The notes below the pieces were generated by a model that worked only from the letters and a program-made list of their open reading frames with translations, did not search any database and had not been told where the DNA came from. Made by a program: the position numbers and the translations under genes. From positions 62,001 through 126,000 of the forward strand of contig NZ_JAJGBK010000022.1 of NCBI RefSeq assembly GCF_020696975.1: a stretch of 64,000 nucleotides of DNA. The letters are read 5' to 3'. Shown one piece after another: positions 1-64,000 of this stretch; the stretch's first letter is position 1, and the number at the start of each line of letters is the position of its first letter. This DNA comes from Methanoculleus sp. (GTDB taxonomy: Archaea > Halobacteriota > Methanomicrobia > Methanomicrobiales > Methanoculleaceae).

Positions 1-777
1 GAATGATCAGCACCCAAAGATTCTCAACCAAAATTAAGGTTTTGGCCAAATCTCAAAAAATTGCAGATATCAGGCTCCAGGCGAACAGCACCTCTCCCCG
101 GCGTGCCCGGCGCCGGCAGACTCTTCAGACTCCGCGCATGGACGGATGGGCGGGTTCTGTCGGGGCATTTGAGGTAACGGTTGGCGGAAGGAAGGTGGAT
201 ATTCCGTCCATCGCAGTTCGAAGAGTTCGGTCTTCTCATGCGAGGTGCAGAGGAGGAGGCCGGAGGCCGGGCGGGGTGGGGGAGACACCCTCAAAGATCT
301 TCCGTCTTTTCATGCTCACTACGTTCACACCTTCCCATTGTTCCGATAGTTATGCTGCTCCCTCATCCCCCGCCCAGCACCTTCACAATCACCGCCACCA
401 CCCCGCCCACGACCCCGCCGGCCCCGGCGCTCCGCGCCTCCTCCCGCCCCCTCGGGGGGCGGGCAGTGCAGGGCGATACGCCCGCCGGAGGGATAGACGA
501 GTATCCATCCGGCCTGTTTACATGGTGTTCCGGCCTCCGCCGTTGAAGTGCAACGAGAGAACAGATTCCTGTGGGACCGTGGGTAGCCGGGGTATCCACG
601 GCAAGAAGGCCACACCTGCACCCAGTTACCTGAAAGACTCCATAGGTGGATTCTTCCAGGGATTACGTGCATAATCCGAAACAGTTAAGCAAACAAATCA
701 TTAAGTCACTCCTTATCACCGCAAGGCTGCCCCACCGGGGCTCGCCGGCCCTGCGGGGTGCAGAGGAGGAATTGCGC
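1..777. other. No gene identified; GC-rich intergenic stretch
   Basis: I see no convincing coding sequence here. Several frames are open on both strands, but they are low-complexity and Pro/Arg/Gly-rich with no motif and no good ribosome site. The string GTGCAGAGGAGGA, seen near 244, recurs near 759 just before the first gene, so part of this may be a degenerate repeat that also supplies the ribosome site of that gene. An A/T-rich patch near 675-715 could carry the promoter of the gene at 778. Confidence 0.5.
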
Positions 778-1290
778 ATGAAGAACTCGTTCGTCCTGAT
801 CGGTTCCCTCGTTCTCGTATGCTGTCTACCCCTGGGGGCGTACCTCTCCGGGGACCCGGGATGCTGGGAGCCGGCGAACCCTGCGGAAGAACTCAAACTC
901 CTTCAGCCGATATACACGAAGCAATGGCCCTACCTCCTCAAGGCAGGCCTGAACAAGAGGGAGCCCGTCATCTTCACCCTCGGAGGGCTTCCTTCCTCAA
1001 AAGGCGGGAAAAGTGCATCGTATTCAGACCTGGAGAACGTCACCGAAGCCACATGGGGCATGCTGCGGGAGCGCCACCTCTATCCCACGGGAAACGTCAT
1101 CGGTTTCGGCTACGGCGTCGAAGGCTACCTTGAAGTCACCCTCTGGAACGGTCCTCCTCGCCCGGAGACAACCTATTCGGTCGAAGCACTGCACGTGATG
1201 GTCGATGAGCAGGCGAGGGCCGTGGGAATCGAGGATGTCCCGGTCAGGTTCACGGTGCGGACCTCCCCGCCGATAGTGATCCTCGATTGA
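778..1290 (+). CDS. Small secreted or membrane-anchored protein of unknown function
   Basis: A 170-residue protein. The ATG at 778 is chosen because a strong ribosome site (GAGGAGGA, 763-770) lies 7 bases upstream; the frame stays open further 5' but without such a site. Residues 1-3 are basic or polar (MKN), followed by a hydrophobic stretch (about 4-24) that looks like a signal peptide or single membrane anchor. The rest is soluble and mixed alpha/beta in character, rich in Leu, Glu and Pro, with no catalytic motif I recognise. The C-terminal half contains a conserved-looking GFGYGVEGYLEV segment. It stands alone, followed by a gap and the promoter of the next operon. The function is unknown; an extracytoplasmic location is inferred. 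Confidence 0.75.
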   Translation: MKNSFVLIGSLVLVCCLPLGAYLSGDPGCWEPANPAEELKLLQPIYTKQWPYLLKAGLNKREPVIFTLGGLPSSKGGKSASYSDLENVTEATWGMLRERHLYPTGNVIGFGYGVEGYLEVTLWNGPPRPETTYSVEALHVMVDEQARAVGIEDVPVRFTVRTSPPIVILD

Positions 1291-1352
1291 ACGATAAATT
1301 CCTGGCACACATGGGCATCATCTCCCCCGAGCACGGCCGCCTGCTACCGACA

Positions 1353-1382
1353 AAGTTATATTTTTCTAACACAATGTTAGAA
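1353..1382 (+). promoter_or_regulatory. TATA box overlapped by a perfect inverted repeat (putative operator)
   Basis: An A/T-rich TATA-like element (AGTTATATTTTT) is overlapped by TTCTAAC-ACAAT-GTTAGAA at 1364-1382, a perfect 7-5-7 inverted repeat ending 19 bases before the ATG at 1402. A repressor bound there would block TBP. The downstream operon encodes a small XRE-type regulator, so autoregulation is a reasonable inference. The half-site GTTAGAATTA occurs again at 2178-2187, after the operon. Confidence 0.55.
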
Positions 1383-1401
1383 TTACATAACAGGAACAGA
1401 C

Positions 1402-1788
1402 ATGAAGACACGATACATGGTCCAGATTGCGGCGGGGACGGCAGTCGGGGCGGCTGGCCTCATTCTCCCGTTCTTCACGGACGGGATGGGGGCGCTCTCA
1501 TCAGTCCTGGTGACGATCGGTCTTGTGATCCTCGCGGTGGCCGCCGTCCGGCACTGGAAGTTCCGGGATGAACTGGAGAAGGACGAACGGACGCAGAAGA
1601 TCGGGGCATACGGCATCTCCTGCTCGTGGCTCCTCACCCTCATCTTCCTCGCACTCCTCTTCTGGGTGGACTACCTCGGGGTGCTCGCCCTCACGGTCGA
1701 GAGCGTGCTGCTCTCCACCATCCTGCTGATGGGGCTCTCGGCCCGCATCTTCCAGTGGTACCTCTTCCGGCAGGGAGATGTGGCGTGA
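1402..1788 (+). CDS. Four-helix integral membrane protein (DUF2178-like)
   Basis: A 128-residue protein with four predicted membrane helices (about 5-25, 30-48, 68-88 and 92-114). A charged cytoplasmic loop lies between helices 2 and 3 ([13 protein letters not shown]), where the KDERT-like segment is typical of small archaeal DUF2178-type membrane proteins. This family is usually encoded directly upstream of a short XRE regulator, as here. The two reading frames are separated by only about 50 bases, so they form one operon under the palindromic operator at 1364-1382. Its biochemical role is unknown. It could be a small-molecule or stress sensor working with the regulator, but that is inference from the pairing alone. 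Confidence 0.75.
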
Positions 1789-1837
1789 GACGGATGAGCG
1801 CGGCGGGACAGCGCCTGCTCCGGAAGGGGGACGTCGG

Positions 1838-2044
1838 GTGAAGACCCGGATCCGGGAACTCCGGGCGAAGACGGGGCTTACGCAGGAGGAGCTGGCGCAG
1901 CAGGTCGGGGTCCGGCGGGAGACGATCGTCTTCCTCGAGAAGGGGAAGTACAACCCCTCCTTAAAACTCGCCTATAAGGTGGCCAGGGCGCTCGGCGCCA
2001 CCATCGAAGAGGTCTTCACCTTCGATGACGAAGACCTGGCATGA
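1838..2044 (+). CDS. Small XRE/Cro-C1 family helix-turn-helix regulator
   Basis: A 68-residue protein that is nearly all DNA-binding domain. The GTG at 1838 is preferred over the upstream ATG in the same frame because it directly precedes the conserved start of the domain (VKTRIRELR) and follows a GGAAGGGGG ribosome site at 1822-1830. The helix-turn-helix is clear: [20 protein letters not shown], then [18 protein letters not shown] and an acidic tail (FTFDDEDLA). Proteins of this size and pattern are common in bacteria and archaea, paired with a DUF2178-like membrane protein. It probably represses its own operon through the inverted repeat overlapping the TATA box at 1353-1382; this is untested inference. 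Confidence 0.85.
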
Positions 2045-2416
2045 TCGGGGGTACATGGTCAGGGTGGTCGCCCCGGTGGACCACAAGCCGGCACCTTCAG
2101 GGGAACCGGCAGGTGGCCGGGAACAGGAGGTACGACAGAACAACGCGTTGCAAAAAGATATTGGGGGCACATCTAAGGTTAGAATTAAAGTTTAAAAGTA
2201 TTTTGATTTGATATTCGCAGAATACCTTGCGCTATCAGCGTTTTAAACCCAAATTATAGATATTTTGGAGAAATTCGGTTTTATCCAAACTTAAATATAT
2301 TTCAAAGAGATGCTTGAAACATTCACAATGAGCGCGGCGCATCGGAACGATCCTTCGATATTTCAGGGAATAGTAGAGGTCATTTCCACCCCGCCCCCCA
2401 CTCCGGGCGAGCGCCG
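2045..2416. other. Intergenic region between converging genes; A/T-rich, no gene seen
   Basis: About 370 bases with no supportable gene. 2165-2330 is markedly A/T-rich and contains GTTAGAATTA (2178-2187), matching a half of the operator at 1364-1382, plus several TTTAAA and AAATAT stretches that could be promoter or terminator sequence. A short reading frame from about 2310 starts plausibly but soon becomes low-complexity and antisense to the archaemetzincin gene, so I do not call it. Confidence 0.45.
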
Positions 2417-2989
2417 TCACGGTTCGACCGGGCCGCCCCCACGACCCGGCACCCGGCCGCCGCAGGTCTCCCCGGAAAAGACCTGCAAACGGCAGGCTGT
2501 GCAGAATGCCGGCCCTTTCCGGTCGGTATCGGCGATGGTGTTTGAGAAGCACATGACGCACCGGGGATTTTTACAATGAGCGAGCCCGAAGGTGTGCCCC
2601 AGTTCATGTACCGCTTCCACGACAGCCCGCCACAGGAAGAGATCTGCGTCCTCGGGGAGATTATAGAACGGCTGTCTGAGACGATGGAAGGAGATTATTG
2701 CGCATCTTTTGCCCGCAATCCCGAAGACAAAACTCATCCCGGGGAGATAGAGATCGACGTTCGTGACCCCCAGCGCCCGGTCGTAGCCGGCAGCCTCCAC
2801 GGAGAGCGAGAAGAACTCGAGCATCATCTCCGCATCATACTGGCCGCGGGCGGCGTTCCACGCCACCGGGGGGAGCGGAATCTTTCTCCCGATCAGAACG
2901 TCCCGGGAGAACACCGTCTTCAGGCTTCCCTGAAGCACCTCCATCTCGGTCGGATCGACCTTCCCGATAGGAACCAGGGCAATACTCAT
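2417..2989 (-). CDS. amzA: Archaemetzincin, zinc-dependent peptidase
   Basis: A 190-residue protein of the archaemetzincin (peptidase M54) family. The extended zinc motif is intact: HELGHTFGLAHC at residues 128-139 gives the three His ligands and Glu129 as the general base. It is followed by the family-specific cysteines (Cys144, Cys147, Cys163, Cys166) that bind a second structural zinc. The Met of the Met-turn is present (CVMC). The last ~18 residues are Gly/Pro-rich and outside the usual domain, so the natural C-terminus may be slightly extended here. The physiological substrate of archaeal AmzA is not known. It sits between unrelated genes, with its own start near the neighbouring nuclease gene on the same strand. 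Confidence 0.92.
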   Translation of the reverse strand: MSIALVPIGKVDPTEMEVLQGSLKTVFSRDVLIGRKIPLPPVAWNAARGQYDAEMMLEFFSLSVEAAGYDRALGVTNVDLYLPGMSFVFGIAGKRCAIISFHRLRQPFYNLPEDADLFLWRAVVEAVHELGHTFGLAHCKNPRCVMCFSNTIADTDRKGPAFCTACRLQVFSGETCGGRVPGRGGGPVEP

Positions 2990-3061
2990 GGCGGTATACC
3001 GGTGCCGGATATCGATCGGCGAGGATTTGAGGGTATCGGTCAGGGGTCCGGGGGACAGGCA

Positions 3062-4126
3062 TCAACGGAGAGCGTCGGGGATAGTCCCGCCGTTGCCATC
3101 CCCGCGGAGGAGCGCAAAGAGCCGGGCAAGCGAGATGAGGTCCTGGCGGTTATGCTCCACCACCGGGACGAGCGGGCCGGGATTCCCGGTCCGCCGGTAG
3201 ATATCGTAGAACTCCGGCACCATCGAGCCCGGGAGATCGTTCTCCCGGGCAAGGCCGAGGACCGCCGTCTCGAGCGCCCCGAGCCGGCAGGTGGCGAGCG
3301 AGTCGCCCCAGCGGCGGCGTGCGAAGTGGAGGACGTCAACATGAGGCATATCGAGGCCGGCCGGGATGCCGTGGCGGCCAAGCCGCTCCCGGATGTAGGG
3401 GAGGTCGAACGCCCGGCCGTTGAAGGTGACGAGCACCGCACCCTCCGCTTCCAGCGTGGGGAGGACAGCGGTGAGCGCCGCTGCCTCCTCAACAACCGAC
3501 CGGAGCAGGTACTGGCGGGTGGTGATTGACCCACCCTCGACCCGGGCGAGGCCGATGAGGATGATCGGCCGCGAAAAGAGCCCCAGCGTCTCGATGTCGA
3601 GGAAGACAAAGTCCCCGGGAGCATGAAACCGGCTGGCCTCAAGGAGGAGCGGGTCGCTTCGGTGATGCCGCCGCCCGATCAGGTCTGATATATCGCGAAC
3701 ATTCCCCTCCGTCACCGAATCCAGGAGCCGTGCAGCCTCGTCGTGGTAGCGGGGGTGCCGGACGAGATCGGCGACCGTCCGGTAGCCCCGGCCTTTCAGC
3801 CTCCGTTCGGTCACCCTGCCGATGCCGTGGACCAGCGTGAGGTCGCTGAGGATAGCCGCCGCCGCCCGGCCGGGGTCGCGGCCGTCAAGGTCCATGGCCT
3901 CCCGGGATTCGAGGACCCAGCATCCCCCGGCGGAACAGATAACCTCCCGGCCGCAGAAGACGTCCTCGAACGCCCGCCCCCGGTACCCGGCAACGAGGTC
4001 GTCGCAGAGCCGCCGGATCCTGGCGTATTCGGAGCGGGGGCCGGGGACGAACCGGGTGTTCTCGCCGGCGTCCTCATACTCCCCGGCCTGCCGGAGCCTC
4101 GCTGCCTGAACGAAAGGGTGAGCCAT
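3062..4126 (-). CDS. RNase H-like 3'-5' exonuclease with helix-hairpin-helix segment (YprB-type)
   Basis: About 354 residues from the ATG at 4126; the frame extends to a TTG at 4162. The N-terminal half contains a helix-hairpin-helix-like segment (LTLVHGIGRVTERRLKGRGY), usual for non-specific DNA or RNA contact. The C-terminal half is a DEDD-type RNase H-fold exonuclease: motif I FVFLDIETLG, motif II VLVTFNGRAFDLPYI and motif III VVEHNRQDLISLARLF. This is the layout of YprB-like ribonuclease-H-like proteins that occur beside helicases in bacteria; here the nuclease stands alone. The substrate cannot be told from sequence. The start is uncertain by about 12 codons because neither candidate has an obvious ribosome site. 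Confidence 0.8.
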   Translation of the reverse strand: MAHPFVQAARLRQAGEYEDAGENTRFVPGPRSEYARIRRLCDDLVAGYRGRAFEDVFCGREVICSAGGCWVLESREAMDLDGRDPGRAAAAILSDLTLVHGIGRVTERRLKGRGYRTVADLVRHPRYHDEAARLLDSVTEGNVRDISDLIGRRHHRSDPLLLEASRFHAPGDFVFLDIETLGLFSRPIILIGLARVEGGSITTRQYLLRSVVEEAAALTAVLPTLEAEGAVLVTFNGRAFDLPYIRERLGRHGIPAGLDMPHVDVLHFARRRWGDSLATCRLGALETAVLGLARENDLPGSMVPEFYDIYRRTGNPGPLVPVVEHNRQDLISLARLFALLRGDGNGGTIPDALR

Positions 4127-4315
4127 TCTCCCGGCAGAGGGTTGGATCCTGCCGGCATTCAAGATACCCGCCGCGGGGTGAAAGTGAACGGATTTTCAGG
4201 ATCCGCGATATCTCCCTCTCCCGGCCGGAACCGGAACCCCCGGGATGCCGGCCGGCATGAAGGCCCTTCCAATCTCGACGGAACTTAAGACGGGCCGCCA
4301 TGCTCCCGGGTATGA

Positions 4316-4323
4316 TATAAATA
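4316..4323 (+). promoter_or_regulatory. TATA box for the HAD phosphatase gene
   Basis: TATAAATA lies 27 bases ahead of the ATG at 4350, in a short A/T-rich island within GC-rich sequence. AGGAG at 4341-4345 serves as ribosome site. The spacing suggests a very short leader. Confidence 0.55.
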
Positions 4324-4349
4324 CCCATTCGGACAACAGAAGGAGCGAT

Positions 4350-5117
4350 ATGACGATCGGTGCAGTCCTGATCGACATCGACGGCGTCCTCTACGTCGGC
4401 GATCGGCCGGTCGCCGGGGCGGACCGGGCGCTTTCGGAACTTGACCGGCGAGGGATACCCTACCGGTTCGTCTCCAACACCACCCGCCGTTCCCGTCGCT
4501 CGGTCGCCCGCCGGCTGCAGGAACTCGGTTACACCATCCCGGATACCGCGATCATCACCGCCCCGGTCGCCGCCGCCGCACACCTCAAAGAGGGAGGACG
4601 GACCCGGTGCTTCCTCCTCACCACCCCCGATGCCCGGAGAGACTTCGAGGAGGCCGGGATTGTGGCCGTAGAGGAGGATGCAGACGCGGTCGTGGTCGCC
4701 GATGCGGCCGACGGCCTCACCTACGCCTCGATGAACCGGGCGTTCCGTCTCCTGATGGACGGCGCAGACCTCGTCGCGCTCGAGAAAGACCGCTACTGGA
4801 TGGGGCCGGACGGGCTTATGCTCTCGGCGGGGCCCTTCGTCGCCGCACTCGAGTATGCCGCCGGAAAGGAGGCGGAGGTGATCGGGAAACCCTCCCCGGC
4901 GTTCTTCATCCGGGCGCTCCGGGAGATCGGTGCGGGGCCGGATGAGGCCGCGATGGTCGGCGACGACATCGTCACCGATATCGGCGGCGCCCGGGCCTGC
5001 GGGATGAAGGGCATCCTGGTCCGGACCGGAAAGTACCGAAGAGAAGCGGTCCGCCAATCAGGCATCACGCCCGACCTCGTCATCGAATCGCTGGCAGACC
5101 TCCCCGATCACATCTGA
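4350..5117 (+). CDS. HAD-superfamily phosphatase (HDHD2/NagD-like)
   Basis: A 255-residue protein. The ATG at 4350 is preceded by AGGAG and starts directly before motif I; an upstream in-frame ATG lacks a ribosome site. HAD motif I is LIDIDGVLYVGD (nucleophile Asp9, acid Asp11). Motif II is the Ser/Thr in RFVSNTTRRS. Lys and motif IV are in IGKPSPAFF and MVGDDIVTDIGGA. The spacing fits the C2-capped HDHD2/NagD group, which hydrolyses small phosphate esters such as phosphoglycolate, nucleotides or sugar phosphates. The exact substrate cannot be read from the sequence. The gene is followed after 4 bases by a lipoprotein gene and may be cotranscribed. Confidence 0.88.
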   Translation: MTIGAVLIDIDGVLYVGDRPVAGADRALSELDRRGIPYRFVSNTTRRSRRSVARRLQELGYTIPDTAIITAPVAAAAHLKEGGRTRCFLLTTPDARRDFEEAGIVAVEEDADAVVVADAADGLTYASMNRAFRLLMDGADLVALEKDRYWMGPDGLMLSAGPFVAALEYAAGKEAEVIGKPSPAFFIRALREIGAGPDEAAMVGDDIVTDIGGARACGMKGILVRTGKYRREAVRQSGITPDLVIESLADLPDHI

Positions 5118-5121
5118 TACC

Positions 5122-6225
5122 ATGTGGAGCCGAACCCTCATCGCAATCGTCCTCATCGCCGCGACCCTCGGGGCCGGCTGCCTGGGCGGCTTCCTGCACC
5201 CCCCGGTCATCCCGCCGGCGATCGTGCCGGTCGAAGGGGCGTCCCTCGACCGGACGCCGGTCTACACCTTCCCCTTCGAGGACGGGGAGGAGACGATCCG
5301 GGTCGAGCCCGACCCGGCGGTCTACGCCGGTGCAAAGGAGGCGGATCGGCAACTCTACCTCTCAGAGGAGCTCGCGGAAGAGGAGTGGATCCCCATCTAC
5401 TACCGGGCATTCATCAACGACTCCTGCCAGGAACCCTTCTATGCAGACCTGCTCGCGGCTCTCCACCATATCCGGGACCGGGAAGGGCTCGACGACGACC
5501 GGTATCTCGAACTGATCACCGCGTTCGTGCAGTCCATCCCCTACAGGACCGATACATCGATCGTGGAACCGAAGTTCCCGATCGAGACCTACGTGGACGG
5601 GGAGGGGGACTGCGACGACAAAGCCCTCCTCCTTGCCGGGCTCCTGGTCCGGGAGGGATACGGTGTCGCGCTCCTCTACTTCGGGGACGAGAGGCATATG
5701 GCCGTCGGGGTGAAGAGCGACGGGTGCCTCTATCGCGACACCCCTTTCGCCTACATCGAGACCACGAACACAAGTTACGTCGGCATCCCGCCGGCAGTCC
5801 TCTCGGACGGGACGACGCTCTCGACCGATCCCCTGGTCATCCCTATCGGAGACGGGGGCGGGGCCTATACGGCGTGCGGCGATGTCGGGACGATCGAACA
5901 GGCTATCACCACCTCGCGTGATCGGGCCGAGGAGATCGCGCCGGAACTCGCGGGGTGTATGCATGACCTTGAGGTGCAGCGAGAGGCACTCGAATCCCTC
6001 AACGAACAGCTGGCGGATCTCGCCGAAGACGGGGAGTTTGCGGAGTATAACCGCCTCGTCCCGGGGTACAACCAGAAGGCCCGGGAGTATAACGACGCGG
6101 TAGAGGCCTATAACGCCCTGATCGAGGAGTCAGAGGCTGCCGTTGACCTCCACAACTATATCGTCACCCATGCCTACGACCGGCCCGGGTCATACCTCCG
6201 CGCCCGGGCATACCTCGCGGAGTGA
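5122..6225 (+). CDS. Transglutaminase-like lipoprotein with C-terminal coiled coil
   Basis: A 367-residue exported protein. A signal peptide ends in a lipobox (LGAGC, Cys20), predicting lipid anchoring outside the cell membrane. The middle contains a transglutaminase-like (papain-fold) domain with Cys164 in EGDCDDKALLLAGLL, His192 in DERHMAVGV and an acidic residue in the following YIETT strand (Glu213), so the Cys-His-acid triad appears intact. The C-terminal ~110 residues are helical and rich in Tyr-Asn pairs (YNRL, YNQK, YNDA, YNAL), suggesting a coiled coil. The same architecture recurs at 46323-47303, where a PEGA domain is added. Archaeal proteins of this kind are thought to be cell-surface peptidases or cross-linkers, but no substrate is known. 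Confidence 0.82.
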   Translation: MWSRTLIAIVLIAATLGAGCLGGFLHPPVIPPAIVPVEGASLDRTPVYTFPFEDGEETIRVEPDPAVYAGAKEADRQLYLSEELAEEEWIPIYYRAFINDSCQEPFYADLLAALHHIRDREGLDDDRYLELITAFVQSIPYRTDTSIVEPKFPIETYVDGEGDCDDKALLLAGLLVREGYGVALLYFGDERHMAVGVKSDGCLYRDTPFAYIETTNTSYVGIPPAVLSDGTTLSTDPLVIPIGDGGGAYTACGDVGTIEQAITTSRDRAEEIAPELAGCMHDLEVQREALESLNEQLADLAEDGEFAEYNRLVPGYNQKAREYNDAVEAYNALIEESEAAVDLHNYIVTHAYDRPGSYLRARAYLAE

Positions 6226-6273
6226 CCGGAGGAGGGGGGGTCCGGACCGGCGCTGCTTTGCCCGCGGAGTGGG

Positions 6274-7155
6274 TCAATCCCAGACGATGCAGCGGACGGG
6301 TGCGTCTTTCTCTCCCCGGAACCGGGTCATGGCGGTCCTGCAGTACTCCGGGGAGATATCGATACCGATGAAGCGCCGGGCAAGCCTGCGGGCAATGAAC
6401 GTCGTCGTTCCCGCACCGTTGAAGGGGTCGAGCACCAGGTCCCCCTGGTAGGAGAAGAGTTTGATCACCCGCCGCGGGAGTTCCTCGGGGAACATCGCCG
6501 GGTGCCGGTAGTCCCGCATCCGGACCTCCGCCGGGAAGGTCCACCGGGCAAAGACCCACTCCTTGAACTCGTCGCCGGTGATATCGATCTTCTCCTTCTG
6601 TCCGGCCTTCTTATGCGTCTCTTTAGCAAAGATCTCGATAAACTCCCATGTATACTTCAGGTACGGCATCGACGGCGACTTCCAGCTCCCCCAGGCGGTG
6701 TACCGGGCGTTGTAGTTGTTCTTCTCCCAGAGGATCTCCGCCTTCCAGAGAAACCCAAGACCAAGGAGTTGAGAGGAGATGATATGGTGCGTGGGGATGT
6801 AGTCGGAGAAGAGCGGCTGGATGTTGACCGCGATCCGCCCGCCGGGTTTGAGGAGACGGTAGCACTCGCGCCAGATCGCTCCGAGTTCACGGAAGTAGTC
6901 GTTCCACTCGCGGGTGTCGTTCATGCAGTCGTTTGCGTAGTGGTGCCCGAAGTTGTAGGGCGGGGACGTGACGATGAGGTCGATGCTCCGGTCCGGGATC
7001 TTCGGGAGCACCGCCATCGCGTCGCCGCAGATGATGCTGTCCACGAACCGCCGGACGGCAGGAGGTTCAGGAGCCCGGACAGCGTGCTTGATGCCGCCCG
7101 TGCCCTTCCGGATCTTCCCCTTCTCGCTCCGGTTCGGTATGCCCTTCCGCCGCAT
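6274..7155 (-). CDS. Orphan DNA methyltransferase (N4-cytosine/N6-adenine, beta class)
   Basis: A 293-residue protein. The catalytic motif IV TSPPYN (63-68) lies before the AdoMet-binding motif I LDPFNGAGTT (242-250), the motif order of beta-class DNA amino-methyltransferases. TSPPY is most frequent in N4-cytosine enzymes, while DPPY is usual for N6-adenine ones, so m4C is the more likely product. The N-terminal ~20 residues are strongly basic (RRKG, EKGKIRKG). There is no neighbouring restriction endonuclease, so it is a solitary methyltransferase that may protect against a lost or distant nuclease or mark the genome. The start at 7155 is the first ATG of the frame. Confidence 0.88.
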   Translation of the reverse strand: MRRKGIPNRSEKGKIRKGTGGIKHAVRAPEPPAVRRFVDSIICGDAMAVLPKIPDRSIDLIVTSPPYNFGHHYANDCMNDTREWNDYFRELGAIWRECYRLLKPGGRIAVNIQPLFSDYIPTHHIISSQLLGLGFLWKAEILWEKNNYNARYTAWGSWKSPSMPYLKYTWEFIEIFAKETHKKAGQKEKIDITGDEFKEWVFARWTFPAEVRMRDYRHPAMFPEELPRRVIKLFSYQGDLVLDPFNGAGTTTFIARRLARRFIGIDISPEYCRTAMTRFRGEKDAPVRCIVWD

Positions 7156-7713
7156 CCCGGCCTGATCCCCCGGGGGGCCAATACTCCCGGGAGATGTTAA
7201 GTGTAGCCACTCACCTCATGATGGGATGGGTGCACCGGCAGGGTGGTCGCGGCGAGATACACCGCCTTACGCATCTGGCTTCGCCGGGTGATGGTCGGAT
7301 ACCGGGCAGCCCGCTCGGCGATGCAGGCGAACGTGGTGAATGCAGATCGCTCCATACATGAAACGGGGTGAGACCGTTATTTAACCGTAGGCCGTGTGCG
7401 GTGTGAAAGTGAAGATGCGCGGCTTCGCCCGGGCTGTCCACCGCACCGGGGCCAGAATTACCGGGATCCCGGCCCGTTCCGCAGAGATTCCCACGATGCG
7501 GGGGAGATCGTTCTCCGCAGGTGCGAGGACGCGAAGGCGGAATGGGTGACCACCTTCCCCGCCGGATACGGCAGTCACCGGGTCCCTCGAACGACCTGGT
7601 ATCTCACGGACAGGAGCCGGTCGAAGGCATCAACGCCCTGCCAGACGTAAAAACGGGTGTTACGGTGCAAGTGTTAATGTACCCCCAGAAATATACATGA
7701 AACGGAGTGGCGT
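7156..7713. other. Intergenic region; no supportable gene, possible relics and suf promoter
   Basis: About 560 bases with only short fragments open on the minus strand (about 7380-7650), none with a start, motif or ribosome site. They could be the remains of a decayed gene. The string ATACATGAAACGG[A/G]GTG occurs twice, at 7354-7370 and at 7693-7709; the second copy is the leader of sufC. The latter is preceded by AGAAATATACAT, which may be the suf promoter. Confidence 0.4.
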
Positions 7714-8445
7714 ATGCTGGATATCAGTGATTTACACGTGAGCGTGGATAGCACCGAGGTGCTCCACGACATCAACCTCCATATCGGGCAGGGGGAGACT
7801 CATGTCCTGATGGGGCCGAACGGCTCGGGAAAGAGCACACTGCTCAAAGCCATCATGGGATTCGGCGGCTATACGATCACGGCGGGGTCGATTGTCTTTA
7901 AAGGGAAGGATATCACCAGGATGCCGATCCACGAACGGGCCCATCTCGGCATAGGCATGATGTTCCAGCACCCGCCTGCAATATCCGGACTGAAACTCGG
8001 GAAACTGCTCTCCGCCACATCCCCCATGGGGGAGGGTGCAATCGAGGCGCTCGCGCAGTCGGTCAACATGGAGCACTTCCTCACCCGGGACATCAACGTC
8101 GGGTTCTCCGGCGGCGAGATAAAGAGGAGCGAGGTCCTGCAACTGAAAGTCCAGCAGCCCGATTTCATCATGCTGGACGAGCCGGAGAGTGGCGTCGACC
8201 TCGAGAACATGAACCTGATGGGAAAAGAGATCGCAAGCCTGCTCGAAAAAGACATCCATATCGTGAACCGGCGCCGGAGCGGCCTCATCATCACCCATAC
8301 CGGCTATATCCTCGATTACCTCGAGGCCGACCAGGGCCACGTCCTGATCGACGGCCAGATCCGGTGTCACGGGAATCCCCGCGAGATTCTGCGCGTTGTC
8401 AAAGAGAAAGGATACGGAGAGTGTCTGCGTTGCAAACAGATATAA
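7714..8445 (+). CDS. sufC: SufC, ATPase of the iron-sulfur cluster assembly complex
   Basis: A 243-residue ABC-type ATPase. Walker A is GPNGSGKST (34-42), the signature is FSGGEIKR and Walker B is FIMLDEPESGVD, where ESGVD after DEP is characteristic of SufC rather than of transport ATPases. Q-loop FQHP and H-loop ITHTG are present. The last residues form a CxxC (CLRC). SufC powers conformational change in the SufB/SufD scaffold during cytosolic Fe-S cluster assembly. The next gene is a SufB/SufD-family scaffold beginning within this gene's 3' end. The pair is the minimal sufCB arrangement usual in methanogens, without SufS, SufE or SufD nearby. Confidence 0.93.
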   Translation: MLDISDLHVSVDSTEVLHDINLHIGQGETHVLMGPNGSGKSTLLKAIMGFGGYTITAGSIVFKGKDITRMPIHERAHLGIGMMFQHPPAISGLKLGKLLSATSPMGEGAIEALAQSVNMEHFLTRDINVGFSGGEIKRSEVLQLKVQQPDFIMLDEPESGVDLENMNLMGKEIASLLEKDIHIVNRRRSGLIITHTGYILDYLEADQGHVLIDGQIRCHGNPREILRVVKEKGYGECLRCKQI

Positions 8446-9542
8446 CCGATATGGAGCACCTCTCGGAGGAGGACAAAAAACGCCTGGCCCTGACCGGTCT
8501 TGAGGTCGGGATGCAGAACCGGTGCGGGAGTTTCTTCCAGATCGACCAGAAGGTGATCCAGACCACCTGCGGGGCCGAGGGGATCGAGATGCTCCCCATC
8601 AAGACTGCCCTTGAGAAGTACGACTGGGTGAAGGACTACTACTGGAACGCCGTCCAGAAGGACAAGGACAAGTATACCCAGTACGTGGCGAAGCAGGAGA
8701 ACCCGCAGGGCCTCGTCGTCATCGCCCATGAGGGCGCAAAGGTCGAGATGCCCCTCCAGGCCTGCCTCTTCCTGCGCGAGGAGCCGGTCCAGCACGTGCA
8801 TAACATCTTCATCGCGCGGGAGGGCTCAGAGATCCACATCATCTCCGGCTGCGCGAGTTCCTGGCAGAAGGAGCACGGCTCACACATCGGGGTCACCGAG
8901 ATCTACGTCGGCAAAGGCGCCAAAGTCACGTCCACGATGATCCACAACTGGAACCCGGGGATCAGTGTCTTCCCGCGGAGCGCCACCGTCGTCGAGGAGG
9001 ACGGCACGTTCCTCTCGAACTACATCTGCATGCAGCCGGTCAACCAGGTCAATATGTACCCGACGGCGCGCCTTGTCGGGAAGAACGCCGTGGCCCGGTT
9101 CTCGAGCATCGTCGTCGCGACGCCCGGCTCAGTCCTTGACCTCGGCTCCCGGACCATCCTCGCCGCCGAGCATACAAGCACCGAACTCATCACCCGCGCC
9201 ATCACCACCGGCGGCAAGGTCATCTCCCGCGGCCACATCCTCGGCGAGAAGGACAACACCCGCGGTCACATCGAGTGCAAGGGCCTGATCTTAAAAGACG
9301 GGATCATCCATGCCATCCCCGAGATTGAAGGGACCCTCACCGGCACGGAACTCTCCCACGAAGCCGCGGTCGGCAAGATCGCCCGCCACGAGATCGAGTA
9401 CCTCATGGCCCGTGGGCTCTCCGAGGAGGAGGCCACCGCAACCATTATACGCGGGTTCCTGGATGTTAAGATCAGCGGCCTGCCTGCAGTCCTGCAGGCC
9501 CAGATCGATGCCGCGATAGATAAAGCAGAATCAGGCTTCTGA
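8421..9542 (+). CDS. sufB: SufB/SufD-family Fe-S cluster assembly scaffold
   Basis: About 373 residues from the GTG at 8421, overlapping the end of sufC; an ATG at 8451 is an alternative start. The protein has the SufB/SufD core, a right-handed parallel beta-helix with repeated short strands (EGAKVEMPLQACLFLREE, HIISGCASS, GAKVTSTMIHNW). The C-terminal segment has the family-typical TELSHEAAVGKI and YLMARGLSEEEAT, which bind SufC. The length is that of the shorter archaeal SufB/D proteins rather than the ~490-residue bacterial SufB. Translational coupling with sufC suggests a fixed-ratio complex. It supplies Fe-S clusters, in heavy demand in methanogens. Confidence 0.92.
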   Translation: MSALQTDITDMEHLSEEDKKRLALTGLEVGMQNRCGSFFQIDQKVIQTTCGAEGIEMLPIKTALEKYDWVKDYYWNAVQKDKDKYTQYVAKQENPQGLVVIAHEGAKVEMPLQACLFLREEPVQHVHNIFIAREGSEIHIISGCASSWQKEHGSHIGVTEIYVGKGAKVTSTMIHNWNPGISVFPRSATVVEEDGTFLSNYICMQPVNQVNMYPTARLVGKNAVARFSSIVVATPGSVLDLGSRTILAAEHTSTELITRAITTGGKVISRGHILGEKDNTRGHIECKGLILKDGIIHAIPEIEGTLTGTELSHEAAVGKIARHEIEYLMARGLSEEEATATIIRGFLDVKISGLPAVLQAQIDAAIDKAESGF

Positions 9543-9555
9543 TTCGGGAGGAGGT

Positions 9556-10221
9556 ATGGTGGAGACCGACCCTTACTCGCGTGAGCGCGAGGAGATGGTG
9601 GAATTCCAGGTCCGGGCCCGGGGGGTCAGGGATCCACGGGTGCTTGCCGCGATGGAGAAGATCCCGCGCCATTTTTTCGTGCCGAAAGGCTTTGAGCGTT
9701 CCGCCTACGAGGACCGGCCGCTTCCCATCGGGGAGGGGCAGACCATCTCCCAGCCCTACATCGTCGCCCTCATGACCGAACAACTCGAACTGGCACCGCA
9801 GGACCGGGTCCTCGAGATCGGGACGGGCAGCGGCTACCAGGCCGCACTCCTCGCCGAACTCGCCGGGCGTGTCATCTCCATCGAGCGCCTCTCAGACCTC
9901 GCCGACAAGGCGCGGGAGAACCTCGCCCGGGCCGGGGTCACCGGCGTCACCGTGGTCGTCGGCGACGGCACACAGGGTTACCCCCCGGAGGCGCCGTACG
10001 ACGCCATCATCATCACGGCGGCATCCCCTTCCATCCCACAGCCCCTGATCGACCAGCTCGCCGAGGGCGGGCGCCTGATCGCTCCCGTCGGCCCGCGGGA
10101 CTGCCAGGACCTCATCAAACTCGTCAAGCGCGAGGGCAGGGTGGAGGAGATCCCTCTCGGCGGCGTCTGTTTCGTGCCGCTGATCGGGCAGTTCGGGTGG
10201 AGGGGAGAAGGGTCCCTGTGA
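9556..10221 (+). CDS. pcm: Protein-L-isoaspartate O-methyltransferase
   Basis: A 221-residue class I AdoMet methyltransferase of the PCMT family. An N-terminal substrate region contains GEGQTISQPYIVALMTE, where the Thr-Ile-Ser-Gln-Pro block is diagnostic. Motif I is VLEIGTGSGYQAALLAEL. Post-motif YDAIIITAASPSIPQPLIDQLAEGGRLIAPVG and the usual C-terminal strand follow. The enzyme methylates isoaspartyl residues so that damaged proteins revert to aspartyl form. GAGGAGG lies just before the ATG at 9556. The end overlaps the GTG start of the next gene by four bases. Confidence 0.94.
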   Translation: MVETDPYSREREEMVEFQVRARGVRDPRVLAAMEKIPRHFFVPKGFERSAYEDRPLPIGEGQTISQPYIVALMTEQLELAPQDRVLEIGTGSGYQAALLAELAGRVISIERLSDLADKARENLARAGVTGVTVVVGDGTQGYPPEAPYDAIIITAASPSIPQPLIDQLAEGGRLIAPVGPRDCQDLIKLVKREGRVEEIPLGGVCFVPLIGQFGWRGEGSL

Positions 10222-10832
10222 CGATCTACGATATCACCCGGGATCTCTCCGGGGAGACCGTCATCTACCCCGGGGATATCCGGCCCCGGTTTCGCGAGAT
10301 CGAGAACGGGCAGTACCGCGTGACCGAGATGGTCCTCGGGAGCCATTCAGGGACGCATATCGACGCTCCCTCCCACTACCTGGAAGGGGGGATGACGGTT
10401 GATGAGATCCCGCCCCGGATGCTCATGGGGCCGGCACGGGTGCTCGACTGTAGCGACGCGGGAGCGGTCATCGGCCCGGCGAGCCTCACCGGCCGCCTCG
10501 CCGGCGCCTCAAGACTCCTTCTCCGGACCACCTTCTCCGGGAGGCGGGAGTTCGATCCCGGATACCCGGCGCTCTCCCCTGAGGCGGCGGGCCTCGTCGT
10601 CGAGGCCGGAATCACCTGTCTCGGTATCGATACCCCGTCGATCGAGGCGTATGACGGCGACGGCTCGGTCCACCGCCGTCTGCTCGGGAACGGGACGGTC
10701 ATCCTGGAACTCCTCGACCTCTCGGCCGTCCCGGAGGGAGACTACTTCATGGTGGCGCTCCCCATACGGCTCAAAGGTGCGGACGGGTCGCCCGTGCGGG
10801 TGATCCTGTGGGATACGGAGGAGCAGATATGA
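10218..10832 (+). CDS. Cyclase-family metal hydrolase (kynurenine-formamidase-like)
   Basis: A 204-residue protein starting at the GTG at 10218, overlapping pcm. The cyclase-family metal motif is present: SHSGTHIDAPSHY, giving His43, His47, Asp49 and His53. C-terminal LGIDTPSIEAYDG and VHRRLLGNGTVILELLDL fit the fold. Members include arylformamidase, isatin hydrolase and proteins of unknown role. No tryptophan-degradation gene is nearby, so a kynurenine formamidase role is unsupported; a generic amide or lactam hydrolase is as far as the sequence allows. It probably forms an operon with pcm and the following gene (ATGA overlap at 10829). Confidence 0.85.
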   Translation: MTIYDITRDLSGETVIYPGDIRPRFREIENGQYRVTEMVLGSHSGTHIDAPSHYLEGGMTVDEIPPRMLMGPARVLDCSDAGAVIGPASLTGRLAGASRLLLRTTFSGRREFDPGYPALSPEAAGLVVEAGITCLGIDTPSIEAYDGDGSVHRRLLGNGTVILELLDLSAVPEGDYFMVALPIRLKGADGSPVRVILWDTEEQI

Positions 10833-11434
10833 GTTTCTGGCACGATGCAATCAAAAGACTTGAGAATGTCCTCGCGGACAGCGGGTGTGAGGACGGTGTC
10901 GTCAAACTCGACGTGAACTACGACGCGGATGTCTGCCAGTACCCGAAAGGGGTCCCCATGGAGGGCTACTTCGGCGGACAGAGCGGACAGTTCATCACGA
11001 GCGAACCAATCCGGGCCAACACCCGGATCTCCTTTATGTTCGGCGCGCCGCTTGCAAACCAGAAGCAGCGGGCGGCGGCAGGTGTGATCACGAACACCGT
11101 CTCGGCGTTCCTCAGTCTGGCACGGAGACTCCATCCCTGCACCCCCGACCGCTACGCCCCCTGCCTTGCGGAACTCTCCCGTGAGGTCGCCGGAAAGAAG
11201 GTCTACCTCGTCGGCCCGATGCCGGTGCTCGAGAGGGCCCTTAAAGACCAGGTGGTCGACTCGCCGGAGGCCGCCGATCTCCTCCTGGTCGCCGGGGACG
11301 GGATGACGGCGGATGCGGGGGTTGCCTGCATCGACGAGTACCGCGGGAAGAAACGGATGATCTTTCTCGGGCCATCGACCGCCGGGGTCAGCGGCCTTTT
11401 AGATCTCGAGCACTGGTGTCCCTACGGACGATGA
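10829..11434 (+). CDS. Uncharacterised protein, possibly DUF364-like
   Basis: A 201-residue cytosolic protein, translationally coupled to the gene before it (ATGA overlap) with ribosome site GGAGGAG. The N-terminal half has an acidic strand (KLDVNYDADVCQYPKG) and a glycine-rich segment (MEGYFGGQSGQF). The C-terminal half looks like a Rossmann-type or DUF364-like domain: GKKVYLVGPMPVLERAL, ADLLLVAGDGMTADAG, KKRMIFLGPSTAGVSGLL. This pattern of short strands each followed by Gly-Pro or Gly-Asp recalls metal-chelate or corrinoid-associated DUF364 proteins, but I cannot assign it firmly. No membrane segments. A T-run right after the stop (about 11440-11446) is likely its terminator. Confidence 0.7.
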   Translation: MSFWHDAIKRLENVLADSGCEDGVVKLDVNYDADVCQYPKGVPMEGYFGGQSGQFITSEPIRANTRISFMFGAPLANQKQRAAAGVITNTVSAFLSLARRLHPCTPDRYAPCLAELSREVAGKKVYLVGPMPVLERALKDQVVDSPEAADLLLVAGDGMTADAGVACIDEYRGKKRMIFLGPSTAGVSGLLDLEHWCPYGR

Positions 11435-11437
11435 ATA

Positions 11438-11447
11438 CCTTTTTTTA
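11438..11447 (+). terminator. T-run terminator after the pcm operon
   Basis: CCTTTTTTTAGG directly after the stop codon matches the simple oligo-T terminators of euryarchaea. The next operon (glmM) begins about 25 bases later. Confidence 0.45.
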
Positions 11448-11470
11448 GGAAAGAAAGGACTATACAGAGT

Positions 11471-12727
11471 ATGCTTTTCGGCTCTTCCGGAATCCGGCGG
11501 GAGTTTGGACCTGCTCTCGTCAATCTGGCGCTCCAGGTAGGAGCAGCCATCACAGACGGCGCATCAACCGTCGTCGTGGGCAGGGATACCCGCACGACCA
11601 GCGAACTGCTGGAACACGCCGTCGCCGCCGGGATACTCTCGGCCGGTGCAATCGTTTATTCCTGCGGCATCGCACCCACCCCGACGGTCGCGCATGCAAC
11701 GGGATGCGCAGACGCAGGATGCATGATCACCGCCTCGCACAACCCCGAATCCTACAACGGGATGAAACTGCTCAACCCCGACGGATCGTCGTTCACCCTC
11801 CGGCAGCAGGCGGCAATCGAGGACGCACTCGAAGGGTCCCACCGGGCGAACTGGGATGAGCAGGGGCACGCCTCCCCTCTCGATGCTGTGGAGGCACACC
11901 GGGAGGCAATCCTTGAGAGGGTCAGCCTCTCCCACCCCATCACGGCCGTGCTCGACTGCGGCAACGGTGCGGGAAGCGTCATCACCCCCGACCTCCTTGC
12001 CGCGATGGGGACAACCGTCACCGGTTTAAACTGCAACGTCGCAGGCCGGTTCGCCCGTCCCTCCGAACCGCTCGCGGCAAACCTCCCTTACATACCGGAG
12101 ATCGTCCGGAGACGGGAGGCCGCGTGTGCGGTGATCCACGACGGCGACGCCGACCGGATGATGGCGTTCGATGAGAAGGGCCGCTATATCGAGGGAGATC
12201 AGCTCCTCATGCTCTTTGCAAAATACCTCGACCGGAAGCGGGTCGTCACCACCGTCGACGCCTCGATGGCGATCGAGGAGGTTGCGGAGGTCCGCCGCAC
12301 ACCGGTCGGCGACAGTTTCGTCTCGGAAGAACTCCTCACGTGGGGGGATTTCGGCGGTGAAGCCTCGGGAAGCTGGATCTTCCCCGAGCACTCCTACTGC
12401 CCGGACGGGGTCTACGCCGCGGCCCTGCTCTGCGAGATAGCGTCGGAGTGGTCGATCGCCGAAGAACTGGACCGAATGCCCCGGTATACCCTCCTCCGGG
12501 AGTCCTACCGCATCGATGCTCCGGGGGGGATCATGGCGGCGCTCGGGGCCGACGAACCGACCCACGGGGTCCGGTTCGAGGACGAGGAGGGGTGGTACCT
12601 GATCCGTGCGAGCGGCACCGAGCCGAAGGTCCGGATCACCGCCGAGGGGAAGACGGCCGCAAAAGCAAAGGAGATGCTTGATATGGGGCATGCCGCCCTT
12701 GAACGGGCAAAACGCAGTCAGGAGTGA
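11471..12727 (+). CDS. glmM: Phosphoglucosamine/phosphomannomutase (GlmM-type)
   Basis: A 418-residue alpha-D-phosphohexomutase. The phosphoserine loop is TASHNPESYNG with Ser89. The Mg loop is DGDADR (224-229). The sugar-specificity loop is around GGEASGSW and the phosphate-binding loop is RASGTEPKVRI. Members interconvert sugar 6- and 1-phosphates. The neighbours (two GlmU-like genes and glmS) favour glucosamine-6-phosphate to glucosamine-1-phosphate as the main reaction, although archaeal enzymes are often also active on mannose. It heads a seven-gene run on one strand, with glmU starting 4 bases after its stop. Confidence 0.9.
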   Translation: MLFGSSGIRREFGPALVNLALQVGAAITDGASTVVVGRDTRTTSELLEHAVAAGILSAGAIVYSCGIAPTPTVAHATGCADAGCMITASHNPESYNGMKLLNPDGSSFTLRQQAAIEDALEGSHRANWDEQGHASPLDAVEAHREAILERVSLSHPITAVLDCGNGAGSVITPDLLAAMGTTVTGLNCNVAGRFARPSEPLAANLPYIPEIVRRREAACAVIHDGDADRMMAFDEKGRYIEGDQLLMLFAKYLDRKRVVTTVDASMAIEEVAEVRRTPVGDSFVSEELLTWGDFGGEASGSWIFPEHSYCPDGVYAAALLCEIASEWSIAEELDRMPRYTLLRESYRIDAPGGIMAALGADEPTHGVRFEDEEGWYLIRASGTEPKVRITAEGKTAAKAKEMLDMGHAALERAKRSQE

Positions 12728-12731
12728 GTGT

Positions 12732-13931
12732 ATGCAGTGTGTCGTATTAGCAGCAGGAGAAGGGAAACGAATGCGTCCCCTGACCGGCCGGCGCCCGAAG
12801 GTGATGCTGCCTATCGCCAACCGCCCGATGATGGAACATCTGGTCCTTGCGGCCCGGGACGCCGGGATCACCGACTTCATCTTCGTCGTCGGGTACTTCG
12901 AGCGTGAGATCCGGAACCACTTCGGGGACGGGAGTGCTCTCGGGGTGAAGATCACCTACGTCACCCAGCGTCACCAGCTCGGGACCGCAGACGCTCTCCG
13001 GGCTACTGCAGGACTGGTCAACGGCCGGTTCCTTCTCTTAAACGGTGATATGGTCCTCAAAAGAGACGATATACGTGAACTCTGCCAAAAGAGCGCCCCG
13101 TGCGTCGGGATCCACCAGACGGACCACCCGCAGGACTACGGCGTGGTGACCGTGGAGGAGGACCGCATCACCGGTCTTGAGGAGAAGTCCGAGAACCCGA
13201 AGAGCAACCTGATCAACGCGGGCGCCTATCTCTTCGACCTCGATATATTCGATCTCCTCTCGGGGATCACGGTATCGGGCCGCGGCGAGTTTGAGCTGAC
13301 CGATGCCCTCGAGGTGTATATCCGGGACGGGACGCTGACCGCTCACCCGCTGGACTACTGGCTCGATGTCGGGCAGCCGTGGGATCTCCTTGATGCAAAC
13401 GAGGCGCTCATTGCTGCGATGCACCACGAACAGCACGGCACCATCGAGGACGGGTGCACCGTCCCCGAGACGGTCAGCATCGGGAGAGGGACCGTCATCC
13501 GGGCCGGGACCTACATCGAGGCCTCCTGCGTCATCGGCGAGAACTGCGTCATCGGCCCGCACGCCTACATCCGGGGCTCGACCGCCATCGGCGACGACTG
13601 CCACATCGGGCACGCGACCGAGATCAAGAACTCCATCATCATGCCCGGGACGAAGATCCCCCACTTCAACTACATCGGCGACAGCGTCATCGGGAGCAAC
13701 TGCAACTTCGGGGCCGGCACCAAAGTCGCAAACCTCCGCCACGACAACGGGGCGGTGAAGGTCTGCGGGAAGACGACCGGCAGGAGAAAGTTCGGCGCCA
13801 TCATCGGCGACGGCGTCCTCTTCGGGATCAACTGCTCGGTCAACGTCGGGAGCCTCGTCGGCAGCAACGCGAAGATCGCCCCCCACTCCCTCGTGGAGGG
13901 GTGTATCGAGGACGGTTCGGTCATCAGGTGA
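12732..13931 (+). CDS. GlmU-like bifunctional sugar-1-phosphate nucleotidyltransferase/acetyltransferase (copy 1)
   Basis: A 399-residue protein from the ATG at 12732. The N-terminal nucleotidyltransferase domain begins at once with VVLAAGEGKRMRPLT and PKVMLPIANRPM, has QLGTADAL and the Asp-containing LLLNGDMVL, and ends near residue 235. The C-terminal part is a left-handed beta-helix of hexapeptide repeats (IGENCVIGPHAYI and others) with NYIGDSVIGSNCNFGAGT and ICSV-like acetyltransferase loops. The archaeal two-domain enzyme makes UDP-GlcNAc from GlcN-1-P by acetylation and uridylylation. The next gene is a paralogue with the same layout, so the two may share the work or differ in sugar specificity. 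Confidence 0.88.
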   Translation: MQCVVLAAGEGKRMRPLTGRRPKVMLPIANRPMMEHLVLAARDAGITDFIFVVGYFEREIRNHFGDGSALGVKITYVTQRHQLGTADALRATAGLVNGRFLLLNGDMVLKRDDIRELCQKSAPCVGIHQTDHPQDYGVVTVEEDRITGLEEKSENPKSNLINAGAYLFDLDIFDLLSGITVSGRGEFELTDALEVYIRDGTLTAHPLDYWLDVGQPWDLLDANEALIAAMHHEQHGTIEDGCTVPETVSIGRGTVIRAGTYIEASCVIGENCVIGPHAYIRGSTAIGDDCHIGHATEIKNSIIMPGTKIPHFNYIGDSVIGSNCNFGAGTKVANLRHDNGAVKVCGKTTGRRKFGAIIGDGVLFGINCSVNVGSLVGSNAKIAPHSLVEGCIEDGSVIR

Positions 13932-13935
13932 TCCG

Positions 13936-15087
13936 ATGCAGGCAGTCATTTTAGCAGCGGGAGAAGGGAGCCGGTTGCGGCCGCTCACCCGGAGCAAACC
14001 CAAAGCCATGCTCCCGGTCGCAAACCGGCCGATCATCGAGTATGTCATCGATGCCCTCCTTGAGAACGGGATCCGCGACATCATCGTGGTGGTCGGCTAC
14101 CGTAAAGAGGACGTCATCCGGCACTTAAACAGGCTCGACGCACCGGTCCAGGTCGTCGTGCAGGAACGCCAGCTCGGGACCGCCGACGCCCTCCGGGCGG
14201 CCGAGTCCGAGATCACGGGCGATTTCCTTCTTCTTCCGGGCGACAACTACATCAACGCCGAGTCGATCGCCCGGATAAAGCAGGAGCGAAACGCCATGCT
14301 TGTTGCCGAGCACCCGAACCCCTCGAACTTCGGGGTCGTGGTGATCCGAAACGGCCTCGTCCGCGAGATCATCGAGAAACCCGAGGACGCCCCGACATTC
14401 ACCGTCTCGACCGGGGTCTACTCATTCACACCCGACGTCTTCTCCTACCTTGAGACGAACGAGATCCCCGACGCACTCACCGCCATGATCGAGTCCGGCC
14501 GGCGGATACGGGCGATCCCGGCGGACGACTGGCAGGACGCCGTCTATTCCTGGGACCTCCTGAAACTGAACAGCCGGATGCTCAAAGGGATCACGCCCGA
14601 GATCGGCGGGACGGTCGATGCGTCCGTCGTCCGCCGGGGCGTGGTGCATATCGGGACCGGGACGACGATCGGTCCGAACACCGTGATCTACGGCCCCGTC
14701 ACCATCGGGAGCAACTGCAACATCGGGCCGAACTGCGTCATCATGCCCGATGTAAGCATCGGGGACCGGGTGGTGCTTGAACCGTTCACCTACGTCGCCG
14801 ACTCGCTCGTCATGAACGATACCACGGTCGGGTCCCATTCGAGGATCGTCTCGGCGGTCTTCGGGCAGGGGTGCATCCTCGCCGACCATACCACCACCTA
14901 CCCGTCCGCGAGTTTCATCGAGGTCGGAGACCGGGTCCTGAAAGAGGAGTTCGGCGCAGTCCTCGGTGACGGGGTCTGCGCGGCACCCTTCACAACATTT
15001 AAAAACTGTATAGCAGGTAACTGTGTCACCATTGAGGAGGGGAAGACAGTGGTCGGTCTCATCGAGGATGGCACCAGGGTGATGTGA
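13936..15087 (+). CDS. GlmU-like bifunctional sugar-1-phosphate nucleotidyltransferase/acetyltransferase (copy 2)
   Basis: A 383-residue paralogue of the preceding gene, in tandem with a 4-base gap. It repeats the domain order: VILAAGEGSRLRPLT, PKAMLPVANRPI, QLGTADAL, LLLPGDNYI, then a beta-helix from about residue 235 (IGTGTTIGPNTVI, IGSNCNIGPNCVI). Its last third differs from copy 1: the acetyltransferase loop (NFGAGTKVANLRH in copy 1) is replaced by VGSHSRIVSAVFGQGCILADHT. Its acetyl-acceptor may therefore be a different sugar, or the domain may only support oligomerisation. The stop overlaps the glmS start. Candidate products are UDP-GlcNAc, UDP-GalNAc or a dTDP/UDP-hexose. Confidence 0.87.
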   Translation: MQAVILAAGEGSRLRPLTRSKPKAMLPVANRPIIEYVIDALLENGIRDIIVVVGYRKEDVIRHLNRLDAPVQVVVQERQLGTADALRAAESEITGDFLLLPGDNYINAESIARIKQERNAMLVAEHPNPSNFGVVVIRNGLVREIIEKPEDAPTFTVSTGVYSFTPDVFSYLETNEIPDALTAMIESGRRIRAIPADDWQDAVYSWDLLKLNSRMLKGITPEIGGTVDASVVRRGVVHIGTGTTIGPNTVIYGPVTIGSNCNIGPNCVIMPDVSIGDRVVLEPFTYVADSLVMNDTTVGSHSRIVSAVFGQGCILADHTTTYPSASFIEVGDRVLKEEFGAVLGDGVCAAPFTTFKNCIAGNCVTIEEGKTVVGLIEDGTRVM

Positions 15088-16826
15088 TGTGCGGGATTGT
15101 CGGCTACATCGGCAGACGGGACGCAACGCCGGTCCTGATCCAGGGCTTGAAGCGGCTTGAGTACCGGGGCTACGACTCGTTCGGGATCGCGACGGTCGGG
15201 AGCGCGATCGAGGTCTACAAGAGGACCGGCCGGATATCGGACGGTGAGGCCGGGGCGGCCAGCCTCCACGGGTGCATCGGGATCGGGCATACCCGGTGGG
15301 CCACGCACGGCGAACCGAGCGACAGCAACGCCCACCCGCACACGGACTGCAGCGAGAAGATCGCCGTGGTGCATAACGGGGTCATCGAGAACTACAGCGA
15401 ACTGAAACGGCAACTCGCAGGACGCGGCCATACCTTCCGGTCGGAGACCGACACCGAGGTGATCGCCCACCTCATCGAGGAGCACTACGACGGGGATCTC
15501 CTCGCGGCGGTCAACGCGACCCTTCCCCTGCTCAAGGGCTCATACGCCATCCTCGCGATCGCGGAGGATACCCGGAGGATCGTCGCCGCCCGCGACGCGA
15601 GCCCGCTCGTCCTCGGCGTCGGGGATGCCGAGGTCTTTGCCGCCTCCGACATGACGCCGCTCCTCGAGTACACCGAGCGCGTGATCTACCTGGAGGACGG
15701 CGACGTCGCCGATATCACGCCTGAAGACTACACCATCTACCACGCCGGCCAGAGGGTAGAGCGTCCGGTCGAACTGATCAGCTGGTGCGTCGAGGATACC
15801 CGGAAGGGCGGGTTCGCCCACTACATGTTAAAGGAGATCTACGAACAGCCCCAGTCATTCTACGAGACCATCAGGGCGGGGATCGACGACCGCGTCCGTC
15901 AGATGGTCAGGGAGGCCGACGAGATCACCCTGGTCGCCTGCGGGACATCCTACCACACCGCCCTGATCTTCAAGTACCTGGCCGAGTCGCTCTGTAACAT
16001 ACCGGTACGGGTCGAGATGGGGTCGGAGTTCAAGTATTTCATACCGCCCCTTCACGGCCTCGTGATCGCGGTCTCGCAGTCGGGGGAGACCGCGGACACG
16101 ATCGCCGCGTTAAAGATGGCGAAATCCCGCAACTGCCCCACGCTCGCCATCACCAACATGCAGGGAAGCACCGTCACCCGGGTTGCCGACCAGACCCTCC
16201 TGATGCGGGCCGGCCCTGAGATCGGCGTCGCCGCGACCAAGTCCTACACGGCGCAACTTGCGGCGCTGATGCAGATCGTCAACGCGCGGTGCGAGGAGGC
16301 GTTTGACGGTGTCCTCTCGCATGCCCACCTGGCCATCGAGGACGTCCTCCTCCAGGAGGTCAGGGAGGCGGTCAGTCTCTGTGCGAAGGCCGAGCATGTC
16401 TTCTTCGTCGGCAGAGGACCGTTTTACCCGGTCTCGATGGAGGGCGCCTTAAAGATGAAGGAGATCAGTTATGTCCACGCCGAGGGGTATGCAGCGGGAG
16501 AACTCAAACACGGGCCGTTTGCCCTGCTCACGCCGGAGACGCCGGTGGTCGCCATCTGCACCCCCGGCCCGACGTACGGGGTGATGGCCTCGAACATCAA
16601 GGAGATGAAGGCGAGGAAAGCCCCGGTCATCGCCCTCGGCGTTGCCGGGGATACGGAACTTGCCGAGATCGTGGATATCTTCATCCCGATCCCAAATACG
16701 CACCTCCTGGTGCAGGTGCTGACCGCCTCGGTCGCCCTCCAGCTGCTCGCCTACCATACGGCCTGCGCCCTGCAGCGGGACGTCGACAAACCGCGGAACC
16801 TGGCAAAGAGCGTGACGGTTGAATGA
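15087..16826 (+). CDS. glmS: Glucosamine-fructose-6-phosphate aminotransferase (isomerising)
   Basis: A 579-residue protein. The ATG at 15087 is chosen because it places Cys at residue 2 (MCGIVGYIG), the N-terminal nucleophile of class II glutaminases after Met removal. The glutaminase domain contains IGHTRWATHGEPS and VVHNGVIENY. Two SIS isomerase domains follow (ACGTSYHTAL, SQSGETADTIAALK, FVGRGPFYPVSMEGALK, EGYAAGELKHGP) and the conserved end AKSVTVE. It makes glucosamine-6-phosphate from fructose-6-phosphate and glutamine, the first step of UDP-GlcNAc synthesis, placed with the genes for the later steps. The start overlaps the previous stop and the stop overlaps the next start. Confidence 0.96.
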   Translation: MCGIVGYIGRRDATPVLIQGLKRLEYRGYDSFGIATVGSAIEVYKRTGRISDGEAGAASLHGCIGIGHTRWATHGEPSDSNAHPHTDCSEKIAVVHNGVIENYSELKRQLAGRGHTFRSETDTEVIAHLIEEHYDGDLLAAVNATLPLLKGSYAILAIAEDTRRIVAARDASPLVLGVGDAEVFAASDMTPLLEYTERVIYLEDGDVADITPEDYTIYHAGQRVERPVELISWCVEDTRKGGFAHYMLKEIYEQPQSFYETIRAGIDDRVRQMVREADEITLVACGTSYHTALIFKYLAESLCNIPVRVEMGSEFKYFIPPLHGLVIAVSQSGETADTIAALKMAKSRNCPTLAITNMQGSTVTRVADQTLLMRAGPEIGVAATKSYTAQLAALMQIVNARCEEAFDGVLSHAHLAIEDVLLQEVREAVSLCAKAEHVFFVGRGPFYPVSMEGALKMKEISYVHAEGYAAGELKHGPFALLTPETPVVAICTPGPTYGVMASNIKEMKARKAPVIALGVAGDTELAEIVDIFIPIPNTHLLVQVLTASVALQLLAYHTACALQRDVDKPRNLAKSVTVE

Positions 16827-17422
16827 TTGAGTACGGACGTAATGCCCTCGGCGAAGGGGCGATGATATTCGATCCAGTGACCATCGGGTTTCCCTCCCGG
16901 GACCGGATGGGAGTGAAGGATTACCCGGGCGCCACGATCGGGAGAGACGCAGTCCTCCGGTCGGGCACCATCATCTACTGCGACGTGACGATCGGTGACA
17001 ACTTCCAGTCGGGCCACAACGTGCTGATCCGCGAGAAGACGACCATCGGCGATCGGGTGGCGATCGGCACGGCCGCGGTGATCGAGGGCGACTGCACGAT
17101 CGGCGACGACGTCCGGCTCCAGAGCCTGGTCTACGTCCCCACCGGTGCCCGGATCGGGGACCGGGTCTTTGTAGGCCCGAACGCCGTGCTGACGAACGAC
17201 CGCTACCCGCCCGGACCCCACGAGTCCCTCCGGGGCCCGGTGATCGGGGACGACGCCGTCATCGGTGCGAACGCAACGGTCCTCCCCGGGGTCGTCGTCG
17301 GCAGGGGAGCGTTCGTCGCCGCGGGCGCGGTGGTGACGAAGGACGTCCCGCCGGAGACGCTCGCTGTGGGCACGCCGGCACGATTCCGGCCGCTCCCGCC
17401 TGACGCGAGGCGGTGCCGATGA
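16823..17422 (+). CDS. Left-handed beta-helix N-acetyltransferase (WbpD-like)
   Basis: A 199-residue hexapeptide-repeat acetyltransferase. Repeats run from about residue 38 to 160 (ATIGRDAVLRSGTIIYCDV, TTIGDRVAIGTAAVI). The loop PNAVLTNDRYPP matches the active-site insert of WbpD/PglD-type enzymes that acetylate a 3- or 4-amino group of a UDP-amino sugar. Its downstream partner is a DegT-family aminotransferase, giving a WbpD-WbpE-like pair. Together they suggest synthesis of a di-N-acetylated sugar (for example a 2,3-diacetamido hexuronate) used in the N-glycans of several methanogens. The oxidoreductases needed for that pathway (WbpA and WbpB types) are not in the window. Confidence 0.85.
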   Translation: MIEYGRNALGEGAMIFDPVTIGFPSRDRMGVKDYPGATIGRDAVLRSGTIIYCDVTIGDNFQSGHNVLIREKTTIGDRVAIGTAAVIEGDCTIGDDVRLQSLVYVPTGARIGDRVFVGPNAVLTNDRYPPGPHESLRGPVIGDDAVIGANATVLPGVVVGRGAFVAAGAVVTKDVPPETLAVGTPARFRPLPPDARRCR

Positions 17423-18510
17423 AGATCCCCGTTGCCCGGCCGCTCGTCGGGGATGAGGAGGTCGAGGCCGTCGCCGACGTGTTGCGGTCGGGGATGATCG
17501 CTCAGGGGTCGGTCGTCACCGAGTTCGAGTCCCGGTTCGCCGATTACTGCGGGGTCTCCCACGCAGTCGGCGTCAACTCGGGGACCGCGGCGCTCCATGC
17601 GGCCCTGCTGACTGCGGGCGTCGGGCCGGGCGACTCGGTGGTCGTCCCGGCGTTCACGTTCTTTGCGACGGCGTCAAGCGTCTCGATGTGCGGGGCGACC
17701 CCGCTCTTCGCGGACGTCGACCCACAGACGTTCAACATCGACCCGGACTCGGTCGAGAGGCTTATCCGGCCCGATACCCGGGCGGTCATCGCCGTCGACC
17801 TCTTCGGGCAGCCCTTCGACGCCGATGCCCTCCGTGCGCTCTCCGACGACCACGACCTCATTCTCATCGAGGACGCGGCCCAGGCGCACGGTGCGGAGTA
17901 TCACGGGAAACGGGCCGGGAGCCTTGCCGACATCGGCTGCTTCTCGTTCTACCCCACGAAGAACATGACCACCGGCGAGGGGGGCATGGTCACGACCGAC
18001 GATGATGCCCTTGCGGAACGCGTCCGGCTCCTCATCAACCACGGCCAGAGCCAGAAGTACCTCCACTCAGCCGTCGGCTACAACTACCGGATGACGAACA
18101 TCGCCGCTGCCATCGGCCTCGTGCAACTCGGGCGGGTCGAGGGGTTCAACGAACGCCGGATCAAGAACGCCCGGTACCTCGACCGCCACCTTGCGGGGAC
18201 GGGGCTTGCGACACCCTACACGGCACCGGGCGTCCGGCACGTCTACCACCAGTACGTCGTGAAGGTCCCCGCCGACTATCCGCTCGGTAGAGACGGGTTC
18301 ATGAACGCTCTTGCCGATGCAGGGGTCGGGACCGCCGTCCACTACCCCATCCCCATCAACCGGCAACCGGTCTACGAGAACGAAGGCGCGACGGCTACCT
18401 GCCCGGTATCCGACGACCTTGCGGCATCGGTTTTGAGCCTGCCCGTCCACCCGGCGGTGACCGATGAAGACCTCGCGTATATCTGCGAGGCGGTCCGGGG
18501 ACTGGAGTAA
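17419..18510 (+). CDS. DegT/DnrJ/EryC1-family PLP aminotransferase (WbpE-like)
   Basis: A 363-residue sugar aminotransferase from the ATG at 17419, overlapping the acetyltransferase stop. The PLP site is visible: GVNSGTAALHAAL near the N-terminus, the pyridine-N ligand Asp152 in LIEDAAQAHGAEY, and the Schiff-base Lys181 in CFSFYPTKNMTTGEGGM. The length matches the family. It transfers an amino group from glutamate to a UDP-keto-sugar, and coupling with the WbpD-like acetyltransferase suggests a 3-amino (or 4-amino) sugar. It ends the glm cluster proper; a 130-base gap with its own TATA box precedes the glycosyltransferase. Confidence 0.9.
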   Translation: MKIPVARPLVGDEEVEAVADVLRSGMIAQGSVVTEFESRFADYCGVSHAVGVNSGTAALHAALLTAGVGPGDSVVVPAFTFFATASSVSMCGATPLFADVDPQTFNIDPDSVERLIRPDTRAVIAVDLFGQPFDADALRALSDDHDLILIEDAAQAHGAEYHGKRAGSLADIGCFSFYPTKNMTTGEGGMVTTDDDALAERVRLLINHGQSQKYLHSAVGYNYRMTNIAAAIGLVQLGRVEGFNERRIKNARYLDRHLAGTGLATPYTAPGVRHVYHQYVVKVPADYPLGRDGFMNALADAGVGTAVHYPIPINRQPVYENEGATATCPVSDDLAASVLSLPVHPAVTDEDLAYICEAVRGLE

Positions 18511-18611
18511 CACCGAAACCACCCAGATACTTTTTCCGGCACAGGAGTCGAACGGGGCTTATCATACCGGGAAACGGGAAATCGGCGGATGATTCGCCGG
18601 CATCCCCAAAC

Positions 18612-18619
18612 GATAAATA
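18612..18619 (+). promoter_or_regulatory. TATA box for the glycosyltransferase gene
   Basis: GATAAATA stands 21 bases before the ATG at 18641, suggesting a short or absent leader and a transcription unit separate from the glm cluster. Confidence 0.45.
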
Positions 18620-18640
18620 CCAACCCCATAGATTAAATTC

Positions 18641-19762
18641 ATGCTTCTCTGGATAGGCCTGGGGCTTATTGCGGCTGCGATCGTACCCTATGTCATCTTC
18701 TTTGCCGGGATCCACATAGGAAAGAAACCAGACGAGCCGCCGGCACTCACGGAGTATCCCCCGATAAGTATTGTCATATCGGCCTACAACGAAGAGGCCG
18801 TGATCCAGGAGCGGGTCAAGAACATCCTTGCATCCTCGTACCCGCGGGACCGATACGAGATCGTCTTTGTAGACGACTGTTCATCCGACAACACGAAGGC
18901 GCTTGCCGAGGAGGCCTTCGAGAAGGCCGGGATCACCCACCGGATCCTTGCGAATACGGAACGCCTGGGCACGAACCGGTCCTATAACAGAGCAATCGAG
19001 GCGGCAGAGTCTCCGATCGTCGTCACCACGGACGCGGACGTCTTCTTTGAGCGTGACGCGCTCGAGCGCCTCATCGCCCGGCTCCAGAGCGATGAGCGTA
19101 TCGCTGCGGTCTGCGGGGACCTCTACCCCCTTCCGGATGAAGGGTCCCACCCGGCGCAGATGGAGGACGCCTACCGGAACTACTACGGGCGGATGTGCAG
19201 CTGGGAGAGTGCCGTCGACTCCACCTACGCCTTCAACGGTGCACTCGTCGCGTTCAAGCGCGATCTCGTGACCCGGATCGACGACAAGCGCGGGGCGGAC
19301 GACGCGAACACGGCATTCGAGGCAATCCGGCGCGGGTTCCGGGCGGTATACGAACCCCGTGCTCTGGTGTACGAGGACGTCCCCCGGGACTTTCAGAGGC
19401 AGTACCGGCAGAAGATCCGGCGGGCGACGCAGCTGATCGAGGCGACGATTGCAAACTTAGACCTCCTGCGGTTCCCCCGCCCGTTCTCGCGGTTCTTCTA
19501 TCCTCTGCGGATCTACATGTACCTCGTAACACCGGCTCTCTTCCTTGCCGGCAGCATCCTCTTCGTCGCAGGACTCGCTCTGGCATCCCCCCTCCTCGCT
19601 CTCGGGATGGTTGGTCTCGCCGCCCTTATCGGCTACCTCTGGAGCAGCAACACCATCGTCTCCTTTGCCACGAACCAGATCTACCTCGCGAGGGGGCTGC
19701 TCAACCTCGGGAAAGATGTGCGGGTCTGGGAGAGTACATCAAACAAGATACGGAAAGTGTAG
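18641..19762 (+). CDS. Membrane glycosyltransferase, family 2
   Basis: A 373-residue protein. An N-terminal membrane helix (2-24) is followed by a cytosolic GT-A domain: ISIVISAYNEE, VFVDDCSSDNTKAL, metal-binding DAD in VVTTDADVFFERDALERL, and the later acceptor-site region (DDANTAFEAIRRGF, RRATQLIEA). Two or three membrane helices close the protein (about 290-345). The fold is that of processive or polyprenol-linked GT2 enzymes such as archaeal Agl glycosyltransferases and dolichol-phosphate sugar synthases. Its place just before aglB suggests a step in lipid-linked oligosaccharide assembly, but the sugar is not predictable. Confidence 0.87.
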   Translation: MLLWIGLGLIAAAIVPYVIFFAGIHIGKKPDEPPALTEYPPISIVISAYNEEAVIQERVKNILASSYPRDRYEIVFVDDCSSDNTKALAEEAFEKAGITHRILANTERLGTNRSYNRAIEAAESPIVVTTDADVFFERDALERLIARLQSDERIAAVCGDLYPLPDEGSHPAQMEDAYRNYYGRMCSWESAVDSTYAFNGALVAFKRDLVTRIDDKRGADDANTAFEAIRRGFRAVYEPRALVYEDVPRDFQRQYRQKIRRATQLIEATIANLDLLRFPRPFSRFFYPLRIYMYLVTPALFLAGSILFVAGLALASPLLALGMVGLAALIGYLWSSNTIVSFATNQIYLARGLLNLGKDVRVWESTSNKIRKV

Positions 19763-19910
19763 TCAACCCAAAAAAGATGCAGAAGGCAATCGGGACGGTC
19801 TTCCTGCCCCGGCGGGAAACCGCAGATAAACGTTCTTTTTTCAGGCCCGCAGGATACGCCAAGATTATTAATGGTTCGAAGGGAAACAGGTTTGTAACAA
19901 GGAGGGTCCG

Positions 19911-22547
19911 ATGGCTCACGTGGATCTCGATAAGTACCGACCATACATCATCATTGGTTTCATCGTCCTGTTTGCCCTGCTCACGCTCTGGACGCGGGGT
20001 ATCCCTTCAGAAGGTCTGGTGACCGCTGAAGGCGTCAATCTCCTGGGTAACGACCCCTGGTTCAGTCTCCGCCAGGTTGAGCAGACAATCGCGAACTTCC
20101 CCGGCTACGCCTGGTTCGATCACATGACGCTCTACCCGAACGGCGATGCCATCCACTGGGGACCGCTCTTTGCCGAGATCATAGCAGCGCTCTGCATCAT
20201 CACCGGAGCAACGACGCGCCCCGAGATCATGGTGGTGGCCTCCTGGGTCCCGCCGCTGATGGCCGTGGCGATGGTGCCCGTCACCTACCTGCTCGCAAAA
20301 AAGATAGCCGACTGGAAGACCGGCCTCATTGCGGCGGGCCTGATTGCAGTCATCGGCGGGAACTACGCATACCGCTCCCTCTTCGGGTTTGTCGACCACC
20401 ATATCGCAGAGACGCTCTTTGGCGTGCTCTTCGCCCTCGCCTACATCACCGCGCTGATTACCACCCGCGACCGGTCGCTCTCTCCCAGGAACTTCGAGAC
20501 TTTGAAGGTCCCGGTGGCGGCATCTGCGCTCGCCGGCATCGCCTACCTCCTCGGGTTCTACAACATGCCGACGATGGTCCTCTTCGCGCTCGTCGTGGCC
20601 GCGTTTACCCTGGTCCAGTTCATCCTGGACTTCTTCCAGGACCGGTCGAGCGAGTACCTCGTCCTCGTGAACGCCGTCACCTTCGCTGTGGCGATCATCG
20701 GGGTAGCAGCCTCCGGCTTCCCGCACCCCGGTTTCAGCCTCATCTTCTACACCGTCGGGCACGTCATCGTGTATGCCGCCCTCATGGCAGGGACGCTCGC
20801 GCTGTATGGCCTCTCGGTCTATCTCCAGGGGCGCCCGAAGTATTACTACCCGGGCGCGCTCCTGGTCGTGTCGGCCGCCGCCATTGCGGTGCTCTATGTC
20901 GCCCTGCCGGAGATCTACAACCTCCTGATATCAAACCTCATCATGTTCTTCGGCGAGAGTGCCACGACCACGACCGTTCAGGAGGCCCGGCCCTGGTCGT
21001 TTGACGCGGCCTGGATGACGTTCCACTGGGGCTTCGTCCTCGCGGCCGGCGGGGCCGCCACCCTGCTCTGGTGGAGCCGCGAGAAGGTGAACCCGGCCCA
21101 CATCTTTGTCCTGATCTGGTCGGGGATCATCCTTGCTTCGACCGCGGCACACGTCCGCTACGAGTACTACCTCGCTGCAAACATCGCCCTGCTCGCGGCA
21201 GTCTTTGCGGGCGCCGTCCTGAATATGGGATGGAAGGACGTCACCCGCCTCCTGAAGTCAGACAGTGCCTCTGCCGCACCAAAGACCGCCGAGAAGCAGG
21301 AGGAACCGGCGCGAAAGGGGAAGAAGGGTGGAAAAGCCGCGGAGCCCCGGAAAGCGAAGACCGCTTCCAAGGACCAGCCGGATTACTTCAAGGTAGGAGC
21401 CTTCGCCCTGGTCGCCGTCGTCACGCTCTTCTTTGCAGGGGCATCCCTCCAGGGGAACATCGATCTCGCCACCAGCGCGAAGTACGGCGGCATGAACTCG
21501 CAGTGGATGGAAGCCCTCGAGTGGATGGGCGCAAACACTCCCGACCCCGGTGTCGACTACTATGCCATCGCGGATCCGAATACCTTCACCTACCCCGAGG
21601 ACGCCTACGGCGTCATGTCCTGGTGGGACTACGGCCACTGGATCACCTTCATCTCAAAGAGGATCCCGAACAACAACCCCTTCCAGCACGGGGTCTCCGG
21701 GCCGAACGGCTCGGCAACCTACCTGGTCTCGACCTCTGAAGAGGCCGCAAACCAGATCCTCGACAACATCGGCACCCGCTACGTCATCACCAATATCGAC
21801 ATCACTACCGGGAAGTTCCACGCCCCGGCGACCTGGGCCGACCCCGATGTGGGGGAAAAGCGCTTCCAGCCCTACTACCTCCTCCCGGTGAGCGCAGGCT
21901 CGACGAATTACCAGGCGGTGCCGTTCAACAACCAGGACTACTACCTGACGATGGCCGCCCGGCTCCATAACTTCGACGGGTCCATGACCGACCCGGGATC
22001 GCAGGTGATCTATGCCGAGTACCGCGACGCGGAAACGGCAAACACCTCGCTCCCCGTCATCACCCGCACCGAGCAGATGAACGCAACCGCCGGTGCAGCC
22101 GCGGTGGAGGAGTACAACAAGAACGCACCGGCGGGCTCCCATGCCACGCTGCTGAACATGTACTACCAGTACCGGGGCGACTCGATCATCCAGCCGCTCG
22201 AACGGGTGCCGGCGCTCCAGCACTACCGGCTCATCCACGAGAGCCCCCAGAACGTCTTCGGCAACGTCGGGGAGGACGGGCCCGATCTTAAGGCGGTCAA
22301 GATCTTCGAGTATGTCCCCGGAGCCACGATCAAGGGCGAAGGGATCATTGAGGTGCCGGTCGTCACCAACACCGGCCGGGAGTTCACCTACCGCCAGGAG
22401 AGCGTGAACGGCACGTTCGTCGTTCCGTACGCGACGTCCGGGTGGTCGGGCGACGTGAAGACGACCGGGCCGTACCGGCTCACGGGCACCGGCCAGACAT
22501 TCGACGTCACCGAAGAGGCTATCCAGCAGGGACGCACCATCAACTAA
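19911..22547 (+). CDS. aglB: Oligosaccharyltransferase AglB (STT3 family)
   Basis: An 878-residue protein. The N-terminal half is a multi-spanning membrane region (about 11-13 helices). Early external loops hold acidic metal-binding motifs (GNDPWFSLRQVE; RSLFGFVDHHIAETLFG). A Lys/Ala/Glu-rich cytosolic linker at about 450-485 precedes the last helix. The soluble C-terminal domain carries the STT3 signature WWDYGHW near residue 570, which recognises the +2 Ser/Thr of the N-glycosylation sequon. The enzyme moves lipid-linked glycan to Asn on exported proteins such as the S-layer. AGGAGGG lies before the ATG. Its location downstream of the amino-sugar cluster links precursor supply to glycan transfer. 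Confidence 0.95.
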   Translation: MAHVDLDKYRPYIIIGFIVLFALLTLWTRGIPSEGLVTAEGVNLLGNDPWFSLRQVEQTIANFPGYAWFDHMTLYPNGDAIHWGPLFAEIIAALCIITGATTRPEIMVVASWVPPLMAVAMVPVTYLLAKKIADWKTGLIAAGLIAVIGGNYAYRSLFGFVDHHIAETLFGVLFALAYITALITTRDRSLSPRNFETLKVPVAASALAGIAYLLGFYNMPTMVLFALVVAAFTLVQFILDFFQDRSSEYLVLVNAVTFAVAIIGVAASGFPHPGFSLIFYTVGHVIVYAALMAGTLALYGLSVYLQGRPKYYYPGALLVVSAAAIAVLYVALPEIYNLLISNLIMFFGESATTTTVQEARPWSFDAAWMTFHWGFVLAAGGAATLLWWSREKVNPAHIFVLIWSGIILASTAAHVRYEYYLAANIALLAAVFAGAVLNMGWKDVTRLLKSDSASAAPKTAEKQEEPARKGKKGGKAAEPRKAKTASKDQPDYFKVGAFALVAVVTLFFAGASLQGNIDLATSAKYGGMNSQWMEALEWMGANTPDPGVDYYAIADPNTFTYPEDAYGVMSWWDYGHWITFISKRIPNNNPFQHGVSGPNGSATYLVSTSEEAANQILDNIGTRYVITNIDITTGKFHAPATWADPDVGEKRFQPYYLLPVSAGSTNYQAVPFNNQDYYLTMAARLHNFDGSMTDPGSQVIYAEYRDAETANTSLPVITRTEQMNATAGAAAVEEYNKNAPAGSHATLLNMYYQYRGDSIIQPLERVPALQHYRLIHESPQNVFGNVGEDGPDLKAVKIFEYVPGATIKGEGIIEVPVVTNTGREFTYRQESVNGTFVVPYATSGWSGDVKTTGPYRLTGTGQTFDVTEEAIQQGRTIN

Positions 22548-22552
22548 CGAGG

Positions 22553-23521
22553 ATGCGTTCTTCAGTCATCTACGGCGACATATTTACCCGGCACGATATG
22601 GAGGCCCACCCGGAATCGGGCTCCCGGTTACGGGCGGCCCTCTCCGGGGTCCCCGAGAACGTCCGGTGGCGCCCCCCGGTCCGGGCCACCGAGGAAGACC
22701 TGGAACGAGTCCACCACCCACAGTACGTCCGATGGGTGCGTGAGATCGCCCGGGGATCCTGTTTTTTAGACCCAAACACCTACGTCACCTGCCATTCATT
22801 CGAAGCGGCGGCGTATGCTGCCGGCTCGACGTTTGCAGCGGTGGAGCGAGCGCTCGACGGCGAGCACCTCTTTGCCCTGGTCCGCCCGCCGGGGCACCAC
22901 GCCGAACCAGATCGTGCAATGGGGTTCTGTATATTCAATAACGCCGCGGTCGCGGCGGCGAAAGCGCTCCTCTCGGTTGACCGGGTGGCAATCCTCGACT
23001 GGGACCTGCACCACGGCAACGGCACCCAGACGGCTTTTTACGGGAGCGACCGGGTGCTCTACTGCTCGGTGCACGAGGAGAACAGTTTCCCGAGGACCGG
23101 GTGGGTGGACGAGATCGGGACCGGGGCAGGCCGGGGCTACACCCTCAACGCCCCGCTTGCGCCGGGGTCCACCATCGCCGATTACCGGCACGTCTTTGAT
23201 GAGGTCTTCATCCCGGCGATCGCCCGGTTCCGGCCCGACGTCCTGATCGTCTCGGCCGGGCAGGACGGCCTCGCCGACGACGAGCACGGCCGGATGAACC
23301 TCGTGCCCGAAGACTACGGCGTGCTTGCCGGGATGCTGATCGACGGCACGGACCTCCCCCTCGCGCTGACCCTCGAGGGGGGATATGGCCCGTCGCTCGG
23401 CAAGGCGATCGGCACGATATTCCATGCCCTGCGGGGGGAGCGGTTCACCCCGGCCGAGAGCGCCCTGCACCGGCATACGGGGAGGGTTGTGGAGATCTTA
23501 AAGAAGGTCTGGTTCCGCTGA
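22553..23521 (+). CDS. Histone-deacetylase-superfamily amidohydrolase (class II/AcuC-like)
   Basis: A 322-residue protein starting at the ATG at 22553, five bases after aglB with ribosome site GAGG. Zinc-dependent deacetylase motifs are complete: RPPGHHAEPDRAMGFCIFNNAAVAA (tandem His), ILDWDLHHGNGTQ (Asp and His zinc ligands), SAGQDGLADD (second Asp) and TLEGGYGP. Family members deacetylate lysines, polyamines or acetoin-pathway proteins. Methanomicrobiales may have histones or Alba as substrates, but proximity to aglB could also mean deacetylation of an amino sugar or small molecule. Sequence alone does not decide. Confidence 0.9.
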   Translation: MRSSVIYGDIFTRHDMEAHPESGSRLRAALSGVPENVRWRPPVRATEEDLERVHHPQYVRWVREIARGSCFLDPNTYVTCHSFEAAAYAAGSTFAAVERALDGEHLFALVRPPGHHAEPDRAMGFCIFNNAAVAAAKALLSVDRVAILDWDLHHGNGTQTAFYGSDRVLYCSVHEENSFPRTGWVDEIGTGAGRGYTLNAPLAPGSTIADYRHVFDEVFIPAIARFRPDVLIVSAGQDGLADDEHGRMNLVPEDYGVLAGMLIDGTDLPLALTLEGGYGPSLGKAIGTIFHALRGERFTPAESALHRHTGRVVEILKKVWFR

Positions 23522-23594
23522 GTAGACCGGCAGTGTGAGAGCGGGAAATGAGGGTGGCCGGGTTCATGCGAAGAGCCCGGACGTCCGGGCCGTA

Positions 23595-24770
23595 TTACCC
23601 CTGCGTCGAACGTTTCCGGTCCGGGTCCATGTACGAGACCTCAAACCCGGGAAGGACGACCCGCACCACCGGCACCGGTGTCCGTGAGAGGTCGCAGACG
23701 CAGACCCGGTCCGTATGGGGCTCGACCTCTTTGAGCACTTTTTGGATATCAAGGTCGAACCGCTCGGTGCTTGCGTCGGGGACGTCACCGATATCGACGG
23801 CCCCGGCGTCGGCAAACCACATCCGGTTGATCCGCTTCAACCGCTCATACCCCGCCTTCCTGATGACCATCTCCCGCTGGGGGTCGTTCCGGCCGCCCTG
23901 CAGGTAACTCCCCCGGCTCTGGGCGACCTCGGTCAGGGCCCGGAGCGCCGCGATCTCCGGCGAGAGGTGTGTCCCCGACCCGATGACGATCATCGCCGGG
24001 TCTTTCGTGACGGTGTCGTCGGCGGCGGCAGCGACCGTGGGGATCCCGGTCTTTCCCTTGAGCAGCCAGAGGTGGATATCGATCCCGTTCTCCTCGAACC
24101 GGTCGAGGACCTCACGGGCGGCGCAGTCGTTCTCGATGATGAGGCGGCGGCCGAGATCGTGGTTCTGATCGGCGATGCTGAGCGCGTCCCGCTCGATCAC
24201 CTCAAAGAGGGCGTGCAGGATCGCCTCTTCCATGACGTTGCCGGATGCAAGCCCGTTTGAGTCGCTCCGAAAGAGGGGCATCGCCATGCCGAGCGAGTCG
24301 TAGGGATGGAAGACGGCATTGCTCGGGAGATAGACCTCCTCATCGTTCAGGATATCCCACGCCGGCGTCCAGTGGATCTTCTCCCCCTGCTCAAGCCTCC
24401 GCGGGATGAGGAGGTCTTCGGGGTGCACCGCCCGTCCCGGGCCGATCTCCTCGTAGGTCGCATACTCCATCCGGTCGCCCCGGTACTCGGCGCAGTAGCG
24501 CTCGACCGCCTCCATCATCGCCGAGACCCGGGCATGGATTGGATCCTTCCCCTTTCCAGCGTGGACGCGAACCCCTCCCCGGGCCGCTCCCGGCCGGACC
24601 GCCGCAAAGACCGGGATCCCGAGACGGTCAAGAGGGGTGAGATCGGTGATCTCGACGACACCGATCCCGGCCATCAACGGCTCAACGACGGCACGGGTCT
24701 CTTCGGGAGACCGCGAACGGTGCGTTCCATCAAAGTACAGTTTCTCTACCGGATGAATCGTGATTGCCAT
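23595..24770 (-). CDS. ycaO: YcaO-family protein, likely McrA thioamidation (methanogenesis marker 1)
   Basis: A 391-residue YcaO-domain protein. The ATP-binding region is seen in KDPIHARVSAMMEAVERYCAEY (helix with the ExxxRxxxE-type Mg/ATP ligands) and LHALFEVIERDAL, plus ALRALTEVAQSRGSYLQGG. The C-terminus carries no azoline-partner domain. In methanogens the single YcaO of this type, with TfuA, is needed for the thioglycine in the alpha subunit of methyl-coenzyme M reductase. That makes it the best guess here, but no TfuA-like gene is next to it. It is divergent from the DUF2098 gene across 55 bases, near nikR, suggesting a methanogenesis-related setting. Confidence 0.85.
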   Translation of the reverse strand: MAITIHPVEKLYFDGTHRSRSPEETRAVVEPLMAGIGVVEITDLTPLDRLGIPVFAAVRPGAARGGVRVHAGKGKDPIHARVSAMMEAVERYCAEYRGDRMEYATYEEIGPGRAVHPEDLLIPRRLEQGEKIHWTPAWDILNDEEVYLPSNAVFHPYDSLGMAMPLFRSDSNGLASGNVMEEAILHALFEVIERDALSIADQNHDLGRRLIIENDCAAREVLDRFEENGIDIHLWLLKGKTGIPTVAAAADDTVTKDPAMIVIGSGTHLSPEIAALRALTEVAQSRGSYLQGGRNDPQREMVIRKAGYERLKRINRMWFADAGAVDIGDVPDASTERFDLDIQKVLKEVEPHTDRVCVCDLSRTPVPVVRVVLPGFEVSYMDPDRKRSTQG

Positions 24771-24825
24771 TAAAGATACCTTGGAGGTGATACCTTAATA
24801 GTATGACAGATGTACCTACCCGTGT

Positions 24826-25116
24826 ATGAGCACGGATGACGTAGCAGTGGGCGCAGTCGTCCGGTACCCCCGCACCGGCACGACCGGGAAGGTTCTGCGG
24901 GTCGAGGAGATCGGCGGCTCGAAGTACGCCGAGATCGACAGCACCGGGCTCTTTTACCGGGTGGACGAACTCATCAGCGCCGACCGGACGGTCGGGAACG
25001 TAGAGAGGAAGGAGCGCTCCCTTGAGGAATACCTCAAAGAGCATGAGGACCTCCAGAAGCAACTCGAAGATGTCTGGGAGAAAGGGACCGACCAGAGCTG
25101 TGAAGGCGGCGGCTAA
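24826..25116 (+). CDS. DUF2098 family protein (methanogen-specific)
   Basis: A 96-residue protein. It starts with a small SH3-like beta-barrel (GAVVRYPRTGTTGKVLRVEEI, SKYAEIDSTGLFYRVDEL), followed by a charged helix (KERSLEEYLKEHEDLQKQLED). This matches the DUF2098 family found in methanogens, whose role is unknown. It is divergent from the YcaO gene and ends overlapping (by 4 bases, opposite strand) the 3' end of nikR. No catalytic residues are visible; a protein-binding or accessory role is likely. Confidence 0.82.
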   Translation: MSTDDVAVGAVVRYPRTGTTGKVLRVEEIGGSKYAEIDSTGLFYRVDELISADRTVGNVERKERSLEEYLKEHEDLQKQLEDVWEKGTDQSCEGGG

Positions 25117-25535
25117 CCCTCGATCGGTATGGTGGTGAGTTTCACCGCCTCGACCCCTTTCTGTGCCATCAGCCGCTCGGTAATGTCTTTGAGCAGAGCG
25201 CCGTCCCCCCGGATCAGGATGACCTCGAGGCACTTGTTCTGGGTCACGTGCGAGTGGAGGGATGCCTGAATGATATTGGCGTACTGGTGCTGAATCTCGG
25301 TGAGCGTCTGGAGCAGACCACGCTGGTCGTGATCATACACCATGGTGATGACGCCCTGACGCTCTCCCTTTACGTCGGAGATCCACTGGTAGTGCGTGAT
25401 GTAACTTCGTATTGAATCCCGTATCCCCTCTGAGCGGGAGGAGTACCCCCGGAGACTCAGGATCTCGTCGAATTTGTCAAGAAGGTTCTTGGGTAGAGAG
25501 ATCCCGATACGTGAAAGTTCGGTATCACCTGACAT
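25113..25535 (-). CDS. nikR: NikR, nickel-responsive transcriptional regulator
   Basis: A 140-residue protein. An N-terminal ribbon-helix-helix DNA-binding domain (LSRIGISLPKNLLDKFDEIL, GYSSRSEGIRDSIRSYI) is joined to an ACT-like nickel domain. The four high-affinity nickel ligands of E. coli NikR (His76, His87, His89, Cys95) map exactly by spacing to His83, His94, His96 and Cys102 (IQHQY; SLHSHVTQNKC). In nickel repletion NikR represses nickel uptake. Nickel is central to methanogens for cofactor F430 and hydrogenases. No nickel transporter lies in the window. An inverted TCATAC/GTATG pair upstream (25601-25614) resembles the half-sites of the bacterial NikR operator. Confidence 0.93.
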   Translation of the reverse strand: MSGDTELSRIGISLPKNLLDKFDEILSLRGYSSRSEGIRDSIRSYITHYQWISDVKGERQGVITMVYDHDQRGLLQTLTEIQHQYANIIQASLHSHVTQNKCLEVILIRGDGALLKDITERLMAQKGVEAVKLTTIPIEG

Positions 25536-25600
25536 ACAATAATCAGTTCCATATATCGGTTGATGAGGTATAAATTTTCGCTAACATCAGGGGTCATTCT

Positions 25601-25614
25601 TCATACTTCGTATG
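25601..25614. promoter_or_regulatory. Small inverted repeat TCATAC-N3-GTATG, possible NikR half-sites
   Basis: TCATACTTCGTATG lies between the divergent nikR and aIF2-gamma genes. TCATAC and GTATG equal the half-sites of the E. coli NikR box (GTATGA-N16-TCATAC), but here they point the other way with a 3-base spacer. Another GTATGA half-site lies at about 24802 in the ycaO/DUF2098 gap. The assignment is tentative. Confidence 0.25.
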
Positions 25615-25745
25615 CCACATAGAGGAGAGCAAACAGGAGAGCATCCGGGTGCCCTGGAGAGATCCGGCCGGGAGCGGAAGTGAAATCCCTACCGATTATG
25701 TATAAGTAGTGTCACTATATATTGGATAAGGAGGTTCGAAAACTT

Positions 25746-26981
25746 TTGCGAGATGCATTCATTCCCGGTGTCAATATTGGGCTCGTAGGTCATGTCGATC
25801 ACGGCAAGACCACCCTGGTCAGCGCGCTGACCGGTACCTGGACGGACAGGCACAGCGAGGAGATCAAACGCGGCATCTCCATCCGGCTCGGCTACGCGGA
25901 TACGACATTTTACAAGTGCGAGGAGTGTGAGGGAGCGGAGGCCTACACTGCTCAACCAGAATGTCCGAGCTGCGGAAAGAAAGCGGTCCCATACCGGACG
26001 GTCTCGTTCGTCGATGCTCCCGGCCACGAGACACTGATGGCAACGATGCTCTCCGGTTCCGCACTGATGGACGGCGCGATGCTCGTTATTGCCGCAAACG
26101 AGGTCTGCCCGCAGCCCCAGACCAAGGAACACCTGATGGCGCTCGAGCTGATCGGCATCAAGAAGATCGTCATCGTCCAGAACAAGATCGATGTGGTCTC
26201 CCAGACCGAGGCGCTTGAGCACTATAAGCAGATAAAACGGTTCATCAAGGGCACCATCGCCGAGAATGCGCCCATCATCCCGGTCTCCGCACAGAAGGGC
26301 ATCAACATAGGCGCCCTGATCCAGACGCTCGACACCGTCATCCCGGAACCCGAGCGCAACCCGGAGATCGATCCACTGCTGCTCGTTGCACGGTCGTTTG
26401 ATATCAACAAACCCGGCTGCAGCTGGCGGGACGTGAAGGGCGGGGTCATCGGGGGCTCGCTCATCCGGGGAGTCCTGCATGAAGGCGACGATATCGAGAT
26501 CCGGCCCGGCCGACAGGTCCAGGTGGAGAACCGGACAAAATGGGAGCCGATCGAGACGAAGATCACCTCCATCAACGCCGGCAAGACCAGGGTGACCGAG
26601 GCGGCGCCCGGGGGCCTCCTCGGTGTCGCGACGAAACTCGACCCGGCACTGACGAAGAGTGATGCTCTCGCGGGGCAGGTGGCCGGGCTCGTCGGGAAAC
26701 TGCCGCCGGTCTGGGATCGGCTGAAGTTCGACGTCACGCTCATGGACCGGGTGGTCGGTGCGGACAGCGAGCAGATCATCGAGCCATTGAAGCATAAAGA
26801 GCCGCTGATGCTCTCGGTCGGCACCGCCGTCACCGTCGGCGTGATCACGAACACGAGAAAGAACCAGGTCGAGGTCCTGCTGAAGCGGGCGGTCTGCGCG
26901 GAGGTCGGCGCACGGATTGCTATCAGCAGGCAGGTCGGCGGACGATGGCGGCTGATCGGCATGGGCGTTCTGGTCGAGTGA
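25746..26981 (+). CDS. eif2g: Translation initiation factor aIF2, gamma subunit
   Basis: About 411 residues from the TTG at 25746, which follows AAGGAGG (25728-25734) by 11 bases and gives the usual family N-terminus ([22 protein letters not shown]). A longer version from the TTG at 25722 is possible but would bury that ribosome site. Domain 1 is a GTPase: G1 GHVDHGKT, G3 DAPGH, G4 NKID, with the archaeal/eukaryotic zinc knuckle CEEC...CPSCG at about 60-90. Two beta-barrel domains follow. It brings initiator Met-tRNA to the small ribosomal subunit. It heads the information-processing operon and overlaps the following PIN gene. Confidence 0.95.
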
Positions 26982-27358
26982 GGGTGCTCCTCGACACGAA
27001 TGCCCTCCTGATGCCGGCCCAGTTCGGGATTGACCTGTATGACGAACTTCTGGCCCTCTTTGGAGACTTCGAGCCGGTCACCCTCGAAGAGGTGGTCGGC
27101 GAACTCTCGGGGCTCGCCCGGGGTCACGGCCGCGATGCGGCGGCGGCCCGCGTGGGCCTCGCAATGGCCCGGCGCTCGACGGTCGTGCCGAGCGGGAGCA
27201 CCGCAGAGCGTGTGGACGACCGGGTGATCGAGTATGCCCGCCGGGAGGGGTGCGTCGTGGTGACGAACGACCGGGAACTCCGGAACGCTCTCCTTGCCGA
27301 GGGGATTGATGTTGTCGTGATGCGGAGACAGAGAACGTTGGAACTGATCAGGGGATAG
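26978..27358 (+). CDS. PIN-domain ribonuclease (Fcf1/VapC9-like)
   Basis: A 126-residue PIN domain from the GTG at 26978, overlapping the aIF2-gamma stop. The acidic active site is visible: [11 protein letters not shown] (Asp), TLEEVVGEL (Glu), [26 protein letters not shown] (Asp and Asp). The archaeal Fcf1/UTP23-related PIN proteins are regularly encoded between aIF2-gamma and rpoE', without an antitoxin, and are thought to act in rRNA processing rather than as toxins. The operon position here supports that reading. Confidence 0.87.
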
Positions 27359-27368
27359 GTGAACTACC

Positions 27369-27938
27369 ATGTATTATAAGATGACACTGGAGGATAAGGT
27401 GCGGGTTCCGCCCCACCGGCTTGGAGAAGACCTGGAGAAGGTCATCCTCAATGTACTGCAGGAGCAGCTGGAAGGCAGCATCGCAAAGGAGATCGGGATC
27501 TTTATTGCGGTCACGAAGATCCTCGATGTCGGCGAGGGGGAGCTGATCCCCGGTGACGGCGCCGTCTACTACGATGTCCGGTTTGAGGCGGCGGTCCTCC
27601 GTCTCGCGCTCCAGGAAGTGATCGAGGGTGAGGTGGTGGAGACGACGAGTTTCGGCGCGTTCGTCAGTCTCGGGCCCATCGATGCCATGCTTCACGTGAG
27701 CCAGATATCGGATGAATATATCAACTATGACGAGAAGAACGGCAGGCTGATCTGCCAGGACTCGAAGCGGTATATCGCCGTCGGCGACGGTGTCCGGGCA
27801 CGAATCGTTGCACTCTCGCTGAACGAGCGTGAGCCCCGGGAGAGCAAGATCGGTCTCACGATGCGGCAGTCGGGGCTCGGGACCACGGTCTGGCTGGAAG
27901 AGGAACTCGAACAGGAGAAAGGGAAGGGAGCGGCATAA
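27369..27938 (+). CDS. rpoE1: DNA-directed RNA polymerase subunit E' (Rpb7 homologue)
   Basis: A 189-residue protein. The N-terminal tip domain (MYYKMTLEDKVRVPP) is followed by an S1/OB RNA-binding domain (EGEVVETTSFGAFVSLGPIDAMLHVSQI) and a short basic/acidic tail. Together with subunit F it forms the stalk of RNA polymerase, aiding DNA opening and processivity. The ATG at 27369 follows AGGTGA. The stop overlaps the next start by one base. Confidence 0.95.
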   Translation: MYYKMTLEDKVRVPPHRLGEDLEKVILNVLQEQLEGSIAKEIGIFIAVTKILDVGEGELIPGDGAVYYDVRFEAAVLRLALQEVIEGEVVETTSFGAFVSLGPIDAMLHVSQISDEYINYDEKNGRLICQDSKRYIAVGDGVRARIVALSLNEREPRESKIGLTMRQSGLGTTVWLEEELEQEKGKGAA

Positions 27939-28141
27939 TGGTCGCGCGGAGTAAGAAGGTAGTCAAGGTCTGCCGCGAGTGCCACCGGGTCGTCGAAGGC
28001 GAGGCCTGCGTCATCTGCAGCACAGCCAACCTGAGTGAGGACTGGGCGGGCTACGTCGTGATCATCGATCCCGAGCACTCGGAGATCGCAAAGAAGATGA
28101 ACATCACCATGGCCGGCCGGTACGCACTGAAGGTCCGCTGA
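27938..28141 (+). CDS. spt4: Transcription elongation factor Spt4 (RpoE'')
   Basis: A 67-residue protein with the Spt4 zinc ribbon CRECHR...CVIC and the conserved SEDWAGYVVIIDPEHSEIAKKM, which contacts Spt5. It works with Spt5/NusG on elongating RNA polymerase. It overlaps rpoE' and the following kinase gene by single bases, showing tight translational coupling. Confidence 0.95.
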   Translation: MVARSKKVVKVCRECHRVVEGEACVICSTANLSEDWAGYVVIIDPEHSEIAKKMNITMAGRYALKVR

Positions 28142-28626
28142 TGCTCCGGCTCCCCGAAACACACCGGGACCTCTTCAAAAGACCGTTCGGCACCCTTTAC
28201 CGGAAGATCGGGGATCTCCTCCCCCGGCTCGAAGGCCGGGCGGTCTACGCCGTCGGCGATGTGGTGACCCACAACCTCCTCGGTGCGGGGATCGTCCCGG
28301 ATATCGCCATCATCGACGGCTACACGATGCGCTCGCCCTGTACCCGTTCACCCCTGCTCCAGACGAGAAGGCTGACGGCGAAGAACCCCGCCGGCACGAT
28401 CGCCGACGAACTTGTCGAGGTGATTGACAAAGCGGTCCGGGACCCGCCGGTGGTGATCTTCGTCGACGGCGAGGAGGATCTTGCGGTCATCCCGCTCGTC
28501 CTCGCCGCGCCGGCCGGGGCCGCCATCCTCTACGGGCAGCCGGGTGAGGGGGTCGTCCTCCGGCTTGTTGATGATGCGGCGAAGCGGGAAGCCGCCTCGA
28601 TGCTCGAAGTTTTTGTGCGCGAGTGA
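28141..28626 (+). CDS. GTP-dependent dephospho-CoA kinase (DUF359)
   Basis: A 161-residue protein of the DUF359 family, identified in archaea as GTP-dependent dephospho-CoA kinase, the last step of coenzyme A synthesis. Conserved motifs include AVGDVVTHNLL, PDIAIIDGYTMR, NPAGTI and VFVDGEEDLAVIPLVLAAP near the C-terminus. It has no P-loop and is unrelated to bacterial CoaE. The gene sits between spt4 and rps24e, an arrangement common to many euryarchaea. Confidence 0.9.
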   Translation: MLRLPETHRDLFKRPFGTLYRKIGDLLPRLEGRAVYAVGDVVTHNLLGAGIVPDIAIIDGYTMRSPCTRSPLLQTRRLTAKNPAGTIADELVEVIDKAVRDPPVVIFVDGEEDLAVIPLVLAAPAGAAILYGQPGEGVVLRLVDDAAKREAASMLEVFVRE

Positions 28627-28835
28627 GGCCGGGGTTCTATCCTTTCTTCAGTAGTTACCTCATGCAACGACCGGCCGGAAGGCTCTCTCGCGGCTCCACG
28701 AACCTTCGCGTGAAGCATGGGCGCAGAGACAGCACTCTGGCCTCGCGCAAGGTCCCGCTTTGCGTTGGAATGCAACGGATCCCGGAACCTTTACCGGGCA
28801 CCTGAGAGACCCGGCACCCACCTTCCAACCCAGAG

Positions 28836-28844
28836 TTTAAATAA
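28836..28844 (+). promoter_or_regulatory. TATA box ahead of rps24e
   Basis: TTTAAATAA lies 29 bases before the ATG at 28873. The ~245-base gap before it (28627-28872) shows no gene. This suggests that the ribosomal protein genes and Kae1-Bud32 have a second internal promoter. Confidence 0.5.
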
Positions 28845-28872
28845 ATCCGCTAACAACATTTTAGGGATATCG

Positions 28873-29166
28873 ATGGATTTCGAAATTACCCGTGACGTGA
28901 GGAACGAGGTGTTGAACCGGAGGGAACTCGCGTTTACTCTTACGTTTGACGGCCCGACACCCTCGCGGAAGAGCATTCAGGAGAAGCTCGCCGCGATGCT
29001 GAATAAGAATGAGAACCTCGTCGTACTGGATCTTGAGCGGACCCGATTCGGGAAGATGGAACTTCTCGGCCGTGCCCGGATCTACGACGATGAAGAGAGC
29101 AAGACGTCGACCGAGCGGGAGTACCTGCTCAAGCGCGACCAGCCGAAGGCAGAGAGCGAGGAGTAA
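28873..29166 (+). CDS. rps24e: Ribosomal protein S24e
   Basis: A 97-residue protein. The start MDFEITRDVRNEVLNRREL and the core TPSRKSIQEKLAAML, VVLDLERTRFGKMELLGRARIYDD are typical of S24e, followed by an acidic/basic tail. It is a component of the small ribosomal subunit found only in archaea and eukaryotes. It is followed after 3 bases by S27ae. Confidence 0.96.
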   Translation: MDFEITRDVRNEVLNRRELAFTLTFDGPTPSRKSIQEKLAAMLNKNENLVVLDLERTRFGKMELLGRARIYDDEESKTSTEREYLLKRDQPKAESEE

Positions 29167-29169
29167 ACC

Positions 29170-29349
29170 ATGGCAGCCAAGAAACAGGAATCGGTCAAGG
29201 TCAAGAGACACGAGTGCTACGACGTCAAGGGTGACAAGGTAGTCCTGCAGAAGCGGCACTGCCCCCGGTGCGGCCCCGGGTTCCTGATGGCCGAGCACAA
29301 GGACCGGGTGGCCTGCGGTAAGTGCGGCTACACCGAGTTCCGGAAGTAG
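29170..29349 (+). CDS. rps27ae: Ribosomal protein S27ae
   Basis: A 59-residue protein starting at the ATG at 29170. It begins MAAKKQESVKVKRHECY and carries the C4 zinc ribbon HCPRCGPG...CGKCGY. This is the archaeal counterpart of the ribosomal moiety fused to ubiquitin in eukaryotes. It lies between S24e and Kae1-Bud32, the usual archaeal gene order. Confidence 0.95.
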   Translation: MAAKKQESVKVKRHECYDVKGDKVVLQKRHCPRCGPGFLMAEHKDRVACGKCGYTEFRK

Positions 29350-29436
29350 GTCCTCACCCCCCTGATACTCAAATATGGTCACGGCCGCAGTAACCGGCCG
29401 CGGCCGATCTTTTCATGATGGAGCGATACCTGTTTT

Positions 29437-31023
29437 ATGCCGAATATGAAGTCTCATGACGGGCTGGTGCTGGGGCTTGAGGGGACGGCGTGGAACCTCA
29501 GTGCCGCCCTCTTCGGCGAAGGGCTCGTCGCCCTCCATTCTTCGCCCTACGTCCCGCCGAAAGGAGGGATCCACCCAAGGGAGGCCGCGCAGCATCACGC
29601 GTCAATGATGAAGGAGGTCGTCGGCCGGGTGCTCACGGAGCCGGAGCGAATCCGGGCGGTCGCCTTCTCCCAGGGGCCCGGCCTCGGTCCCTCCCTCCGG
29701 ACGGTGGCGACCGCGGCACGGGCTCTCTCGATAGCCCTCGACGTGCCGCTCGTCGGCGTCAACCACTGTGTGGCGCATGTCGAGATCGGGCGGTGGGCGA
29801 CCGGATTTTCCGACCCCATCGTATTGTATGCAAGCGGCGCGAACACGCAGGTGCTCGGCTACTTAAATGGCCGCTACCGTATATTCGGGGAGACGCTGGA
29901 TATCGGCCTTGGGAACGCGCTCGACAAGTTCGCCCGGAGCCACGACCTCCCGCACCCGGGCGGGCCGATCATCGAGAATCTTGCCCGCGAGGGAGACTAC
30001 ATCGAGCTCCCCTACACGGTGAAAGGGATGGACCTTGCCTTCTCCGGGCTCGTCAGCGCCGCCCAGGAGAGCACGGCACCACTCGAGGACGTCTGCGCCG
30101 GCCTGCAGGAGACGGCGTTTGCGATGTGCGTCGAGGTGACCGAGCGGGCGCTCGCGCATGCGGGGAAGGACGAGGTCCTGCTCGTCGGCGGTGTCGGGGC
30201 AAACAGGCGGCTGCAGGAGATGCTGCAGGTGATGTGCGAGGACCGGGGCGCGGCGTTCGCCGTCCCTGAGCGAACGTTCCTTGGCGACAACGGCGCGATG
30301 ATCGCCTACACGGGCAAGGTCATGCTGGAGCACGGGGTGACGCTCCCCCTCGATGAGTCGCAGATCCGGCCGGGCTACCGGGCGGACGAGGTCAGGGTCA
30401 CCTGGCGCGAGGATGAGCCCGGCAGGGTCTTCGCCGCCGGACCGCATGAGGGCGGCGTCGCTCACGGCGCGGAGGCGGTCGTGGAGATCCGCGAGGAGGA
30501 TGTGGTCAAACGCCGCACGGGCAAGCGCTACCGGAACCCCGGTCTCGATCGGCGCCTGATCACCGAACGGACCCGGGCCGAGGCCCGGCTGATTGCAACG
30601 GCCCGGCGGGCCGGGGTCCCCACCCCGGTGATCCGGGACGTCACCGCCGACACCATCGTCATGGAACGGGTCGAAGGCGAGGTGCTGAAGTACGTCACGA
30701 CGCCGGAGACGATCCGGCTCGCGGGGGAGGCCGTCGGGAGGCTCCACGGGGCGGGGATCGTGCACGGCGATCTCACGACGAGCAACATGATCGTCCGCGG
30801 CGACCAGTGCGTCCTGATCGACTTCGGGCTTGCGTCCACATCCCCGGAGGTCGAGGCACGGGGTGTCGACCTCCACGTCTTCTTCCAGACGCTCGAGAGC
30901 ACCACGGAGGAGTTCGAGGAGTTGAAACAGGCCTTCGTCGAGGGGTACGCGGGCGCGTTCCCGGAGGCGGAGGAGGTCCTCGCGCGCGAGCACGAGGTGG
31001 AACTCCGGGGGCGGTACCTGTGA
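29437..31023 (+). CDS. Kae1-Bud32 fusion: tRNA threonylcarbamoyladenosine synthase and KEOPS kinase/ATPase
   Basis: A 528-residue two-domain protein. Residues 1-325 are Kae1/TsaD ([15 protein letters not shown]; metal site [15 protein letters not shown]-like [31 protein letters not shown]). Residues ~340-528 are Bud32, a small RIO-like kinase with [12 protein letters not shown] and [10 protein letters not shown]. Together with Cgi121 and Pcc1 they add t6A37 to ANN-decoding tRNAs. Fusion of the two is known in methanogens and some other euryarchaea. The start could be the ATG at 29437 or that at 29446. The stop overlaps the GTG of the next gene. Confidence 0.94.
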
Positions 31024-31568
31024 GACTCGCGGTGGTGACGAGCAACGCGAACAAGGCGCGGGAGGTGGCCGCCTACTTCACCGGGGTGCTCACGGTCGAG
31101 CACGTCCCCCTGGAGGTGCCGGAGTTCCGCCACGCCGACGTCGGGGAGATCGCGCGCGGGAAGGCGGAATACGCCTACCGGGCGCTCTCCCGCCCGCTGA
31201 TCGTCGACGACACCGGGCTCTTCATCGATGCCCTCGGAGGGTTCCCGGGCCCGTGCGCCGCCTACGTCCAGGACACCATCGGCAACGACGGGATCCTGAA
31301 ACTGATGGAGGGCATCACGGACCGGAGCGCCCACTTCGAGACGGCGATCGCGTTCGCCCGGGAAGACGGCATCCGGGTCTTCCGGGGAGTCCTCCCCGGG
31401 ACGATCGTCGCCCCCCGGGGGGAGGGGGGGTTCGGCTACGACCCGATCTTTGCCTGCGCGGATCGGACGCTCGCAGAACTGCCGCTCGCCGAGAAGAGCA
31501 AGATCTCGCACCGGGCACGGGCGCTCGAGGCGTTCCGCGCCTGGATCATGCAAGAGCGCGCACCCTGA
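31020..31568 (+). CDS. XTP/dITP pyrophosphatase (Ham1/RdgB)
   Basis: A 182-residue protein from the GTG at 31020 (overlapping the Kae1-Bud32 stop). The family motifs are [10 protein letters not shown] (substrate/phosphate contact), [24 protein letters not shown] (catalytic acidic residues), [11 protein letters not shown] and [11 protein letters not shown]. It removes deaminated purine nucleotides such as dITP and XTP from the pool. It is commonly encoded near Kae1-Bud32 in archaea. Confidence 0.94.
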
Positions 31569-31627
31569 CAGAACTGTTAATAGGACCAAGAACGAATAGT
31601 ACCCATCTGACAAGTGGTGTTTTCAAC

Positions 31628-31774
31628 ATGGCAAGATTTCCCGAAGCTGAAGCACGTCTCCTCAACGTAAAGGTCTGTATGAAATGCAACGCCCGGAACG
31701 CAATCCGTGCGACCCGGTGCCGCAAGTGCGGCTCGGAAGAACTCCGGCCCAAGTCCAAGGAACGGAAGGCGTAA
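31628..31774 (+). CDS. rpl40e: Ribosomal protein L40e
   Basis: A 48-residue protein from the ATG at 31628 ([17 protein letters not shown]). It has the C4 zinc finger CMKCNARN...CRKCGS and a basic end (RPKSKERKA). It is the archaeal homologue of the ribosomal part of the ubiquitin-L40 fusion of eukaryotes. A short T-run near 31829-31834 may end this transcript. Confidence 0.95.
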
Positions 31775-31872
31775 CGTCAAGGTAACTGCGGACTCCGGGT
31801 CGCGGCGGGGCCGGAGGTCCGGCATACTCTTTTTGTCGAGAATTACGGGGTGCGGGGACAGTCTGCCGCCCT

Positions 31873-32523
31873 TCAAGCACTGTAGTAGGTGACCTTCCTG
31901 CCCTCTTCGCTGTACTCGCCCCGATACGTCTCGATGTTACGCTTGTAGCCGATCCGGTCTACAAACCCGAGGTCGCGGAGCCGCTCGCGGACCCGCATCA
32001 CATCGGCCTCGTCCGCCCAGTCCCGGGTGTAGACGTAGATGACCGACCGCTCGTCGCGCGAGTCGGGGTTGGGTTTGGCGGTGCTGACCTTTGCCGATAT
32101 CCCGAGTCTTCCCCGTATTGTCCCGTCCCGGACCTTCCTCCACGCCTCGTCCACCTCGTCCGCGGGGACGAAGATGAGCCACTTCCCCACCTGCTCGTCG
32201 TCGAGGCCCCGCTCAAGAGGCTCCGGGGCGTCCTGGACGATCCAGTACATCCGGGTTGTCTTTGAGGGGAGAACCCCTTCCCCCGCACTGAGCGGCGCGT
32301 AGACGGCATCGATCCCGCCGAACCGGGAGAGAAGCGCCCCGGCAAGTTCCGGGTAATCCTCACCGAACCGCCCGAAGATGTCCCGGACGTCGGCTTCAAA
32401 ATCGACCCCTTGCTCGACGAGCTCGAACAGGTACGGGCCCCGGGCGTGGAGCTCGCGGTTGAGGTAGACCTCAAAGATCCCATACGCGACATCGGCCAGA
32501 GACCCCGGATCGATCTCTTCCAT
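31873..32523 (-). CDS. Bles03/DUF1917-like protein
   Basis: About 216 residues from the ATG at 32523; the frame continues upstream but with non-conserved, Pro/Arg-rich sequence. The C-terminal half (VGKWLIFVPADEVDEAWRKV, TIRGRLGISAKVSTAKPNP, SVIYVYTRDWADEADVMRVRE) matches what I know of the Bles03/C11orf68 family (DUF1917), sometimes called putative phosphothreonine-lyase-domain proteins. It has Lys, Arg and Ser residues that could contact a phosphate. The family is shared by eukaryotes and scattered prokaryotes. The N-terminal ~90 residues are acidic and helical. No activity is established. Confidence 0.7.
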   Translation of the reverse strand: MEEIDPGSLADVAYGIFEVYLNRELHARGPYLFELVEQGVDFEADVRDIFGRFGEDYPELAGALLSRFGGIDAVYAPLSAGEGVLPSKTTRMYWIVQDAPEPLERGLDDEQVGKWLIFVPADEVDEAWRKVRDGTIRGRLGISAKVSTAKPNPDSRDERSVIYVYTRDWADEADVMRVRERLRDLGFVDRIGYKRNIETYRGEYSEEGRKVTYYSA

Positions 32524-32889
32524 ACCTATTGGTAACCGCCGGAACGGTGAAAAGAGTTTTGAAGTGCTGTCGGCCTGCGGCCCGGGCTTCCCGGGAGGGC
32601 GGTGGAAGATTGGCTCCATCCGGCGCTCCGCGGCAACGACTTCCGGGGCGATCGCGGCAGCAATGGGGCCGGGGAGGCCTCCTCTCCAGGATTGAGGTGC
32701 TACGGACCGCCCGCAGGGAACGCTTGCTCGTTTGCCCATTCCTGCCTCTCGTATGAAGGCTGCAGGCAGGGACCACGGCGAAGGGCGGCGAAACGTGGAG
32801 AGAAGGGGCAAGAACCCGGTTCAGACGTGAGCGCCCGGAAAAAACCCGGCGCATACCTTAAGACATCTCCGGTCTAATAGATCACTGTC
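32524..32889. other. Intergenic region, no gene seen
   Basis: About 365 bases without a supportable gene. It contains GC-rich stretches resembling other intergenic parts of this genome and several weak hairpins. The last 30 bases (CATACCTTAAGACATC) may hold the htpX promoter. Confidence 0.4.
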
Positions 32890-33771
32890 ATGAAGTGGAC
32901 GCGCGACTTCGGTCTCACGATGAGGATGTTCCTTACGTCGTTTCTGCTCCTCATAGTCTACCTGATCTTTCTGGGCGTCCTTTCCGCCCTTGGATTCTCG
33001 TTCGGGTTCCTGCTGCTCGCGGCCGCCGTGATGGCATTCGCCCAGTTCTTCTTCTCCGATAAACTGGTGCTCTGGAGCACCAACACCCGGATCATCGAAG
33101 AAGACGAGTACCCGGAACTGCACCGGATGATCGAGCGCCTTGCGGCCAAAGCCGATCTCCCGAAGCCGAAAATCGGTATCATGGCCTCGCCGGTGCCGAA
33201 CGCGTTTGCAACCGGGCGAAGTCCGAAGAACGCCGTCGTGGCGGTCACCGACTCGATCATGCGGGCGCTCAACCCTGAAGAGCTGGAGGCGGTGCTCGCC
33301 CACGAGATGTCGCACGTGAAGAACCGGGATATGCTGACGCTGACGATGGCGAGTTTCATATCGATGCTCGCCTTCCTGATCATGCGCAACTGGATCTTCA
33401 TCGGGCTCTTCAACAACCGCGACAACAACATGGGCGCGCTGATCCTGGTCTACATCGTCTCGATCGTCGTCTGGATCGTGAGCACGCTCCTCACCCGTGC
33501 GCTCTCCCGCTACCGGGAGTTTGCCGCGGACCGGGGCAGCGCCGCGCTGACGGAGAACCCCCGAGCGCTGATATCGGCGCTTCAAAAGATCAGCGGGCGG
33601 ATGGACTACGTCCCCGCCGAGAAGAAGCAGGAAGTGGAGGGCGCAAACGCCTTTTTCATCATCCCGGCCCTCTCAGGCAACACCCTGATGGAGCTCTTCT
33701 CGACGCACCCCTCGCTTGAGAAGCGGGTGGCCGCCCTCGAGGAGCTGCAGGCACAGCAGCGGGGGTATTGA
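32890..33771 (+). CDS. htpX: HtpX-family membrane zinc metalloprotease
   Basis: A 293-residue protein with two N-terminal membrane helices (about 12-32 and 36-56), the catalytic zinc motif HEMSH (138-142) and later helices (about 152-172 and 178-200). The downstream Glu ligand lies in YREFAADRGSA, followed by ISALQKISG and STHPSLEKRVAALEEL. HtpX cleaves damaged or misfolded membrane proteins on the cytosolic side. The gene stands alone before the tRNA pair. Confidence 0.94.
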   Translation: MKWTRDFGLTMRMFLTSFLLLIVYLIFLGVLSALGFSFGFLLLAAAVMAFAQFFFSDKLVLWSTNTRIIEEDEYPELHRMIERLAAKADLPKPKIGIMASPVPNAFATGRSPKNAVVAVTDSIMRALNPEELEAVLAHEMSHVKNRDMLTLTMASFISMLAFLIMRNWIFIGLFNNRDNNMGALILVYIVSIVVWIVSTLLTRALSRYREFAADRGSAALTENPRALISALQKISGRMDYVPAEKKQEVEGANAFFIIPALSGNTLMELFSTHPSLEKRVAALEELQAQQRGY

Positions 33772-33794
33772 ACCCACCCGGGTTCTCCCACCCA

Positions 33795-33806
33795 ATATTT
33801 AATATT
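33795..33806 (+). promoter_or_regulatory. TATA-like element for the tRNA pair
   Basis: ATATTTAATATT lies about 36-47 bases upstream of tRNA-Gly, the expected distance for an archaeal tRNA promoter. Confidence 0.5.
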
Positions 33807-33841
33807 CAGTACGGTCAATCTATGTAGGCATATCGTGCATT

Positions 33842-33912
33842 GCATCGATGGTCTAGTGGTATGACTTTGGCCTTCCAAGCCAATAGCCCGGGTTCAATTC
33901 CCGGTCGATGCA
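33842..33912 (+). tRNA. tRNA-Gly (anticodon TCC)
   Basis: A 71-nt cloverleaf. The acceptor stem GCATCGA pairs with TCGATGC (33905-33911) and the discriminator is A. The D arm contains GGTCTAGTGGTATGAC. The anticodon stem TTGGC/GCCAA closes loop CTTCCAA, giving TCC. The T arm is CCGGGTTCAATTCCCGG. No CCA is encoded. Confidence 0.95.
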
Positions 33913-33914
33913 TG

Positions 33915-33988
33915 GGGCTCGTGGTCTAGCTGGTTATGACGTCGCCTTCACACGGCGGAGGTCTCGAGTTCGAATCTCGACGAGCCCA
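33915..33988 (+). tRNA. tRNA-Val (anticodon CAC), integration site
   Basis: A 74-nt cloverleaf two bases after tRNA-Gly. The acceptor is GGGCTCG/CGAGCCC with discriminator A. The anticodon loop TTCACAC gives CAC. The T arm is TCGAGTTCGAATCTCGA. No CCA is encoded. Its 3' part (from 33936) is repeated exactly at 44778-44831, so this tRNA gene served as the attachment site of the element that follows; the copy here remains a full, probably functional tRNA. Confidence 0.95.
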
Positions 33989-34189
33989 TTTTACTTCGTT
34001 CTTTTCGGAAATTAAGACCAATTTTTGGTGCGTTACCTTTCGAAGTTCGAATACCGCTTTATCGAGTAAGCGGGACGCATTAACGCCGATTTTCTTCAAA
34101 TACTCGTAGTTCTCAGGATCTATTGTGAGATTCAACGGTTTTCTAACTCGCCGCACATCGCTTATTTTATGTTTTTCTCCTTTATTCAT
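33926..34189 (-). CDS. Small ribbon-helix-helix-like protein reading into the tRNA gene
   Basis: About 87 residues from the ATG at 34189; an upstream ATG at 34213 is possible. The central part, KPLNLTIDPENYEYLKKIG followed by VNASRLLDKAVFEL, has the strand-helix-helix pattern of MetJ/Arc-type proteins and of small archaeal antitoxin-like regulators. The C-terminal ~18 residues (WARRDSNSRPPPCEGDVITS) are encoded by the tRNA-Val gene itself in antisense; such a tail is usual for genes abutting a tRNA attachment site. It may regulate excision or plasmid copy number of the element. The tail sequence carries no functional signal beyond this. Confidence 0.6.
   Translation of the reverse strand: MNKGEKHKISDVRRVRKPLNLTIDPENYEYLKKIGVNASRLLDKAVFELRKVTHQKLVLISEKNEVKWARRDSNSRPPPCEGDVITS
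33936..33989 (+). repeat. attL: left copy of 54-bp direct repeat
   Basis: It covers the tRNA-Val from the end of the D-arm through the discriminator base plus one T. It is identical to 44778-44831 (starts ATGACGTCGCC, ends GACGAGCCCAT). The base before it differs (T versus C), marking the edge of identity. Confidence 0.9.
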
Positions 34190-34499
34190 GCTCTTTTTCT
34201 CCTGTGCGCACATATACACGGATATGCGCACACATTCAGGGATCCTAACTCTCTTCGTAGTGGGTCTTAAAGGGGTGGCAACCAAAAACGGGGGCGTTTG
34301 AGAGGGGCGCCGCGAAGTTTCGGACGGCCAAAAGTGTGCGGACACTTTCACATCCCCCGCTCAACAGTTAATACCTTTTGAAGCACATTGATTCAAATCG
34401 ATAATTATTTGAAGCGCATACGAAACAAATGATGATAAATACCATTATGTGAGAGGTTGCACCGTTTGAACTTCGGCGCAGAATTGGTAAGGGTGCTAT
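34190..34499. other. A/T-rich intergenic region at the left end of the element
   Basis: No gene is seen. It is A/T-rich from about 34365 with TATA-like stretches (AAATACCATTATG) and should contain divergent promoters for the RHH-like gene and the 351-aa gene. The composition change from the tRNA side is sharp. Confidence 0.4.
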
Positions 34500-35555
34500 A
34501 TGGACAAAATTGCGAAAGATATCAATGTCTACATCAAGTCCCTTGACAAAGCACACCCAAAAATCTCTGTTAATATTCTTGTAAGCAATATCCAAGCAAT
34601 TCAGAACTTGATGTATCTTATCGGGGATTATCTTGAAGGACATAAGGCCCGGAATGCAGGAGATTACCCAAAATCTGTGAAAGATAACTGTGAACTGGTT
34701 ATTACAGGAGTGAAGCAAGGAAGTTTAGAAATTCAGATGAGGCCGTCTCAGACTCAGCAAGCTCTTCCTATACCAGACCTCGAAGGCACATATGGAGAGC
34801 GGGCAATTAAGATGGCCAATTGTGCTCTAGGCATAGCATCTAGTGAACATCTCGTATATCCTAGAGTGCTTGACCTATTTGGAGGAGATGAGCATCGGGC
34901 ATATCGCTCGCTCCAAGAACTAGAAAGCATTTGGCCAGACGAAGATTCACCGTATCAGATTGAAGTTGGTTTCGGAGAAAAAGAACGTGTTGAACTAAAA
35001 CCCGAAAGAAAACCGATAATTAGAGACGCCTTAGTGAAACCACCAGAACCTTCGGCAAAAACTGTATCCGGTAGACTAGTAGAAATTAGCGTGGAGAGAA
35101 AACGCCAATTTGCTGTAGATACACCAGATGGCCGGTATATCTGCAAATACCCCCGTGAACTTGAAGAATATGTTATAAAAAGAATCAAGAATCTTGTTAG
35201 TGTAAGTGGAGTTCTTGAAGGGAGGAGAAAGGTAATCAATATTGAGAGTGAGATGGCCTTTAAACCCTTAAAGTATCTCCAATTCTCCCAGGTAAAATTC
35301 GACAAAAAGACTGTCAAAGAATTAGCGAAGCCGATAAATCTTGAAGTCGATTTTGACGATGAGGAATATATCCTTTATAATAACGATTTTAACTTGTTGG
35401 TTACAAGTAAGAATTTAAAAGAAGGCATGGATGAGATTAACAGAGAGTTTGTGTTATTATGGTCTGATTACGTCGAAGAAGACATTAACAACCTATCCGA
35501 AGGGGGGATCCAGTTCCGGGAAAAGTTACTGTCACTGTTTAATGGGGCGATTTAA
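34500..35555 (+). CDS. Uncharacterised 351-aa protein paired with a HicA-like gene
   Basis: A 351-residue soluble protein in A/T-rich DNA. The N-terminal ~90 residues (KISVNILVSNIQAIQNLMYLI, ELVITGVKQGSLEIQM) resemble a domain I recall from many bacterial proteins of unknown role. The middle (KTVSGRLVEISVERKRQFAV, TPDGRYICKYPRELEEYV, LVSVSGVLEGRRKVINIES) has the strand pattern of a small OB- or SH3-like barrel. The C-terminal ~90 residues are acidic and helical (FVLLWSDYVEEDINNLSEG). No enzyme motif is visible. Its stop is immediately followed by the start of a HicA-like gene, so both are cotranscribed. A toxin-antitoxin-like or defence function is a guess from this pairing and the element context. 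Confidence 0.75.
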   Translation: MDKIAKDINVYIKSLDKAHPKISVNILVSNIQAIQNLMYLIGDYLEGHKARNAGDYPKSVKDNCELVITGVKQGSLEIQMRPSQTQQALPIPDLEGTYGERAIKMANCALGIASSEHLVYPRVLDLFGGDEHRAYRSLQELESIWPDEDSPYQIEVGFGEKERVELKPERKPIIRDALVKPPEPSAKTVSGRLVEISVERKRQFAVDTPDGRYICKYPRELEEYVIKRIKNLVSVSGVLEGRRKVINIESEMAFKPLKYLQFSQVKFDKKTVKELAKPINLEVDFDDEEYILYNNDFNLLVTSKNLKEGMDEINREFVLLWSDYVEEDINNLSEGGIQFREKLLSLFNGAI

Positions 35556-35837
35556 TTGGCAACGCGAAACAATAAGAAAGTTCTCAAGGCCCTGACTAAA
35601 AAGGGGTTCGAATTGCACAATTCAGACCATATAAAATTAACACTTTATCATAACGGAAAAAAGACCGGGCTAACCACTTGGGTTAGCCATGGAAAGCAGG
35701 ATCTTGGCGACAGAATGATAGGCATTATGGCAGATCAGTTACGGTTAGAACGAAGAGAGTTTCAAGACCTGGTTGACTGCCATATATCCGCAAGTGGTTT
35801 AATACAATTATATCACGAAAAGGGAGTCGTTATCTAA
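35556..35837 (+). CDS. HicA-like (YcfA-fold) small protein
   Basis: A 93-residue protein. It has the order of the HicA dsRBD-like fold: KVLKALTKKGFELHNSDHIKLTLYHNGKKT (helix, then the Ser-Asp-His-Ile-Lys strand), a TWVSHG segment with a His, then GIMADQLRLERREFQDLVDC. In HicA toxins a His in the first strand is catalytic, and the SDH here could serve. The C-terminal extension (HISASGLIQLYHEKG) is not part of the minimal toxin. The start is a TTG directly after the TAA of the gene before; no other start fits. No HicB homologue is present, so the 351-aa neighbour may be its partner. Confidence 0.65.
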   Translation: MATRNNKKVLKALTKKGFELHNSDHIKLTLYHNGKKTGLTTWVSHGKQDLGDRMIGIMADQLRLERREFQDLVDCHISASGLIQLYHEKGVVI

Positions 35838-35880
35838 ATATTTCCGATCCCTGATACCACCTATTTTCCCTTACTTCTCT

Positions 35881-36138
35881 TCACGGAAAACCCGGGAGAA
35901 GCTCGCAGTCCGCCACCCCTGCGGCCACTACCTCTTCCACACACTCCTTTATCTCGAATGTTGTGTAGCGCAGAGTCACTTCCGCGACCTGAGATACGGC
36001 ACCCCACGCCGGAGCATCCCGGCAACAGTGCGCTTTTATGTCGTAGACGAACTGCCCGTCCGAGTGGATACCAGTGACGTCCGCATATTTGAGGGGGTAG
36101 GTCGAGAGTTCCTCCGTAGAATCAGCGCATGTCTTCAT
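35881..36138 (-). CDS. Hypothetical 85-aa protein
   Basis: An 85-residue frame from the ATG at 36138. It contains five cysteines (KTC, HCC, KEC, DCE), and the sequence FVYDIKAHCCRDAPAWGAVSQVAEVTLRYTTFEIKE has the look of a real folded protein. There is no strong ribosome site and no family I recognise. It lies between the HicA-like gene and the hairpin tract, converging with the former. It could be a genuine small gene or a fragment of a longer one. Confidence 0.4.
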   Translation of the reverse strand: MKTCADSTEELSTYPLKYADVTGIHSDGQFVYDIKAHCCRDAPAWGAVSQVAEVTLRYTTFEIKECVEEVVAAGVADCELLPGFP

Positions 36139-36149
36139 GACGCGCAATC

Positions 36150-36400
36150 TGGAGGAGCATTCTCCCTTTTTCTCTGGAGAAGAGAACTGAATTCTTCTCT
36201 TTTTCTCTTTGTGCTATGGAGAATTCTCCATAGTTCTCCTGGAGAAGAGAGTTCTCGTCTCCTATTTCTCCCAGGAGAAGCGGACATATAATCTCTTTTT
36301 CGCCGTTTTTCCTCCGGAAAAACCGATGGAGAAAACCTGGAGAAAAACAGGAGAAGACTGGAGAGAATGCAGGAGACATAGGAGAATCACCGTCAGACTA
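36150..36400. repeat. Hairpin-dense tract of GGAGAA/TTCTCC repeats
   Basis: About 250 bases containing more than ten copies of GGAGAA or its complement TTCTCC, many placed as inverted pairs. The clearest is CTATGGAGAATTCTCCATAG at 36214-36233, a perfect 20-bp palindrome, directly followed by TTCTCC-T-GGAGAA (36234-36246). 36300-36390 then has six or more copies in one orientation. It sits between the 85-aa gene and the 3' end of hsdS. A GGAGAA-rich stretch also lies at 45959-46065, beyond the right end of the element. The function is unknown: iterons, protein-binding array or structured RNA. Confidence 0.7.
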
Positions 36401-37727
36401 GCGTGGACTGAGTCCCTCTTCTCCCCGTCTTCTCCTTCTTCTCAGAGTGGATACGCTCAAGCAGGACCGATGCCGGCTCATACTCGCGCCCCTCCCGCCG
36501 GGCGAGTCCCGCCTCGGTGGGGACCAGCCGGCCGGAGAATGCCTGGGCGAGGATGGATTGCCGCATCGTCTCGGTCTTTGCGCGTGCCGCGGCGACTTCG
36601 GCCTCGATCCGGTCGGTGAGGGCGAGGAGGGCCTCGACACGGCGGACGATCTCGTTCTGTTCGGGGAGGGGAGGGAGAGATAACTGCATCTCACTGATTA
36701 TTTTCTTATTTAAAGCGGGTTGCTCCCCACCTCTACCTGCCTTACGATGGTCTTCGTATTTTGATAACGACCAGTACCAAAGAAAATCGGAAGTAATCTT
36801 CTGGATATCTGGAACTATTCCAGCAACATTTTGATTTGTACATGCCTCGATTTCGAGATAAGCAGACTGCCCTCGCGTTTTTCCCTCTCCAATCATGGCG
36901 ATGAGAATAGTGCCCTTTGGGTATATTTTGGCGTTTGAATTTTCTAAACCCAGTTCAGTAATATGTTCTCTTGTGGAGTGTATGTGGTTATTCGCAACCT
37001 CCCCCGATGAAACCCACGGTATTGTACCATTCCAAAACTGAGGCTTCTTCCTTGAAGGGGTACCGCCAACTTTGACTTGAGCAATATCAACTACCTTACA
37101 CTCCAACCAATCTTGTGGACTCCCTGCCCGCCAATCCTCCGTCAGCCGCCCATCACACGCGGCGGCGAGCACCGCCTGCCGGAACTGCTTGAGGATGCCC
37201 GGCACGCGCTCAAGTCGGGCGTTCGCGGCGTCCAGCCGTGCAAACAGCGCCTCGATGGCGGCGACGATGCGGTGCTGTTCGGCGAGAGGGGGGAGGAGCA
37301 ACTCAATACTCTCCAAATGACCTTTGTTTATTGCTGTAAAGGTTGAGCCCGTCCCCCACAACGCTATTTCCGGTTCCTTATACCTCAGGTTATATAGAAT
37401 GTAGTTTGTGGGTACCCCCGCCAAAGGGGTAAGTCCTGCCAAACCCCTCCCTATCGTGCAGACCCGATCGGCCACATTTGTTGGTCCAACTGGGGCACGG
37501 ACGGAAATTAGAATAGCACCTGGTTTCACGATCTTTTTGGGCTCGGTACAGTATACTCGTATAGTTGGATGATAGTCTGTAAAGTCAGCCTTCCCTTGAA
37601 AAAAAGGAAGACCTATTCCCTCCTCATTGTAAGAACTACCAGGCGGAGATTGCCCCATGCAAATATCAGCAACTTGGGGTAAAGTCACCCATTCCCACCC
37701 CTCCGGCACCTCACTCCTCTCTGGCAT
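36393..37727 (-). CDS. hsdS: Type I restriction-modification specificity subunit
   Basis: A 444-residue protein with two target-recognition domains (about 10-150 and 215-370), each followed by a conserved coiled coil: LLPPLAEQHRIVAAIEALFARLD near 155 and LSLPPLPEQNEIVRRVEALLALTD near 350. The end ILAQAFSGRLVPTEAG is family-typical. Both halves are intact, so the subunit should recognise a bipartite DNA site. The recognition-domain parts are more A/T-rich than the conserved parts, the usual sign of TRD exchange. The 5' end overlaps hsdM by 17 bases. The last codons run into the GGAGAA tract. Confidence 0.93.
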   Translation of the reverse strand: MPERSEVPEGWEWVTLPQVADICMGQSPPGSSYNEEGIGLPFFQGKADFTDYHPTIRVYCTEPKKIVKPGAILISVRAPVGPTNVADRVCTIGRGLAGLTPLAGVPTNYILYNLRYKEPEIALWGTGSTFTAINKGHLESIELLLPPLAEQHRIVAAIEALFARLDAANARLERVPGILKQFRQAVLAAACDGRLTEDWRAGSPQDWLECKVVDIAQVKVGGTPSRKKPQFWNGTIPWVSSGEVANNHIHSTREHITELGLENSNAKIYPKGTILIAMIGEGKTRGQSAYLEIEACTNQNVAGIVPDIQKITSDFLWYWSLSKYEDHRKAGRGGEQPALNKKIISEMQLSLPPLPEQNEIVRRVEALLALTDRIEAEVAAARAKTETMRQSILAQAFSGRLVPTEAGLARREGREYEPASVLLERIHSEKKEKTGRRGTQSTLV

Positions 37728-39135
37728 ATCCGTTCCCCATCATCTCAAGGATCGCATTCAGCTCCTCCACCGCGGCCTCAAGTTCGTTGATGGCTTCGGC
37801 GGCCAGTTCCTCCGGGGCGGGCAGATCGTCGCCGTCCGAGAGCGACTCGTCCCGCAGCCACTTCAGCGAGTCGATCTTGTAGTCCTGCTCCTTGAGTTCG
37901 GTGATGTGGAACGATCGCCAGCGGTCTTCCGCCGAGTCCTCGGGGCGGCGCGGGGACCTCCCGTTCGGATCCTCGCCGTAGCAGCGCTCGAACTCCGCAA
38001 AGTGCTCCTTCGTGAGGGGGCGGTCCTTCTTCGTGATCCCCGGCACGTTCGTCCGTCCGTCGTAGACCCAGGTGTGATCGGTCGGAATGCCCTTCGTGAA
38101 GAAGATCACGTTCGTCTTCGTCCCCGGCGAGTAGGGGGTGAACGTCCCGTCCGGCAACCGGAGGACCGTATGGAGGTCGCAGTCCTCGCAGAGCACCTTG
38201 AAGATCTCTCCGGCCTGGTCCGCGAAGAGGACGTTGTCCGGCACCACGACCGCCGCACGGCCGCCGGGCTTTAAGATCGTCATCACATGCTGGATGAAGT
38301 TGAGCTGCTTGTTGCTCGTCTCGATCACGAAGTCTTCCCGGTGCGGGGACTGATTCGCGCCTTTGGTGCCGAAAGGAGGATTGGTGAGCACCACATCGAA
38401 CCGCCGGAAGTCGGGCACCTCGTAGATCGAGTCGCCCAGCCGGATCTCCGGCTCGATACCGTGCAGGTAGAGGTTCATCAGCGCCAGCCGCCGCGGGCGC
38501 TCAACCAGTTCCTGCCCGAAGTAGGTGCCTTTCCTGATGCGCCGCGCAAGGTCACGGTCAAGCGCCCCGCCGCCGGTCTGGACTTTCAGCCACTCATAGG
38601 CGCAGACCAGGAACCCACCTGTCCCACACGCGGGATCGGTGATGGTGAACTCGCGAGCCCTGCGGGGATCGGGCTTCATGCACCGCACGATCGTCTGGAT
38701 GAGGATACGCGGGGTGAAGTACTGCCCGGCACCCTTCTTCCCCTCGCTCGCGGCCTTCTCGAGCAGCCCTTCAAACGCGGCAGCCTTCACGTCGACATCG
38801 AGCCCGGTCCACTCGGTCTCGTCGATCACGCCGATCAGTTTCTTGAGGTTCACCGGGTTGTGGAAACGCGAGAGCGCACCGGCGAAGATGTCGCCGAGCA
38901 GCCCATCGGCCTTGCCGAGGGTGCGGAGGAGATCGGCATAGTGCTCGGTGAGGTCGGTCCCGGACTGCTCTTTCAGTGAGGTCCAATCACAGCCCTCCGG
39001 GAGGTCGACGCCGCGCTCGTCGGCCATCTTGAGAAAGAGCAGATAGGTGATCTGTTCGATGTAGTCACCATAGTCGATCCCTTCGTGCCTCAGCGTATGG
39101 CAGAATCCCCAGAGTTTTTGTACGACGTCACTCAT
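37711..39135 (-). CDS. hsdM: Type I restriction-modification methyltransferase subunit
   Basis: A 474-residue N6-adenine methyltransferase. An HsdM N-terminal helical domain (KLWGFCHTLRHEGIDYGDYIEQITYLLFLKMADE) is followed by the AdoMet motif I ITDPACGTGGFLV and catalytic motif IV VLTNPPFGTKG. The length fits the family. It modifies the recognition site selected by HsdS. Its start overlaps the hsdR stop (ATGA), so all three subunits are translated from one message. Confidence 0.95.
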   Translation of the reverse strand: MSDVVQKLWGFCHTLRHEGIDYGDYIEQITYLLFLKMADERGVDLPEGCDWTSLKEQSGTDLTEHYADLLRTLGKADGLLGDIFAGALSRFHNPVNLKKLIGVIDETEWTGLDVDVKAAAFEGLLEKAASEGKKGAGQYFTPRILIQTIVRCMKPDPRRAREFTITDPACGTGGFLVCAYEWLKVQTGGGALDRDLARRIRKGTYFGQELVERPRRLALMNLYLHGIEPEIRLGDSIYEVPDFRRFDVVLTNPPFGTKGANQSPHREDFVIETSNKQLNFIQHVMTILKPGGRAAVVVPDNVLFADQAGEIFKVLCEDCDLHTVLRLPDGTFTPYSPGTKTNVIFFTKGIPTDHTWVYDGRTNVPGITKKDRPLTKEHFAEFERCYGEDPNGRSPRRPEDSAEDRWRSFHITELKEQDYKIDSLKWLRDESLSDGDDLPAPEELAAEAINELEAAVEELNAILEMMGNGYAREE

Positions 39136-41804
39136 GCCGCAATTGCCTCATTCAATTCCTGAAGTAGTCTTGAGAGCCGGTTTCCAAAAACGCGGTTTGC
39201 CCGTCCCCAGCCGCCATGATCAGCAAAGACGGGGATGATCTCAAAATCTTCCTCATTTATTGAGAGGTTCTGGATTAAATGGGCACGGATGCGATCCAGC
39301 CACGCGGTCTGCTCTGCGGTGAAGGTTTTTCCGTCCAGTATCGTTGCAAACGCCCGATCAATCCGCTCTTCCGCGGTGAGCAGTTCCTCGTCCTCGCGGG
39401 CGGCGTGCTTCACCATCGAGATGATGTCAACGAGCGCCTTCTGGTAATGCACCTGGTGCGCCCGCTGCAGGTTCTCGACGGTGAACCGCTGCGGTGTCGC
39501 CGTGAGTTTCTGCTTCAGTTCGGCAAGCGCATCTGTACTCCACTCCTGCGGGCGGTCGAGGAGGATCTGGATGGCCTCGATCTTATCGGGGTTCTCCTGG
39601 ACGAACCGGGCAAAGAGGGTGAGATAGTCTGCCGGTTTGTACTCGTGCCCGGCCGAATCGCGCACCACCCAGGTCGATGTCACCTCGTCCTGCGTGTGGT
39701 AGTCGATGAGGAACGTCCGGGGAGGCCGGGGATAGTTCACCAGGAGGTTCTGGAAGTCGGGGTCCCGGAGGATCTCCATCGTCCCGGTGAAATCCTCTTC
39801 CAGCCGCCGTTGCAGGGAGACGGCAAACTGCTTGAGATCCCCTCTATCGACGAACTTCCGGAAGAGGTCACGCGCCTCCCCCGACATCTCTTTGTCAATC
39901 CGGTTCAGGTGCTTGACGAGCACGCGGATGTTGTAGGCGCGATCCCGGTTGTTCCAGATATCATCGATGATCTTCGCGATCGGCTTTGCCTCACGTTGCG
40001 GTGGTTCGGCCGTGATGCCGGTTGCCTGCCGGAAGTACTCGATCAGCGTCCCGCCGAAGCAGTCAAAGACAGTAAAGTGCGATTTGTCCGGGTAGTGCTC
40101 CCCTTTGCGCGTGCCTCTTCCCATCATCTGCTCAAAGAGGATACGGGACTTCACCGGCCGGAGAAAGACGATGTATTCGAGGTCGGGGATATCCACTCCG
40201 GTCGAGAGGAGATCGACGCTAACGACGACCCCCGGCAGTTTCCGGTTCCGGAACTCCCGGATTCTCTGCAGGGGGCGATCGACCTTGCCGGTGATCTTCT
40301 GGACGAACGCATCTCCCCGCCCGAAGACCTCGCGGGCGGCATCGACGAGTTGATCTGCATGGGAGATGTGCGGGATGTCCTGGACGGCGAAGATCAGGGT
40401 CTTCGGGAAGCGGCCATACTGCCGCTCGTGCTCGTCGGCATAGCGCTTGATCTCTTCAAGGATCTTATGGTTGGAGTCAATGGACGTGATACTCCGCTCG
40501 ATCTGCTCTGAAGAGTACTCACGCTCGTCTTCGAGGATATCAAGCGTCTTCTCTCCGGTTTCCGGGTCGACAACATCGACGGCCTCCCCCTCTTTCAGGA
40601 AGATCCCCTGCATCCAGACACCTGACTCGATAGTGACGAGATCGTAATCGACCAGATAGCCTTCCCGGACAGCCCGCTCGTAGGGATACTCGTACACCTT
40701 GTGCCTGAAGTAGGCCATCGTATGCGCGGCAGGCGTCGCGGTGAGCCCGATCTTTATCGCATCGAAGTGATCGAGCGTGTTGCGCCAGATCGACATCTCC
40801 TGCGCGGTATACCCGCGGTGGCACTCGTCGGCGATAATGAGGTCGAAGGCGTGGATCGGGATATCCATCTTCTCGGCGTCTTCCTCCACTTCCTCCGTGC
40901 AGGGGAAGGCGGCAGCCTTGCCGAAGAGGTTGATGGTCATCCGCTGGATGGTTGAGACGTACACGAAGGCGTGGCCGGGCCGGGGGTCGGTGAGGTAGGT
41001 GTTCGGCAGCACCGTGACATCAAAGGGGTCATCGTCGTCGAGGTCTCCACGCTGGAACTGCTGGCTGTAGACCTCGTAGGTCTTATCGAACTTCAATCCC
41101 TGCTCGGTGTCAAACGAAGCGAATGCGCGCACCGCCTGCGCCGCGAGAGCCCGCCGGTCGACGAGGAAGAGGACGCGCTTTGCCGCACCGGCTTTCATCA
41201 GGCGGTAGATGAGGTTGACCATCGTGAATGTCTTCCCCGTCCCGGTCGCCATCGCAACCAGCATCTCCCGCTGCCGTTGTGCGATCGCATTTCCGATAGC
41301 GTTGCAGGCTTCGCGCTGATAGGGACGCATCCGGGGATTATCGGGGACCGTGAAGAACTGCGAGCATTCCCGATCGAGATCGGCCTGCAAGCGGTCCAGC
41401 AGGGCATCCGGTGAATGGAAGGCGGCGATCTCCCGCGAACGGTTCAGGGGATGCCGTGCATCGTGATACCAGATCACCTCACCGTTGGTTGCGTAGAGGA
41501 ACGGGACACGGATGCCATCGAAGTTGAACGGAGTATCGGTGATCCCGCGGGCATACCGCTCGGCCTGCACAAGAACACTCTGCGGCCCCAGCGAGACTTT
41601 TTTCGCCTCGATGATGCCGAGGATTGCTCCGTTGACATAGAGGGCGTAATCGGCAGGGCCGTTCTCGGTCGGATACTCCTCGATGGAACACCGATCGTAT
41701 GCACTGAGCGAGCGTCCTTCTCTGTAGGGAACGACATCCCAGCCGGCCGCCCGTAATTTAGGATCGATCCTCGATTTACGGGTCAGATATTCGTTTTCAC
41801 TCAT
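39132..41804 (-). CDS. hsdR: Type I restriction endonuclease subunit R
   Basis: An 890-residue protein from the ATG at 41804; a TTG 30 bases upstream is less likely. The N-terminal nuclease domain has the PD-(D/E)xK core (ADYALYVNGAILGIIEAKK). Two RecA-like helicase domains follow: Walker A MATGTGKTFT, motif II IADECHRGY, motif III GLTATPAA, motif VI QMMGRGTRKG. A C-terminal HsdM-binding region ends the protein. All key residues appear intact, so the system should be active. The order R-M-S, with R first on the minus strand, is common in archaea. Confidence 0.95.
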   Translation of the reverse strand: MSENEYLTRKSRIDPKLRAAGWDVVPYREGRSLSAYDRCSIEEYPTENGPADYALYVNGAILGIIEAKKVSLGPQSVLVQAERYARGITDTPFNFDGIRVPFLYATNGEVIWYHDARHPLNRSREIAAFHSPDALLDRLQADLDRECSQFFTVPDNPRMRPYQREACNAIGNAIAQRQREMLVAMATGTGKTFTMVNLIYRLMKAGAAKRVLFLVDRRALAAQAVRAFASFDTEQGLKFDKTYEVYSQQFQRGDLDDDDPFDVTVLPNTYLTDPRPGHAFVYVSTIQRMTINLFGKAAAFPCTEEVEEDAEKMDIPIHAFDLIIADECHRGYTAQEMSIWRNTLDHFDAIKIGLTATPAAHTMAYFRHKVYEYPYERAVREGYLVDYDLVTIESGVWMQGIFLKEGEAVDVVDPETGEKTLDILEDEREYSSEQIERSITSIDSNHKILEEIKRYADEHERQYGRFPKTLIFAVQDIPHISHADQLVDAAREVFGRGDAFVQKITGKVDRPLQRIREFRNRKLPGVVVSVDLLSTGVDIPDLEYIVFLRPVKSRILFEQMMGRGTRKGEHYPDKSHFTVFDCFGGTLIEYFRQATGITAEPPQREAKPIAKIIDDIWNNRDRAYNIRVLVKHLNRIDKEMSGEARDLFRKFVDRGDLKQFAVSLQRRLEEDFTGTMEILRDPDFQNLLVNYPRPPRTFLIDYHTQDEVTSTWVVRDSAGHEYKPADYLTLFARFVQENPDKIEAIQILLDRPQEWSTDALAELKQKLTATPQRFTVENLQRAHQVHYQKALVDIISMVKHAAREDEELLTAEERIDRAFATILDGKTFTAEQTAWLDRIRAHLIQNLSINEEDFEIIPVFADHGGWGRANRVFGNRLSRLLQELNEAIAA

Positions 41805-42055
41805 CGATGAGGCACGCAGAGGGTGGTAATCCAATAAAATGCTAATCCGTTTTATCTTGCAGTCTTATTTATCGATAGATTAACTTTTTGATATCTATTT
41901 CTAATATGCACGACTAAAATCAACCCATATCCAAGTTTAAAAGAGACGATTGCTTCAGATTGCTCACCTGCAGTTCTGCAATGCCTAACAACAAGATCAA
42001 ATACCAAATTTCGACTGAAGTAAACCAGGCAATCATCGTTGCTAACTTCTAATAT

Positions 42056-43120
42056 TTACTGCATATCCACGCTAAAAACAGGATTAGTTGTTAAAATACT
42101 TTCAAATTGACTTAAAAGGTATTGAGATATATTCCAATCAATACAGTGGGGACAGCAAGTCACGATGAATTGGCTAGAACGAGTGCTACACCCGATGGAG
42201 GTCTGACAAAATTTTACATCTAGTTTTTTAAAGCAGTTCCCAAAGATTAAATGAGGCCATTTGGATAACAGATTAGGATTATAATTAATAAGAGAGAGTG
42301 CCATCACCCGTAATTTGAAGTTTTCAGGATCATATTTGAATCTGAATTGCATCCGATCTACCTCATAGACCTCTGGATCATACCAAGAAAACCTATTTAA
42401 GATCAGGTCTGGCTCCAAGATATTAACTGAAAAAGCCTTTTTTGAATTTATCAATAGTTTATCCTCTTTGATATCAAATTCCCCTGGGTAAATGGATGGG
42501 ATAGCAGATTGGACATCGTGTATTATATCAGATTCCACGGATTTTATGTCATATATCTTATATGGGTGCTCTCCATCGATTGGCTCCATCCTACTATGAT
42601 AAACACAAAATAACCGTTTATGCTCTTCCCGATAATCTTCCGAACTGGTTACCAACTTTAGAGAGTTGAATTGAATTAAAGGAAAATTCTCAACTAATTT
42701 ATTCAATCCATCTTGTTTCGCCAAGTATGCGTAAACTTTAGAAATCTTTATTTCAGGCCGGAATTCATTGAGGGTAGAGAGAGTAATATCTACTTCCTTA
42801 CCCTCACCTATCGCATCAGTAACTAAGACATTCTCTTTCTCGGGATCATTTTCAGAGTAACAATTAATACGGATAGTTTTAGAATTATAGAGCAGTTTAA
42901 TTGAATTTAAACCACTCACGTTTCTTGAGGGGTCAAAATATGGGCGAAACAAATTAAAGCCTTTTCTTTCTAAGACGTACACATTTGGATGTTGCGGTGT
43001 AATTTCCGCGAGAACAAATTCTTCCAACTGATTTTCGATACGATGAGCAATATCAACAGGATGTGCATCGAGGGATTTTAAAAACTCTGATTCGATATTG
43101 ATCGCCGGAAGATCAGACAT
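42056..43120 (-). CDS. Phosphoribosyltransferase-like protein with C-terminal Cys cluster
   Basis: A 354-residue protein in strongly A/T-rich DNA. Residues 98-110 (VLVTDAIGEGKEV) match the shape of the PRPP-binding loop of type I phosphoribosyltransferases (four hydrophobics, an acidic residue, then a Gly-rich turn), with Gly-Glu-Gly-Lys instead of the usual Thr-Thr/Gly-Gly-Thr. The preceding strand (SIKLLYNS) and following strand (ISKVYAYLA) fit such a core. The C-terminal half is unlike any enzyme I know and ends in cysteines at 296, 305, 311, 322, 323 and 326 (CQTSIGC, TCCPHC), a likely metal site. It is divergent from the wHTH-HD gene pair. Possible roles are nucleotide metabolism or a defence effector; both are inference. 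Confidence 0.55.
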   Translation of the reverse strand: MSDLPAINIESEFLKSLDAHPVDIAHRIENQLEEFVLAEITPQHPNVYVLERKGFNLFRPYFDPSRNVSGLNSIKLLYNSKTIRINCYSENDPEKENVLVTDAIGEGKEVDITLSTLNEFRPEIKISKVYAYLAKQDGLNKLVENFPLIQFNSLKLVTSSEDYREEHKRLFCVYHSRMEPIDGEHPYKIYDIKSVESDIIHDVQSAIPSIYPGEFDIKEDKLLINSKKAFSVNILEPDLILNRFSWYDPEVYEVDRMQFRFKYDPENFKLRVMALSLINYNPNLLSKWPHLIFGNCFKKLDVKFCQTSIGCSTRSSQFIVTCCPHCIDWNISQYLLSQFESILTTNPVFSVDMQ

Positions 43121-43341
43121 TCTAGAATTACCCCAAGAATTATCGCAGAAGTATCAATTCGACAACATTTAAACCTCTTGATTCTATATAATATGTCAAC
43201 TTTAGGACACAATACCCAAAAGATAAATATGATACAAATAAACTGATATAGACTCCCAAAAAATGAGAGTTATGATCAAACAAAAAGAATTATATAAATC
43301 TACGTCGAAGTCAGCATATCTGAAGCCTGGAGGAGGACGTT
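43121..43341. promoter_or_regulatory. Divergent A/T-rich promoter region between PRTase-like and wHTH genes
   Basis: About 220 A/T-rich bases between two divergent genes, with TATA-like stretches (TTCTATATAATATG near 43183 and AAAGAATTATATAAATC near 43280). GGAGGACG precedes the ATG at 43342. A winged-helix protein is the first product to the right, so this is the natural place for its operator. Confidence 0.5.
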
Positions 43342-43659
43342 ATGGGTGCAGAGGTAAAAGGTTCGGAGGTAAAAAGTCCTCTATCAAGTGAGTTCAAAGT
43401 GGCAACGGAGATCTATCATTGCCAGAACAACAACGAAGTTATATGGTACGGAAAATTAGTTGATAGACTAGCCGGACAAGTCAGTAAGAACACGATATCA
43501 AATGCTATAGATACCCTATTTGACTGGGGCATTATAAAAGCAGAATACGGAGAGACAGAAAATGGCAGAGCAGGCAGACTCTTAATGATAAGCAACGAGG
43601 CAAAACCCTTAGTTAAAGAATTATACGAGAAATATTGGAAACCGATAAACTACCCCTAA
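43342..43659 (+). CDS. Winged-helix DNA-binding protein
   Basis: A 105-residue protein with a strong ribosome site (GGAGGA). Residues ~17-95 form a winged helix: FKVATEIYHCQ, VIWYGKLVDRLAGQVSKNTISNAIDTLFDWGIIKAEYG (recognition helix SKNTISNAIDTLFDWG), then the wing NGRAGRLLMISNEA. It belongs broadly to the archaeal ArsR/PadR-like single-domain regulators. The HD-domain gene begins 19 bases after its stop, so the two are cotranscribed. It probably controls the module through the divergent promoter at 43121-43341. Confidence 0.75.
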   Translation: MGAEVKGSEVKSPLSSEFKVATEIYHCQNNNEVIWYGKLVDRLAGQVSKNTISNAIDTLFDWGIIKAEYGETENGRAGRLLMISNEAKPLVKELYEKYWKPINYP

Positions 43660-43678
43660 CACGGCGATTCAGACCAAT

Positions 43679-44437
43679 ATGTTTCCCTATGATCCAATAT
43701 ATACTGGGATCTCAGATATCCAATCCGATTCGCTCAAGATGGTCGCGATATATGCAGAACAATTTTTAAGATTTATGCCACGAAACATCCAAAATTTTCC
43801 ATCACACGGGTTGGATCACTCAATAAACATCATTAAACTGATAAACGAATTTACGGGAAATTGGAACCTCTCAGTAACAGAAGACGAGAAATATATACTA
43901 TATTTATCTGCATGGCTCCACGATATTGGGTGTATTTGCGATAGAGAACATCATAACGAAGTATCGTATCAAATATTGCTTCAAGATGAGAGTACATGTA
44001 ATATAATCAATAACGTTAGTGCTAACGCACTATACAATCTAAAATTTACCATCAACTCTCATTCTTCATCCTACGATATTGAAGAAGTCCCTAAAAATTT
44101 AAATGGTGTCCGTCTGCAGTTGATTTGTGCAATTTTTAGAATACTTGATGCTTGTGAGATTAGTTGCACCAAATGTCCGAAAGCAGTGTTTGACTTAATT
44201 GGCCCCACATTAAAAGAGGATCCAACAGCTTACTCATTTTGGGATGGGCATATGAAAATACAGTTAGTAACATATAAAGAACCGGATATTATAATACTAA
44301 CAAGAGGATCTAATGAGAATACTGAAAAGATCATAAATAGGCTAAAAAAAGAAATTGATTCGGTAAAATCAATATTTCAAGAAAATGGAGTGTGTATCCC
44401 ACAGATAAGTGTAATAGATCACTCGCTCCATCAATAG
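43679..44437 (+). CDS. HD-domain phosphohydrolase-like protein
   Basis: A 252-residue protein. The HD signature residues are visible: His47 in HGLDHSINII, the His81-Asp82 doublet in SAWLHDIGC, downstream His91/His92 that may be accessory ligands, and Asp157 in FRILDACEIS. This is the H...HD...D metal site of nucleotide and phosphodiester hydrolases. The C-terminal ~85 residues (HMKIQLVTYKEPDIIILTRG; INRLKKEIDSVKSIF) may be a sensing domain. It is cotranscribed with the winged-helix protein and divergent from the PRTase-like gene, which hints at a shared nucleotide substrate. dNTP hydrolysis is one option; nothing in the sequence proves it. Confidence 0.78.
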   Translation: MFPYDPIYTGISDIQSDSLKMVAIYAEQFLRFMPRNIQNFPSHGLDHSINIIKLINEFTGNWNLSVTEDEKYILYLSAWLHDIGCICDREHHNEVSYQILLQDESTCNIINNVSANALYNLKFTINSHSSSYDIEEVPKNLNGVRLQLICAIFRILDACEISCTKCPKAVFDLIGPTLKEDPTAYSFWDGHMKIQLVTYKEPDIIILTRGSNENTEKIINRLKKEIDSVKSIFQENGVCIPQISVIDHSLHQ

Positions 44438-44777
44438 TTTCTAGAATATGCTGATATCGCTGGATATTAGGTCGATCATAATACTCTCAGCTCGTTGCTC
44501 CATACCTCGACCATCAAAATTTTGGCAATGCTGTTCTCTGCATCTTTACAAAGTTACGATTAATAGCTGAGATGTAATCCTTTATTAGTAGGTTATAGAG
44601 CAATCCACATTTGGAGCAGCGAATCAACTGATATTAAAACCAATCCCTATGTGACCTATAGAACCCAATAAAGGCGGGGTATCACCATAACTTGTTAACC
44701 TATTCTCACTCTCCCGCAAGGTTCTTGAAAAATCATCGGAGCGCGTTTGGGGGCCGAAACCGGAAACGGGCCGCGTC
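44438..44777. other. A/T-rich right end of the element, no gene seen
   Basis: About 340 bases without a supportable gene between the HD gene and attR. The composition changes to GC-rich near 44735, just before the repeat. Confidence 0.4.
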
Positions 44778-44831
44778 ATGACGTCGCCTTCACACGGCGG
44801 AGGTCTCGAGTTCGAATCTCGACGAGCCCAT
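44778..44831 (+). repeat. attR: right copy of 54-bp direct repeat (tRNA-Val 3' fragment)
   Basis: An exact copy of 33936-33989. It lacks the tRNA 5' half, so it is not a functional tRNA; it marks the original chromosomal 3' end displaced by integration. Confidence 0.9.
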
Positions 44832-44931
44832 GATTCTCCCTTTTTCTGCAAAATTAAGCCCGGACGGCCTGGCGGCATAGACCGAAGGGAAGAGTAACCC
44901 TTTTTATACAATAGGCGGGTTTCGCCTCCCG

Positions 44932-45762
44932 ATGAGACTCCGGGCCCGGAGTAACAGCACCTCAAAAAGGTCGCCGTTCCTCTTCTTCATACTGGTCTAC
45001 ACTCTATCCATTCCGCTCTGGGCGCTCAACGCCATCTACCCGATAAAACTTCCCGTGGATAACCTTCCCGTGACGGACATTGCGGCCACGTTCACCCCAT
45101 TGATAGCGGCATCCATCCTTGTCTACCGGGAAGGAGGGCTTTTCGGGGTAAAGAGTCTCCTGAAGAGAGCCTTTGATTATAAGAGGATCACGAAGAAAGT
45201 CTGGTATCTTCCCATCATCGTCCTGATGCCGTTCATCTACGTGCTGACCTACGGGATAATGCGTCTCCTCGGGCTGCCGGTCCCGACTGTCTGGAACCCG
45301 CCCCTTGCTACACCGCTCCTCTTTATCGCGCTCTTCTTTGCCGCTGCAGGTGAAGAACTCGGCTATACAGGATACGTCACCGATCCAATGCAGGCCCGGT
45401 ACACCGCACTGACGGCCAGCCTCATCATCGGGTTTATCCATGCAGTATGGCATGTCCCGTCGGCGTTCTCAATCGGCTACACCCTGGGATTGTATATCTG
45501 GGGAGTGATAGTACTCGGCGTTACGTTCCGGGTTCTGACGGTCTGGATCTATAACAACACCGGAAAAAGCGTTTTTGCAGCCATACTCTTTCATGCCGTG
45601 ACCAATACCGGAAGGAGCATATTCCCCGGTAGCCGTTCAACGTTCGAACTCTACGACGGGGCTCTCGGCTACGGGCTCATCGCTATCGCGACTGTGATCG
45701 TGGTGTACTTATGGGGATCTAAGACATTGGCGCGATTCAGGTATGCCCGGAGAGCGGATTAG
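44932..45762 (+). CDS. CPBP-family intramembrane metalloprotease
   Basis: A 276-residue polytopic membrane protein (about seven helices). The CPBP/Rce1-like motifs are EELGYTG (Glu-Glu), HAVWH (His) and FHAVTN (His-Asn near the C-terminus), placing the metal site within the membrane. Members cleave prenylated proteins, peptides or act in bacteriocin self-immunity; the archaeal role is unknown. It resembles the protein at 61571-62332 in several segments (FDYKRI.KKVWY, EE.GY.GY..DP.Q.R, LTVWIYNNTG), so the two are paralogues. It lies just right of attR. Confidence 0.88.
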   Translation: MRLRARSNSTSKRSPFLFFILVYTLSIPLWALNAIYPIKLPVDNLPVTDIAATFTPLIAASILVYREGGLFGVKSLLKRAFDYKRITKKVWYLPIIVLMPFIYVLTYGIMRLLGLPVPTVWNPPLATPLLFIALFFAAAGEELGYTGYVTDPMQARYTALTASLIIGFIHAVWHVPSAFSIGYTLGLYIWGVIVLGVTFRVLTVWIYNNTGKSVFAAILFHAVTNTGRSIFPGSRSTFELYDGALGYGLIAIATVIVVYLWGSKTLARFRYARRAD

Positions 45763-45770
45763 GCAGGGAA

Positions 45771-45954
45771 TATTGGCTTATCTTCACCTTCACTCTCAGA
45801 TAAAACCACCGTTTGTCTCTCATGCGGAAACGAATGGGCGGTGAAAACGGCTGGAATCGGAAAGAAGCGTAAATGCCTGCTGTGCGGAAAATACAAAATC
45901 GAGATAAGAAACGAATTGAAAAAAGAAGAAAATCGCTGGCGGCTACTCAGCTAG
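45771..45954 (+). pseudogene. Relic of a zinc-ribbon protein
   Basis: The frame directly after the CPBP stop codon, in the same phase, reads TTVCLSCGNEWAVKTAG...KRKCLLCGKYK and ends RWRLLS-stop: a clear C2-C2 zinc ribbon with a charged tail. There is no ATG, GTG or TTG start in this frame between the two stops ahead of the ribbon. It therefore looks like the 3' remnant of a small zinc-ribbon gene, or the end of a once longer one disrupted when this region was rearranged. Confidence 0.5.
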
Positions 45955-46322
45955 CCGATTCTCCGGCAGAAATATGAGGGGAACGGAGGAGGACCAGAGA
46001 AGAAAAGCAGAGGTGGGCCTAGAGAAGAGGAGGAGAACACCGGAGAATAAGAGGAGAAGAGCGGCGGATTCCCCTGTTTGGGTTCCTTCTCCTAGCTGCG
46101 CTAGGGACTCGTGGTTTCTCTATGGCGGATTTCGGAGTAGAAGGGCTAAAAGCGAGTACTCTGAGAGTTATTAAGGGGCAAATCCTGGGATTTAGTTACC
46201 GGATGGGATGAATGTGCCCAGGAAGAATAACCGATATGATCATTTTGTGGCGGCGGATTTCCTGGCGACTGGGATATGCGCCACATTCTCACGGTATGAT
46301 GGTTTCAATTTGATCACTGGAG
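45955..46322. repeat. Intergenic region with GGAGAA-rich purine tract
   Basis: 45959-46065 is almost all purine on the + strand, with several GGAGAA and GAGAAGA copies (GAGGAGGAGAACACCGGAGAATAAG and similar; only short pieces are alike). This resembles the tract at 36150-36400 but with few inverted copies. The rest, to 46322, shows nothing I recognise. Confidence 0.5.
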
Positions 46323-47303
46323 TCATGAAATCAAGGCGACAATCTGATTACCAATTCGCGTGAGTGCTGCGTTCTCCGTATTTATTGTACTAGTTATCTG
46401 GTTCAGTTCACCCGCTAAGGAAGAGACACGTATGGCTTGTGCCGCCATCTGGGACTGGTATGATTGTGACGCTACTGAGACTGGCTGTCCTGCATAGTAG
46501 GTGTTCCAATAATTGACCATATCACTATAATACGCAGATTCACGGTTGTACTCAGCCGCTTTACCGTCATATTGGTCATATAAGGAATTGCAGTATGAGA
46601 TCTTATTGTTATAATCGCGGATTAGGTTCAGGTACTCCTTGAAATCCCTTGGGGTGTCAAAGCAAACTGCCCTGTAGTAGTTACTATTCTCATCACCGTA
46701 GACGAGGTAACCACCTGTGGTTTCTAATGCCACCCACTGGTTGGGGTCAACTTCAGCCAGCACCCATGCATGGTTCCAATCGGACCACTTCGAATCGGCA
46801 TGCTCAATATTCCCAACAGCAATTTTAGCGTTTATCCCCGCTGTCTCCACTATGTTCCAAACATCTATTGTCATATCTGCGCAAACAAAGAGATTAACCA
46901 TACTGTAGGTATGCGTATCATGGTAGTTTTCAACGATTTGTTCAAGCCGCTTCACTTTACTGCCACTTGCGTATGCTCCTGCCCTCACTGTGTCGGCCGC
47001 ACTAGTAGGGACATCGGATACAGTGTTCTTGGATAAATCCGCAGAAACGATTACCGATTCTCCAGATTTAACCGTTACCTCGTCTTTCCACACGAGGTGT
47101 TCAGGATGTCTTAACTCGATTGAGTGGGTGCCCGCGGGGACACTACTGATGCAACAGGGTGTTGAACCACGATATTCGGAATTAAAGTAGACTTCTGCGC
47201 CACTCGGTTCGGATGAGACTGTGATCTGCGAAAAGCTAAGGTTGGTACATCCACAAGAGGCAACACAGACTAGCAGAACCACTACGCAGACTATAGATCT
47301 CAC
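46323..47303 (-). CDS. PEGA plus transglutaminase-like surface lipoprotein
   Basis: A 326-residue exported protein. A signal peptide ends in a lipobox-like VASC (Cys17). A PEGA domain follows (about 27-93: ITVSSEPSGAEVYFNSEYRGSTPC, TPCCISSVPAGTHSIELRHPEH), a beta-sandwich named for its PEGA-like motif and thought to bind surface material. The central region carries a transglutaminase-like site: Cys in VNLFVCADMTIDVW, His in WNHAWVLAEVDPNQW, acidic Glu in VALETTGGYL. The C-terminus is helical and rich in Tyr-Asn (DYNNKI, EYNRES), probably a coiled coil. It is a distant architectural relative of the lipoprotein at 5122-6225. Confidence 0.8.
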   Translation of the reverse strand: MRSIVCVVVLLVCVASCGCTNLSFSQITVSSEPSGAEVYFNSEYRGSTPCCISSVPAGTHSIELRHPEHLVWKDEVTVKSGESVIVSADLSKNTVSDVPTSAADTVRAGAYASGSKVKRLEQIVENYHDTHTYSMVNLFVCADMTIDVWNIVETAGINAKIAVGNIEHADSKWSDWNHAWVLAEVDPNQWVALETTGGYLVYGDENSNYYRAVCFDTPRDFKEYLNLIRDYNNKISYCNSLYDQYDGKAAEYNRESAYYSDMVNYWNTYYAGQPVSVASQSYQSQMAAQAIRVSSLAGELNQITSTINTENAALTRIGNQIVALIS

Positions 47304-47516
47304 ATTTTAACAGATTGGAGTTTTAATACATTACCCTTTGGAATTTGATTCACTTGTAAGCATTTTATACACGTTAAAGCCGCATAGAATAGCAGTTAGC
47401 GAGAGTATGGGACATAACAGCGGGGCCATCTTGATACACTGTTGATCACGATACAATATGATTGCTGGAAGTCTGCTTCCTTTTTATGCAAGGAAGAATC
47501 CCTTCCCTCACTGCCT

Positions 47517-47732
47517 TCAGGCTGTGGACTCGATAAACTTATACAGGAGATACGCACCGACGATGATCAGTCCCAATGTCACTAATGTTTCAAACGTGAC
47601 ATCCTTTGCTCCCGGCTGCTCCGCTACAACATATCGTCTTAATTCACTCTGCTCCATCGCAGTCAGCGAGGTGTGCTGAGACTTGCCCAGCAGGTATTCC
47701 ATCCGTTCTAGTTGCGCAGGCGATAGTGGCAT
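47517..47732 (-). CDS. Small tail-anchored membrane protein
   Basis: A 71-residue protein: a soluble N-terminal helical part (LSPAQLERMEYLLGKSQ, SLTAMEQSELRRYVV) and one C-terminal membrane helix (FETLVTLGLIIVGAYLLYKFI). It starts within the stop of the upstream gene (TAATG arrangement), so the two are translationally coupled. The family is unknown to me. Confidence 0.6.
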   Translation of the reverse strand: MPLSPAQLERMEYLLGKSQHTSLTAMEQSELRRYVVAEQPGAKDVTFETLVTLGLIIVGAYLLYKFIESTA

Positions 47733-48148
47733 TACTCATCCCCCCCTCGTTTTTGGTAAGTATCTTCCGATCCGCGGAGACCGACTTTTCTCAACAGATC
47801 AGAAGTAGTTTGTAGCACTAATATATCTTTCTTTAACAAGGAGAGCTCATCGTGAAGTCTTCTTTCCATCTGATCCGTCCTAGTCCAGATATCTTTGTTG
47901 GCCTGCTCCTGCTTGCCTTCAAATGATTCCAATCGAGCGTAGATGTTATCTATCCTGATGCTACAATTCTCATTCTTTATATTCCAGTTTTCTATGGACT
48001 TGACGATGTTCTCTGATTTTGTATCCAAATGATTCCGAACCTCTTCCTTATGTTGATAAAACGCTCGATATGACATGATTGCTTGTGCTAACACTGCAAG
48101 GAGGAGCCCAATAAGGAGCGTAACTATCAACTGGTCTGGAATTTCCAT
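47732..48148 (-). CDS. Membrane-anchored coiled-coil protein
   Basis: About 138 residues from the ATG at 48148; a longer start at 48187 is possible. One N-terminal membrane helix (QLIVTLLIGLLLAVLAQAIM) is followed by a long helical region with heptad character (VRNHLDTKSENIVKSIENW, IYARLESFEGKQEQANKDI, RRLHDELSLLKKDILVLQ). The topology suggests a membrane-tethered coiled coil, and the small partner encoded next may associate with it. I do not recognise a family. Such pairs occur in accessory regions. Confidence 0.62.
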   Translation of the reverse strand: MEIPDQLIVTLLIGLLLAVLAQAIMSYRAFYQHKEEVRNHLDTKSENIVKSIENWNIKNENCSIRIDNIYARLESFEGKQEQANKDIWTRTDQMERRLHDELSLLKKDILVLQTTSDLLRKVGLRGSEDTYQKRGGDE

Positions 48149-48633
48149 GATGAGAAACTCGATGCTTGAAAATATATGAGTATCCAATCCTGCCTACGCC
48201 TAGACCGCAGTGACTACCACCTCTTCCACAACTCCCACCGGACACTTTCGAGCGAGGGGGCCTCCTAAACAGCCGACTTATGCGGAACGCCATCCCTGAG
48301 CATGGCGAAACTGGTGTGTCTGACTTTATACCTGCTCGCCCTCATAGACGTCGGGGGCGTGTGCGCATTTGAAGGTCTTCTCCAAGAGACCTTCGGCCGA
48401 AATGGTGATGGTATGCTTCTTCTAGCGGAGGGATACATCAACCCACACGGCATTCAACAGAATCGATCGCCCTCTTAGCAGGAAATGCAAGGGTTCCCAG
48501 TGCCCGACCAAAGCCACCACCCCACCCTCCCCGAACCCCACACACCCAATTGACACCCACGGCAAACCAAGAACATCCCATAAACATTTCAAAACCCCTT
48601 TCACGCTGCACGTGCGAACTTTGTACCACGACC
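48149..48633. other. Intergenic region with an 8-bp hairpin; no gene seen
   Basis: About 485 bases with only short, unconvincing frames. GAAGGTCT-N8-AGACCTTC near 48380-48403 is a perfect 8-bp stem. The sequence around 48460-48600 is Pro/His-rich in every frame, consistent with noncoding or decayed DNA. Confidence 0.4.
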
Positions 48634-49269
48634 ATGAACGATAGAACAGCGCCCTATTCGGACCGGGAGAACATTGACAGGTGGGCAATCGCAGAGATCG
48701 GTCCCGCCATCTCCCGCATCCTCTCCGATAAAGGATTGATGCGCCCGGATGCCGCAAGATGCATCGGCTTCTTCTACGTCGACCACGAGGAGGGGATCAC
48801 CTTTCGCATCCACTCCCTCTGCCGGACTGAGGCCGGAAGGCCGCCGGAGATCGTCGTGGAATTCGAGAACCACGGCGAGGGGCTCATACTCCCCTCCGAC
48901 GAGGTGGAGGCGTATACGCTCCTCTCAAACGACGAAGCGAACAGCCTCTCGCTGCTCGAAGAACAGCGATGGCGCATCTACTATGAGCCGGAACCGCTCC
49001 GGGCAGTAAGAAAGAGGACCGACCTCGACAGGTTCAGGGCTCCGGGGTATTTCGACGACGTATCGGTGATCCTCTACTCGAAGGACCGGGAAATAATCCC
49101 CGAAGGAGTCTGGGTCCGCCTGGAAGAGCAGTCGGCTGACGGAGCGTCATTTCAGGGAACGCTCCTGAACGAGCCCTACTCGAACTTCGGCGTGCACGAG
49201 GGGGAGATGGTCACGGTGTGCTTTGCCGAGGATGAGGAAGGGCGGTTCCTGGTCGCAGAGACTGGGTAG
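48634..49269 (+). CDS. Uncharacterised soluble protein
   Basis: About 211 residues from the ATG at 48634. It is acidic, with a mixed fold: DRWAIAEIGPAISRILSDKG near the N-terminus, ITFRIHSLCRTEAG, PPEIVVEFENHGEGLILP, and a C-terminal segment GTLLNEPYSNFGVHEGEMVTVCFAEDE that resembles the end of DUF2314-type proteins. That similarity is by eye only. No membrane or catalytic motif is seen. The codon use is GC-rich, like the chromosome rather than the preceding accessory genes. Confidence 0.65.
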   Translation: MNDRTAPYSDRENIDRWAIAEIGPAISRILSDKGLMRPDAARCIGFFYVDHEEGITFRIHSLCRTEAGRPPEIVVEFENHGEGLILPSDEVEAYTLLSNDEANSLSLLEEQRWRIYYEPEPLRAVRKRTDLDRFRAPGYFDDVSVILYSKDREIIPEGVWVRLEEQSADGASFQGTLLNEPYSNFGVHEGEMVTVCFAEDEEGRFLVAETG

Positions 49270-49502
49270 GAATCCGGCCGGCCGGGCATCCTCCCACAAC
49301 CGCCCCTACAATTCCGCTGAATGCAAGTATGGTAGTCCCACCGGAACCCATGATGCCCATGAGTGAGGCGATGTCGAAGAGTGCTCCTATGAGTGTAAAG
49401 GTTATCCGCCCCGGCTTCGGTAAGAATGCCTTGCGCTCAAGAGCAGAAAAAACGATCGGAACGATGAGGAAGGCGGCCGGGCACTTAATGGCGTGTGAAG
49501 CG

Positions 49503-50057
49503 CTACTTCCTCAATCTTAAGCGATACTGCTTTCGCGAAGCGATATCATCAAGAACCCGATGAAGGGCCTTCGACCTTGCCCGGACGTCAAGCCCCCCGG
49601 ACTCCTGCCTCGCCCGGGAGAGCGCTTCCTCAAGTTCTTCGGGTTCCAGAACCGTTGCAGCGATACAGTAGTAACTCTTCGAACGGCCTTCGTTGAAATC
49701 TCTCAGCATCTCCCGGAGCAAAAGCGCCCGCTCTTCCTGTATCCTCTGGAACTCACATATCCCATGCTGACGTACAAGCGAGATATCCTTCTCAAGCGTC
49801 TGGTAGCACTTGAAAGAGTCGCGTTCCTTACCGGCTTTTCTGTGCTTCTTCCACTTCTCGCACGTATCGCTCTCCTCGCACTCCCAGCAGAACTCGACCC
49901 CCTTTCTCTTCACGGCGCATGTGATAAACGGGCAGCCGACAGCCATTCGGGTTGCGCTCTTGCACCCCGAGCATCTGCTCTCTGCGTCGGTGTTGTACAT
50001 GGGGCAGAGCCGACAGGAGAGTCCGCAGATGCCGATGTCAGGATATGCGATATGCAT
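49503..50057 (-). CDS. Cysteine-rich DUF3795-type protein
   Basis: About 184 residues from the ATG at 50057 (the frame extends to a TTG at 50075). The N-terminal two-thirds hold a zinc- or cluster-binding pattern: GICGLSCRLCPMY, CSGCKSA, CPFITCAVKRKG, FCWECEESDTCEKW. This is typical of DUF3795 proteins, which are frequent in methanogens and anaerobic bacteria. The C-terminal third is helical and charged. No activity is known for the family; a metal or Fe-S binding role is inferred from the cysteines. Confidence 0.8.
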   Translation of the reverse strand: MHIAYPDIGICGLSCRLCPMYNTDAESRCSGCKSATRMAVGCPFITCAVKRKGVEFCWECEESDTCEKWKKHRKAGKERDSFKCYQTLEKDISLVRQHGICEFQRIQEERALLLREMLRDFNEGRSKSYYCIAATVLEPEELEEALSRARQESGGLDVRARSKALHRVLDDIASRKQYRLRLRK

Positions 50058-50129
50058 GATCGTTCTTATCTGCAATACCTCGCCGGATATCCTTTACGAT
50101 AGTGCCCCGAAAGGGCTGTAGGCTCCAAT

Positions 50130-50160
50130 CGGGTTCGCCTCCAGCCTGAACGGCTGGAGC
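50130..50160. terminator. Perfect hairpin after the shikimate-kinase-like gene
   Basis: CTCCAGCC-TGAAC-GGCTGGAG forms an 8-bp perfect stem with a 5-base loop, downstream of the minus-strand kinase gene that ends at 50184. It may stabilise the transcript end; the same string could also be part of a dispersed repeat. Confidence 0.35.
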
Positions 50161-50183
50161 CCCTCCGTGCATCCCCGGACCCT

Positions 50184-50684
50184 TCACAGCGCTTCGAGCA
50201 CGTTTTCGACCACGGACTCGAGATCCTCGCCCGAGCACGCGACGGTGATATCGGCATACCGCTCATACAGCGGGACGCGCTCGTCGTACATCCCGCGGAG
50301 GCTCTGGCCCGGGAGGAGGAGTATCCCCCGGGTCGTTATGTTCTTGAGCCTCTTTTCCATCTCGTCATACGCGATCGCGAGGTACACAACCACCCCCGCC
50401 GACTTCAGGTGCGCCATCGCATCGGGGCTGAGCACCACGCTCCCGCCGGTCGCAATCACCGCACGGCGGGGGTGAAGAGAGAGGATCGCCTCCTCCTCGA
50501 TCCGCTTGAACGCGCCCGGCCCATCCGCATCAAGGATCTCCTGGAGCATCCTCCCGGTCCGCTCCTGGATCAGGATATCCGTATCGATGAACTGCATGCC
50601 AAGCGTCTTTGCAAGAATGACGCCCACGGTGCTCTTCCCCGCACCGGGCATGCCGATGAGGACGATGTTTCTGTGCTGGTGCAT
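50184..50684 (-). CDS. P-loop shikimate-kinase-like protein (bacterial AroK type)
   Basis: A 166-residue NMP-kinase-fold protein with the AroK motif set: Walker A IGMPGAGKSTVG, shikimate-binding FIDTDILIQ (Asp), FKRIEEEAIL (Arg-Glu), the Gly triplet region VIATGGSVVL, LLLPG lid with TTRGILLL (Arg) and RVPLYERYAD (Arg). All residues expected to bind shikimate seem present. Most archaea instead use a GHMP-family shikimate kinase, so this is either a bacterial-type enzyme gained by transfer or a relative acting on another substrate. No other aro gene is nearby. Confidence 0.82.
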   Translation of the reverse strand: MHQHRNIVLIGMPGAGKSTVGVILAKTLGMQFIDTDILIQERTGRMLQEILDADGPGAFKRIEEEAILSLHPRRAVIATGGSVVLSPDAMAHLKSAGVVVYLAIAYDEMEKRLKNITTRGILLLPGQSLRGMYDERVPLYERYADITVACSGEDLESVVENVLEAL

Positions 50685-50842
50685 AATGCTTCACGGGACC
50701 TGATGGACAGAGGGGCCCTTTGTTGATACTAGATGCGATTTCGGGGGAGATGAAGGTTGTTTTGATGGGAACAAAGCAGCCCGGAACGGGTATCGGGCGG
50801 CATCATGACCCTGCGAAGGAGAGGTTATGTTACCTGATATCA

Positions 50843-51094
50843 ATGAGCAGCACTCGATCACATATGAGGGGAAGACAGATAGTTGGAGCAATTCTCGGCG
50901 TTTTTGTAACCTCCCTCGGCCTGCTATGGCTTCTGCAGGGCACGGGGGTTCTCCGGATACGCCCGATCCTCTGCATCGCAAACTGCGAGGAGGTCGTCGG
51001 CCCATCCCCGTTCTGGGCGGCGGCGGGAGCGGTTGTGCTCATCATCGGGGTCATTGTTGCCATCGTCAGCGTGAAGCGCGGCGGAGGACGCTGA
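50843..51094 (+). CDS. Small two-helix membrane protein
   Basis: About 83 residues from the ATG at 50843 (alternatives at 50864 or upstream). Two membrane helices (IVGAILGVFVTSLGLLWLL and FWAAAGAVVLIIGVIVAIV) flank an external loop with two cysteines (RPILCIANCEEVVG), which could form a disulfide. The C-terminus is basic (SVKRGGGR). No known family; the coding call rests on the clear two-helix pattern. Confidence 0.55.
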   Translation: MSSTRSHMRGRQIVGAILGVFVTSLGLLWLLQGTGVLRIRPILCIANCEEVVGPSPFWAAAGAVVLIIGVIVAIVSVKRGGGR

Positions 51095-51273
51095 AGCGCA
51101 ATCGGATCATGGTTCTGGCCGGCTCAAGGTATCTCGTCCGGATCTCGAATAAAGATCACCGGGGCAAAACCCCTGTCTCCTCTCCGTGGCAAGTCATCCT
51201 CACCTGACCCCCCGCCACCTCAAGCGCGTAGCCGGCCGCCCAGCGAAGAGTTCGGTGAATTGACTCCCGCGAA

Positions 51274-51390
51274 TCACGCTCGCCAGACGTCCTCCGGATA
51301 GGCCTCTTCAAAGAGCAAAAGCACCCGCTCAGCGCAGTCCGCGGGCCAGGGCGCCATCGGCTCCCGATAATAGATATAGAACTCCCTCAT
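51274..51390 (-). pseudogene. N-terminal relic of an immunity-protein-like gene (copy 1)
   Basis: From an ATG at 51390 the frame reads 38 codons, including PADCAERVLLLFEEAYPEDV, then stops. This matches the start of the putative immunity-protein family whose members run AADCAERVLPLFEE.YP.DDRPR.AIEA, but breaks off before the DDRPR block. A second, frameshifted copy lies at 54225-54420. Confidence 0.55.
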
Positions 51391-51531
51391 CGAAAACCAG
51401 GTTCGGGGGCGGTAAAGGGTGCGGAATAAACGCGTCGTACCCATCCTGGCGGACGAAGACCCCCGCTCTATTATCGGGATATCTCTCCATGCAGTACACT
51501 TCGATCCAGGACAGTATAAATTGCCTTACAA

Positions 51532-51665
51532 GTCAACACAAGTTGACATAGACACGGTTAAGAGATCTAAGTCAACCAGACGGAACTTACAACCCGCACG
51601 GGTGCATATGTCAACCCGGGTTGACATAGGATCAACGCACCCCGTCTAAGACAACTTACGTTGAC
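51532..51665. promoter_or_regulatory. Cluster of GTTGAC/GTCAAC palindromes
   Basis: GTCAAC-ACAA-GTTGAC at 51532-51547, a single GTCAAC at 51571-51576, the perfect 20-bp palindrome ATGTCAACCCGGGTTGACAT at 51608-51627, and a single GTTGAC at 51660-51665. The two full palindromes are centred 78 bases apart. They lie upstream of the beta-lactamase-family gene (51850) and look like multiple sites for a dimeric DNA-binding protein. Confidence 0.55.
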
Positions 51666-51849
51666 GTAGACCGATGCTCTCGTTTGCGGCCGGTGTGCCA
51701 AATACGGTCCGGGAAGAACTCCACCGAAACGTATATCGACTCCTGCTATTTTCAGGCTTATAGAGCTGGCCTCAGAGCCGTACAGACCGGGTCTTCCGGG
51801 GTTGAAACCGCACCTCGGCACGAGAGCCAGGGGAGGCTGGAAGGCTCAA

Positions 51850-53046
51850 ATGGAAGATGTTACCGTAAGAGGGTATGCCAAACCAGAATTTGAGGGGGTC
51901 CGGGAGGCGTTCATCGAGAACTTCCGGCGCCGCAGGGAACTTGGAGCGGCCTGCTGCATCTACTACCGCGGGGAGAAGGTCGTCGACCTCTGGGGCGGGG
52001 TCCGGAACAGGGCGACGGGGGAGCCGTGGGAAGAGGATACAATGGCCCTGGTCTTCTCCTCGACAAAGGGCATGGCCGGCCTCGCGATGGCGCTCGCCCA
52101 CTCGAGGGGCCTCTATGAGTACGACGAGCGGGTGAGCACCTACTGGCCGGAGTTCGCCCGAGCGGGCAAGGATAGGATCACGGTCCGGCAGCTCCTTTCG
52201 CACCAGGCCGGGCTGTTCGCTCTCGATGAGCGGCCGGACAGGAGCCTCGTCGCGAACCTCGACCGGCTGGCCGTCGTCCTCGCCCGGCAGAGACCGGCCT
52301 GGGAGCCGGGAACCCGCCAGGCCTACCACGGCATCACCCTCGGCTTCTACGAGAGCGAGCTGCTCCGCCGGGTTGATCCCGGACATCGGAGCCTGGGACG
52401 GTTCTTCCAGGAGGAGATCGCCGATACGCTCGGACTCGACTTCTACATCCGGCTGCCCGAGGAGATCCCGAACTCCCGGCTGGCGCCGCTTGAACGGCCG
52501 CGCAATATGGCGGCGATGCTCTTCACGATGCCTCTCCCGCTCGTGCTCTCGGCGATCAACCCGCGATCACGCTTCCGCAGGTGCCTGGAGGGGTCGGAGC
52601 TGCCGGAAGGAGACAGAGAGCGCATCTACGCCCGGAACCTGGAGGTGCCTGCGGGGGGAGGTGTCGGGACGGCCCGGGCCATGGCCCGGGCCTACAGCGT
52701 CTTTGCGACCAATGGAAGGGAACTCGGACTCCGCGAGGAGACGCTCCGGCGCCTGATGGCGCCTGCAGTCCCGCCGGCCCACGGGTTCCGCGACGAGTGC
52801 ATGAAGGTGGAGGTCCGGTTCTCGCTCGGATTCATGAAGCCGGACCATGAGAATCCCTTTGCCCACCCGACATCCTTTGGAGCGCCCGGAACCGGGGGTT
52901 CCTTCGGCTTTGCCGACCCGCATGCCGGGATAGGGTATGCGTACATCCCGAACCAGATGGGGATTCACCTGGAGGATCCAAGGGAAGCCGCACTGCGCAG
53001 GGCAATGTACCGCTCCATCGGGGAGCCGGATCCGTACCATGCATGA
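51850..53046 (+). CDS. Beta-lactamase/esterase-family serine hydrolase (class C-like, EstB type)
   Basis: A 398-residue cytosolic protein from the ATG at 51850 with GGAAGG before it. The SxxK nucleophile motif is VFSSTKGM (Ser70, Lys73). A Tyr of the second motif sits in RQAYHGITLG. The third-motif region is near FGAPGTGGSFGFADP, where Gly-Thr-Gly-Gly replaces KTG. No signal peptide, so it is not a periplasmic lactamase. Archaeal and bacterial relatives include carboxylesterases such as EstB and D-amino peptidases. The substrate is unknown. The palindrome cluster at 51532-51665 may regulate it. Confidence 0.88.
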   Translation: MEDVTVRGYAKPEFEGVREAFIENFRRRRELGAACCIYYRGEKVVDLWGGVRNRATGEPWEEDTMALVFSSTKGMAGLAMALAHSRGLYEYDERVSTYWPEFARAGKDRITVRQLLSHQAGLFALDERPDRSLVANLDRLAVVLARQRPAWEPGTRQAYHGITLGFYESELLRRVDPGHRSLGRFFQEEIADTLGLDFYIRLPEEIPNSRLAPLERPRNMAAMLFTMPLPLVLSAINPRSRFRRCLEGSELPEGDRERIYARNLEVPAGGGVGTARAMARAYSVFATNGRELGLREETLRRLMAPAVPPAHGFRDECMKVEVRFSLGFMKPDHENPFAHPTSFGAPGTGGSFGFADPHAGIGYAYIPNQMGIHLEDPREAALRRAMYRSIGEPDPYHA

Positions 53047-53201
53047 GGGAGGGCGCAGGCAGAGCAGACGTGAGGCCCCCGGATCGCCAATCATCATACC
53101 GTCCGGGGGGTGAGAGATCGACGGCGGATTTATGGTATCCCAACCGGTAGAGGGCATTCCGTGCCTGCTGAGATGCCCGGCCGGCACACCAAAAAGAAAA
53201 A

Positions 53202-53894
53202 TTATTTTCCGAATCGCTCCGGGAACTGCTGCACAATCCCATCTGATAGCGTATCCGACAGGACGAGAATTTGATCATAGATCTCATCGTAGGCTTCGAT
53301 ATCAGCGGTGTAGTTTCCATTTACGCGTGCAACGACTTCATCGTTCGTCATCGCCAGGTGCTGATATAACGCTTCGCGTATGGCCGATTCTTCGAAGTAT
53401 GGGTTCTTATCCGCAAGGAATGCAGCGATGTCATCTGCATTCTGGTTCCACCGCGCTGAATCGGTTTGCACCTGTGATGTATTCTCCGCCTTCACAGCCT
53501 CAATGATATCAACCGCAATCAGAATATGCTCCTTTAGCAATGCGGTCAGGTTATCCCCGGCCTCTTCTCCGTAAAAGGGTTTGATGGCATTGCCAATGTC
53601 TTCCTGATTCGAGAGAAGTCGTGCTGCGGTGGCATTGGTATCTGGAGCGTTCTCAAGCGATGATACGATGTACATGCGTGTCCAGACAACGTGTTCAGTC
53701 CATAACGAGTCCATGGTCGTCCTGAGTTCGAACTCTTCCTGGGAGTAGACCAACGGGGTGGTAGTATTATTTATTACAGAGGATTGTGTGTCATTTGTTA
53801 CGGAAGATTGTGTGTGCTGCGCCGCCACACCGGATGTAACCAGCAGGGTAAGACAGACGCATACAATTCCTATCAAAAGAATTCGTTTCCTCAT
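53202..53894 (-). CDS. Secreted protein of unknown function
   Basis: About 230 residues from the ATG at 53894, preceded by a G-rich ribosome site. The N-terminal signal peptide is ILLIGIVCVCLTLLVTSGVAA followed by a Ser/Thr/Asn-rich linker (TQSSVTNDTQSSVINNTTT) with NxT sequons suited to N-glycosylation. The rest is alpha-helical with repeated acidic patches (WTEHVVWTRMYIVSSLE, SNQEDIGNAIKPFYGEEAG, LLKEHILIAVDIIEAV). The His and Glu residues in WTEHVVWTR and KEHILI could bind metal as in four-helix bundles, but this is speculative. Family unknown. Confidence 0.7.
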   Translation of the reverse strand: MRKRILLIGIVCVCLTLLVTSGVAAQHTQSSVTNDTQSSVINNTTTPLVYSQEEFELRTTMDSLWTEHVVWTRMYIVSSLENAPDTNATAARLLSNQEDIGNAIKPFYGEEAGDNLTALLKEHILIAVDIIEAVKAENTSQVQTDSARWNQNADDIAAFLADKNPYFEESAIREALYQHLAMTNDEVVARVNGNYTADIEAYDEIYDQILVLSDTLSDGIVQQFPERFGK

Positions 53895-54583
53895 AGCGTG
53901 ACCCCCCCTGAGAGGGCGTGCCCACATAACACGCCGGATACTTATGCTTATCTGAAGCGGTGCCGTGTTGCATAAATCCGGTCCTTCGGCCCGGACAGAG
54001 AAGATGCCGGAGATGTTTCTTCAGGCACGCTTTGGAGCCGGGTATCGCCCTCTGCTCGACAGGGTGGCGCCTGGAACGTTCGGACAGGCGGTTGTCGATC
54101 CCGGGACCTCGTTCGAGCTGGAGGTGCCGGCACTGCTGGAATGGAGGTCTGGTGAGGCTGAGGCAGGGCGGGCGGGGTCCCGCGGATCAGGCCTACTGGC
54201 CGGGAATGGCTGGATCGATAAAGGGGCGGCGAGGGATGCCCCGCGTACCCCGGCCATCGTGAATACGCCTGTCCTGACCCAGGTCCGGCACGCCTCGATG
54301 GCGTCTCGCGGCCGGTCGTCCCCGGGATAGGCCCTCCTCGAAGAGCAAGATGACCCGCTCGGCACAGTCCGCAGCCCGGGCCGCCATCACCGTCTGGTCC
54401 TGCTTGCTGTATTTTTTCATGGATAGAGCACCCGCTACCATACGTCCGGAATCAGGCTGCATTTCGTGGATCCCGGAAAAGCCGCACTGTACGCAGCCTG
54501 ACGCCCCATCGGAAAGTATATCCGTACCCTGGACGAGTCGGGACTATGAGATCTGCGCCCAGGCTGCAGAATGAGGGTGAATC
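53895..54583. other. Intergenic region containing an immunity-gene relic
   Basis: Besides the relic at 54225-54420 I see no gene. 53960-54220 is GC-rich and appears to be decayed coding sequence without a clean frame. Confidence 0.4.
54225..54420 (-). pseudogene. Frameshifted immunity-protein-like gene (copy 2)
   Basis: From the ATG at 54420 the frame reads MKKYSKQDQTVMAARAADC and AERVILLFEE; then at about 54332 one extra G shifts the frame. The match continues in the next frame as AYPGDDRPRDAIEAC, RTWV and FTMAGVRGASLAA, where it ends. Family members continue for another ~50 residues of Ala-rich helix, absent here. It is therefore a frameshifted and truncated gene of the same family as the relic at 51274-51390. 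Confidence 0.7.
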
Positions 54584-54994
54584 ATGAACCGGATAGTGCA
54601 TTTCGAGATCCATGCCGGCAACCCGGAGCGGGCGGTGAAGTTCTACCGGGACGTCTTCGGCTGGGAGATAGAGGAGTGGCGCCAGCCCGGCGTCGAGATG
54701 AGAGACGAAGATCGCTACTGGATGGTGATGACCGGACCTGAGACCGAGCCCGGCATCAACGGCGGCCTCGTATTCCGCCAGGGCCCGGCACCCACTGAAG
54801 GACAGCCCGTGAACGCATACGTCTGCACGATCGGCGTCAGCAACCTGGACGAATCTCTCGATGCGGTCCTCAAAGCCGGTGGGAGCATCGCCCTCCCGAA
54901 GATGGGGGTGCCGCGGGTCGGGTGGCTCGCGTACTGCAAGGACACCGAGGGGAACACATTCGGCGTGATCCAGCCGGACGAGAAGGCAGAGTAG
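54584..54994 (+). CDS. VOC-superfamily (glyoxalase/dioxygenase-fold) protein
   Basis: A 136-residue protein with two beta-alpha-beta-beta-beta halves: VHFEIHAGNPERAVKFYRDVFGWEIEEW and VCTIGVSNLDESLDAVLKAGGSIALPKMGVPRVGWLAYCKDTEGNTFGVIQ. The metal-binding His (HFEI) and Glu-like positions seem partly kept. Members include glyoxalase I-like enzymes, antibiotic-resistance proteins and unknowns; this one-domain type (annotated VOC family protein) usually has no known substrate. Two alpha/beta-hydrolases follow on the same strand. Confidence 0.87.
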   Translation: MNRIVHFEIHAGNPERAVKFYRDVFGWEIEEWRQPGVEMRDEDRYWMVMTGPETEPGINGGLVFRQGPAPTEGQPVNAYVCTIGVSNLDESLDAVLKAGGSIALPKMGVPRVGWLAYCKDTEGNTFGVIQPDEKAE

Positions 54995-55014
54995 CTGCCT
55001 CCGGCAAGACCGGT

Positions 55015-55968
55015 ATGATCGAGCAGACCCGGGTGCGCTTCGATTCGGGCGGCACCGCGTGCGTCGGCTACCTCTACCGCTCCGCCGGGGCCGGTACCCT
55101 CCGGCCCTGCGTGGTGCTCGCGGCCGGGTTTGCCGGCACCCAGGATACGCCATCGATCCAGGCAACCGCACGTGCGTTCGCCGCAGCCGATCTGGCCGCA
55201 CTGACCTTCGATTACCGGAACTTCGGGGAGAGCGAGGGCATCCCGCGCCAGGTGATCGAGATCAAGAGGCAGCACGACGATATCCGCGCCGCGGTCCGGT
55301 TTGCCCGCGGCCTGGCCGGGATCGACCCGGAACGGGTTGCCCTGTGGGGGACGTCTCTTGGAGGCGGCCACGTCATCGCGGTTGCCGCAGACGACCCGCG
55401 TATCGCGGCCGTCGTCGCGCAGGTCCCATTCAACGGCTTCCCGGCAAAGGTGGAAGGCAGGTCGGCGGCCGCGACGGGGAGGCTCCTTCTCGTGGCACTC
55501 GAAGACGCCCTCCGGGGCTGGCTGGGCCGCCCGCCCCGCTACATCCCTGCCGTCGGCGCGACCGGCGAGACCGCCGTCATGGCCACGCGAGAGGCGCGCC
55601 AGGCCATCGAGGGGATGCAGAGCAGCCACTGGAGAAACGAGGTCGCACCGCGAGCGCTCCTTGAGATGATGCGCTACAAGCCTGGCGAGAAGGCGCGCCG
55701 GGTCGCGATACCGGTGCTGGTCTGTATCGCCGAAAACGACCGCGAAACACCGCCGGAACTGGCCCGCGAGATAGCGGACGCCGCTCCACGCGGCGAGTTC
55801 AAGAGTTATCCCGTCGCTCACTTCGACTTTTACCGCCCGGAGGTGCGGAAAATGGCGATCGCCGACCAGATCGCCTTCCTGCGGAGGCACCTGAGGCTCG
55901 ATGTGCGAACAACCGGTGAGGAGGGGAGGGTATCGACCGGCCCTCCGGGCACCCATGAGAGGAGTTAA
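55015..55968 (+). CDS. Alpha/beta-hydrolase (dienelactone-hydrolase-like)
   Basis: About 317 residues from the ATG at 55015, 20 bases after the VOC stop. Nucleophile elbow GTSLGGGH (Ser), acid in ENDRETPPEL (Asp) and His in PVAHFDFY complete a triad. The N-terminal VRFDSGGTACVGYLYRSAG and VVLAAGFAGTQDTPS fit the family of YcjY-like hydrolases. The substrate is unknown. The C-terminal ~25 residues are Gly/Arg-rich and beyond the usual domain. Confidence 0.88.
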   Translation: MIEQTRVRFDSGGTACVGYLYRSAGAGTLRPCVVLAAGFAGTQDTPSIQATARAFAAADLAALTFDYRNFGESEGIPRQVIEIKRQHDDIRAAVRFARGLAGIDPERVALWGTSLGGGHVIAVAADDPRIAAVVAQVPFNGFPAKVEGRSAAATGRLLLVALEDALRGWLGRPPRYIPAVGATGETAVMATREARQAIEGMQSSHWRNEVAPRALLEMMRYKPGEKARRVAIPVLVCIAENDRETPPELAREIADAAPRGEFKSYPVAHFDFYRPEVRKMAIADQIAFLRRHLRLDVRTTGEEGRVSTGPPGTHERS

Positions 55969-56031
55969 AGATGGCACCCGAAAGTTTTACCCGGCATCGC
56001 CGGAGTTATCCCTTGGGGTAAGGAGACATCT

Positions 56032-56856
56032 ATGGATACAGTCAGGTCGAACGATGGAACGCTCATCGCCTACGAGCGAAGCGGGACCGGGCCGGCTCTG
56101 GTCCTGGTGCATGGCACAACCGCGGACCACACGCGCTGGGGGCGTATCCTCCCGATGCTCGAGCGGACATTCACCGTGTATGCCGTCGACCGGCGTGGAC
56201 GCGGTCGGAGCGGCGATTCGGCAGCCTACGCTATCGAGCGCGAATACGAGGATATCGCCGCTGTGGTGAACTCTATCTCCGGACCGGTGAACCTTCTCGG
56301 CCACTCGTACGGCGCGTTGATCTCCCTTGAGGCAGCACTCCGCGTCACGAACCTCAACAGGCTCGTTCTGTACGAACCCGCGTTACCGGTCGGACTGCCT
56401 ATGTATCCACCCGGTGCACGGGCGAAGATCCAGGCGCTCCTTGATGCGGGGGACCGGGAGGGGGTTCTGCTCGCATTCTATCGTGATGTTGTCGAGGTGC
56501 CGGAGGATCAACTCGCCGTTCTCCGAAAGGACCCGTCCTGGGCAGCCCGGCTGGAAGCGGCGCACACCATCCCGCGAGAATTCGCGGATGAGGATTATAT
56601 CTTCGAGCCCTCCCGCTTTAAGGACCTGGACGTTCCCACGCTGCTCCTGCAGGGTGAGGAGAGTCCCCGCTATCTCAAGGCAGCTACAGAGGCGGTGCAT
56701 GCGGCGCTACCGGCGAGCAGGATCGTTGTCATGCCCGGAGAGCAGCATATCGCAATGAGCACGGCGCCGGAACTCTTCGTCCGGCTGATCACCGAGTTCC
56801 TGCTCGGTCCGGCTGAACCGGTGCGGGTGGAGATGACTGGCGGACGGAAAGAGTAG
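56032..56856 (+). CDS. Alpha/beta-hydrolase
   Basis: A 274-residue protein. Oxyanion-hole motif VLVHGTTADHTRW, nucleophile LGHSYGALISLEAA (Ser), RRGRGRSGDS strand and C-terminal His in GEQHIAMSTAP are intact. It belongs to the large group of small cytosolic esterases, haloalkane- or haloperoxidase-like enzymes. Ribosome site GGAGA precedes the ATG. It forms a possible unit with the upstream hydrolase, although they differ in sequence type and are not recent duplicates. Confidence 0.9.
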   Translation: MDTVRSNDGTLIAYERSGTGPALVLVHGTTADHTRWGRILPMLERTFTVYAVDRRGRGRSGDSAAYAIEREYEDIAAVVNSISGPVNLLGHSYGALISLEAALRVTNLNRLVLYEPALPVGLPMYPPGARAKIQALLDAGDREGVLLAFYRDVVEVPEDQLAVLRKDPSWAARLEAAHTIPREFADEDYIFEPSRFKDLDVPTLLLQGEESPRYLKAATEAVHAALPASRIVVMPGEQHIAMSTAPELFVRLITEFLLGPAEPVRVEMTGGRKE

Positions 56857-57057
56857 CGCCAGCAGGTGCCAGGGGCGGGACGGGACTTATATTCAGGGAC
56901 AGGAGCACTCAGAACGCTCTCCCCGGTTGACGGAGGGGTCCCGAACGGCGAATGAACCCGCCGCTCTCTCCCGGAGAAGGACCCCCATCTCACTCCCGAT
57001 TGTTTGAATCGGGTTAATGCCTGGGGAGAGCCAATACCATAACAGGACAGAAGAAGC

Positions 57058-57330
57058 ATGAGCAAGACAATCATTACCGTCGTCGGGAAGGATGCCGTCG
57101 GCATCATCGCGAAGGTCTGCACCTACCTTGCCGATAACCAGGTCAATGTCGAGGACATCTCGCAGACGATCGTCCAGGGCTACTTCAACATGATGATGAT
57201 CGTCGATACCAGCAGGTCGTCAAAGCCGTACGCCGAGATGGTGACCGAACTCGACGACCTCGGCGATGCGATCGGCGTCCGGATCCGGTGCCAGCGGGAA
57301 GATATCTTCACAAAGATGCACCGTATCTGA
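57058..57330 (+). CDS. ACT-domain protein (UPF0237)
   Basis: A 90-residue single ACT domain: [36 protein letters not shown], then [10 protein letters not shown] and an end [12 protein letters not shown]. The short UPF0237 type is nearly always encoded directly ahead of a UPF0210/PFL-like gene, as here (9 bases apart). It is likely a ligand-binding regulatory partner of that protein. Confidence 0.92.
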
Positions 57331-57338
57331 GGGGTCCT

Positions 57339-58703
57339 ATGATCAATATCCTTGAGGTGAACGAGACCAACAAGATGATCGAGCAGGAGAGGCTCGATGT
57401 CCGGACGATCACGCTCGGCATCAGCCTTCTCGACTGCTGCGACGCCGATCTCGACGCCTTAAACCGGAATATATACGAAAAAATCACCCGGCTGGCGAGA
57501 GACCTCGTCTCGACCGGGAGGGAGATCGAGATCGAGTACGGGATCCCGATCGTGAACAAGAGAATATCCGTAACCCCCATCGCACTCGTCGGCGGGCGGG
57601 CCTGCAGATCCCCCGAAGACTTCGTAGAGGTCGCAAAGACGCTTGATCGGGCCGCACGGGACACGGGGGTCAACTTCCTCGGGGGCTACTCGGCGATCGT
57701 CTCGAAGGGGATGACCCCGACCGAGGAAGCCCTCATCCGCTCGATCCCGGCGGCCCTCGCCTCGACCGAGAGGGTCTGCAGTTCGGTGAACATCGGCTCG
57801 ACAAAGACCGGGATCAACATGGACGCCGTGAAACTGATGGGGGAGATCGTGCGGGAGACGGCCGAGGCGACGAAGGAGCATAACTCTATCGGCTGCACGA
57901 AACTGGTCGTCCTCTGCAACGCCCCCGACGACAACCCGTTCATGGCCGGGGCGTTCCACGGCGTCTCGGAGGCCGACGCGGTCATTAACGTCGGCGTGAG
58001 CGGGCCGGGGGTCATCAAGCACGCGCTCGAGGGCGCCCGGGGCGAGAACTTCGAGGTCCTCTGCGAGACGGTCAAGAAGACGGCCTTCAAGGTCACCCGG
58101 GCCGGGCAACTCGTCGCCCAGGAGGCCTCGGAGCGGCTCGGGATCCCGTTCGGGATCGTCGACCTCTCCCTTGCCCCCACGCCCTCCGTCGGGGACAGCG
58201 TCGCGGGGATCCTCGAGGAGATGGGGCTTGAGTCGGCCGGTGCACCGGGGACGACGGCCGCCCTTGCCCTCCTGACCGACCAGGTGAAGAAGGGCGGGAT
58301 CATGGCGAGTTCGTTTGTCGGCGGGCTCTCGGGCGCGTTCATCCCGGTCAGCGAGGACCAGGGGATGATCGATGCGGTGAACCGCGGCGCCCTCACGATC
58401 GAGAAACTCGAGGCGATGACCTGCGTCTGCTCGGTTGGCCTGGATATGATCGCGATCCCGGGCAACACACCGGCCTCGACGATATCGGGCATCATCGCCG
58501 ACGAGGCCGCGATCGGGATGATTAACCAGAAGACCACCGCCGTCCGGCTGATCCCGGTGATCGGGAAGGATGTCGGCGAGACCGTCGAGTTCGGCGGGCT
58601 GCTGGGGCACGCGCCGATCCAGCAGATCAACAGGTTCGGCTGCGCCGACTTCATCAACCGCGGCGGACGGATCCCCGCACCGATTCACAGTTTCAAGAAT
58701 TGA
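57339..58703 (+). CDS. PFL-like protein UPF0210 (DUF711)
   Basis: A 454-residue protein from the ATG at 57339, preceded by GGGG. Typical segments are [38 protein letters not shown] and [18 protein letters not shown], and near the end [27 protein letters not shown] and [14 protein letters not shown]. The fold is related to pyruvate formate-lyase-type barrels but it has no Gly-radical motif, so it is not expected to be a radical enzyme. The gene pair with UPF0237 is widely conserved in bacteria and archaea; its function is unknown. Confidence 0.92.
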
Positions 58704-58799
58704 GGGACGGGGAGGTTCGGCTGCGGGGATGGATGTAAGGAGGAAAAAACCCTTTTGCGCTGCCCCCGTTCCCCATGCCCGGCGCCCGTTTCCGCTGCC

Positions 58800-59831
58800 T
58801 CAGGCCCATCCCATCAGGTGCAATGCCGAGAACGCAAGAAACCCGATCGACGCGCTGAGCGGTATCGTGAGGAGCCACGCCGCGACGATCCGGCGCGCAA
58901 CACCCCATTTCACGAACCTCGCCCCTTTGGTGACCCCGACGCCCATGATGGAGGAAGATATGATATGCGTCGTGCTCACCGGGATCCCCGCAAGGGAAGC
59001 CCCGATGATCGTCGCGGCACCGGCGGTCTCCGCCGAAAATCCATGGACCGGGCGGAGCCTGGTGATCCCGTAGCCCATCGTCTTCACGATCCGCCATCCC
59101 CCGAAGAATGTGCCGAGCGCGATCGCCGCGTGCGCGGCGACGATCACCCAGAGGGGAACCGGCAGGTTGTTCGGATCGACGCCCGCTCCGAAGTAGCCGA
59201 TAGAGAAGAGGAGCGGGGTGATGATCCCCATTGTCTTCTGCGCATCGTTGGTCCCGTGGCTGAAACTGTACGCGGCCGCCGAGAAGAGCTGGAGGCGCCT
59301 GAAGTCCCGTTCAGCCGCCGCTCGCGAGGTACCCCCGGAGAGCCGTATTACTCCTGTCATAAACAGTAGGCCCATAAGGAGCCCGATGATAGGCGAGAGG
59401 AACATGAAGAGAACGATTGTCCCGATGGTCGAGAGTTGAATCGCCGCAATGCCGGCCGCCGCGAGGCCACCGCCCATCAGGCCCCCGATGAGCGCGTGCG
59501 ACGAGGATGTCGGGAGGCCCGAGTACCAGGTTATGATGTTCCAGACGATCGCCCCGACGAGGCCGGAGAGCACGATGAAAGGGATGACAGGGGCCGCGAC
59601 ATGATCGAGGTTGATGATCTTGCTGATGGTGCTCGCGACAGCGACACCGAACCCGAAGGCCGCGATGAAGTTGAAGAACGCAGCGAATGCCACGGCGTTT
59701 CTTGGGGAGAGGACTTTTGTCGAGACGACGGTCGAGATGGAGTTGGCCGAGTCGTGAAAACCGTTTGTGAAATCGAAGATGAGTGCGAGGATGATGATGC
59801 CGACGATGAGAAGCAGGGTGGGATCGAGCAT
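58800..59831 (-). CDS. pit: PiT-family inorganic phosphate permease
   Basis: A 343-residue protein with about ten membrane helices. The two inverted PiT signatures are present: FDFTNGFHDSANSISTVVSTKVL at the N-terminus and SFSHGTNDAQKTMGI in the middle, each with the GxxDxxN/GTNDAQ-type substrate site. GLPTSSSHALIGGLMG and GIPVSTTHIISSSIMGVG are paired helical hairpins. It takes up phosphate, usually proton- or sodium-coupled. A PhoU-like regulator commonly accompanies such genes, but none is seen here; the ~285-base gap upstream is A/T-rich and probably holds its promoter. Confidence 0.94.
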   Translation of the reverse strand: MLDPTLLLIVGIIILALIFDFTNGFHDSANSISTVVSTKVLSPRNAVAFAAFFNFIAAFGFGVAVASTISKIINLDHVAAPVIPFIVLSGLVGAIVWNIITWYSGLPTSSSHALIGGLMGGGLAAAGIAAIQLSTIGTIVLFMFLSPIIGLLMGLLFMTGVIRLSGGTSRAAAERDFRRLQLFSAAAYSFSHGTNDAQKTMGIITPLLFSIGYFGAGVDPNNLPVPLWVIVAAHAAIALGTFFGGWRIVKTMGYGITRLRPVHGFSAETAGAATIIGASLAGIPVSTTHIISSSIMGVGVTKGARFVKWGVARRIVAAWLLTIPLSASIGFLAFSALHLMGWA

Positions 59832-60116
59832 GATATCGGATGGTTATTGGTAGCCCTGCGCAGGATATAGCAATTCTCGACGGAGAATATAGAAGAATAT
59901 AGAGACTCTATATCCACCGACCGGTTCAGGCGCCCGGAATGGAACCGGCTCCAGAGATCCTTCGTCCTCGCTGCATCAAGTGCCATCAGACTCCGGTATT
60001 GCTGTAAGACATCCCTGCAAAGAGGTATAACGAAGACGGTGCCAGACGCACACCCGGCAACGGGCGATCCGGACAGGCGATCGGTCCGGCCTTCGCCGGG
60101 AAGAGGTGATGAATGA
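59832..60116. promoter_or_regulatory. Divergent intergenic region between pit and the arginase-family gene
   Basis: 59868-59925 has several ATATAG/TATATTC stretches (TAGCAATTCTCGA, AGAAGAATATAGAGACTCTATATCC) including the inverted GATATAGAG/CTCTATATC-like pair near 59888-59912, suitable for a phosphate-responsive promoter. No gene is seen. Confidence 0.4.
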
Positions 60117-61025
60117 ATGCCTGATTATACGATCCTTGAAGCGCCGTCGAACCTGGGGTTACGGCCGGGCGGTGTCGAACGGCTGCCTGACGCCCTCCGG
60201 GCCGCGGGCCTGTCCGCCATGCTCGGTGCCGACAGCGCCGGACGGGTGGACCCGCCGCCCTACGATGGCAGGCGCGACCCGAAGACGCATCTCTTGAACG
60301 GCGACGCCATCCGTGCCTACTCGGTCTCGCTGGCCGACGCCGTGGCGCCCCTCATTGAGCGGGGGCGCTTTCCCGTCGTGCTGGGCGGCGATTGCAGCAT
60401 CCTCCTCGGTCCCGCACTCGCCCTGCGCCGGATGGGGCGCTACGGGCTCTTCTTCATCGATGGACACACCGACTTCTACCAGCCTGAGGCCGAGCCGCGC
60501 GGGGAGGTGGCGTCGATGGAACTCGCGCTTGTATCCGGCCGCGGCCCCGCAGTCCTGGCCGATATCGACGGCTTCGGCCCTCTCGTCCAGGACGAGGATA
60601 TCGTTGCCTTCGGGTTCCGCGACGAAGAGCAGGCAGCGCGGGAGGGGAGCCGGGATATACGGGATACACCCATCCGGGCCTGCAGCCTGGAGGAGGTGCG
60701 CTCGCGGGGTGTCGCACGGACGGTGTCGCACGCGCTCACCCGGCTGGTCCGGGACGACCTCGCCGGTTTCTGGATCCACCTCGACGCGGACGTCCTGGAC
60801 GATGCCGTGATGCCTGCGGTGGACTACCGGATGCCCGGGGGGCTGAGCCTCTCCGAACTCTCTGAGACGCTCGACGCGGCTGTCGGGTCGGGGCGGGCCG
60901 TGGGCCTGACGGTCACCATCTTCAACCCGGACCTTGATCCGGACAGCAGGATTGCCCGCGGGTTTGCCCGCAGCCTCGCGGCCGGGCTGGCCGGAACGGT
61001 CCTGCCGGAGAGCACCGGGAGGTGA
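60117..61025 (+). CDS. Arginase/agmatinase-superfamily ureohydrolase
   Basis: A 302-residue protein with the binuclear Mn-binding motifs of the family: GGDCSIL (Asp rather than the usual His at the first site region), FIDGHTDFY (Asp-His-Asp), and HLDADVLDDAVMPA (Asp-x-Asp). The middle IVAFGFRDEEQ corresponds to the substrate-side loop. Members include agmatinase, formiminoglutamase and guanidine hydrolases; the absence of neighbouring polyamine genes leaves the substrate open. The start ATG follows AAGAGGTGATGA. Confidence 0.87.
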   Translation: MPDYTILEAPSNLGLRPGGVERLPDALRAAGLSAMLGADSAGRVDPPPYDGRRDPKTHLLNGDAIRAYSVSLADAVAPLIERGRFPVVLGGDCSILLGPALALRRMGRYGLFFIDGHTDFYQPEAEPRGEVASMELALVSGRGPAVLADIDGFGPLVQDEDIVAFGFRDEEQAAREGSRDIRDTPIRACSLEEVRSRGVARTVSHALTRLVRDDLAGFWIHLDADVLDDAVMPAVDYRMPGGLSLSELSETLDAAVGSGRAVGLTVTIFNPDLDPDSRIARGFARSLAAGLAGTVLPESTGR

Positions 61026-61035
61026 GGCGATCCGC

Positions 61036-61512
61036 TCAAGACTGCCGCCCGCCGTCCACCCTCCGCTCAAGAACGATATGCCGTGGAAAGAACCCGAACC
61101 GCCGGTAAAATGCTATCACTCCCTCGTTCCCGACCCCTACGGAGAGCGATATCGGGTCCGCCCGGTGCTCCTCCAGCCACCTGAGCGCATGCTCCATGAG
61201 AGCCATCCCGACGCCCTCTCCACGGTGCGCCTCATCCACGTAGATCATATCGATCTCGCCGGCCTTCGCCTCCGAGATCGTGCTGACGCAGCAGCCTATA
61301 TCCCCGCCGTCCGCCTGCGCAATCTCAAGCCACAGGAGGCCGCCCGCCGCTTTCCTCAGAAGGAGATCGCTTCGCTCCTCAAACGTCATCCGACCAAGGC
61401 GGTCTCTTAAGTCCGGCAGACAGGCGGCATGAAACGCCCGTAATTTCTCCCACAACGGCCTGATCCGTTCAATCTCCCGGGAATCGGTGGTGTGGTAGCG
61501 TATCGTGACCAT
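61036..61512 (-). CDS. GNAT-family N-acetyltransferase
   Basis: A 158-residue protein with an intact acetyl-CoA loop: IDMIYVDEAHRGEGVGMALMEHAL (motif A, RGEGVG), and motif B IAFYRRFGFFPRHIVLERRV. The N-terminal half is variable. The substrate could be a protein N-terminus, an amine or an antibiotic; not predictable. Confidence 0.88.
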   Translation of the reverse strand: MVTIRYHTTDSREIERIRPLWEKLRAFHAACLPDLRDRLGRMTFEERSDLLLRKAAGGLLWLEIAQADGGDIGCCVSTISEAKAGEIDMIYVDEAHRGEGVGMALMEHALRWLEEHRADPISLSVGVGNEGVIAFYRRFGFFPRHIVLERRVDGGRQS

Positions 61513-61570
61513 CGGTGCGGATCCGGCTGTCGGGGTGATATAATTTCACCGCGTTACTCCACGGGTCCGC

Positions 61571-62332
61571 TCAGGCATAGCGGTAGCGGGCCAGGGTCCC
61601 GGGTCCCCACAGGAAGACCACAACCGCGGCCATGACGGCCAGGATGGGGCCGACCAGGACAGGGTCGTACCGGAAACCGTAGTCAGGGACCGATCCCATG
61701 TTGATCATGGCATGCAACAGGATCATGCCGAATACGCTCCCTCCGGTGTTGTTATAGAGCCAGACCATAAGGATGCGTGCCGCCACCGTTGCGACGCACT
61801 GGCCCGCCACCCAGAGCGGTGGGTTTGCGAGGGAGTAGGGGACAAGGTGCCACAGGGCCCAGACCACCCCCAGGATGATGCCCGCGGGGAGAGCCCCCCA
61901 GCGGTCCTGAAGCGGATCGAGGGCGTATCCCGACCAGCCCACCTCCTCGCCGATCGCGAGGACGAAGAAGACCACGAAGTAGACGGGCATCGCGAGGAGC
62001 GGAAACTGGAGGCGAGGGATGGATACCTCCCCCATCAGCCTCATCAACCCGTACTGCAGGATTGTCGCGGCCGGTATCAGGAGAAGGAGGGGGATATACC
62101 AGACCTTTCGCCGGATCCGTTTGTAATCAAAGGATCTCTCCCACAGACATCGCACGCCGTCCCATCCTGCCTCCCGGCAGGTGAGGAGCGAGGCCGCGAT
62201 GAAGGGGTTAGCGACCATGAGTAGGCTGTATGGGGGAATGAGACGGAGCAGGTATACGGGGAGGGAGAGTAGATAGACTAGCAGGAAGAAGAGCCCCACA
62301 GACCTCGTTCTTCTGGTAGTCTTCATCGGCAT
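61571..62332 (-). CDS. CPBP-family intramembrane metalloprotease (second copy)
   Basis: About 253 residues from the ATG at 62332 (another at 62326), with eight or so membrane helices. Motifs are EEVGWSGY, WALWH and LHAMIN, marking the intramembrane metal site. Several segments match the protein at 44932-45762 (FDYKRI, KVWYIP, LQYGLMRLMG, DPLQDRWGAL, WLYNNTGGSVFG), so they are paralogues. The role is unknown, perhaps peptide or prenyl-protein cleavage. Confidence 0.87.
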   Translation of the reverse strand: MPMKTTRRTRSVGLFFLLVYLLSLPVYLLRLIPPYSLLMVANPFIAASLLTCREAGWDGVRCLWERSFDYKRIRRKVWYIPLLLLIPAATILQYGLMRLMGEVSIPRLQFPLLAMPVYFVVFFVLAIGEEVGWSGYALDPLQDRWGALPAGIILGVVWALWHLVPYSLANPPLWVAGQCVATVAARILMVWLYNNTGGSVFGMILLHAMINMGSVPDYGFRYDPVLVGPILAVMAAVVVFLWGPGTLARYRYA

Positions 62333-62432
62333 CACCCACTGGCACCGTCCAGGGATGGTGGTGCAAATAAGGCTACTCCCACCGGCGGATCGTCCGGCAT
62401 GAGCCCGGTAATATCTGATACGGGCCGACGTC

Positions 62433-63035
62433 TCAGAGCACCATGGTCCCGGAGAGCCCCGCCGCAAGGTCCCGGCCGCACCGGTACGCCTGCTCAAGCA
62501 CCCCCTCCTTCTTCCCGACGACCCCCGGCTCAAAGCAGTTTAAGACCGGGAGTTCGGCAACCACCTCATACCCAAGCGGCCGGAGCGGCAAGGAGAGTGC
62601 TTCGAGTGCAACGCCGAGATCGGCAGGATCCGCCTGCTCACCCACCGCAAAGACCACAGCCTTGCGCGGCCTGTCCGCAAGACGGCTGGAGTAGCCCCGC
62701 GGACGATCATCGGTGAAATCGTAGAAGGCGTAGAGCCGATCGATGAAGGCCTTCATAAGGCTTGTGACGTTGTAGTGGTAGACCGGCGAGCCGAGGACGA
62801 GGGCATCCGCCTCCACGATGCGGGGGTAGAGCAGCGTCATGCCGTCGTTACGGCGGGTGCAGGTCAGGTCGCGCCTGCACCGTTCGCAGCCGACGCAGCC
62901 TTCGATGGTATACTCGGAGAGATTGACCGCGCTCACCTCGGCGCCCGCATCAGAGACCCCATGCAGGATCTCGGCAAGGAGGCGGCCGGTGTTCCCCCGC
63001 GCCCTCGGGCTCCCATTGATGCCAAGTACCTTCAT
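62433..63035 (-). CDS. Flavodoxin-fold iron-sulfur flavoprotein-type NAD(P)H reductase
   Basis: A 200-residue protein from the ATG at 63035, preceded by GAGGAGATCC. It has the FMN loop GINGSPRARGNTGRLL, a Cys-rich loop IEGCVGCERCRRDLTCTRRND (compact CxxCxxC pattern) as in iron-sulfur flavoproteins, LVLGSPVYHYNVTSLMKAFIDR, and a terminal helix. The four cysteines could bind a [4Fe-4S] cluster; such Isf-like proteins in methanogens reduce oxidants or quinones. It is divergent from the methyltransferase gene. Confidence 0.9.
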   Translation of the reverse strand: MKVLGINGSPRARGNTGRLLAEILHGVSDAGAEVSAVNLSEYTIEGCVGCERCRRDLTCTRRNDGMTLLYPRIVEADALVLGSPVYHYNVTSLMKAFIDRLYAFYDFTDDRPRGYSSRLADRPRKAVVFAVGEQADPADLGVALEALSLPLRPLGYEVVAELPVLNCFEPGVVGKKEGVLEQAYRCGRDLAAGLSGTMVL

Positions 63036-63129
63036 GATCGGATCTCCTCTGGATGTCGAATAAGGGTTCCGGGAGGGCAGCAAGGAACCGATCATGAGTG
63101 TTTATGCCGTTCCGGGAAGAGGAACATCC

Positions 63130-63969
63130 ATGCACAAGATCATCGACTGGAACGAACTCTGGAAAGTGATATACATGAGTTCGCCCGAACGCGTCGAGAA
63201 AGGCCGTGATCCCGCCGCCCACTGGGACAGACGCGCCGCCGCCTACCAACGGGTCACCCGCGACGAGCGAGCGGCAACCGAGCAGGAACTCGGGATCCTG
63301 GACATCCGGCCGGAGGAGACCGTGCTCGATATGGGCGCAGGGACGGGGAGGCTTGCCGTGCCGATCGCCCGGACCGCCGCCCATGTCACGGCCCTCGACC
63401 CCTCGGAGGGGATGCTCGCCGTCCTCCGGGAGCGGATGGCCTCCGCGGGGAGGACCAACTACTCCACCGTCACGATGCGCTGGGAGGACGCCGTGATCGG
63501 GAGGGATGTCGAACCGCACGACGTCGTCATTGCGGCGTTCTCCATCGGGTTCTACGACCTCGCCGCCGCCCTCGAGAAACTCGACGCCGCGGCCCGCCGG
63601 GCGGTCTACCTCTTCTGGCATGCGGGCGAGTGGCGGGGCCCCGGGGAGATGGCGCTCTACCGGGCGGTCTTTGGTGAGGAGGCGGCTGCCGGGAAGGGTT
63701 ACCCGGACTACATCTACCCTGTCAACATCCTCCACGACGCCGGGATCTACCCGAACGTCCGTATCTATCACGCCGCCTGGGACGCGGTCTACGACTCCCC
63801 CAAAGAGGCCGCCCGGGCCTGGGCGGCGATGCACAACCCGGAGATGGAGGACCTCTCGGTGGTCAGGGACCACTTCGCCCGGGTGCTCCGCGAAGACGAG
63901 GCCGGGAAGTTCGTCGAGAGGACCATCCGGCCGACGGCCGCGGTCTGGTGGGAGAAGGAGGGCAGGTGA
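63130..63969 (+). CDS. Class I AdoMet-dependent methyltransferase
   Basis: About 279 residues from the ATG at 63130 with GAGG before it; an ATG at 63094 is possible. Motif I VLDMGAGTGRLAVPIA, motif II region VTALDPSEGMLAVL and post-I DVVIAAFSIGFYDLAAAL are clear. The N-terminal HKIIDWNELWK and AHWDRRAAAYQR fit the group of methyltransferases that act on small molecules or corrinoid/tetrapyrrole pathways in methanogens. The C-terminal half (YLFWHAGEWRGPGEMALYRAVFGE, YPDYIYPVNILHDAGIYPNV) is seen in methanogen-specific proteins of unknown substrate. Confidence 0.85.
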   Translation: MHKIIDWNELWKVIYMSSPERVEKGRDPAAHWDRRAAAYQRVTRDERAATEQELGILDIRPEETVLDMGAGTGRLAVPIARTAAHVTALDPSEGMLAVLRERMASAGRTNYSTVTMRWEDAVIGRDVEPHDVVIAAFSIGFYDLAAALEKLDAAARRAVYLFWHAGEWRGPGEMALYRAVFGEEAAAGKGYPDYIYPVNILHDAGIYPNVRIYHAAWDAVYDSPKEAARAWAAMHNPEMEDLSVVRDHFARVLREDEAGKFVERTIRPTAAVWWEKEGR

Positions 63970-64000
63970 CCGGGCGCGACTCACCTGCTATATATGCCCG

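What the first reader, a model, noticed from the sequence alone, without database searches (positions are those of the whole stretch)
33936..44831. Integrated element in tRNA-Val with defence cargo but no recognisable integrase
A perfect 54-bp repeat of the tRNA-Val 3' half bounds a 10.9-kb segment. Between the copies are type I restriction-modification, a HicA-like pair and a PRTase/wHTH/HD module, yet no recombinase. It may be a defence island mobilised in trans, a decayed element, or one using an unknown mover. The base composition changes sharply at both ends and again around hsdRMS.
Basis: partly seen in the sequence, partly recalled or inferred. Interest (0 to 1): 0.8.

Follow-up and report, generated by a model that had tools for sequence, protein, structure and literature searches.

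The report
Archaeal island keeping half an integrase
A 10.8-kb block of defence genes sits in a tRNA gene of a methane-producing archaeon (nearest named relatives are Methanoculleus), and its seemingly absent integrase is explained by a known archaeal type whose gene is cut in two on integration: the front half is still there and the catalytic half has been lost.

Summary
A perfect 54-bp copy of the tRNA-Val(CAC) 3' half lies at 33936-33989 and 44778-44831, the segment between carries type I R-M and other cargo, a relative (G035) has the empty site, and no complete recombinase was found in it. The puzzle is largely solved. A small ribbon-helix-helix (RHH) ORF (33926-34189, minus) runs antisense into the tRNA, and relatives show it is the N-terminal half, int(N), of an SSV/pT26-2-type 'suicidal' integrase. 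One relative has the whole gene (RHH, middle stretch, PF16795). Seven others have int(N) at the tRNA and a PF16795 int(C) 2-17 kb away; in five of the seven the halves share the tRNA-coded stretch in one reading frame. In the window the core is in the same frame at both ends and an int(C) linker stub survives inside the right repeat, but the catalytic part is gone; PF16795 gave 0 hits in the host assembly. I read this as a decayed element, excisable only in trans if at all. Such RHH genes recur across one archaeal order: 84 of 97 distinct copies are tRNA-adjacent; of 56 with 8 kb or more fetched, 7 have an intact int(C). Some stand-alone copies show purifying selection (omega about 0.3); one set shows none.

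The parts
33915..33988 (+). tRNA-Val(CAC), intact attachment target
   Evidence: ARAGORN
33936..33989 (+). attL core, 54 bp, includes the anticodon
33926..34189 (-). int(N): RHH domain (CcdA/RHH_3-like) plus tRNA-coded tail WARRDSNSRPPPCEGDVITS
34500..35555 (+). 351-aa protein, no family above threshold; 91% identical relative in G020, also followed by the HicA-like gene
35556..35837 (+). HicA-like small protein (sub-threshold PF07927); 94% identical relative in G020
36393..37727 (-). HsdS, type I specificity subunit; a fragment of its 3' end (88% over 284 bp) lies near the same tRNA in G033
37711..39135 (-). HsdM, type I methyltransferase
39132..41834 (-). HsdR, type I restriction subunit
42056..43120 (-). 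354-aa PRTase-like protein by motif only (LVTDAIGEGKE)
   Evidence: no family or significant PDB match
43342..43659 (+). small winged-helix-like protein, conserved beside HD and the 354-aa gene in G192 and G187
   Evidence: family hits weak and below cut-offs
43679..44437 (+). HD-CE domain protein (PF24391)
44624..44777 (-). int(C) stub: linker similar to the G009:C3 integrase (DNA similarity 44711-44776), then unrelated sequence and a stop; catalytic domain absent
44778..44831 (+). attR core, identical to attL and in the same frame relative to the integrase ORF
44832..45762 (+). chromosomal right flank with a gene I read as CPBP-like (not scanned), joined directly to tRNA-Val in G035 (empty site)

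Best explanation
The segment entered the chromosome as a circle by recombination between an attP inside its own integrase gene and the 3' half of tRNA-Val(CAC), catalysed by an SSV/pT26-2-type suicidal tyrosine integrase with an N-terminal RHH domain. Integration cut the gene into int(N), the RHH ORF that ends in the tRNA, and int(C), which started at the other repeat. The int(C) catalytic part was later deleted, leaving only the core and about 20-30 linker codons. The island now stays in place as cargo (type I R-M, HicA-like gene, PRTase-like/wHTH/HD-CE cassette). It could leave only if a related complete integrase arrives and acts on the two intact cores. Shown: the repeat, tRNA, empty site, RHH gene running into the tRNA, same reading frame at both cores, linker similarity, no PF16795 hit in the host assembly, and intact and split relatives. 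Inferred: the deletion event, the original activity, and present immobility.
For: A 434-codon open frame in G019 with the RHH profile at its start (E 5e-9) and PF16795 (E 1.6e-21) at its end. Split pairs, int(N) at a tRNA and int(C) on the same strand of the same contig: 7 with an intact int(C) frame (G036, G037, G051, G058, G064, G066, G085) and a decayed one in G027; a second att copy was seen at the int(C) end in the 3 whose whole span was fetched (G036, G051, G066). In G036 this is at the same tRNA-Val(CAC). In 5 of the 7 the two halves share the tRNA-coded stretch in frame. Window post-core linker versus the G009:C3 linker: score 54, reached by 0 of 2000 shuffles and 0 of 40,900 other ORFs; DNA 79% over 68 bp, E 3e-7. 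Empty site in G035. RHH ORFs overlapping an antisense tRNA: 102 of 125, duplicates included; looser control set: 7 of 12,142 other ORFs have their C-terminus in one. The pT26-2 integrase, the closer of two plasmid hits (28% identity), reads as N-terminal segment, tRNA-like coded stretch, then PF16795.
Against: The catalytic domain is absent, so the assignment rests on halves. In G051 and G064 the two halves do not share a frame through the core, and the G064 PF16795 score is marginal (E 5e-4). I did not show that the middle stretch of the G019 frame is tRNA-coded. RHH assignment is marginal: CcdA E 9.5e-5 for the window ORF; 3 of 13 family members hit CcdA and 4 of 13 RHH_3 at E up to 0.1; the fold had low confidence and no significant Foldseek match. 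The RHH resemblance of pT26-2 is weak (PF07362 E 0.026). Linker shuffles that reach the real score against the other five relatives: L228 20, L212 35, L220 701, L221 774, L216 1374 of 2000, so only L205 is strong.
Confidence: 0.9

Rival explanations
1. Trans-mobilised satellite: loss of int(C) is not decay but a stable lifestyle in which the island keeps both cores (and int(N)) and is excised and inserted by integrases of other elements.
For: Both cores identical over 54 bp although the right copy is not a tRNA gene. Other bounded segments with no int(C) found: G110 9.1 kb, G007 4.2 kb, G036:C10 3.1 kb, G018 0.5 and 4.0 kb, G029 1.5 kb, G020:C40 0.1 kb. PF16795 integrases occur in 18 of 199 genomes of the order, two of them with two copies. 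Trans excision of related elements is reported (PMC8371274 section 30).
Against: No second copy of the whole island was seen: the 354-aa cargo gene is in 4 of 231 genomes, one of them this one, the others about 30% identical. Shared pieces found at related tRNA-Val loci are partial: the 351-aa/HicA-like pair in G020 beside a different int(N), and in G033 a 3' fragment of hsdS without hsdM or hsdR, which looks like decay. No PF16795 hit in the host assembly.
Confidence: 0.2
2. The RHH gene is an independent att-linked factor (for example directionality factor or repressor) of an element moved by an unknown recombinase.
For: RHH genes occur at many tRNAs with no integrase found in the fetched stretch; in L162 RHH and int are adjacent but separate ORFs; in two of seven pairs the halves are not in one frame; 28 ordinary integrase loci in the family carry no RHH of this kind.
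Against: Single open frame with RHH and PF16795 in G019; five in-frame pairs; window linker stub.
Confidence: 0.05
3. The second tRNA fragment arose by segmental duplication or chance, not integration.
For: None found.
Against: Empty site with left and right flanks joined at the core in G035, different composition inside, integrase halves at both ends.
Confidence: 0.01

Closest known systems
pT26-2 plasmid family suicidal integrase (Thermococcus sp. 26/2, GU056179)
   Same: N-terminal segment, tRNA-like coded stretch inside the gene, PF16795 catalytic domain; att sites averaging 58 nt at tRNA 3' ends, most often including the anticodon, in many tRNA genes (PMC6972569 section 13 read).
   Different: The intact relative is 28% identical to it over residues 162-427; the window has lost the catalytic half; cargo is defence-type. 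Plasmid core genes of pT26-2 were not searched for.
SSV1/SSV-type (type I) integrases
   Same: Gene split into int(N) and int(C) on integration; PF16795 (PMC8371274 passages).
   Different: I recall no RHH description for the SSV1 N-terminal region; not tested.
Archaeoglobus pleomorphic proviruses (BK065154, BK065155)
   Same: The two hits of the intact relative in the phage collection, 28% and 24% identity to annotated integrases.
   Different: In BK065154 an RHH protein is annotated as a separate gene beside the integrase.
ArcVen-P3 split integrase in A. veneficus (Makarova et al. 2014, PMC4158269)
   Same: 55-nt repeats at a tRNA gene, SSV-like integrase with an originally unannotated N-terminal moiety (passages).
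   Different: Both halves are present there; that tRNA is tRNA-Ser.

Membership tests
SSV/pT26-2-type (suicidal integrase) integrated elements | att core overlaps tRNA 3' half and leaves the tRNA intact | tested here: met
SSV/pT26-2-type (suicidal integrase) integrated elements | int(N) at one core, reading into the tRNA | tested here: met
   RHH ORF shares the A1 profile with the N-terminus of the G019 integrase frame
SSV/pT26-2-type (suicidal integrase) integrated elements | int(C) at the other core with PF16795 catalytic domain | tested here: not met
   Only core plus linker stub remain; PF16795 0 hits in the host assembly. It is therefore filed as a decayed derivative, not as a functional member.
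SSV/pT26-2-type (suicidal integrase) integrated elements | the two halves are in one frame through the core | tested here: met
   (both offsets 2 mod 3)
SSV/pT26-2-type (suicidal integrase) integrated elements | empty site in relatives | tested here: met
   G035 (L018, L043)
Ribbon-helix-helix (RHH) proteins | RHH family profile and fold | tested here: inconclusive
   PF07362 just above cut-off (23.1 vs 22.4 bits), RHH_3 below; predicted helices 25-34 and 38-52, mean pLDDT 62.7; Foldseek best hit CcdA at E 4.1; no significant PDB sequence match
Trans-mobilised (integrase-less) islands | excision by a recombinase supplied elsewhere | not testable with these tools
   no reads, no strain

The most novel reading that the evidence does not exclude
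The stand-alone RHH int(N) left at tRNA genes is not just a scar: after int(C) is lost it is retained by selection as a DNA-binding protein that acts on the tRNA att region, for example repressing or steering incoming integrases of the same kind, so one archaeal order carries a domesticated half-integrase family parked at its tRNA genes.
Probability: 0.2. Interest if true: 0.8.

Novelty: new member of a known kind. Interest (0 to 1): 0.45.

Why it matters
It shows how an island that looks integrase-free can be read: look for a small ORF running antisense into the tRNA. It places suicidal integrases in a methanogen order that is not named in the main texts of the review and the survey I searched, and offers many int(N)-only loci in which one can test whether half an integrase does anything on its own.

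Tried and rejected
PF00589 alone suggested an integrase-free class, because that search did not list the PF16795 enzymes; the reading was dropped. Xer recombinase as mover: not pursued, no evidence either way. PADLOC, NCBIfam and PHROGs gave nothing for the 351- and 354-aa proteins; Pfam gave only DUF2340 at E 0.076 for the first. A profile of the 354-aa protein and three relatives had one insignificant PDB match (E 2.6); its single-sequence fold failed (mean pLDDT 34). Viral contigs gave no RHH and no 354-aa relative. The first tally was biased because its query contained the tRNA-coded tail; profile A1, used, leaves the tail out. The first likelihood tests set kappa to a fixed value in the neutral model and were replaced by a coarse grid. 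Rows dropped: RHH hits above E 1e-4 and copies with identical domain DNA are not in the table; second att copies with score under 24 are not counted there (this drops G020:C69, whose second copy shows).
Full report
WHAT IS THERE. The repeat is real: 54 identical bases at 33936-33989 and 44778-44831, the first inside an intact tRNA-Val(CAC). The segment between holds HsdR, HsdM and HsdS, a 351-aa protein of no known family followed by a HicA-like gene, and a divergent cassette of a 354-aa PRTase-like protein, a small winged-helix-like protein and an HD-CE protein. No complete recombinase was found in it. The host assembly (33 contigs, 95% complete) has one PF00589 gene that I read as Xer-like, one PF00239 gene on another contig and no PF16795 hit. 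The empty site is in G035: left flank, tRNA-Val and right flank are contiguous, 91.7% identical over 1157 bp and 88.5% over 986 bp, with one core.

THE HIDDEN HALF. A minus-strand ORF (33926-34189) starts in the element and ends inside the tRNA, with the tail WARRDSNSRPPPCEGDVITS coded by the tRNA. Its N-terminal part matches CcdA (PF07362, just above cut-off) and RHH_3 (below). A profile of 13 such proteins without the tail hit 60 of 232 genomes of the class, all 60 in one order. Fetched neighbourhoods gave 97 distinct RHH domains at E up to 1e-4; 84 lie antisense next to a tRNA gene (gap -30 to 200 nt; 78 of them at most 72), at Val, Met, Thr, Ala, Asn, Lys, Ile, Phe, Arg, Gly and Glu tRNAs. 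The other 13 include copies beside tRNA fragments, copies at contig ends, the unsplit integrase of G019, and one (L139) beside an ordinary PF00589 integrase. Control: 7 of 12,142 other ORFs of 55-150 codons end in an antisense tRNA; of the RHH ORFs, duplicates included, 102 of 125 overlap one (the two criteria are not quite the same). The loci were chosen by RHH hits, and the first 20 large ones by a query that contained the tail.

WHY INT(N). G019 carries a 434-codon open frame, stop to stop, with the RHH domain, a middle stretch that I did not show to be tRNA-coded, and PF16795 (E 1.6e-21). PF16795 is in 18 of 199 genomes of the order. Seven RHH loci pair with an intact int(C) frame on the same strand and contig (distances 2.0 to 17.2 kb), one with a decayed one; the second att copy at the int(C) end was seen in the three fetched whole (G036, G051, G066). 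In 5 of the 7 the halves share the tRNA-coded stretch in frame; G051 and G064 do not. In the window the frame through the core is the same at both ends. Just inside the right repeat the window reads TRPVSGFGPQTRSDDFSRTLRESENR, like the linker of a decayed RHH-core-integrase in G009:C3 (score 54, reached by 0 of 2000 shuffles and 0 of 40,900 other ORFs; DNA 79% over 68 bp, E 3e-7; a weaker DNA match, 71% over 77 bp, in G010). Against five other relatives the real score was reached by 20, 35, 701, 774 and 1374 of 2000 shuffles, so that evidence rests mainly on one relative. The integrase domain that should follow is missing.

CLOSEST KNOWN. The intact relative hits the pT26-2 plasmid integrase (28%) and a Pyrococcus plasmid integrase (24%) among plasmids, and two Archaeoglobus pleomorphic viruses (28%, 24%) among phages. 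pT26-2 reads as an N-terminal segment with a sub-threshold CcdA match, GPGGIRTRDLRL (tRNA-like coding, my reading), then PF16795. Published work describes suicidal integrases as PF16795 enzymes split into int(N) and int(C), with att sites averaging 58 nt at tRNA 3' ends (PMC8371274, passages and section 30; PMC6972569, passages and section 13). 'Ribbon' and 'Methanomicrobi' do not occur in either main text. A search for 'SSV-type integrase' with 'ribbon-helix-helix' held no paper; a wider one had none on point beyond PMC8371274 among the eight listed of 20,463. That library is limited to open licences.

DECAY AND HISTORY. Bounded segments with a second att copy but no int(C) found also occur in G110 (9.1 kb, radical SAM genes), G007, G018, G036:C10, G020:C40 and, with a shorter fetched stretch, G029. 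Among the 56 tRNA-adjacent loci with at least 8 kb fetched on the element side, 3 show int(C) within the stretch and 8 a second att; four more of the 56 have int(C) at 15.7-16.6 kb, outside the stretch. At the same tRNA-Val, G033 carries a 3' fragment of a related hsdS (88% over 284 bp) with no hsdM, hsdR, intact RHH or int(C) hit in 17.9 kb, which looks like the remains of a similar island. Right of attR the window reads GLILQKKGESWARRD, like an int(N) tail, and G007 has a decayed RHH gene at that place, so an older insertion at this tRNA is likely (inference).

ARE INT(N) COPIES FUNCTIONAL? In six genomes a similar RHH gene lies at a tRNA-Val(CAC), with partly shared surroundings. No int(C) was found in the fetched stretches, but these are short for two: G028's contig ends 1.2 kb beyond, and that genome has a decayed PF16795 fragment on another contig; G013's stretch is 3.8 kb. 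A codon model prefers omega 0.3 over 1 (2dlnL 21.6); subgroups give 0.2 (18.8) and 0.3 (11.5); a tRNA-Met set gives 0.3 (5.0); a tRNA-Val(GAC) set gives no signal (coarse grid). Selection before the loss of int(C), or repeated insertion, could explain part of this. In the last set the shared surroundings make vertical descent clearest, and it shows no constraint, which argues against a general function.

TAXON. A scan of named genomes returned eight loci, from Methanoculleus and other Methanomicrobiales records, for example a 152,261-bp contig of Methanoculleus sp. FWC-SCC3, the length of G009:C27, so I take the window to be Methanoculleus or close (inference).

VERDICT. A decayed derivative of an SSV/pT26-2-type suicidal-integrase element with defence cargo. 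Ordinary in kind, useful in showing where the 'missing' integrase is.

Noticed in passing
window 42056-44437; L241, L242: The 354-aa PRTase-like/wHTH/HD-CE cassette recurs in the same divergent order in G192 and G187 (30%, 68-72% and 49% identity): a conserved, possibly defensive three-gene unit with a fast-evolving 354-aa member.
   Followed up: partly
L197 444-1745 (G019:C13, 45 kb contig): Unsplit RHH-PF16795 integrase frame with no tRNA found next to it in the 16.5 kb fetched; perhaps a free element.
   Followed up: no
L040 17217-18551: The 351-aa/HicA-like pair is 91-94% identical in G020 but beside a different int(N), so element ends may be mosaic.
   Followed up: no
L245 3106-3468 (G033:C69): Fragment of a related hsdS 1.1 kb from the same tRNA-Val, without hsdM or hsdR: possible remains of a similar island.
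   Followed up: partly
L180 6064-14965 (G110:C31): 9.1-kb segment between near-perfect tRNA-Ala(CGC) repeats with a cluster of radical SAM genes and no int(C) found.
   Followed up: partly
L036 1240-16013 (G013): A second tRNA-Val copy with its own RHH 14.7 kb downstream: possibly a newer insertion that displaced an older int(N) scar; carries a sub-threshold AbiJ_NTD4-like gene.
   Followed up: partly
G000:C31:3762-3872: A second, decayed int(N) at tRNA-Val(TAC) in the host genome.
   Followed up: no
window 46323-47303: Gene right of attR whose relative (78% DNA identity, PEGA domain) lies inside the bounded segment of G013, so the right flank may also be old island DNA.
   Followed up: no
window 35921-35947: 27 bp identical in 11 fetched loci (some from the same genome), probably part of a degraded gene.
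   Followed up: partly

What the first reader, a model, noticed from the sequence alone, without database searches (positions are those of the whole stretch)
34500..35837. 351-aa protein coupled to a HicA-like protein without HicB
A HicA-fold protein normally has a HicB antitoxin. Here its only partner is a larger protein with an unfamiliar N-terminal domain and a barrel-like middle, with the two start and stop codons adjacent (TAA-TTG). This suggests a toxin-antitoxin or defence pair with a non-canonical partner.
Basis: partly seen in the sequence, partly recalled or inferred. Interest (0 to 1): 0.6.

Follow-up and report, generated by a model that had tools for sequence, protein, structure and literature searches.

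The report
Class 8 hicBA toxin-antitoxin pair
Two adjacent genes in a methane-producing archaeon look like a toxin (a HicA-type RNA-cutting enzyme) and its antidote; the antidote seemed to be missing but is the tail end of the larger protein, a layout already described in 2024, here carried on a mobile DNA island next to a restriction-modification system.

Summary
The two genes are real: 34500-35555 (351 aa) and 35556-35837 (93 aa, TTG start directly after TAA, same frame). Both evolve under purifying selection (dN/dS 0.13 and 0.14). The small protein is a divergent HicA with a conserved histidine. The claim 'without HicB' is most likely wrong. The last ~90 residues of the 351-aa protein form a separate module with a HicB-like beta-beta-beta-alpha topology. 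In 197 genomes of the phylum, 25 of 30 confident hits to this module lie directly upstream of such a HicA-like gene; two of the five exceptions are at contig ends. Other relatives carry quite different N-termini on the same module, including the DUF7557/VapB-like type. Size, gene order, the LysRS-like OB domain and the two extra C-terminal HicA helices match 'Class 8 hicBA' of Gerdes 2024 (PMC10865869). The HicB fold is supported by topology, context and several weak matches, not by one strong one. The pair sits on a 10.8-kb island bounded by a 54-bp repeat of a tRNA-Val gene, absent from a related genome, with a type I restriction-modification system. A relative pair is carried by Methanocaldococcus fervens tailed virus 1. 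New member of a known kind; toxicity and phage defence are untested.

The parts
34500..35039 (+). hicB N-terminal domain (aa 1-180), mixed alpha/beta, no sequence family
   Evidence: AF2 model mean pLDDT 86; no Pfam, NCBIfam or PADLOC family; fold-level match to uncharacterised phage proteins, one labelled DUF6575
35040..35273 (+). hicB middle domain (aa 181-258), OB fold
   Evidence: Foldseek: lysyl-tRNA synthetase OB domains and ssDNA-binding proteins, probability 1.00; lowest dN/dS of the gene, 0.056
35274..35552 (+). hicB C-terminal HicB-like antitoxin module (aa 259-351)
   Evidence: beta-beta-beta-alpha topology; separate module recurring with other N-termini directly upstream of HicA-like genes; Pfam PHD_like hits in 13 of 27 members
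35556..35837 (+). hicA-like toxin gene, 93 aa, TTG start immediately after the hicB stop codon
35628..35630 (+). codon of His25, candidate catalytic residue, present in 24 of 25 aligned relatives
   Evidence: a catalytic His at the matching motif in characterised HicAs per the review PMC11594946
34360..34499 (+). upstream region with imperfectly conserved inverted repeats, e.g. TTCAAAT-N8-ATTTGAA; operator only a possibility
   Evidence: a repeat this good arises in about 10% of shuffles, so not significant
33936..33989 (+). att-like copy: 54-bp repeat inside tRNA-Val (33915-33988)
44778..44831 (+). second copy of the 54-bp tRNA-Val repeat, right end of the island
   Evidence: site unoccupied in related genome G096
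33929..34180 (-). CcdA-like ribbon-helix-helix gene between tRNA-Val and hicBA, divergent
   Evidence: Pfam CcdA 24.6 bits, cut-off 22.4
36393..41834 (-). type I restriction-modification genes on the same island (hsdS 36393-37727, hsdM 37711-39135, hsdR 39132-41834)
   Evidence: hsdS by Pfam Methylase_S E=2.9e-43; hsdM and hsdR by sequence reading only

Best explanation
This is a type II toxin-antitoxin operon of the hicBA kind, Class 8 of Gerdes 2024. The 93-aa protein is a HicA-type RNase toxin. The C-terminal HicB-like domain of the 351-aa protein binds and blocks it, and translational coupling (TAA-TTG) makes antitoxin first. The N-domain plus OB fold occupies the place where relatives carry a DUF7557/VapB-like DNA-binding-type N-terminus, and where Class 5 carries Phd/YefM. 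It most likely serves dimerisation plus nucleic-acid binding, for autoregulation or for sensing the trigger that frees HicA. The pair is cargo of a tRNA-Val-integrated island with a type I restriction-modification system, so the payoff is probably island stabilisation or anti-phage defence. Shown here: genes, domain layout, conserved pairing, module swap, island and unoccupied site. Inferred: RNase activity, neutralisation, translational coupling, autoregulation, defence.
For: HicA identity: and predicted fold with two extra C-terminal helices. HicB-like C-domain: topology; Pfam PHD_like hits in 13 of 27; the PHD_like structure 3k6q appears in both the sequence search (E=0.63) and the fold search (probability 0.66); a HicA chain of a solved HicAB complex, 6g26, at probability 0.28 and TMt 0.53. 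Pairing: 25 of 30 C-domain hits at E<1e-5 directly upstream of a HicA-like hit, 14 in frames of 336-366 aa. A genuine PHD_like antitoxin in G068 also overlaps a HicA-like gene. OB fold. Published class with the same layout. Purifying selection. Island. Viral carriage.
Against: No direct test of toxicity or neutralisation. Sequence link of the C-domain to canonical HicB is weak: hhalign 14% probability, E=0.0019; PHD_like scores stay under the family cut-off. All PDB fold matches to the HicB+HicA model have E>0.1. One relative (L003) has Asp in place of the conserved His and another (L034) has a HicA reading frame lacking its N-terminal part, so toxicity may not be kept everywhere. Three relatives of the C-domain away from contig ends have no detected HicA-like neighbour.
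Confidence: 0.82

Rival explanations
1. A HicA paired with a truly unrelated antitoxin: the HicB-like look of the C-domain is convergent or illusory, and neutralisation is by the N-domain or barrel.
For: Weak profile match to canonical HicB; no Pfam family over cut-off on the 351-aa protein.
Against: The C-domain is the only part common to all HicA-linked partners, with different N-termini; its beta-beta-beta-alpha topology; PHD_like hits; Class 8 HicB described with the HicB fold at aa 255-342.
Confidence: 0.06
2. Not a toxin-antitoxin pair but an RNA-binding or RNA-processing complex: HicA-like protein as RNA binder, OB domain as a second RNA or tRNA binder, cellular role unknown.
For: The OB fold resembles LysRS anticodon-binding and ssDNA-binding domains; the His is lost in L003.
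Against: Patchy occurrence (4 of 12 sampled genomes of the genus, only 2 with the full-length form), island and viral carriage, His conserved in 24 of 25.
Confidence: 0.08
3. A decayed or solitary remnant carried along by the island.
For: Some relatives have damaged members (L034, L103).
Against: Window copies are intact with dN/dS 0.13 and 0.14 against the nearest relative.
Confidence: 0.04

Closest known systems
Class 8 hicBA (Gerdes 2024, PMC10865869)
   Same: Gene order hicB-hicA, close linkage; HicB of 331-356 aa with unknown N-domain, LysRS-like middle domain and C-terminal HicB fold; HicA of about 95 aa with two extra C-terminal helices.
Class 5 hicBA (Phd/YefM-HicB + HicA; Pfam PF12910 PHD_like)
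   Same: hicBA order, regulatory-type N-terminus and HicB-like C-terminus; remote match of the C-domain to PF12910.
   Different: N-terminus is an unknown domain plus OB fold, not Phd/YefM; scores under the family cut-off.
Canonical archaeal HicAB (PF07927, PF15919)
   Same: HicA fold and conserved His; HicB-like fold by topology.
   Different: HicB profile match very weak; partner four to five times larger; HicA longer.

Membership tests
Class 8 hicBA | hicB upstream of and closely linked to hicA | tested here: met
   TAA-TTG adjacency; the order recurs
Class 8 hicBA | HicB of 331-356 aa | tested here: met
   351 aa
Class 8 hicBA | Middle domain resembling lysyl-tRNA synthetase | tested here: met
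   Foldseek LysRS hits, probability 1.00 over about 90 columns
Class 8 hicBA | N-terminal domain without known similarity | tested here: met
   No family by sequence; only uncharacterised or DUF6575-labelled phage proteins by fold
Class 8 hicBA | C-terminal HicB fold | tested here: inconclusive
   Right topology and several agreeing weak matches; no single significant match
Class 8 hicBA | HicA about 95 aa with alpha-beta-beta-beta-alpha fold plus two C-terminal helices | tested here: met
   93 aa; predicted H-E-E-E-H-H-H, at low to moderate confidence, pLDDT about 65
HicA toxin family (PF07927) | Profile match over the curated cut-off | tested here: not met
   22.3 bits against a cut-off of 27 for the window protein
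HicA toxin family (PF07927) | Homology to canonical HicA at profile level | tested here: met
   hhalign 97.7%, E=2e-12
HicA toxin family (PF07927) | Conserved catalytic histidine | tested here: met
   His25 in 24 of 25; its equivalence to the characterised His is by alignment only
HicA toxin family (PF07927) | RNase toxicity relieved by the partner | not testable with these tools
   needs expression assays
PHD_like antitoxin (PF12910) | Profile match over the curated cut-off | tested here: not met
   best members 18-20 bits against 27; window protein not listed

The most novel reading that the evidence does not exclude
The N-domain plus OB fold is a trigger sensor: it recognises a nucleic acid made or exposed during infection, possibly sharing ancestry with DUF6575-labelled phage and defence proteins, and frees HicA from the C-terminal antitoxin domain. 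The HicB-like C-domain would then be a swappable adaptor coupling one HicA lineage to different DNA-binding or sensing heads.
Probability: 0.25. Interest if true: 0.6.

Novelty: new member of a known kind. Interest (0 to 1): 0.3.

Why it matters
It corrects a 'HicA without HicB' reading and supplies an archaeal Class 8 hicBA with a defined mobile context (tRNA-Val island with type I restriction-modification; a related pair in an archaeal tailed virus). The module-swap evidence, with the same HicB-like tail and HicA behind DUF7557/VapB-like, Class 8 or other N-termini, gives a concrete clue to the open question of what the large N-terminal part of Class 8 HicB does: it sits where relatives carry DNA-binding-type domains. 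The DUF7557-HicB with downstream HicA layout is not among the 14 classes listed in PMC10865869 as far as its text and Fig. 2 legend show.

Tried and rejected
NCBIfam and PADLOC gave nothing. Plasmid collection: no match for three full-length queries; five insignificant ones for a fourth. Viral contigs: only a virus contig identical to the MeFTV1 protein; short partial HicA hits not pursued. PDB by sequence: only weak hits. Operator inverted repeat: not significant. DUF6575 as a family: nothing rang in 60 genomes or in the 14 controls, so uninformative. Attempts to find Leptospira phage LE1/LE4 by guessed accessions failed; one returned an unrelated Salmonella phage. Pyrrolysine as the reason for in-frame TAG in L006: no MtmB in that genome, left open. 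A single-chain HicB-HicA model was made by reading the TAA between the genes as Gln; the interface in it is not interpreted, because of the zero-length linker and low confidence.

Full report
What is there. The window (an archaeon; relatives fetched are mostly Methanomicrobiales) holds two intact ORFs, 34500-35555 (351 aa) and 35556-35837 (93 aa, TTG), separated only by the stop codon and in the same frame. G+C is about 0.38-0.45 here against about 0.59-0.70 upstream. Against a relative 91% identical in the large protein (L033), dN/dS is 0.13 for the large and 0.14 for the small gene, with the barrel domain lowest at 0.056. Both are therefore real and maintained.

The small protein. Pfam HicA_toxin matches at E=1.4e-4, below the curated cut-off; 16 of 25 relatives match, best 6.3e-8. 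Profile-profile comparison with canonical archaeal HicA gives 97.7% probability, E=2e-12. His25 is kept in 24 of 25 aligned relatives. The predicted topology is helix, three strands, helix, plus two C-terminal helices, at modest confidence.

The large protein. A model with mean pLDDT 86 shows an N-terminal alpha/beta domain, a barrel at about 185-256, and a C-terminal beta-beta-beta-alpha-alpha unit. Foldseek places the barrel with lysyl-tRNA synthetase OB domains and ssDNA-binding proteins (probability 1.00). Against viral predicted structures the best matches are a Leptospira phage LE1 protein and a phage protein labelled DUF6575 (E 9e-10 and 9e-9, over 300 and 271 columns; TM-scores only about 0.35). 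A DUF6575 protein was among E. coli anti-phage systems found by functional selection (PMC9519451). This is a lead, not a test, because which part of those proteins carries DUF6575 is unknown here.

The C-terminal 90 residues are the missing HicB. Searching the phylum with the large protein returned many hits to its C-terminus alone. Reading those loci showed short proteins with other N-termini, again directly upstream of a HicA-like gene. Two of these N-termini match DUF7557 above cut-off. Separate profile searches of the C-domain and of the HicA-like protein in 197 genomes show 25 of 30 C-domain hits at E<1e-5 with a HicA-like hit 2-101 bases downstream on the same strand. Of the five others, two lie at contig ends. 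Fourteen of the 25 are in open frames of 336-366 aa, eleven in frames of 72-204 aa. By sequence the C-domain is only remotely HicB-like: hhalign 14% against canonical HicB, Pfam PHD_like in 13 of 27 members but under cut-off, and the PHD_like antitoxin structure 3k6q in both sequence and fold searches at low significance. In one genome a clear PHD_like antitoxin overlaps a HicA-like gene, which links that family to HicA. The claim rests on the agreement of these lines, not on any one of them.

Comparison with the literature. Gerdes 2024 (PMC10865869) defines Class 8 hicBA: HicB of 331-356 aa with an unknown N-domain (1-171), a LysRS-like middle domain (175-253) and a HicB-fold C-domain (255-342), and HicA of about 95 aa with two extra C-terminal helices. 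The window pair agrees feature by feature.

Context. A 54-bp perfect repeat of the tRNA-Val 3' part lies at 33936-33989 and 44778-44831. In related genome G096 the two flanks are contiguous, so 33990-44831 is an integrated island. It carries a CcdA-like ribbon-helix-helix gene, hicBA, type I restriction-modification genes, a 354-aa unknown, a small winged-helix-like protein and an HD-CE protein. The hicBA of the close relative sits by the same tRNA-Val. A related pair is encoded by Methanocaldococcus fervens tailed virus 1, gp38 and gp37. Canonical HicB proteins are also common in the phylum and present in this genome.

Mechanism. The best reading is a type II toxin-antitoxin operon in which the HicB-like tail neutralises a HicA RNase, and the N-domain plus OB provides dimerisation and nucleic-acid binding for autoregulation or triggering. 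The position of the N-domain plus OB, where relatives have DNA-binding-type N-termini, supports a regulatory or sensing role but does not prove it. Toxicity, neutralisation and defence were not tested. A relative with Asp for His25 (L003) and one with a damaged hicA (L034) caution that activity may be lost in places.

Verdict. A new archaeal member of a known, experimentally untested class; interest modest. The open part is the function of the large N-terminal region.

Noticed in passing
window 33936-44831: 10.8-kb island integrated in tRNA-Val between perfect 54-bp repeats; the site is unoccupied in related genome G096. No integrase gene was recognised among the ORFs read.
   Followed up: partly
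window 43679-44437 and 43342-43659: HD-CE domain protein (Pfam E=2e-10) next to a small winged-helix-like protein on the same island; possibly another conflict-related system.
   Followed up: no
window 42056-43120: 354-aa protein with no Pfam family on the island, minus strand, in an A+T-rich stretch.
   Followed up: no
window 33929-34180: CcdA-like ribbon-helix-helix gene overlapping the tRNA-Val end; a similar region follows tRNA-Val in several relatives (L088, L090-L092), so it may belong to the integrating element rather than to hicBA.
   Followed up: partly
L013, L014 (also L105, L106): DUF7557 or VapB-like N-terminus joined to the same HicB-like tail upstream of HicA; this layout is not among the 14 HicA classes as listed in PMC10865869.
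   Followed up: partly
L006 (G016): The HicB frame is interrupted by in-frame TAG codons; pyrrolysine or decay not decided (no MtmB found in that genome).
   Followed up: partly
L003, L034: HicA-like gene with Asp at the conserved His position (L003) and one lacking its N-terminal part (L034), both beside intact HicB.
   Followed up: no
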